This document shows, in pieces, positions 1 to 23,356 of a stretch of 23,356 nt of DNA (within the stretch, counting starts at the first letter, position 1; each line of letters begins with the position of its first letter). Location: positions 1 to 23,356 of IMG/VR virus record IMGVR_UViG_3300030390_000087; one strand, given 5' to 3'. This DNA is from a virus. The position numbers were made by a program, and so were the translations under genes. The notes under the pieces are model-generated. The model worked only from the letters and a program-made list of their open reading frames with translations, ran no database searches and was not told where the DNA came from.

Positions 1-449
1 CCAGCATATACGCCTGCCGCTGTGTATTTGTAAGCAGAAGTGCTGCCTAATACCCACCAATTTGTACCATCAAAAGCTGCACCTTTGACGGAAGTAGTTT
101 GGCTGGCAACACTAAAAGACGTTCCAGTGTACGCGCCTGCGGCAGTATACTTATATAACGCATCAGTTTGTTTTCCAACAAGCCAATAATGAGTCCCGTC
201 AAAATCCCCGCTGTGTGGTGTTAGGTCTTGAGAACTTACCCCAAAAGACCCCACCTCAACGCCAGAAGCGTTATATTTAACAACCGTTCTAAACTGACCA
301 GAAGCCACATAAAAGTTTGTTCCATCCCATGCCGCGCCTTGAGAGTTGTTTCCTATGCTAAAGCTAGTGCCAGAATAACGCCAAGATTTTGCCCCGCTAC
401 GCCCAACGGCCTTGCCTACAGAAAATGCGCTTAGGTTAGCGTTAATCAT
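1..449 (-). CDS. Repeat (beta-propeller-like) virion protein, partial at left edge
   Basis: The reading frame opens at an ATG (449-447) and runs off the window after 149 codons, so only the N-terminus is visible. Its ATG overlaps the TGA of the upstream spike-base gene (ATGA), which implies translational coupling and fixes the start. After about 35 residues the protein becomes a repeat with a period of 41-44 residues. Each unit carries a DGT-aromatic-aromatic core (DGTNFYVA, DGTHYWLV, DGTNWWVL) followed by a YKYTAAG-like strand. Short aromatic repeats of this kind suggest a Kelch- or propeller-like fold. By position it follows the tail fibre and spike-base genes, so a receptor-binding or spike role is inferred; no family was identified. 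Confidence 0.8.
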   Translation of the reverse strand, partial: MINANLSAFSVGKAVGRSGAKSWRYSGTSFSIGNNSQGAAWDGTNFYVASGQFRTVVKYNASGVEVGSFGVSSQDLTPHSGDFDGTHYWLVGKQTDALYKYTAAGAYTGTSFSVASQTTSVKGAAFDGTNWWVLGSTSAYKYTAAGVYA

Positions 450-709
450 GCTATTAGAGCATGTATGCCAGTAGCGGTAGTGCCAGTAGATAGCACGCGC
501 TTTACCGAACAAATAAGATAAAAGTTATCAGGAACAGCAACCGTCCTAGACACTCCGTCCACGTTGTGAAAAGTCACATCACCCGCGCCCGTAATGTATA
601 GCCCTATGGCTACGCTAGATAGATCATTGCTATCGTTTGGAGTGACAGGTAGCATATCAGTTACGCTACCGTTTAAGTGTCCACGCTTGCCTTCAAATGG
701 ATTGCTCAT
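446..709 (-). CDS. Spike-base protein, RCAP_rcc01079-like family
   Basis: An 87-residue protein. It has the layout of the small phage/GTA family named after Rhodobacter capsulatus rcc01079: a VTPNDSNDLS segment, then GLYITGAGDVTF, a short VDG turn, and a C-terminal VKRVLSTGTTAT-x-I-x-ALI strand. In the gene transfer agent this family forms the base of the capsid-vertex spike. In phages its members often sit beside tail-fibre genes. The start has a good ribosome site (AGAGG, five bases upstream). The gene lies 19 bases after the tail fibre and overlaps the next gene by four bases, so the pair may be base and distal part of one spike. The assignment is from remembered sequence pattern, not a search. 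Confidence 0.75.
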   Translation of the reverse strand: MSNPFEGKRGHLNGSVTDMLPVTPNDSNDLSSVAIGLYITGAGDVTFHNVDGVSRTVAVPDNFYLICSVKRVLSTGTTATGIHALIA

Positions 710-728
710 AAATACCTCTTTATTAAAT

Positions 729-3041
729 TTAACCGCTATGATCGGATATAAAACTAGCCGCTGTATATTGCACGTCTACTGTTTCGTTTGCATATGTTTG
801 CGGCCAATATAAACAAACCTTTGCAGGGCTATCAATAGAAGCAATTACAGTGCCGCCTGTAGGCGTGTCGTAAGCCGCATTAAATGCTAGATTGTAACTT
901 TGTGTCGGTGAGGCGCTAGCAAAATCATCTACTTTAGTAATTCTGCTTTCCATTGCAGACCCGTTATAATCATAACTATTACTGACGCTTATGCTTTTAA
1001 TTGTACGCAACTTGGCGCTAGTGCCTACATCTGGATTAGCCACCAACGTAGCTTTGAGAAGACCTGCCCCATCAAAAGGAGCAACTACATAATCATAAGT
1101 GCCATCATTTTCCACAGTCAACCAGTTATGCAAACGCCCTGTTACCTCAAAGCGAGCGTTACTAGACCAGCTCAACAAATTCTTCTTATCTCCGTTGCAT
1201 CCACCAATACTAAAAGTAGTATTGCTCGAATCATAGGAAGTTCCAGCAACACTAATCTCATGCGTTCCAACATTGTTGCGAAACTTGCCACCCTTGACAT
1301 TTATCTCGTAAATAGTATCACTATCAATTTGTATAGGAACGGCTAATAAATTTCTATAAATGTTGTCGTTAATTTCAAATTTACCCGACTCACTAATATC
1401 TATAGCATACATAGTAGTGCTTTGAGTATAGGTATAATTGGTTTTAACACCGTCAAAAGTGTTGTTTTTAATCAACATACTGTGATTAATGCTCGTAGCA
1501 GAGTCTTTAATAGCCGCGCCAAAGCCGTTTCTAAATGAGTTTCCTGATACCTCTAAGTCGCCTATGGCACTACCAAAGCTAGAATTTGACACTTTCACAT
1601 ATCCTAAAAATGTAGCATCGTTTTGTGCGTTTTTTGCAAAACTGTTATTAACAATCTTAGTATTTAAAACGTGACTTAAATCTTCTATTTTAGCTTCATC
1701 TGCCGCAGAACCGCCACCAGCAACACGATTTAAAGTGTATCCAATATAACCTGTCTGCCCCGCACCTTCCCACAAAATAGACGTAAATTTTGCATAATTA
1801 AATGTGTTATTTGCAATAATAGAATCATTGCAAGATATTTTAACCTGCTCGTTGCCTTCGTAAAAAACATTACCCACATAAACGCAGCTACGCCCACTAA
1901 ACTTAGCAAGTCTGCTTCCTCCGTCAAACGTACAGCTTTGCACAAGCCCGTCAGTACCGCCAAAATCAGGAGCAAAGGAGCTAAATGAAAAGAATACATT
2001 GTGAACAGTATAGCCAGAAATCCAAGAATCGATAGGGCGATAACCGCCTTGAATAAATAAATCTTTAACAAATACAGGATGACCGCCCGAGTCTTGATTG
2101 CCACCTTCTTGCCAGCCAAGTTTAAATGAGCCTGTACCTCCCATGTAAATCAAAGCACCGCCGCCTGAAATAGTCTGTCCTTTTCTTACATACACAATTC
2201 CAGTAACGTTGTACCAACCCCCGCCACAATCCAGCTCTACTTCATAAATATTTTTTATGGACGTGTTGTAATCTTCTGCGGCTTTTAAGGCTAGATTAAA
2301 GGCGTGTGTATCATCGGGAGCTACATTCACAAGATCACCGTTAGATGGTGTAGACGTTAACTGTACTTGCGTACCGCCATTAATTAACGTGTAATCTGTG
2401 CCTTGCGTTTGGTGTACATTGTTTACACGAACAACAACTAGTGAGCCAATATAAGTAAAGCCAACATCAAAAACATTAGTTGAGCCATCTGCCGTATACC
2501 TGACTATGTTGTTAGCGCCCACCGCGCCAAACGCTTCTGGCCTTACGCTTGCGCTTGCTCCGTGGGATTCGTACAGTTTGACAGCGCCGTTGCCGTCAAA
2601 GCCTAACACTTGACCTGCTCTTGTTGTTGCAGAGGGCAGCTCCATATTAATCGCGCTAGAATCAATAATAGGCTTACGAATCGTAGCCAGAATAGACGTA
2701 GCCATTTGCTGTAGTGCAATGTAAGATTTGTTTATATCACCGTTTACATCAGCGGCTAGAAAGTTACCTGAGTTCTGGTAGTTAGTAGTTCGATCAATAG
2801 GCATATCAAGGTACACAGATAATGTGTCGCCTGTAGTAGCGCCTACGTTTAACGTAACATTACCGCCGTAACTACCTATGCCGCTAACAACGTAGTCATT
2901 GCCAGCGCCTAGCGTTAAAGTAGAACCGTTCTTGACAACCTTAACGTCAGTATCAGATAATGCGGTAAACGTATACGGAAATACGGTTTGACCGCTTGTC
3001 GCCGTATAATCGTTTCTGGTAGTTGCCGCTGTTAGTGTCAT
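729..3041 (-). CDS. Tail fibre / tailspike with T7 gp17-type N-terminus and beta-helix body
   Basis: A 770-residue adhesin. Residues 11-110 match the T7 gp17 N-terminal attachment domain (GQTVFPYTF, VVKNGSTLT, GNDYVV, PIDRTTNYQNSG, ADVNGDINKS), which fixes the fibre to the tail. Residues about 242-600 are a repetitive series of N-rich short strands (SIIANNTF, TKIVNNSF, LEVSGNSF, MLIKNNTF) typical of a pectin-lyase-like parallel beta-helix. A depolymerase or receptor-destroying activity is therefore possible, but no catalytic residues can be assigned. A second gp17-like unit lies at residues 181-241, between FGAVGANN and PDDTHAFNLALKAA, which together form the usual entry motif of tailspike beta-helices. 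GAGG lies seven bases before the ATG. T7 gp17 is 553 residues, so this fibre is longer. Confidence 0.9.
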   Translation of the reverse strand: MTLTAATTRNDYTATSGQTVFPYTFTALSDTDVKVVKNGSTLTLGAGNDYVVSGIGSYGGNVTLNVGATTGDTLSVYLDMPIDRTTNYQNSGNFLAADVNGDINKSYIALQQMATSILATIRKPIIDSSAINMELPSATTRAGQVLGFDGNGAVKLYESHGASASVRPEAFGAVGANNIVRYTADGSTNVFDVGFTYIGSLVVVRVNNVHQTQGTDYTLINGGTQVQLTSTPSNGDLVNVAPDDTHAFNLALKAAEDYNTSIKNIYEVELDCGGGWYNVTGIVYVRKGQTISGGGALIYMGGTGSFKLGWQEGGNQDSGGHPVFVKDLFIQGGYRPIDSWISGYTVHNVFFSFSSFAPDFGGTDGLVQSCTFDGGSRLAKFSGRSCVYVGNVFYEGNEQVKISCNDSIIANNTFNYAKFTSILWEGAGQTGYIGYTLNRVAGGGSAADEAKIEDLSHVLNTKIVNNSFAKNAQNDATFLGYVKVSNSSFGSAIGDLEVSGNSFRNGFGAAIKDSATSINHSMLIKNNTFDGVKTNYTYTQSTTMYAIDISESGKFEINDNIYRNLLAVPIQIDSDTIYEINVKGGKFRNNVGTHEISVAGTSYDSSNTTFSIGGCNGDKKNLLSWSSNARFEVTGRLHNWLTVENDGTYDYVVAPFDGAGLLKATLVANPDVGTSAKLRTIKSISVSNSYDYNGSAMESRITKVDDFASASPTQSYNLAFNAAYDTPTGGTVIASIDSPAKVCLYWPQTYANETVDVQYTAASFISDHSG

Positions 3042-3065
3042 TTTGTAGCCTCAATAGTTCTGTTG

Positions 3066-3074
3066 ATTATATCA
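3066..3074 (-). promoter_or_regulatory. Candidate extended -10 promoter before the tail fibre
   Basis: On the minus strand this reads TGATATAAT, a perfect extended -10 (TGnTATAAT), 25 bases before the tail-fibre start. Its TGA is also the stop codon of the upstream ejection-protein gene. No convincing -35 hexamer is present at 16-18 bases. It could give the fibre, spike-base and propeller genes extra transcripts. AT-rich DNA produces such motifs by chance. Confidence 0.35.
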
Positions 3075-6000
3075 TAAATCTTTTGCTGATTCTTCTATCT
3101 TGTCAAAACCTATTCTAAACCCTGACAAATTTTGGTACGGTATCAGTCTGCGAATAGCCCGAATGTCTGAGTCTGTCATTTCTTGCCCTGACGAAACAGC
3201 ATTAGCGGCCTGTATGGTAGTGGTGAGCAATCCGCCAAATGTTGGCCCCGCTAAATTTTCAGCAATAGACCTTGATACTTGTTTAGATGCTGGCGTACTA
3301 ATACCTAACCACGGTCTTAACCCCGCTGAATTGCTAGACATTTTTTCTACTAATCCGTTTACTTCTGACAGTATGCCGATAGCACCAGACCTGTCAATCC
3401 CTTCCATTACCCATACAGCAGGATCGTCGCTTACTTCTCTACCAGATTCTTTTTGCTTTAAAAAGTAAGTAAAAGCTCCTAGACCTACAAGCATTGAAAA
3501 GCCGCCAATAGCATTATGGTCTTGTCCTTGCAGCGCAGCGATTACCATTCTTTGATTGGTAGAAAGTATAAAAGATTTAAACTGCCCTACTGTTTGCCCC
3601 ATAGGTCTTGACATAAATAAAGGCTTTTCCTGTCCGGGGACGACAATGACTCTATCACTTTCTTTTCTTACAGCCGCGCCCCACATCCTTTCTAGGTCTG
3701 GTCTGTCCCAATTCTTGGCATTAGTAACCCAGACTCCTTCGGTTTTTTCGCCATGCTTTTGAACCTGCTCCCACATATCTTTGGCTGACTGCTTGTTAAT
3801 TCCTAATCTTTCTAGGCGCTTGTCAAACTTTCCTTTTTGCAAGCTATCAAATACAGAGGTTTGCATGGTTACAGCGTGAAGTTGCTTCATGCCAGCAGTC
3901 CATCTATCTAGCAAATTAATTCTACCAAAATTGCGCGAGGCGCTTTGAAGCCCTCTCTCAAAAGCAGTATTTCCTTGCGCGTAATCTGCTACGTCTGCAA
4001 TAATTGCTGACCGACGAGTAAGCGCAACCGAACCAATACCATACCTTTTGCTTTCTGCCGCTGAAACATTAAATGTTTTGGTGTTTGCTATTAAAGGAAG
4101 TAAGCCGTTTTTAAAAGTTTTTACAAACCCTTCGGCCATAAAAACTCGCGCAACATCAGGAAAACTAGTAACAGTTACCCCGCCCAATAAGCGCAAATAG
4201 TTTAAATCCCTAGAGGCTCGCATAGTACGAGTAAAAATGTTATCTTCGGCATAACCGTACACGCCACGCAAACGGTCGCGCATTCCCGCAATATTTTTAA
4301 TGTCTTGATCTCTTTGCTTTTCTAGCTTTTGTTGCTGCTTTACAGTTAATGACGTATTATTTTTTTGATTACCATACCATGCGTTAATATCTTTTAGCTG
4401 GTCAGTCATGTTAACATCGCCAAACATTTTAACTAGCTCTACATCTCCAGACACGTTTTGCAAAAATCTTGGGCCTAAAAGTTCAATGTCATTTTCTAAA
4501 AATTCTTCAACTAATTCATCTGGTATTTGAAATACACGATTACGCAACGGGCCTCTTAGCGCGGTTCCAGATATGCCTTGATTGTTGACACCACCACCTT
4601 TAGAGCCATCCCCTAACTTCCAATCATAGGGTAGTCTACCGTCTGGACTGCCTTGTATTCGTTGGGCTATTTCTTGGGCAAGATATTCATAATCTTGGCG
4701 CTCAAAATCCCTGCCTTGCTTGAACTCAGCCTTGTCAATAATTTTTTGTAAATCTGCCTGCTCTTTCCCTGTTGCTTTTCCAATTTGAGCAGAAGCCGCT
4801 TTTGCTTTTTCAAACAACTTAACGTCTTGATCTTCAAGCCAGTCAGATACCTTGCTAACAAATTGCGGGAAATTAGCAGAAATTTTATTTTTATTCCACA
4901 CTCTATTCAAATAATTATTTGCCGTTGAAACGCTTACATCTTCTGGCAATAGCCTTTGCTCGATCATTTCTTTTTTCATAGGGTCGTACAATTCTTTTAC
5001 CCAAGAATCAGCCGATGCTTTTACTTCTGGTATGTCGCTTTTGCCTGTCCTAATAGCTGTAGATACTTTTTCGCTAAATTGTTTACGCGACATTTTGCCG
5101 CCAGCTTTTTTATACTGCGCTAAAAGATTAACGTGCTGTTCAACTGCAATTCCTAATTTTCCTGCGTGTAACCCAGCTAATTGACCCGCCGACTGAACCG
5201 CCTCCCCATCCATTTTAATCACATTTTCTGCCAACAGGTTAGCTGTAATTCTAGTGTCAGGAGCCGCGCTTGTAATTGTGCTTGCTACAGGATCCCAAGG
5301 CATTAGCTTTAAAAGTCCTTTAGCTAATTTGCCAGATACTTGCTGATCTCCTCTGGTTTTAGCGGCTCCTATGCTTCCGCCATTTAAAGGCTCGTTAGTT
5401 GTTGGGTTAATTCCGTCTGCTATTTTAGGCTCTACGTTCATAGTATCTTCTACAGCGTCCACAAAAGCCTTGTCTGCTCCCGCCTCTGCTAATTTACTTG
5501 CTGTTGCGCCTAGCACCCCACCAAGCAACATTCCTCCCGAAATATTAATTGCAGATTCGCCATAGGTTCTAGTTAATTGTTGAGTATGTAAAGCCGCCTC
5601 TTGAATAGCGGTATCAATTCCCACTATGGAGCCAGTCACCGCAGCGCCACTAAGAATGCTTTTTCCTGCTCGATAAGTGTTTAATGCCACGCCACCTACA
5701 GACAATAAAGACAGCAGGTCAGCCATCATTACAGGAAGCCCTACCACAAAAGAAGTAGCCCCGCCCTTAGCCATGATTTCTCTATCGCGCCGTTCCCTAG
5801 CAATCTGCTTTCTAACCGCCTCAATTTCTTGATCGTCGTCAGCAAAAATAGCGGAAGATACAAATTGCTCGTCTAGCTTTTCTTCCTCGGTAAACTGAGC
5901 ATAAGCATCAAATGTGCTGTCGTCTTTAGTATCCGGAAGCCCCACTTCTTGATTAACAAAACTGCCAATAATGTTTTCTTGTCGAAAAAACGCTCCAGCA

Positions 6001-6098
6001 ATTTCGCTAACGCTAGGCTTATCCTCTGTGGGCAAAGTAGAAGTTACAGCAGACTTCTCGCCGTATAATTGTGTTGCGGGAGATTGCGACCAACCCAT
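3072..6098 (-). CDS. Large internal virion / DNA-ejection protein (gp16-like by position)
   Basis: A 1008-residue, mostly helical protein. By length and position (third internal-protein gene before the tail fibre) it corresponds to T7 gp16, the largest core protein, which enters the host envelope during DNA ejection. The N-terminal 100 residues are acidic. Residues about 110-205 hold hydrophobic, Gly/Ala-rich stretches (FVVGLPVMMADLLSLLSVGG, ISGGMLLGGVLGA) that could insert into membrane. The rest is long charged helices. I see no lytic transglycosylase motif of the kind found at the N-terminus of T7 gp16, and the protein is about 300 residues shorter. The ATG shares one base with the previous stop (TAATG). 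Sequence identity to gp16 itself was not recognised; the call rests on context. Confidence 0.8.
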   Translation of the reverse strand: MGWSQSPATQLYGEKSAVTSTLPTEDKPSVSEIAGAFFRQENIIGSFVNQEVGLPDTKDDSTFDAYAQFTEEEKLDEQFVSSAIFADDDQEIEAVRKQIARERRDREIMAKGGATSFVVGLPVMMADLLSLLSVGGVALNTYRAGKSILSGAAVTGSIVGIDTAIQEAALHTQQLTRTYGESAINISGGMLLGGVLGATASKLAEAGADKAFVDAVEDTMNVEPKIADGINPTTNEPLNGGSIGAAKTRGDQQVSGKLAKGLLKLMPWDPVASTITSAAPDTRITANLLAENVIKMDGEAVQSAGQLAGLHAGKLGIAVEQHVNLLAQYKKAGGKMSRKQFSEKVSTAIRTGKSDIPEVKASADSWVKELYDPMKKEMIEQRLLPEDVSVSTANNYLNRVWNKNKISANFPQFVSKVSDWLEDQDVKLFEKAKAASAQIGKATGKEQADLQKIIDKAEFKQGRDFERQDYEYLAQEIAQRIQGSPDGRLPYDWKLGDGSKGGGVNNQGISGTALRGPLRNRVFQIPDELVEEFLENDIELLGPRFLQNVSGDVELVKMFGDVNMTDQLKDINAWYGNQKNNTSLTVKQQQKLEKQRDQDIKNIAGMRDRLRGVYGYAEDNIFTRTMRASRDLNYLRLLGGVTVTSFPDVARVFMAEGFVKTFKNGLLPLIANTKTFNVSAAESKRYGIGSVALTRRSAIIADVADYAQGNTAFERGLQSASRNFGRINLLDRWTAGMKQLHAVTMQTSVFDSLQKGKFDKRLERLGINKQSAKDMWEQVQKHGEKTEGVWVTNAKNWDRPDLERMWGAAVRKESDRVIVVPGQEKPLFMSRPMGQTVGQFKSFILSTNQRMVIAALQGQDHNAIGGFSMLVGLGAFTYFLKQKESGREVSDDPAVWVMEGIDRSGAIGILSEVNGLVEKMSSNSAGLRPWLGISTPASKQVSRSIAENLAGPTFGGLLTTTIQAANAVSSGQEMTDSDIRAIRRLIPYQNLSGFRIGFDKIEESAKDL

Positions 6099-8248
6099 TA
6101 TTTTATTTCCTGTGGTGCGCGAGTGTAAGCAGGATAGGCGCTAGTATATTGGTAATTAGTAGACAGCGCATCTTGGCCAACTTGCTTAATACGTTCTTTT
6201 TCAGATTGTAACATAGCTTGATATTCGTCTGTTGGATTCCATCGGTCAAATACAGCTCCATCCTCTGCAATGAAGCTAGGGCGCAACAATGTACCATCGT
6301 TGGTTAAAATTACCACAGAATAATCTGGCTTACCTTTAGCGGCCAACCTTGATGTTGTATCATCACTTTGCAAAAAGATTCCGCTCTTTTCAAACTCAAC
6401 CCCTTGCGCGGCATACTCGTCTTGTAACGCATTGTAAATATCGTCCTTAATATACTCTACGCTTTCATCAACAGTGTAGTATAATTCTGGCGCGTTTCTC
6501 ATTAAGCCAAAACTAGAGTTAGTCCAGTTAGCCTTCATGTTAGCCATAGCCTTGTTTTTAGCACCCTCCTCTGTACTTCCCGCCAAGAAGTAAGACCCTA
6601 CCAGTTCTTTATAGTCGGCAACCATCTGGCTACCGCCAATAGAGTTAGCATCAAAGTCTTGAAACCATCCTGTAAACTCGCTTTCAATTTCGTCAACATA
6701 TTTGTTTTCAAAAGACTTCTTATTGTCAACAAGATACTTTTTCCGCGCTTCAACCATTGAGGCATTGGCAGGATTTGTCTGGTCGTTTGCGTTAGCTATT
6801 GCCTTTTCTGCGTCCATGTACTCCATATTAAACGCTACCTGTTCAGCAAAAGCCGTTTCTCTAGGGGTAAACTCATTTCCCATGCCCGCAATTTGCAGAA
6901 TCCTATCCATAGTATTAGCGGCACTTTTAACCAAAGCCGCATCCCCGCTAACTAAATTATTTCTAAATTCTGTTTTCATGTCGGTAGGGACGTAGCGCGT
7001 ACCCGCCACTATTTCTGCTTGCACAACTTCTCTCGCCATAGGGTCAGACGGTAGGTTAGACGACACTGTTTCATAATAATCATCTACTGCGCCTTGCGTT
7101 AGAGGCTCTGAGGTAGGATTGCCGTTCATAGCTGAAATTGTGTTGTTAATGTTTGTTTGCTTAGTTATGTCAAAAGTAAATTGCGCGTTTACATAATTAC
7201 GATATTTTATTAATTCTTCTTCCGTAGAAATTAAGCCTTCTTTAAACATAGCATCAATTTCAGAAAAAGCATTCTCAGAAGATATGCCGCCCGTTTTAAT
7301 GCTTTGAACCAAGTCTGCTTTTTTTAACATTTCTGCGCTAGATAATTGATTTTGCTCGGCAGTATATTGCCTGACTTCATCTTGCACCCTAGCTTCTAAA
7401 GTAGAAATTAACGTGTCTTTTTGCCCTGCGCTTAAATCAGCAACTTCCCCTGACTTCTTTAAAGCAGACACAAAAGCCTGAGCCTGCTCTAACCTTTCAG
7501 CAGTCGGCAAATCTTCACTTAACAATGTTCTGTCTAACTCGCCTAGCTTAGACTGTATAGCAATAGTGTCTTTTAGAGTTTCAATTTTAGTAGCTACTGA
7601 CTCAGCGTTTAAAACTCCTGCATCTACGCCGCCTTGCAAATCTTTAACGTAAGACAATAGCGACTTTTCGCCACTTTCAAAATCTCCGTTTCTAAACTGG
7701 TTTGATATAGTATCTTCTTCGGCCATAGCGCCTGCAAGCAGATTAGCCGCTATTTGCTTGTCGGATTTTTTCTTGGCCGCAGAATTTATCTGCCGCACCA
7801 CATCAGCATTAGCTTGATTGTAATACTCTGATACAACAAAGCGAGTTTCTTCATCAACATTGCCAAGCAAGCCTTTTATAGATTCGTTGGCAACCTGCTG
7901 GTATTTACCCAAATTATCGGGGTGCAATTCTTGAGCCTTTTGGAGCGCGTCTTTTACATCAACATTTAAAGATTTTTGATAGGCGGCTTGAGCTACTTGG
8001 TTATATTGAGAACTGCCCCACTCCAATACACCCCGCTTTTCTACAGGGCGATCTTCTTCAATGGCCGTTCTAGCTTCTTTAAGGGCTTCTGCGGGCGCTT
8101 CTGATTCAGCCTTAGCTTTGCCTATCCCTACAGCCAAACCTCTCACACCGTCAGCTAGGCCCGCTAAAGCCTTCATGCGATTACCGATTGTAGAGTCTAC
8201 GCCAGTAGGCGTTAGTTGCCCATATCTGCTTATTGGTTTAAGTGCCAT
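6098..8248 (-). CDS. Internal virion / ejection protein (gp15-like by position)
   Basis: A 716-residue protein, close in length to T7 gp15 (747), between a gp14-like and a gp16-like gene. It is predicted to be almost entirely alpha-helical and charged, rich in Ala, Glu, Gln and Lys, with repeated coiled-coil-like stretches (for example KADLVQSIKTGGISSENAF and KYLVDNKKSFENKYVDEIES). There is no signal peptide or membrane segment. In T7 such a protein forms the internal core and the periplasmic part of the ejection tube. No catalytic motif is visible. Its stop overlaps the next start by one base, so the gp15-like and gp16-like proteins are probably translated in a coupled way. The call rests on length, composition and order. 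Confidence 0.75.
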   Translation of the reverse strand: MALKPISRYGQLTPTGVDSTIGNRMKALAGLADGVRGLAVGIGKAKAESEAPAEALKEARTAIEEDRPVEKRGVLEWGSSQYNQVAQAAYQKSLNVDVKDALQKAQELHPDNLGKYQQVANESIKGLLGNVDEETRFVVSEYYNQANADVVRQINSAAKKKSDKQIAANLLAGAMAEEDTISNQFRNGDFESGEKSLLSYVKDLQGGVDAGVLNAESVATKIETLKDTIAIQSKLGELDRTLLSEDLPTAERLEQAQAFVSALKKSGEVADLSAGQKDTLISTLEARVQDEVRQYTAEQNQLSSAEMLKKADLVQSIKTGGISSENAFSEIDAMFKEGLISTEEELIKYRNYVNAQFTFDITKQTNINNTISAMNGNPTSEPLTQGAVDDYYETVSSNLPSDPMAREVVQAEIVAGTRYVPTDMKTEFRNNLVSGDAALVKSAANTMDRILQIAGMGNEFTPRETAFAEQVAFNMEYMDAEKAIANANDQTNPANASMVEARKKYLVDNKKSFENKYVDEIESEFTGWFQDFDANSIGGSQMVADYKELVGSYFLAGSTEEGAKNKAMANMKANWTNSSFGLMRNAPELYYTVDESVEYIKDDIYNALQDEYAAQGVEFEKSGIFLQSDDTTSRLAAKGKPDYSVVILTNDGTLLRPSFIAEDGAVFDRWNPTDEYQAMLQSEKERIKQVGQDALSTNYQYTSAYPAYTRAPQEIK

Positions 8249-8250
8249 AA

Positions 8251-8664
8251 TTAAATGTCCTTGTACGCGCTGTAAGTGTCTTTTGCGCCATCCAATAAAG
8301 TAGATGCGGCTTGTATATTGGCTGTGCTTCGTGCCATTTTACCTTGCCGTCTTAGTTGGCCTCGCTTTAGCCTTTCGCTTAATCCTATCATACCTTCGCT
8401 TGCGCTAATAGCTTTTGCGCTCTCTAAGGCTATGCTGGCAGGAGTTCCTTCGGTCGCTATGCCGCTAGAAGCTAATGCCGCATTGTTAGCCGCTAATTGT
8501 GCGTTTAACTGTTCTCTGCGCTGTAGCTCGCGCCCTTGTGCCGCTATCTTTTCTTCTTCGGCTTGACGTTCAAGTTCTTCTTGCTGCGCCTTGCCTGCTT
8601 CTATTTGACCGTATGCGCTAACTGCCGCGCTTGTGGCCGTTATTGCTACTATTACAAAACTCAT
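8251..8664 (-). CDS. Small internal virion protein (gp14-like)
   Basis: A 137-residue protein. It has a short hydrophobic N-terminal segment (FVIVAITATSAAVSAYGQ), then a charged Gln/Glu/Arg coiled-coil (residues about 22-60), then a Gly/Ala/Ser-rich part containing NAALASSGIATEGTP and a basic RGQLRRQGKMARS region. This layout is common to the first ejection protein of T7-like phages (gp14, 196 residues), which forms a pore in the outer membrane. The gene abuts the preceding cupin-like gene with no spacer and is followed two bases later by the gp15-like gene. The function is inferred from layout and order. Confidence 0.75.
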   Translation of the reverse strand: MSFVIVAITATSAAVSAYGQIEAGKAQQEELERQAEEEKIAAQGRELQRREQLNAQLAANNAALASSGIATEGTPASIALESAKAISASEGMIGLSERLKRGQLRRQGKMARSTANIQAASTLLDGAKDTYSAYKDI

Positions 8665-9042
8665 CTAAATATCCTCTTGCTCTATTAAAGCCGCTTCTAT
8701 CTCGTCTATATCAGTTAAATGCGTAGGGTGATAGGTAATCCACACGCAATCTGTTTCAGCGTATATGACGCGCTTAGTTTGCGGAACAGTCTCTCCCATA
8801 AAAGGAGCTTCAATATCCACGTTTCCAAATTGGCTGGACACCTTGCATCTACCTTTTACCACCATATACAAGTGAGTCGTTTTATGCAACGCTCCTACCA
8901 AACATACGCCAGCAGGAATAAATAACTCTCTTGCATATAAGCCGTCGCTAAAATGATGCTTGACCTCTAGCTCTACTGTGTCTCCGCGCAACATAACAGA
9001 TTGTAATTTTACAATATCGTCTTGCGTAGCAACTTGATTCAC
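8665..9042 (-). CDS. Cupin-like phage protein
   Basis: A 125-residue protein with a small beta-barrel pattern. It contains ELFIPAGVCLVGALHKTTH followed by LYMVVKGRCKV, and ends with TKRVIYAETDCVWITYHPT. Residues H53, H57 and H105 fit a degenerate cupin metal site; the usual motif-1 Glu is missing. This matches a phage family remembered as having an HRTEH...KG...TVHPT pattern. Its role is unknown; a virion or assembly part is plausible because it sits between tail tube B and the ejection proteins. The start is GTG, overlapping the previous TGA as GTGA, so it is coupled to tail tube B. Confidence 0.7.
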   Translation of the reverse strand: MNQVATQDDIVKLQSVMLRGDTVELEVKHHFSDGLYARELFIPAGVCLVGALHKTTHLYMVVKGRCKVSSQFGNVDIEAPFMGETVPQTKRVIYAETDCVWITYHPTHLTDIDEIEAALIEQEDI

Positions 9043-11633
9043 GATGATTCTACCTCAAATTGTATGGCTTGTAAGTGGAATGGTGCGGGGTCTGGCACTG
9101 TAATTTTAGGGGCTACATTTATACCCCAGCCGTTACCCCCGTTATTGTTTTCAATGATACCACTTTTAACGGTAAAGGGCGTGCCTAATGGACTATTACT
9201 AGAATCGCCAAAGCTTCTAACAGGGACAGGGTTGCCGTCAATGTAAATGCCTGCGCTTTCCCTTACCCGTAAATTCATGTTAGTAATTTTTTTCTGCCGC
9301 ATAACATTAAAGCCAGTACCCATATTGGTATTTAAAGGCATAGGAACAATGGTAGGCACAAAGTTTAACCCAATTTCTAAATCAAGGTTGCCGCCTGAAA
9401 GCTCCTGCTCTGTTAAAGTAATTTGCCCTGTTGCTGACACAGATCGTTTAGCAAGGTTATTACCATTACCTATGACGCTTACTTCTGAATTGCGCAAATG
9501 GTCGTCTGGTAATTGTACGGTAGTTGTAGACACGTTGCTCATTTTGACTGCCGAATCTAAAAGATAGTCAAAGCTCCATCTTTCAAGAGAATACTTAAAA
9601 CTTGTCCCGCCAGTAACTTTATTAACAATGTATAGCTGATCGTTTACTACAGACGCCGACACCAATAAATAGGGTAACGGACTGCCTGCAATAAATCTGC
9701 CGCTATCTGCGTTTATCCATTTAGTAAACCCGTTAATGTCCTGTGAGCGCAACGTATTAAGCACCGCACCCGTTCCATCATTATTAATAATAAACACCCA
9801 GTTAGCATCTTCTGACGATGTGCCTGATAGCACCGCTAGGTCTTTAGGCTTGTTAATTAAATGAGAAGATAAAACTGATATGTCATTACTTGTATATGCG
9901 TCCTCATTAAAGTTGTACACATACTGCCGTAACGTCTTGCCGTTGCGGTCTACAAATAACGTAGCACCATCTAAAGACTTTGCCTCTAAGTATGACGAAC
10001 CATGCTGCGTTTGAGACACCACGTCGATTGTAGTAGGCGTACCTCCTTTTACAAGAGACTCTAACCCTGTTGTAAATATCTGCAAGCCGCGATCAGAATT
10101 AATATCTACAATTTCTGTTTGCGTTCTGCCCGTTAGTGTGACAAATATACCTTCATCGTCTAGCCCTTCTTCAATAAAAAAATCAAAAAAAGAACCTGAA
10201 CGAGATGCAAACAAACTTTGCGTTTTAGATTTAGTGCCGCCTAACCATAACCTACCACCATGAAAAGTTCCCATTCTAGGATAGCCGCGTGCCGCGCTCC
10301 AAATATCCTCTTTTCTGGTAATTCCGTTCTGCGATTTAGTAGTAGTAATTGTCCGTACTGCGCCCGAAGATCCTGCAGTTTGAAATCCTGTAAACAGTTC
10401 AAAGTCTTTTGCTGAAGCACCAGAGCAAGTAATAGTATAAACGTGCGATCCAGTTCTAACAACTGACACACCATCATCTGCCATTACTGGCATTTCTTGT
10501 ATGTTTTTCTGCAAGTTAAATTGAGTAGACGAACGTTCATCAGTAGAGCCGTCCCCCGCATAAGTAATGTTTTTGCTTAACACTCCTTCAATGTCTATTT
10601 GAAATGTATCGCCTGTTTGAAATCCTGCAAATGACATAACTTGCACATCACTTACAGGAACAGGACTTGCATTGTCGTTGTAGTCGTATTGCGGGACGCT
10701 AACAAACGGAATGTTATCTATGGAAAACAAATCACCAACATTAATAATTCTGCGAGGCGCATGCGCTTCGTGGAACATTAACATGACAGTTTCAGTCTGC
10801 GCGTCTCGTATTTTGGCAATTTCAGAAGATTTATAAGGTATTGGCATGTTTGCCACCAATACAGTTTCCGCACTACTTTCGTGGGGAATGCGGTAAAACG
10901 CCATGTTGCCGTATGACGGGTTAGTCTCTGCGCCCCCTGTAGCTACACATAAATAATGCCTGTCTACTTCTACACTAAAATCAAACGTCTTTACGTCAGA
11001 AGTGTTTAAAGTTTCTTCCATTACGTTTAGTTCACTTAACTCTACTGTCTGCGAACCAAGATTGCCTGTATCACCTGTTCTTACTAATCTAACGTAAGGC
11101 GTAGCAACATTTTCTTCTATCTTTATTCTAAACGATTGATAGTCAGCCGTTACGGTAAATGCAGTTCCAACACTCCAAACGGTTCCGTTACTGCTAGTCT
11201 GTATTTTAAACACGCCTGTATCAGAGTTTTGCGTTACAAACCGTATATCTTGGACATCAACAAACCTAATGTTTCCTGACACGCCACTCATATTATAGTT
11301 AGCTACTATGTACTCAGTTCCACCAACTCCATTAGTGCCAATAGCTGTAGTAGTAATTCCGTAAGTAGCTGGATTAAAATCATTGAGGTTTGCAGGCGTA
11401 CCCCCATTAGGCATGGTAGCTGTAATGCCTGACGTATAGGGTGTCAAAATACCGACAGGCTTGTCAATGTGCTGTGTACCGCATCGTCTTTTTAACCCGC
11501 CTTGCGGCACGATCATTACGTTTTCGCCAGTCTCTACGCCCTGAGCGTATTGCTCAAGATCAGTACGCCCAAGAAGTAAAGGTGATAATTCACCACTAAC
11601 AAAACTAGATTGTAATAAAGTTGTCTTGCTCAT
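9039..11633 (-). CDS. Tail tubular protein B (T7 gp12-like), with a lectin-like insertion
   Basis: An 864-residue tail nozzle protein. The N-terminus SFVSGELSPLLLGRTDLEQY followed by ENVMIVPQGGLKRRCGTQ is the signature of the podovirus tail tubular B family. The central blocks RLWLGGTKSKTQSLFASRSG and the FFDFF segment followed by GLQIFTTG are also typical. T7 gp12 is 794 residues. The extra length is largely at residues about 65-207, where there is a beta-rich insert containing TSSNGTVWSVG, PYVRLVRTG and TVELSELNV. This is a pattern of discoidin (F5/8 type C) carbohydrate-binding domains. The gene follows the 1022-residue structural gene by seven bases and overlaps the cupin-like gene by four. 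Confidence 0.9.
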   Translation of the reverse strand: MSKTTLLQSSFVSGELSPLLLGRTDLEQYAQGVETGENVMIVPQGGLKRRCGTQHIDKPVGILTPYTSGITATMPNGGTPANLNDFNPATYGITTTAIGTNGVGGTEYIVANYNMSGVSGNIRFVDVQDIRFVTQNSDTGVFKIQTSSNGTVWSVGTAFTVTADYQSFRIKIEENVATPYVRLVRTGDTGNLGSQTVELSELNVMEETLNTSDVKTFDFSVEVDRHYLCVATGGAETNPSYGNMAFYRIPHESSAETVLVANMPIPYKSSEIAKIRDAQTETVMLMFHEAHAPRRIINVGDLFSIDNIPFVSVPQYDYNDNASPVPVSDVQVMSFAGFQTGDTFQIDIEGVLSKNITYAGDGSTDERSSTQFNLQKNIQEMPVMADDGVSVVRTGSHVYTITCSGASAKDFELFTGFQTAGSSGAVRTITTTKSQNGITRKEDIWSAARGYPRMGTFHGGRLWLGGTKSKTQSLFASRSGSFFDFFIEEGLDDEGIFVTLTGRTQTEIVDINSDRGLQIFTTGLESLVKGGTPTTIDVVSQTQHGSSYLEAKSLDGATLFVDRNGKTLRQYVYNFNEDAYTSNDISVLSSHLINKPKDLAVLSGTSSEDANWVFIINNDGTGAVLNTLRSQDINGFTKWINADSGRFIAGSPLPYLLVSASVVNDQLYIVNKVTGGTSFKYSLERWSFDYLLDSAVKMSNVSTTTVQLPDDHLRNSEVSVIGNGNNLAKRSVSATGQITLTEQELSGGNLDLEIGLNFVPTIVPMPLNTNMGTGFNVMRQKKITNMNLRVRESAGIYIDGNPVPVRSFGDSSNSPLGTPFTVKSGIIENNNGGNGWGINVAPKITVPDPAPFHLQAIQFEVESS

Positions 11634-11640
11634 GTATAAC

Positions 11641-14600
11641 CTATAATAAAGCTGGTATTAATTTAGTATTGCTATCTACGTCTGAGATAACGTCTAGTTT
11701 AGCACTTTCAGCAGGGGTTAGTCCTGACACTCCTGTTTCTGCTATAAGAATGGTATTACGCCACACAGCATCTAAGCCATAACCACTGGTAGTAGGTGAT
11801 TTAATAGGATACCCGTCCCCTGTATCTCTAAATAATCTACGGTTGTCTGTTTGTTTATGACTAGCGTTTGTATTGTTATCTAAGAAAAGATTAACAATAG
11901 CAGCGTTAATTCTAAAGTTAGATTGGTCAATAGCAGTAATTCCACCAAAGAATTCTCTGATACCTTGCTCAGTCGTTAGGTTATACATCCACCAAGCGTA
12001 CAATTCAGCCATAGTCCAATCAGTGCCAATAATAAGATTAACATCGTTTTGTGCATAGTCAGCCGCAAACTTTGTGACAGTAGACCCATCAACACCCATA
12101 GCGGCATATACCGCACTGTCAACCTGTTCAGCCAACACGCTAAAGCCAGAACTGGTGTCTAAGACGTTACCAGACCACTCGTCTTTACCTAGCTTGGTCA
12201 GACGGACTCGCACAGTGTCACCGTCCGTGTACTCTACGCCCTCCGTGTATGAGCTAGTGTATGACGTACCTGCGACCACTTGGTTTACTGTTTCGGTAGA
12301 AGTTGTGACATTGTGAATCTGTAGGCGTGACCCTGCGGATATGTTGGTAATGCTTATGGGTTGCGGTGGGTCTTGTACTATCGTTGAAGCCCCTGTACCG
12401 TTTCGTACTGTGGGCGCAGTGCCTCCGCTGTTTGTAATGGTCACTGCCCCGCCTGAGTCATTATACACGGCGGCAGTGCTAGACCCATCAGCGCCAAAGT
12501 TGTTAAATGTTAGCTCATTAAGGGTATAAGAACCTGCGGCAATAATTTTAATCCCATGCCCTGTAGTTGTACCCGACGATAGCTCAAACGCGCTTGATTC
12601 TATGTCGGTGTTTGAGTCTAAATCGACTATGCCCTTATCGGCCCCTAACTGGGAGTTAACGATAAAGGTGGAGTTTCTAATCTCTGCTCCGTTGTCTTTT
12701 ACGCCTTCACCGCCAACAAACAACTGTCTATTGTAGGCAGCATCGGCATCTAGCGAGGTAGTACCAAAGACGTAAGAGTTACCCGTTAAGTCAATGGTAG
12801 CTCCGCTTGCCGCAGTTACGTCAAAGGTGTATGGCACAGACGCACCAATCTGTGAATTCTGTAACTTTACAGTGCTTCCAGACGTTGCGTTAATGGCGAC
12901 ACCTAGCGAATCTAAGTAGTTTTGAAAGGTGTTAATGCCGTCAGCCAGTGGTGGGAATGCAATAGATTTCTCGCTGTCAACAAAAGAAACATCACTTGTG
13001 CCATTACCAATGGCTAGTGGGATTGTAGATACAACCTGCAAGTCAGAAGGCTTTGTAATACTAGAGGTATAAGTCTCTGCAAGTTCGACAAGCTGCGTCA
13101 ACGTAGTGTTTGCCCCACCAATAACAGTAAAAGCACCGCCAAGGTTGACTACGGATGAAGCGGAGCTAATTGCAAGAAACCTATTGGTTGATACGTTGTT
13201 GCCTCGCCCCGCAATAACTAAATACCTAATTCTAGTGTGGTCAAACGTGCCGTGCTCTTGATACTTTAAAGCCTTAACGCTTGCTTGATCTACCTGAAAT
13301 TGATAGATCAGTTGACCTGTGGAATTAGGGCTAACGGGTTTTTGATACAGTTTCCAGTTTATCCAATCACCATCTTCATCTATTAGGGTCATTAAAACGC
13401 GGTCAAGCCTGCCAAAACCGTTTACTTGCAACTCAAAAGTAATGGTTTCGCCGGTTGCATCAAACACAGAGTTAAACCTTTGCGCTGTAGCCACAAAATT
13501 TTGGTTATATCCTCCATCTCCTATATAAGAAGCCGGCGCAGGCCCTATGTTTGCACTTGAGCCGGGGCTTGGCCTTAAAACATCAAGAATGCTTTGTGCT
13601 GCATTAATCATTCTAGCTTCGGTAAAGGTCATTGTACCTGTGCCTATACCCGTAATGTTTACAACAGGTCTTTGCGTTGTACCGTTGTAGTAGTAATCAG
13701 CAATGTTGTCAGTGTCTTCATTCACAGTACAAAGTTTTATGGTGTTTGCATCCTGTGGAAAGGCATAGTAAAAAGTGTCGTTAGACAAACCCGCCGGTGC
13801 GGTGTTGCCACCGTCTGTAAAATACAACACCATTGACTCGTCCATGCCGTGACCAGTAATAGTGATTGTATCGCTGGCCGCACTCACATCACTGGAAGCA
13901 TTAAATGACCAAGTATCTAATGTATTACCATCTAAGTCCTTACCACTATCGACTATTTCACGACACCAGTTCATAGTAGTTTGCAAAGAGTTGTCAGGCG
14001 CTCTCTGTGTAACAAAGGTACTTGACTGTAAAGGAATAATGTTGCCTTGAACCAACACCTCTACATTTATGGCTAAACTGTCAGCGCCCGCACTGGTTTC
14101 CCAGAAAGGCCCCTCCCAAACGGTATTTCGATCAGTGATAAAGTCAAAACCTGCGCCTGCCGCATTATCGACCCCCTCTCCCGTTCCTGTACTAACCGTT
14201 CCGCCATATACAGTTTCGGGTCGTGTTTGAGGATACCTAAAACCTTGCACCGCCCGCCTTTCTAAAGAAAAGAAACACACAATGGCGGAGGCCGTGCCGC
14301 TAGAGTCTGTAGTTAAATCGGGAGACTGTTGATCACCGCCACCTGTATTACTGACTTGTTGCGCTACACCCCCATTGACCCAATCTACATCAGTAACCAC
14401 AGCCGTGGTGCAAGTCCATTTTGCAGTAGTGTCAGAGATTACAGTGGGTATTGTTTCCGAACCTGTAGAGCGTTTGTAGTAGAGCCATGAGCGCACCTCA
14501 CCATCACGCAAATCTCTTAATAAAGTATAGCCAGTAGGGGTAGTGACGTTTATATTACTGACGTTGGCAGAGTTATTTAATGACTGCGTAACCTTTATTA

Positions 14601-14709
14601 ATATCGCGTCATCGGTTGCGTTATCAACCTGCGGCGGCTCCATAATGGTAGAGGCGCCAGAACCATCATTGGTGCTGTCAGTCTGTGCTATTGTTACAAG
14701 ATCAACCAT
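11641..14709 (-). CDS. Large adhesin-like virion structural protein
   Basis: A 1022-residue, Ser/Thr/Asn/Gly-rich beta protein with no signal peptide. Residues about 540-760 form short polar strand repeats (STVKLQNSQIGASV, GATIDLTGNSYVFG, GAEIRNSTFIVNS, AVTITNSGG) like a parallel beta-helix. Residues about 900-960 contain WWMYNLTTEQGIREFFGGIT, a motif recalled from phage tail and baseplate proteins, where it is followed by an NYRI-like strand, here NFRINAAIVNL. The C-terminus is LTPAESAKLDVI..., resembling the ends of other phage spike proteins. A GSGASTI...PPQ motif occurs near the N-terminus and again as GTGASTI...PPQ around residue 775. Its position between tail tubes A and B suggests a tail or neck appendage. 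The function is inferred; no T7 counterpart exists. Confidence 0.8.
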   Translation of the reverse strand: MVDLVTIAQTDSTNDGSGASTIMEPPQVDNATDDAILIKVTQSLNNSANVSNINVTTPTGYTLLRDLRDGEVRSWLYYKRSTGSETIPTVISDTTAKWTCTTAVVTDVDWVNGGVAQQVSNTGGGDQQSPDLTTDSSGTASAIVCFFSLERRAVQGFRYPQTRPETVYGGTVSTGTGEGVDNAAGAGFDFITDRNTVWEGPFWETSAGADSLAINVEVLVQGNIIPLQSSTFVTQRAPDNSLQTTMNWCREIVDSGKDLDGNTLDTWSFNASSDVSAASDTITITGHGMDESMVLYFTDGGNTAPAGLSNDTFYYAFPQDANTIKLCTVNEDTDNIADYYYNGTTQRPVVNITGIGTGTMTFTEARMINAAQSILDVLRPSPGSSANIGPAPASYIGDGGYNQNFVATAQRFNSVFDATGETITFELQVNGFGRLDRVLMTLIDEDGDWINWKLYQKPVSPNSTGQLIYQFQVDQASVKALKYQEHGTFDHTRIRYLVIAGRGNNVSTNRFLAISSASSVVNLGGAFTVIGGANTTLTQLVELAETYTSSITKPSDLQVVSTIPLAIGNGTSDVSFVDSEKSIAFPPLADGINTFQNYLDSLGVAINATSGSTVKLQNSQIGASVPYTFDVTAASGATIDLTGNSYVFGTTSLDADAAYNRQLFVGGEGVKDNGAEIRNSTFIVNSQLGADKGIVDLDSNTDIESSAFELSSGTTTGHGIKIIAAGSYTLNELTFNNFGADGSSTAAVYNDSGGAVTITNSGGTAPTVRNGTGASTIVQDPPQPISITNISAGSRLQIHNVTTSTETVNQVVAGTSYTSSYTEGVEYTDGDTVRVRLTKLGKDEWSGNVLDTSSGFSVLAEQVDSAVYAAMGVDGSTVTKFAADYAQNDVNLIIGTDWTMAELYAWWMYNLTTEQGIREFFGGITAIDQSNFRINAAIVNLFLDNNTNASHKQTDNRRLFRDTGDGYPIKSPTTSGYGLDAVWRNTILIAETGVSGLTPAESAKLDVISDVDSNTKLIPALL

Positions 14710-15138
14710 TTAACTCTCCGTAATACTGGTTAATACACCAGCGGTGTAATTGAGAGTTTTGGTAGTAACTACACCGTTAGCAGTTAAGACGATAGTATTT
14801 AGCACACCGCCCGTATAAGATAAAACTTTGGTCTGACCGCCACCATAAGCAATTCCTGTAAGCAAGCCACCAGTATAGGTAAAAGAAGGATTGCTTAATG
14901 GGCTTTTGCCCTGCAACGAAACGGTAACTACTCCGCTTGTTATTGATTGCACATCTAATGCAACACTTGGGCCTTGCTGGGGTAACAGGATAGTGTCACC
15001 TGACACCATAGCGTACCCCACTTGATTAAAATAACCAGCGGCTAATAAAGTAGATACGGATTCTGCATTATCGTAAGACCACAAAGACCCTTCCCCTTGT
15101 TGACCTACTTGCGTAAAGTCATAAATATTAAAGGCCAT
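14710..15138 (-). CDS. Small beta-rich virion protein with C-terminal YTGG repeats
   Basis: A 142-residue protein. The first 60 residues (LWSYDNAESVSTLLAAGYFN... then VSGDTILL) share a pattern with the capsid-adjacent protein at 15738-16001 (TWQYSTTDATSAVVADTNYF... then AAGDMLLI), so the two look paralogous. The C-terminal half is a three-fold repeat of about 20 residues (FTYTGGLLTGIAYGG, LSYTGGVLNTIVLTA, LNYTAGVLTSI), likely stacked beta strands. The ATG shares one base with the stop of tail tube A. A structural role at the head-tail joint or as an appendage anchor is inferred. Confidence 0.75.
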   Translation of the reverse strand: MAFNIYDFTQVGQQGEGSLWSYDNAESVSTLLAAGYFNQVGYAMVSGDTILLPQQGPSVALDVQSITSGVVTVSLQGKSPLSNPSFTYTGGLLTGIAYGGGQTKVLSYTGGVLNTIVLTANGVVTTKTLNYTAGVLTSITES

Positions 15139-15695
15139 TAATGCCTCACAGATATAAAGGGGTGATCTCGTAATGGAATTGTAAGGTGTTGTTGGGCGTC
15201 GGTTGATCTTGCCATGCGTGACGCATTAATGTATTGCGATGCGTTCATATCAGCAGAAGCCGCGCTATCCCGTATAGATGGGGCAAAGTCCATGGCTAAG
15301 GCATATTCTATCATCTTAGCAAAATATGCAGGCCATTCGCCTTCTCTAACGTTGGCAGTGTATTCAGCATACAGGGGGCCAGAAGTGTTAGCGTGTATTT
15401 TATCGCCATATATTCGATAATTAACAAAAGGGTCAATCTTAATTAAAACTAACAAATCAGTAGGAATTTGATAAACGTGCTTAAATTCGTCACCTACAGG
15501 AGTATCAGTTGTTAAAGCAAGGTGCGCTTTACGTTTAGCAAAACCCCATCGGTATTTAGATAATTCGTTTTGTACAATGTTGTCGTACAAGTTATTTGCT
15601 ACAGTCTGTGCGCGATCATTTCCGCTTAAAGACGTAATAGGCAGGTCACCAATTAATATTAATGCGTTAGAAATTAGCTTAATTTTTTCTGCCAT
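15138..15695 (-). CDS. Tail tubular protein A (T7 gp11-like)
   Basis: The chosen start gives 185 residues, close to T7 gp11 (196). The protein begins MAEKIKLISNALILIGDLPI. It contains ALILIGD, a long NLYDNIVQNELSKYRWGFAKRK helix region and YQIPTDLLVLIKID, all typical of the podovirus tail tubular A (gatekeeper) family that links the portal to the nozzle. A longer frame back to 15731 is possible, but its start codon lies inside the terminator hairpin. The 15695 ATG has GAGG five bases upstream and fits the family N-terminus. It is the first gene after that terminator. Confidence 0.88.
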   Translation of the reverse strand: MAEKIKLISNALILIGDLPITSLSGNDRAQTVANNLYDNIVQNELSKYRWGFAKRKAHLALTTDTPVGDEFKHVYQIPTDLLVLIKIDPFVNYRIYGDKIHANTSGPLYAEYTANVREGEWPAYFAKMIEYALAMDFAPSIRDSAASADMNASQYINASRMARSTDAQQHLTIPLRDHPFISVRH

Positions 15696-15707
15696 AAAGA
15701 CCTCGTT

Positions 15708-15729
15708 AAGAAAGGGGGCCGAAGCCCCC
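15708..15729 (-). terminator. Intrinsic terminator after the capsid module
   Basis: The minus-strand RNA forms a perfect 6-bp stem GGGGGC-TTCG-GCCCCC (arms 15724-15729 and 15714-15719) with a UUCG tetraloop, followed by TTTCTT. It begins eight bases after the stop of the 87-residue gene. The U-tract is interrupted, so leaky termination is likely. T7 has its T-phi terminator just after its capsid gene, at the equivalent place. Confidence 0.8.
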
Positions 15730-15737
15730 ATTCAGTT

Positions 15738-16001
15738 TTAGGCGGTAATTACTAAACCGGCGGCACAAACAACAGTAGTGCCGTTATTTGACTCAACAAA
15801 GGAAAGTCGCCCCGTAGGAGTGCTTCCAGTAGTTCCAGTAATTAACAGCATATCTCCAGCCGCCAATTCTTCTTTTGCGCTAGCAAAATAGTTAGTGTCA
15901 GCTACAACCGCTGACGTAGCATCAGTAGTGCTATATTGCCAAGTAGCGCCACCGTTACCACTACCACCAACTCGGCATAAGCCGTCTCTTGAAAAAGCCA
16001 T
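15738..16001 (-). CDS. Small beta-rich virion protein beside the capsid gene (decoration-like)
   Basis: An 87-residue protein starting MAFSRDGLCRVGGSGNGGAT. The block TWQYSTTDATSAVVADTNYF followed by AAGDMLLI and a C-terminal VCAAGLVITA strand is a pattern seen in many phage small structural proteins encoded beside the major capsid protein. It lies 11 bases after the capsid gene with an AAGGAG ribosome site and is followed directly by a terminator, so it should be made at capsid-like levels. That fits a head decoration or head-fibre-anchor role, but this is inference. It resembles the N-terminus of the protein at 14710-15138. Confidence 0.75.
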   Translation of the reverse strand: MAFSRDGLCRVGGSGNGGATWQYSTTDATSAVVADTNYFASAKEELAAGDMLLITGTTGSTPTGRLSFVESNNGTTVVCAAGLVITA

Positions 16002-16012
16002 AATAAATCTCC

Positions 16013-16864
16013 TTATGCAGTCTTAGTGTATTGAACTTTAACCAAACCGCCAGAGTCACGAACGACAGCACCAGCCTTCAGGTTGCCGTTAGTAAGCCAT
16101 GATGTGCGCTCAGGTATCCAGTTGATTTCAGTTTTAGGAGCAATGCCAGTAGCAAGGCCAACCGCTTGAGTGTGGTAGAAGTAAGAATCTACTACGTTAG
16201 CGGCTTCTGTTAGGCCACCCTCTACACGATCTTCAAGAATGCAGAAGTTAAATCCAGCAAGAGTATTAATTTCACCGTTTACCAAAGCCTTAATAGCCTG
16301 ATAATCGCTGTTAGATACCTTGTCGTCATTTAGCAATCCACCAAGACCGTCAGCCTCAATAACCGCGTAGAAATCTCCACCGCGAGTATTAACGCCTTGC
16401 TTCTTTAGCTCAACCTTAGCTTTGATAATCTTAGCCATGTTAAGGTTAGAGCCTGCGCCACCAATAGCAGTGCCAACAGTAGAAGTCAAAGGAGTAGATG
16501 CGTCTAGCGCGTCAATGATAATCTGATCGTCACGACGACCCAAAGCTCCAGCTACAGTTTCAGCTAGCTCTTGCTTCTCATCAAAGTTTACTTCAGCGGC
16601 ATCAAATAGATCGGTATACTCTGGTGCATTCCAGTTAGCTAGAGTACAAGTAATAAGCTCATGCTCTACGTTCATTGGAGTTACAATGTCAGAAGTAGAT
16701 TTTTGATTAGCCATACCTTTACCCATACGTCTAAACTTATAGGTATCAGCAGTTACGTTGTTGCGTTGTGTTACGGTTGGTCGAAGCATACCCATGCCTT
16801 GATAGGCTTGCTTAACCATGCTGTCAAACTCTGTGACAGCTACAGCAGATAGAAACTTACTCAT
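16013..16864 (-). CDS. Major capsid protein
   Basis: A 283-residue protein following the scaffold gene. The N-terminal region (AYQGMGMLRPTVTQRNNVTA, YKFRRMGKG), the central FDAAEVNFDEKQELAETVAG and RRDDQIIIDALDAST, and the late VVDSYFYHTQAVGLATG plus RTSWLTNGNLKAGAVV are typical of a podovirus major capsid protein with an HK97-type fold. It is shorter than T7 gp10A (345). It has a strong ribosome site (GAGG, eight bases before the ATG). It also has its own structured leader and a candidate promoter, and is bounded downstream by a terminator, all suited to the most abundant virion protein. Confidence 0.88.
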   Translation of the reverse strand: MSKFLSAVAVTEFDSMVKQAYQGMGMLRPTVTQRNNVTADTYKFRRMGKGMANQKSTSDIVTPMNVEHELITCTLANWNAPEYTDLFDAAEVNFDEKQELAETVAGALGRRDDQIIIDALDASTPLTSTVGTAIGGAGSNLNMAKIIKAKVELKKQGVNTRGGDFYAVIEADGLGGLLNDDKVSNSDYQAIKALVNGEINTLAGFNFCILEDRVEGGLTEAANVVDSYFYHTQAVGLATGIAPKTEINWIPERTSWLTNGNLKAGAVVRDSGGLVKVQYTKTA

Positions 16865-16900
16865 AATGATTTCCTCGAAAAAGAGTAATTAAATTTTTCA

Positions 16901-16957
16901 AGGTTTGTGCTGAGTACCCAGTAAAATTGGTCAGCATTCAACCTAAATTTTACTGGG
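16901..16957 (-). promoter_or_regulatory. Structured leader of the capsid mRNA with competing hairpins
   Basis: Hairpin 1 pairs CCCAGTAAAATT with AATTTTACTGGG (arms 16946-16957 and 16917-16928), a perfect 12-bp stem with a 17-base loop. Hairpin 2 pairs TGCTGA with TCAGCA (16931-16936 with 16908-16913) and GGTT with AACC (16940-16943 with 16902-16905). One arm of hairpin 2 lies in the loop of hairpin 1 and the other lies beyond it. The three-base linker is too short for both full stems to form as a classical pseudoknot, so they probably compete. It sits 37 bases before the capsid start and may stabilise the mRNA or control translation. Confidence 0.6.
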
Positions 16958-16960
16958 CCT

Positions 16961-17001
16961 AAAGAAAGGGTATCCAGTTAAGCGATTATAACTAAATACC
17001 C
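16961..17001 (-). terminator. Intrinsic terminator between scaffold and capsid genes
   Basis: The minus-strand RNA has a 13-bp stem, GGGTATTTAGTTA with TAACTGGATACCC (arms 16989-17001 and 16968-16980, two U-G pairs). It has an eight-base loop (TAATCGCT) and is followed by TTTCTTT (16967-16961). It starts eight bases after the scaffold stop. It would stop many transcripts coming from upstream before the capsid gene. Confidence 0.7.
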
Positions 17002-17013
17002 TCAAAGAATCAA
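16985..17013 (-). promoter_or_regulatory. Candidate sigma70-type promoter for the capsid gene
   Basis: On the minus strand TTGATT (17013-17008) is followed after exactly 17 bases by a perfect TATAAT (16990-16985). The -35 matches the first four consensus bases and contains the scaffold stop codon. The -10 lies in the loop of the terminator stem, so a transcript starting here would lack the stem's 5' arm and escape that terminator while keeping the structured capsid leader. Confidence 0.5.
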
Positions 17014-17747
17014 CCTACCATTTTTTGATAGGGCTTGTCGCCACCAAACTCTTGCAACATTTTTTGAATTTTTGCTTCATGGCTAGGGTCTACGCTTCGC
17101 AACATTTGACCGCGCTCGTTCTTTTTAAACATTTCTGTTTCAATGTCAGACCACGTTAAGCCAGCAGGATGCTCTCCACCGTCAATAGGCAGTTTAGCGG
17201 GAGCAGTTGCGCTAACTATTGCTTCTATTAATTCAATAGCATCGGCATTAGTTACTTTTCTGCTAACTTCCTCGTATGCTGCCGCGTCAAGATTGTTTCT
17301 TAAAAACCCATCAACGGTATTAATACGTTGCTGGGCGTTATCGCCTAGTTTAGCCATTTCCTGCTCTTGAGACACTTCTTCTACAGCCCCTGCTTGAGCT
17401 GAAAGTAACTCCCACGCTTCGCTAAACGTGTCTTGAGACATATTGTTTTTAGTAGCAAACTCTTGTAACTCAGACAGCAAAGCATCGTCAGACTCTATAC
17501 CTTCTGGTGCAGAGTAACCGTCTTTAGGTGCGCCCGTAAACCCACCAAACTTTTTTTCTAGTTCGCTGTAGCCTTTAGCTTGCTCTGCTACAGAACTATA
17601 CTTAGAGCCGTTGTACCACTCTGGCGCTTCTCCTGTCCCTTTAATTCCTTCTGAGAGAAAATACTCTCCCTCTTGTAACTCTGGTGTTGCCGAATCTAAC
17701 AGGGTATCGCTAGACGTTTCTTCTGCGGCCTGATCTTCTAAACTCAT
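17010..17747 (-). CDS. Scaffolding protein
   Basis: A 245-residue acidic, helical protein directly before the capsid gene, the standard place for podovirus scaffold genes (T7 gp9). The N-terminus is very acidic (EDQAAEETSSDTLLDSATPE), followed by EWYNGSKYSSVAEQAKGYSE and LEKKFGGFTGAPKDGYS. This W-x-x-KY-x-S-x-EQAK-x-Y-x-ELEKK-x-G-x-F pattern is common in phage scaffold proteins. The C-terminus is mixed-charge (KIQKMLQEFGGDKPYQKMVG), suited to binding capsid protein. It overlaps the upstream gene by four bases (ATGA). A terminator follows its stop, so scaffold and capsid can be set at different levels. Confidence 0.85.
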   Translation of the reverse strand: MSLEDQAAEETSSDTLLDSATPELQEGEYFLSEGIKGTGEAPEWYNGSKYSSVAEQAKGYSELEKKFGGFTGAPKDGYSAPEGIESDDALLSELQEFATKNNMSQDTFSEAWELLSAQAGAVEEVSQEQEMAKLGDNAQQRINTVDGFLRNNLDAAAYEEVSRKVTNADAIELIEAIVSATAPAKLPIDGGEHPAGLTWSDIETEMFKKNERGQMLRSVDPSHEAKIQKMLQEFGGDKPYQKMVG

Positions 17748-18106
17748 AATTTATCCCAAGGTAGTTGTATAATTTTTCTAGCCTTCGATAAAGGCTGGTG
17801 TTTATTTAATATAACACATAATGCTTGCTTGCCATTTAGTAACGCAAGCGTATTTACGTCAATCCACTCTACATGGCGATCTTCTTGAATACATCGAAAA
17901 GCACTAAACTTCTTAACGTACTCAAAGCCCTCAAACTTATATGCCTTGCCAATAGCCTGTAGCCACTCAAACTTAAATCCAATATTCTCTAAATGTTGTT
18001 TGCTGGAATCTTCAATAACAACCGTAGCCTCTACAGGTTTAGCTTCGACTGGTTTTGCTTCTGGCTTTTTAACTGCTGGCTTTTTAGCCTTTGTTGGTTT
18101 TTTCAT
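17744..18106 (-). CDS. Uncharacterised protein with Lys/Pro-rich N-terminus
   Basis: A 120-residue protein I do not recognise. Residues 1-30 are a low-complexity Lys/Pro/Ala/Glu stretch (AKKPAVKKPEAKPVEAKP), probably disordered and able to bind nucleic acid or acidic partners. Residues 35-120 look folded, with aromatic-rich strands (FKFEWLQAIGKAYKFEGFEY, AFRCIQEDRHVEWIDV). It overlaps both neighbours by four bases, so it is coupled to the gene at 18103-18387 and to the scaffold. A role in head assembly is inferred from position only. Confidence 0.75.
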   Translation of the reverse strand: MKKPTKAKKPAVKKPEAKPVEAKPVEATVVIEDSSKQHLENIGFKFEWLQAIGKAYKFEGFEYVKKFSAFRCIQEDRHVEWIDVNTLALLNGKQALCVILNKHQPLSKARKIIQLPWDKL

Positions 18107-18387
18107 AAAATACGAGCCTGATTAATTTGGTTTAATATAAACTTTACTACTCCCGCTTCTCCGTTATGATAAGCGGACTCATAGTTTACATTAGGTGCGT
18201 TTAACGGAGTATCGTTATTGTATACAAATCTTTGGTTAAGATGTGCAAATACTTTTTTTCCATCATCAGAATTAAAGCATCTGTTATACGCTTTTGCTAA
18301 CTCTACTGCTTCTGCACGTTTGTTTTGTGCTTGCCTTTTTGCCTCAGCATCATTTATAGTTGCGGCATCTAATTCATTCCAACTCAT
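18103..18387 (-). CDS. Small helical protein after the portal gene
   Basis: A 94-residue protein I do not recognise. The first third is a charged Ala/Glu/Lys/Arg helix (AATINDAEAKRQAQNKRAEA). The remainder is mixed (YNRCFNSDDGKKVFAHLNQR, then a short Tyr/Asn-rich segment and VKFILNQINQARIL). The KVFAHLNQRF... then GE-x-x-VKFILNQI pattern recalls small phage proteins beside portal genes, whose function is not established. It overlaps the portal stop and the next gene by four bases each. Confidence 0.75.
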   Translation of the reverse strand: MSWNELDAATINDAEAKRQAQNKRAEAVELAKAYNRCFNSDDGKKVFAHLNQRFVYNNDTPLNAPNVNYESAYHNGEAGVVKFILNQINQARIL

Positions 18388-19949
18388 TGCGCTGGCGCAC
18401 TAGATGTTGGTAAACCCTGTTGAGCCGCCTCTGCTCCAGCCTGTATAATTTGATCTTTTTCTGTTTTGCTTCGTATTAATTCAGCAGGCATACCAGTTTT
18501 TTCTCCAGCCCATGTTCCAAAATCTTCTAGTTTAAATGCTATCTTTGCTTGATCTGGCCCCGCAGTTTGCAGAACAAATTCTACCGCCTGTCGCACTGAC
18601 ATTAAATCTTCACCATCTTGCGCTTTAGCCAAAGGGGATAAAAACTTTATGTCAACCTGTTTGCCGTCTAATTCTATTGGCTGAATTAAACCTCTGCGGG
18701 TTAAAATAGCAACCACTCGCTTTATAATAGGGATTAATACTTCTGTTTGCAAGCGTCCAAAAGCAGAGCCTATTCTTCGTGCCAGTTCACGCGACTCAAT
18801 AGCTACTTCTGTAGCACTTCGTACAGCACCATTAGGATCGCGCAAATCGTTAAACAAGGCACGTTTAATTGCAGTCTGCAACTCAACAATCTCAAATTGT
18901 GCAAGCTGTAAATTAGAACCCGTATCAAGCCTCTGCAATGAAGGGTTGCTAGAATTATTAGAGCCTACAGGAATAACTACAGCAGGAGCAATGCTAATAT
19001 TATAGGGATTGGTTACACCATCATCAACCGCAGTGTACATTCCCGCTAAGTCTATTGCTGCTTTTTGTAATACAAATTCTTTAGCCTTGTTGAGCGACCT
19101 TACATCAGGCAACGCTTGCAGTGCTGGGCCTCGACCTCGAATTTCTCCAGACACTTTAGAATATCGGCCCGTCAACCAAGGGCTAGACGCTCCAAAATCT
19201 TCTGTCCAACTAATGTAATCTTCGTCTTTGCACCATACGCAACCATAATAGGTTTTAGTCTTAGGCATATACACTACACCCTCAGACACTTCGACATCAG
19301 CATCAGGGCTTTGTTTAATAGTTTCTGCCATTTGCTTTGACGGCTTAAATCCTACCCACTGTCTTTCTAGGTTTCGTGCCTTTACTTTAAATCTACGCCA
19401 GTGCGTTTCTATTTTGCCATGCGGCCCTTCTTCGAATGCTATGCCTTTTTGCGGAATAGCACTAAAAATAACAGGGTCGTTATCATCTTGGTTTTCATCA
19501 ATGCGTAACGTGCCTGTACCTACCAATAGGTCAAGCGCATGCTCATAAAATTGTGTGGCAAAGTTAGATCGGTTAAGATAGTCAAATACTATAATGGCTT
19601 GTTTTTCGAGGTTATCTTTAATTTCTTGCTCAGTAACACCGTAGTCACCTTCTGCTAATAACTGCAAAGTCTGATCGGAGGGAGCAAAGGTAGCCCACCT
19701 CGACCAAATAGGGGCAATGTTTTCTTGTAGCTTGCTTGCGCCCTGCTGTATAGCCTCTAGTGCAGTTGAGTCAAAGATACGTTCCATCTTTTTCTGACCA
19801 ACAGTAGAGGACTCAAACAAATTACGATTGGGCAAAAAGAACTCGTATACATCGTCTAAAGTGCTGTGCCAAAAAGATTGTCGCTCAAAGGCTTTCTTTT
19901 CTCGCTCCTTTAGATCGTTAAGTGACCCAAGCTCTTTAGGTAATTCCAT
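18384..19949 (-). CDS. Portal / head-tail connector (T7 gp8-like)
   Basis: A 521-residue protein, against 536 in T7 gp8. The N-terminus (FWHSTLDDVYEFFLPNRNLF, RIFDSTALEAIQQGASKLQE, PIWSRWATFAPSD) is the clear signature of the podovirus head-to-tail connector family. The C-terminal RSATEVAIESRELARRIGSA followed by FGRLQTEVLIPIIKRV is also typical. The dodecameric ring is the channel for DNA entry and exit and nucleates procapsid assembly with the scaffold. It starts one base after the preceding small gene and overlaps the next by four bases. The C-terminal tail (GAEAAQQGLPTSSAPAQ) is probably disordered. Confidence 0.93.
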   Translation of the reverse strand: MELPKELGSLNDLKEREKKAFERQSFWHSTLDDVYEFFLPNRNLFESSTVGQKKMERIFDSTALEAIQQGASKLQENIAPIWSRWATFAPSDQTLQLLAEGDYGVTEQEIKDNLEKQAIIVFDYLNRSNFATQFYEHALDLLVGTGTLRIDENQDDNDPVIFSAIPQKGIAFEEGPHGKIETHWRRFKVKARNLERQWVGFKPSKQMAETIKQSPDADVEVSEGVVYMPKTKTYYGCVWCKDEDYISWTEDFGASSPWLTGRYSKVSGEIRGRGPALQALPDVRSLNKAKEFVLQKAAIDLAGMYTAVDDGVTNPYNISIAPAVVIPVGSNNSSNPSLQRLDTGSNLQLAQFEIVELQTAIKRALFNDLRDPNGAVRSATEVAIESRELARRIGSAFGRLQTEVLIPIIKRVVAILTRRGLIQPIELDGKQVDIKFLSPLAKAQDGEDLMSVRQAVEFVLQTAGPDQAKIAFKLEDFGTWAGEKTGMPAELIRSKTEKDQIIQAGAEAAQQGLPTSSAPAQ

Positions 19950-19950
19950 T

Positions 19951-20247
19951 TTATCTTCTCTGTGCGTTATTGTTGCTACTGCGATAGCTACCTGATGAAC
20001 TGCTCATAGAGCCTCCACCTGCTAACATACTGCCACCGCTTGCGGTTCTGCCTCCGTTCATAGTGCCAGCGCCTCCGCGAGACTTGGGGGAGCCTTTAGC
20101 TAACAAAGATTTTGAACCTAACTGCCCTGTTTTTACAGCTTTAAGTCGTCTTTCTTCTTCTTCTATTTCTTTGTCTAATTGCATGGTCTGTCTTGTGACC
20201 AACGCTGTTTCTTCGGCAGTAGGCTTAGGTTGCTTTGGGCGTTTCAT
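19951..20247 (-). CDS. Small basic protein with Gly/Ser-rich tail
   Basis: A 98-residue protein I do not recognise. Residues about 12-45 form a charged coiled-coil-like helix (EETALVTRQTMQLDKEIEEE). From residue 50 onward the sequence is low-complexity Gly, Ser, Arg and Asn (GGGSMSSSSGSYRSSNNN), likely disordered and positively charged. Similar basic low-complexity proteins are often encoded just before portals in marine podoviruses, with no known role. It overlaps the upstream gene by 23 bases and ends one base before the portal start. Confidence 0.75.
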   Translation of the reverse strand: MKRPKQPKPTAEETALVTRQTMQLDKEIEEEERRLKAVKTGQLGSKSLLAKGSPKSRGGAGTMNGGRTASGGSMLAGGGSMSSSSGSYRSSNNNAQRR

Positions 20248-20584
20248 TTTGCGACCTCAAATATTTATACAGTTGATATGGCGTAAGAATAAACGGTTTA
20301 TTTATTCCTAACATTTGTTTTGTGTGGCCCACGCATGTATTAAGCATAAGCAAGCCCCGCGGCGACTTTTTTTGTATGCAACTCATAAGTCTATACGGTT
20401 TGTCAAGTATATCATTTTTATCGCTAACAGTGAACAGATCAAATTTACTTGTAGTTTTTTGAGATACTACATAGTTATAGCCTAATGGTTTTAACACAAA
20501 ACAATGCTGAATCTCTTTATGCAAGAATCTAGTCCACCAATGGTTGTCATCTTTATTAAATACTACATATATTTTAGAAGACAC
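20225..20584 (-). CDS. Possible permuted NlpC/P60-type (papain-like) cysteine peptidase
   Basis: A 119-residue protein. The segment HWWTRFLHKEIQHCFVLKP puts a histidine (H27) at the start of a strand. Later NTCVGHTKQMLGI puts C84 at the start of a helix, followed by FILTPYQLYKYL. His first, then Cys-x-x-x-x-x-x-x-LG, then a TPxxL motif is the order seen in circularly permuted NlpC/P60 (YiiX/LRAT-like) hydrolases. The match is by pattern only. The start is GTG, overlapping the large-terminase stop by 11 bases; AAGG lies nine bases upstream. If active it could cut peptidoglycan or a virion protein. An uncharacterised terminase-adjacent structural protein is the alternative. Confidence 0.7.
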   Translation of the reverse strand: MSSKIYVVFNKDDNHWWTRFLHKEIQHCFVLKPLGYNYVVSQKTTSKFDLFTVSDKNDILDKPYRLMSCIQKKSPRGLLMLNTCVGHTKQMLGINKPFILTPYQLYKYLRSQNETPKAT

Positions 20585-22034
20585 TAAAATTAGCCTTAAC
20601 TTGTATAGGTTTTGTAAAGTTACTAGATTGCCTAAGCGCCTGCCTTCCTTCGCCTTCGCCTTGCAGCCCGTACTCTAATCCTTCGACAAAGTGCGAGTAT
20701 TCGTTTTTGTCAGGTTTGTCTGCATATTTTTCCCCAGACACCTGTACTCTTTTATAGCAGAACCCACCTTGCAAGCCTTTCCGTACCATAGATGCTTTGG
20801 GTAACACGACAAATCTAGGTTTCCCGTCCATTGCCATTTCTTTCATTGGCGTTTCTAGTGCAAGCCTGCGCTTTAAAGGATCATTGCTTTGTGTTGGCTG
20901 GCAAGGAATGCCTGCGGCTCGTAGTATTTGGATAGCGGTATCGTCACTTGACTGAGTGCTATTGCCGCCAGACGGATCGCCCCACCCAACATATTTATGG
21001 TCAGGGTAATTAGATTCTAAATATCTTTTTAACTCAGGGGCAAACTCAACCGCACCTGAGTCGTTAATGCCAAACTCGTCAAAGCATACCCAACGACCAA
21101 TCGAGGTGCGTTGCATAAGCGCACACGCGGGGGTTCTTCCAAAGTCAAAACCAAGCACAATAGGATTATCTTTAGATGGTTTAAAATCCAAGTGCTGACA
21201 GTGTACAGAATCGGTATACATAGGATGGACAGGTTTGCCGTTTGACACGAATCCGTATTCATTTGCTAAGTTTACCTTTATCCAGTCGTCTGTTTTGCCG
21301 CTTAATCCGCGCTTATAGTAGTTGTCAGGAAGATTAATAAGATTTTCAGCGTCATCATTGATCTTCCATGAATCACCGTCTTTATACACGCCTCCTGCTT
21401 GTCGATAAAAGGCCCAGTCTTCAGGGCGCTCTATTTCCGCTAGTTTAAAATACCAGTGGTCTTCATCGGGGGCGTTAGAGTCTCCTAGCATGCCATGATG
21501 TGTGGGACGCACACCTTCCTTGTTAGACGGGTATCTACCATGACGTAGATCAAGCATGTCAAGGACAGCTTTAGAATGCTCCTTAGTCTCGTTTAGCCAC
21601 ACCCATGTAGTCTGTATACCTCTAGCTTTTTTAACGTGTTCAGGTCGATCAAAGGCAATAAAGATAACATCACACTCTACTCGCGTTCCATCGTCTAATC
21701 TAAAGCGTATAAAGTGTGTAGGGGGTTCTTTGTTACCTTGCTTAAAGTCTCCAAGTTCTCCGTGAATTTCTAGCCAGTCTTTAATGGTAGTAGAGAACAG
21801 TTCTGAGTAGGTGTTACGAGCCGCGATCACCCTTGATAGGCGTACACCATAGTTCTTGTGCGACTTGTCCTTGACGGGTTCCTGCTCGCACATAAGGTCA
21901 AATAGTTTAAGTATACATTGTACTGTCTTGCCAGAACCTAGCGGCCCCATGATAAACGAGTTTCTAGCGCGGCAATCAGTAAAATCTTGAAGGACTTGGC
22001 CTTGCGGCATTAGGTTGTATTCAATGTGGCTCAT
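20574..22034 (-). CDS. terL: Terminase large subunit (packaging ATPase and nuclease)
   Basis: With this start the protein has 486 residues. The ATPase domain has Walker A GPLGSGKT (30-37) and a Walker B-like WVWLNE (144-149) with the catalytic Glu. The RNase H-like nuclease domain has GFDFGRT (D297) and GWGDPSGG (D353), two of the acidic metal-binding residues. The start at 22034 overlaps the TGA of the preceding small gene as ATGA. A start four codons earlier (22046) is also possible. In T7 the terminase genes follow the tail fibre; here they precede the portal. The C-terminus overlaps the peptidase-like gene by 11 bases. Confidence 0.95.
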   Translation of the reverse strand: MSHIEYNLMPQGQVLQDFTDCRARNSFIMGPLGSGKTVQCILKLFDLMCEQEPVKDKSHKNYGVRLSRVIAARNTYSELFSTTIKDWLEIHGELGDFKQGNKEPPTHFIRFRLDDGTRVECDVIFIAFDRPEHVKKARGIQTTWVWLNETKEHSKAVLDMLDLRHGRYPSNKEGVRPTHHGMLGDSNAPDEDHWYFKLAEIERPEDWAFYRQAGGVYKDGDSWKINDDAENLINLPDNYYKRGLSGKTDDWIKVNLANEYGFVSNGKPVHPMYTDSVHCQHLDFKPSKDNPIVLGFDFGRTPACALMQRTSIGRWVCFDEFGINDSGAVEFAPELKRYLESNYPDHKYVGWGDPSGGNSTQSSDDTAIQILRAAGIPCQPTQSNDPLKRRLALETPMKEMAMDGKPRFVVLPKASMVRKGLQGGFCYKRVQVSGEKYADKPDKNEYSHFVEGLEYGLQGEGEGRQALRQSSNFTKPIQVKANFSVF

Positions 22035-22189
22035 TTTTTGCCCCATATCCTATCGTAGTTATCAGAGAATGCTTTTCTTGATTCGGCTGTAGACTTTCTA
22101 GCATGGCTGCCTTTGCCGCCATTAGATTCAGGAAAGTGTCTATTGCGGGTTTGTTTATCAAGTTTATGCAAGTGACCTTTCTTCTTCAT
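22031..22189 (-). CDS. Small basic protein encoded just before the large terminase
   Basis: A 52-residue protein, rich in Lys, Arg, His, Asn and Gly (MKKKGHLHKLDKQTRNRHFP at the N-terminus; KSTAESRKAFSDNYDRIWGK near the C-terminus). I do not recognise it. It overlaps the previous small gene by 26 bases in another frame, and its TGA overlaps the large-terminase ATG as ATGA. These tight junctions are the main support for it being real. The basic, compact sequence would suit DNA or RNA binding beside the packaging machinery, but this is inference. Confidence 0.6.
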   Translation of the reverse strand: MKKKGHLHKLDKQTRNRHFPESNGGKGSHARKSTAESRKAFSDNYDRIWGKK

Positions 22190-22322
22190 CTAATCCGTCC
22201 ATAAAGTCTGTTAGTTGGTAGATAAGCTCTCTCATAGCAACAGGGTCGCGATCAACAAAAGCGCAGATAAAGGCATCTACTATCTCTACCTCGATATCGT
22301 CAAGTTCGTAGTTTTCAAACAT
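22164..22322 (-). CDS. Small acidic helical protein
   Basis: A 52-residue, strongly acidic protein (MFENYELDDIEVEIVDAFIC, then a DRDPVAMRELIYQLTDFMDG region and LDEEERSLA). AAGGA lies six bases before this ATG. Another ATG two codons earlier is too close to that site. The 3' end overlaps the next, basic, 52-residue gene by 26 bases. The acidic/basic pairing of adjacent coupled genes hints at interacting partners, but no family was recognised. Confidence 0.6.
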   Translation of the reverse strand: MFENYELDDIEVEIVDAFICAFVDRDPVAMRELIYQLTDFMDGLDEEERSLA

Positions 22323-22332
22323 AATCATTCCT

Positions 22333-22446
22333 TTAAAGGTACATCATAGTACCAAGTGAAGCAGTAATCAAGTATAATAGAGGTGTATGTGGGCTAGAGG
22401 CTAGTGAACAATAAAACACTAGAGCCGTGGTTGACCCTCCAGACAT
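22333..22446 (-). CDS. Doubtful 37-residue hydrophobic open frame
   Basis: The frame starts MSGGSTTALVFYCSLASSPH and ends in a hydrophobic stretch (LLYLITASLGTMMYL) that could be one membrane segment. It ends 10 bases before the next small gene. A full AAGGAGG precedes the ATG, but only two bases separate them, which is too close for normal initiation. That ribosome site would also be paired in a local hairpin (22451-22479). The region may instead act as structured RNA. Confidence 0.25.
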   Translation of the reverse strand: MSGGSTTALVFYCSLASSPHTPLLYLITASLGTMMYL

Positions 22447-22506
22447 AGCCTCCTTAGATCAGTCAGCACTGAATAAGGAATAGATTAGAGATTCGATACA
22501 CATACA
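22373..22506 (+). ncRNA. Possible structured RNA on the plus strand
   Basis: A perfect TATAAT (22373-22378) would start a plus-strand transcript near 22385, just where an outer stem begins. The outer stem is TGTATGTG/CACATACA (22384-22391 with 22499-22506). Inside are GGCTA/TAGCC (22392-22396 with 22446-22450), GAGG/CCTC (22397-22400 with 22436-22439), CTAGTG/CACTAG (22401-22406 with 22417-22422) and a hairpin TCCTTA...TAAGGA with inner CAGT/ACTG (22451-22479). The 5' side is paired without a break. No -35 is evident. An 8-bp pairing over this distance is expected by chance about once in such a stretch, so only the nesting is unusual. Confidence 0.25.
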
Positions 22507-22515
22507 AAAATGCTG

Positions 22516-22539
22516 ATGAGTCACTATCATAGTCCTCAT
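22516..22539. repeat. Imperfect inverted repeat
   Basis: ATGAG-TC-ACTAT-C-ATAGT-C-CTCAT forms two 5-bp stems with small bulges. On the plus strand it is followed by a T-rich stretch (TTCTTAAATT), so it could be a weak terminator for the possible plus-strand RNA, or a protein-binding dyad. Confidence 0.4.
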
Positions 22540-22547
22540 TTCTTAAA

Positions 22548-22566
22548 TTAACACCCCCAGTGTTAA
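22548..22566. repeat. Perfect 7-bp hairpin
   Basis: TTAACAC-CCCCA-GTGTTAA is a perfect inverted repeat with a five-base loop. On neither strand is a long U-tract present, so a simple intrinsic terminator is unlikely; a binding site or RNA stem is possible. Confidence 0.5.
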
Positions 22567-22569
22567 AGG

Positions 22570-22583
22570 GTTACTACAACTTA
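22570..22583. repeat. Outlying copy of the TTACTACAACTTA element
   Basis: GTTACTACAACTTA repeats the right half of the array element at 22659-22718, about 90 bases away. It has the same orientation. Confidence 0.45.
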
Positions 22584-22658
22584 AAGAAAGTCTTATGTGT
22601 AGTTAATTACTTTACTCTAATCTGCGCTAACCCTTACGCTTACTGCTTCTTAGACTAA

Positions 22659-22718
22659 TTAATGTAGTTACTACAACTTACTTAATGTAGTTACTACCAC
22701 TTAATGTAGTTTGTTAAG
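22659..22718. repeat. Three direct repeats with an internal dyad (iteron-like)
   Basis: TTAATGTAGTT occurs at 22659, 22682 and 22701 (spacings 23 and 19). The first two copies continue with ACTAC(A/C)ACTTA, giving a near-palindrome TGTAGT-T-ACTACA in each. The third copy diverges (TGTTAAG). The array is 78 bases from the small-terminase stop. Regularly spaced dyads suggest a dimeric DNA-binding protein such as the small terminase, a replication initiator or a regulator. Confidence 0.65.
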
Positions 22719-22723
22719 ACCCC

Positions 22724-22745
22724 TTTTTTTTAACAATTTTTTTTT
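22724..22745. other. Two T-tracts (possible bent DNA)
   Basis: Eight T at 22724-22731 and nine T at 22737-22745, starting 13 bases apart, beside the repeat array. Tracts spaced near a helical turn can bend DNA, as known for some packaging sites. No GC-rich stem precedes them, so an intrinsic terminator is less likely. Confidence 0.4.
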
Positions 22746-22795
22746 GAGTGAGTGATATATATACACACATCACGACACTTCGGAAGGGGGGTGCC

Positions 22796-23098
22796 TCATT
22801 GCTCGGTGTCAATGTTACTGCTTCCGTCATACCTTTTACGCTGAATGGAAACGGTAAGGCCTTGGTCATCTGATGATACCTCTACTGCCTTGAGCTTAGG
22901 TTCAGTATAGTTAGCGATCTTATCCCATGCATCAATAGACGCCTTCAAGGTGAGTGCATCAGGTTCAGCGGTTGCCAGATTGTCCAGATCATTGGCTCTT
23001 TCAGCCATACGGATTATAGGATGGAACGATTCACCATACATTTCCTGTAACCTTTTAAGCAGGAACTTCTTGTTCTTACCTTGTCCTCTAGTATTCAT
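22796..23098 (-). CDS. terS: Terminase small subunit
   Basis: A 100-residue protein starting MNTRGQGKNKKFLLKRLQEM with a helical N-terminal half. It contains LKASIDAWDKIANYTEPKLKAVEV, a pattern common in phage small terminases (helices leading to a Y-x-x-PKLKAVE turn). It ends in a short beta segment (GLTVSIQRKRY) and an acidic tail. These proteins form a ring that recognises the packaging site and loads the large subunit. AGAGG lies 10 bases before the ATG. It is the first gene of the leftward operon and is separated from the large terminase by a repeat-rich region and two tiny genes. Confidence 0.75.
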   Translation of the reverse strand: MNTRGQGKNKKFLLKRLQEMYGESFHPIIRMAERANDLDNLATAEPDALTLKASIDAWDKIANYTEPKLKAVEVSSDDQGLTVSIQRKRYDGSSNIDTEQ

Positions 23099-23112
23099 AC
23101 CTTTTATACCTC

Positions 23113-23157
23113 TATCAATTTGATATCATTAACATTTAATTGTTACTAATGGTAACA
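23113..23157. repeat. Two small inverted repeats in the small-terminase leader
   Basis: TATCAA-T-TTGATA (23113-23125) and TGTTAC-TAATG-GTAACA (23141-23157) are perfect 6-bp dyads just upstream of the small-terminase ribosome site. They may be regulator sites or leader hairpins. Confidence 0.4.
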
Positions 23158-23190
23158 CTTTTCCTCTTTTTTATCTACTTACTACTGCTT

Positions 23191-23227
23191 GTCGTGATTA
23201 GATAAGTGTGTGTCGTAATCAGATAAG
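23191..23227. promoter_or_regulatory. Two operator-like direct repeats
   Basis: GTCGTGATTAGATAAG (23191-23206) and GTCGTAATCAGATAAG (23212-23227) agree at 14 of 16 positions. Their 21-base period puts them on the same DNA face. The second overlaps the -10 of the leftward promoter and the first lies just downstream of its likely start, a layout suited to repression. Confidence 0.55.
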
Positions 23228-23246
23228 CATCATTGCCTTATGTCAA
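23218..23246 (-). promoter_or_regulatory. Candidate sigma70 promoter for the leftward structural operon
   Basis: On the minus strand a perfect TTGACA (23246-23241) is followed after 17 bases by TCTGAT (23223-23218), which matches four of six -10 positions. Transcription would start about 23211, giving a leader of about 110 bases before the small terminase. Confidence 0.5.
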
Positions 23247-23252
23247 TACAAT
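23247..23252 (+). promoter_or_regulatory. Possible -10 element for the rightward gene
   Basis: TACAAT matches five of six -10 bases and lies 29 bases before the plus-strand ATG. The hexamer at -35 (TAAGCA) is poor, so an activator or another type of promoter may be needed. Confidence 0.25.
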
Positions 23253-23281
23253 AGATACCTCACTAACAGAGGTAATACAAC

Positions 23282-23356
23282 ATGAAACTACGAATAATAG
23301 GCAGTAACCAAACGGAAATAGACTTGGGCTTTGTTCAGATATTCTTTAGCTATGAA
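23282..23356 (+). CDS. Start of a divergent rightward gene, partial at right edge
   Basis: Twenty-five codons are visible, starting MKLRIIGSNQTEIDLGFVQI and continuing FFSYE without a stop. AGAGG lies nine bases upstream. The IGSNQTE-x-x-L...FFSY pattern recalls short conserved phage proteins (possibly the DUF8033 type), but this is from memory and too little is visible to be firm. It is the only plus-strand gene, so it probably begins the early or replication side of the genome. Confidence 0.6.
   Translation, partial: MKLRIIGSNQTEIDLGFVQIFFSYE

Follow-up and report, generated by a model that had tools for sequence, protein, structure and literature searches.

To our knowledge, the sites at which phages start to package their DNA have been established experimentally for only a few phages, and they are rarely recognisable from sequence. 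The small terminase of HK97 has a minimal site of 15 bp (+15 to +29, counted from the cos cut); TerS binding depends on a C:G pair at +21 and on the 9-bp A-tract next to this pair, and is abolished by GC pairs within the A-tract (PMC11331095). For the small terminase of SPP1, selection of bent DNA at pac has been proposed (PMC4737164). Here, we describe a conserved DNA element beside the presumed small terminase gene of an uncultured marine phage, which most likely represents a packaging site, with a new sequence. The DNA analysed (referred to as the window) is a linear virus record of 23,356 bases, for which a preliminary description had proposed a packaging site close to the terS stop codon, with a replication origin as the alternative.

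Results

Terminase genes of the window

The late genes are encoded on the minus strand in the order terS, two small ORFs, TerL, portal, capsid, tail, and internal virion proteins (Table 1). TerL gives a weak match to TIGR01547, and its identity amounts to 79-85% in 27 of 29 records, i.e., those holding a TerL match. The label terS was given from the size of the gene and its place beside TerL only, and the product is therefore referred to as the presumed small terminase. It matches no family in PHROG, Pfam, or NCBIfam and no solved fold, and its structure model (mean pLDDT 75) likewise matched none of the solved structures; a viral protein in BFVD matched at 52% identity. A search of phage records for cultured relatives gave no match to TerS, and 80 relatives were retrieved from IMG/VR by TerS homology. 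The N-terminus of the protein is basic, with a net charge of +4 to +5 over the first 25 residues, and an N-terminal GRPxGS motif, which we take to resemble an AT-hook, is present in 17 of 56 TerS relatives. The gap between terS and TerL is a variable cargo spot, and three loci (L052, L059, and L061) carry an extra ORF (MTIEPFVYNCRLGRVIDGDTVVLSEI...) inserted there, whose product presumably resembles a staphylococcal-nuclease-type enzyme.

Table 1. Coordinates of genes and sequence features in the window.
Feature	Position	Strand	Remarks
Presumed small terminase gene terS	22796..23098	-	100 aa; assigned by size and position; stop codon 22796-22798
Large terminase gene TerL	20574..22046	-	490 aa; 51.6% identical to BcepC6B TerL
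Small ORF	22164..22328	-	54 aa
Conserved element	22735..22791	-	C6, TTCCGAAG, GC-rich spacer, TATATATA, 8-mer, C, A9, TT
C-run (G-run on +)	22786..22791	-	about 5-9 C in nearly all copies
TTCCGAAG block after C-run	22778..22785	-	starting at its second C, most columns carry 1.2-1.6 bits
GTATATATAT alternating tract	22755..22764	-	in nearly all copies; not in the L055 copy
C followed by A9 tract (T9 on +, 22737-22745)	22737..22746	-	C followed by eight or more A in all 115 aligned copies (built in for pattern-found copies)
Second A8 tract (T8 on +)	22724..22731	-	window lineage; kept in sister contigs; A7 in L160/L151
Three TTAATGTAGTT repeats with GTAGT-N-ACTAC dyads	22659..22711	+	exact copies at 22659-22669, 22682-22692, 22701-22711
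Outlying repeat copy GTTACTACAACTTA	22570-22583	+	
225-bp conserved segment	22346-22570	-	between repeats and small ORFs
Possible 37-codon ORF MSGGSTTALVFYCSLASSPHTPLLYLITASLGTMMYL	22333-22446	-	after AAGGAGG, within conserved segment

Repeats beside the terS stop codon

Read along the minus strand from the terS stop codon, the sequence runs GGCA-CCCCCC-TTCCGAAG-TGTCGTGATGTGTG-TATATATATC-ACTCACTC-AAAAAAAAA-TTGTT-AAAAAAAA-GGGG and then enters the repeat region, the simple repeats TATATATA and ACACAC being located at about 22754-22770. All features that had been listed for this region in the preliminary description, namely three dyad-bearing repeats, an outlying copy, two T-tracts, and simple repeats, were found to be present. 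The sequence itself shows the dyad GTAGT-T-ACTAC at 22664-22674 and 22687-22697, and no further exact copy of TTAATGTAGTT exists anywhere in the window. Three identical 11-mers within 60 bp were obtained in none of 200 whole-window Markov shuffles and none of 2000 local-segment shuffles, and the repeats of the window are not a product of chance.

The preliminary description had made its proposal dependent on conservation of the repeats in relatives with a similar small terminase, and this check turned out negative for the repeats themselves. Exact TTAATGTAGTT occurs three times in the window and only once or twice in each of six sister contigs (two copies of the looser core), and not at all in L160, L151, and L107. 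In an alignment with five of the sisters (L001, L002, L063, L141, and L157), the T-tract block is near-identical, the TTAATGTAGTT part varies in copy number, and GTAGTAAC of the outlying copy is missing from L001, L063, L141, and L157. With about two copies in the six sisters and none beyond this closest lineage, the TTAATGTAGTT repeats are ruled out as a conserved signal; they may serve as a lineage-specific operator or accessory site. The repeats and the block of T-tract and simple repeats are thus two separate things, of which only the block is widely conserved. The emphasis that had been placed on A/T-tracts was well founded, as it is the T-tract block at 22735-22791 that passes the conservation check.

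A further conserved stretch of 225 bp follows on the other side of the repeats, with a mean column identity of 94% over two lineages that have strongly divergent terS genes (the window clade and L160/L151/L107). Its predicted stems (TGTATGTG/CACATACA, CCTTA/TAAGG, and CTAGTG/CACTAG) show changes mainly in the loops, and a structured RNA is possible; no match was found in Rfam, and the z-scores of the fold are only -0.4 to -2.4. The DNA of the possible 37-codon ORF is conserved beyond the need of the protein.

A conserved 57-base element

The element was first detected without a pattern, in loci fetched by TerS homology only. A pattern search of IMG/VR located it in at least 119 contigs, and two narrower patterns added a few extra copies. 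The consensus of 115 distinct aligned copies starts with C5-9, T, C/T, C, C, G, A, A, G, a GC-rich stretch, and a variable spacer, and continues with TATATATG, a pyrimidine-rich 8-mer, an invariant C, A9, and TT, at a fixed overall length of about 55 bp. Note that the C-run, TATATAT, and CA9TT formed part of the search patterns, so that the near-invariance of C-A9 in the 115 copies is built in for those found by pattern; it also holds in the copies found by TerS homology alone, which, like the TTCCGAAG block and the pyrimidine bias, are independent of the pattern. One copy (L055) does without TATATAT and still keeps C8-TTCCCGAAGGCGCG and CTC-A9-TTG at unchanged spacing, with TTCCGAAG retained. 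A structured RNA encoded by the element was ruled out, with no fold signal above shuffles (mean z -0.4) and no Rfam match.

Scored against the profile, the window contains one match of 54.9 bits at 22796-22727 on the minus strand, the next best reaching 1.6 bits. The same applies to all 12 long records, several of them genome-sized, in which a single strong copy of 26-69 bits contrasts with about 7 bits or less for the next. In one locus (L114, 5207-5387), the complete element is duplicated in tandem, the two copies lying 126 bp apart. Another record of 32,683 bases (G044, containing L217 and L218) has an exact end overlap of 127 bases, and so represents an apparently complete, circular genome of about 32.6 kb; it also encodes an ArdC-like anti-restriction protein. 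The pattern search of 84,980 bacterial and archaeal genomes returned four stretches from Clostridia with 7-9 bits against the profile, and on these chance-like matches a host or prophage origin of the element was ruled out. The element is not present in the terminase regions of BcepC6B, MEP301, Hodr, Ss1, VA-RY-3, and Y3.

Linkage to the terminase genes

In each of the 147 loci where TerL was matched, the gene lies downstream of the element and shares its strand. The same strand is used by terS in each of the 154 loci where terS was matched, at a distance of up to about 300 bp (upstream of the element in 98 and downstream in 56), some contigs being included twice in these counts under different locus numbers. 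The element takes one of three positions: behind terS, ahead of the small gene that precedes terS, or immediately ahead of terS itself. The element directly follows terS in the clades of L050-L054, L059, and L061 and lies upstream of it in the L004-L049 clade, where a counterpart of the 54-aa ORF, as judged by eye, is located between element and terS. In one genome (G012) the early block with HTH_36, ERF, and YqaJ is strand-reversed relative to the element when compared with the other genomes, and the terminase genes are not; the early block appears to be inverted, and the element therefore keeps its orientation with the terminase genes. One locus (L014) contains terS and 6 kb upstream of it and has no element, and the start of the neighbouring gene looks damaged as well.

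Divergence of the element tracks that of TerL more than that of TerS (partial Mantel values of 0.35 vs. 0.12), and the covariation of TerS and element is weak once TerL is allowed for. Since all bearers belong to one lineage with TerL proteins that are 79-85% identical, the linkage to terS must in part be ascribed to shared descent.

Placement close to genes could also indicate that the element controls transcription or translation of the late operon, e.g., as a phage-specific promoter or as a leader of the next gene. The median gaps amount to 8 bp from the upstream stop codon to the element and 11 bp from the element to the next ATG, the A9 tract often ending just 2-20 bp before that codon, and in the L004-L049 clade the element heads the terminase operon. 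Such a function is nevertheless considered unlikely, because there is one copy per genome where regulons usually have several, different genes follow in different lineages, the RNA structure does not exceed that of shuffled sequences, and no ribosome-binding consensus is seen in the element by eye.

Contig ends and recombination

Contig ends accumulate around the element: 44 of 140 upstream ends fall within 750 bp of it and eight downstream ends within 90 bp, compared with a mild rise only in a control anchored at the capsid gene (MCP). The left contigs extend beyond the A-tract by 10-90 bp, and the right ones start 18-75 bp ahead of it, without stacking at one base. As the overlap between left and right contigs corresponds to about one assembly k-mer, assembly breaks explain the enrichment equally well, and mapping genome ends from contig ends was rejected even though the enrichment is real. 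In three contigs only (L316, L309, and L100), the distance from the first base to the A9 tract is 18, 23, and 24 bases, which places these starts near the equivalent of the HK97 cut.

The ends are enriched on either flank of the element, in the manner of branch points in an assembly, and this also fits another alternative, namely a joint for module exchange, through which recombination would move terS and adjacent genes from strain to strain and which would be conserved for this use. A mosaic terS is indeed found in one sister contig (L063, 4371-4679), its N-terminus coming from another TerS group, and its C-terminus and the following element being of the window type. This explanation appears very improbable, however, as homologous exchange needs neither invariant spacing nor invariant bases across distant lineages, and no recombinase gene is seen adjacent to the element.

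DnaA boxes and replication origins

If the element acted as a replication origin, its A/T-rich part would unwind, and DnaA boxes, or the TTAATGTAGTT repeats as iterons in the window lineage, would load the host replisome. The core is indeed AT-rich, and 24 of 120 distinct loci contain perfect TTATCCACA DnaA boxes, 57 altogether, in the 300 bp that adjoin the element on its C-run side, compared with 0-0.04 per kb elsewhere, an arrangement of perfect boxes beside an AT-rich stretch that is shared with bacterial oriC and other DnaA-box origins. The clusters (TGTGGATAA) lie directly upstream of the element in L010, L026, L045, L106, L205, and L312, with the same orientation in the copies read. The phages also look lambda-like in replication and recombination, containing ERF, YqaJ, SSB, HTH_36, and NinB-like genes; repressor-like genes are present in element-bearing phages as well. 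On the other hand, 96 of the 120 loci contain no perfect DnaA box at this place, most genomes leave no room for iterons next to the element, and an origin need neither hold its orientation to TerL nor adjoin terS.

A further difference from DnaA-box origins is a separate iteron array in a replication gene. Iterons were detected inside the HTH_36 gene of G012, G036, G042, and G045, about 285-395 bases into the gene, as 3-4 copies spaced by 22-23 bp, and G002 contains an array of similar kind; with G002 included, the arrays comprise 3-5 copies, mostly spaced by 22-23 bp or double that distance. Shuffled controls give at most 2-3 copies. Scans with these iterons revealed no comparable cluster elsewhere, and none recur near the element. 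The lambda origin lies within gene O, and as the array in the HTH_36 gene matches this layout, the main replication origin is probably located there. The computed GC skew was not decisive. An origin at the element may then be a second one, following the precedent of SPP1 with oriL and oriR (PMC6316719), and an SPP1-like second origin sharing the iterons was ruled out, there being no shared ones. Because G012 combines the iteron array with DnaA boxes at the element (L026), either a DnaA-assisted second origin or a coupling of replication to packaging is still conceivable in that lineage. The origin alternative of the preliminary description is thus weakened by the lambda-type iterons in another gene and kept alive by the DnaA boxes of one lineage, and we regard it as rather unlikely overall, although it is the strongest competitor of the packaging reading.

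Discussion

A packaging site beside terS, as the preliminary description had proposed, is the best-supported reading of this locus, by virtue of the T-tract block instead of the TTAATGTAGTT repeats, which fail. From sequence comparison, we assign a probability of about 0.6 to the 57-bp element being the site at which the phages recognise their DNA and initiate packaging; such a site may be of either the cos or the headful pac type. The element is found as a single copy linked to terS, in a fixed orientation to TerL, with fixed internal spacing and deep conservation, and these observations support a packaging site.

We propose that the invariant C is read by the ring of the small terminase, which would also thread or bend the adjoining 9-bp A-tract, the basic N-terminal arm of TerS sitting in the narrow minor groove of the tract. 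TerS bound in this way would place the large terminase over the GC-rich half, consisting of the C-run, TTCCGAAG, and the following GC-rich bases, where it may make the first cut on replication concatemers. Packaging would then proceed from there through the late genes. TerS recognition, TerL cutting, and the direction of packaging are all inferred for this element.

The DnaA boxes beside the element in one lineage are not explained by packaging. It is conceivable that the element has a dual use, in which it would be the packaging signal of the whole family, and the lineage with DnaA boxes would couple replication initiation and terminase cutting at one locus; we consider such a combination distinctly unlikely. 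Boxes abutting the element in that lineage raise the question of replication-packaging coupling. Should the element be a packaging site, the start and the direction of packaging would become readable from metagenomic contigs for a whole uncultured group of marine podovirus-like phages, and the more than 100 aligned variants together with their small terminases would make the recognition code testable.

Comparison with known packaging sites

Like the element, P22 pac is compact, asymmetric, and tied to terS, a site of 22 bp in this case; it lies inside terS, whereas the element is located outside and switches between the sides of the gene (PMC9611059). SPP1 pac, composed of pacL, pacC, and pacR, has in common with the locus described here that bent or flexible A/T-rich DNA situated by the small terminase gene is, presumably in our case, the feature recognised (PMC4737164). 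It is larger and contains direct-repeat boxes, in contrast to a core of about 57 bp and repeats that are lineage-specific only; conserved repeat boxes of the SPP1 type were not found, TTAATGTAGTT being absent outside the closest lineage.

HK97 cos offers several points of comparison. The HK97 genome starts with GTTTGAATTTAACGCTAACCCGATTTTTTTAG, the region of the TerS site at that end reads CCCGATTTTTTTA, and a run of nine G is located about 45 bp before the right end, i.e., the cut. In both HK97 cos and the element, a C:G pair adjoins a 9-bp A/T-tract beside terS, and a homopolymeric G/C run is found no more than about 80 bp away from the tract (PMC11331095). They differ in that the A/T-tract and the G/C run are on the opposite strand relative to the element, and that there is no sequence homology, the best score of the element profile being -1.9 bits; the presumed TerS likewise gave no match to HK97 gp1 in PDB sequence or fold searches. 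As judged from these comparisons, the element is a member of neither the HK97 nor the SPP1 type by sequence, and on paper it would work in the same way as their sites.
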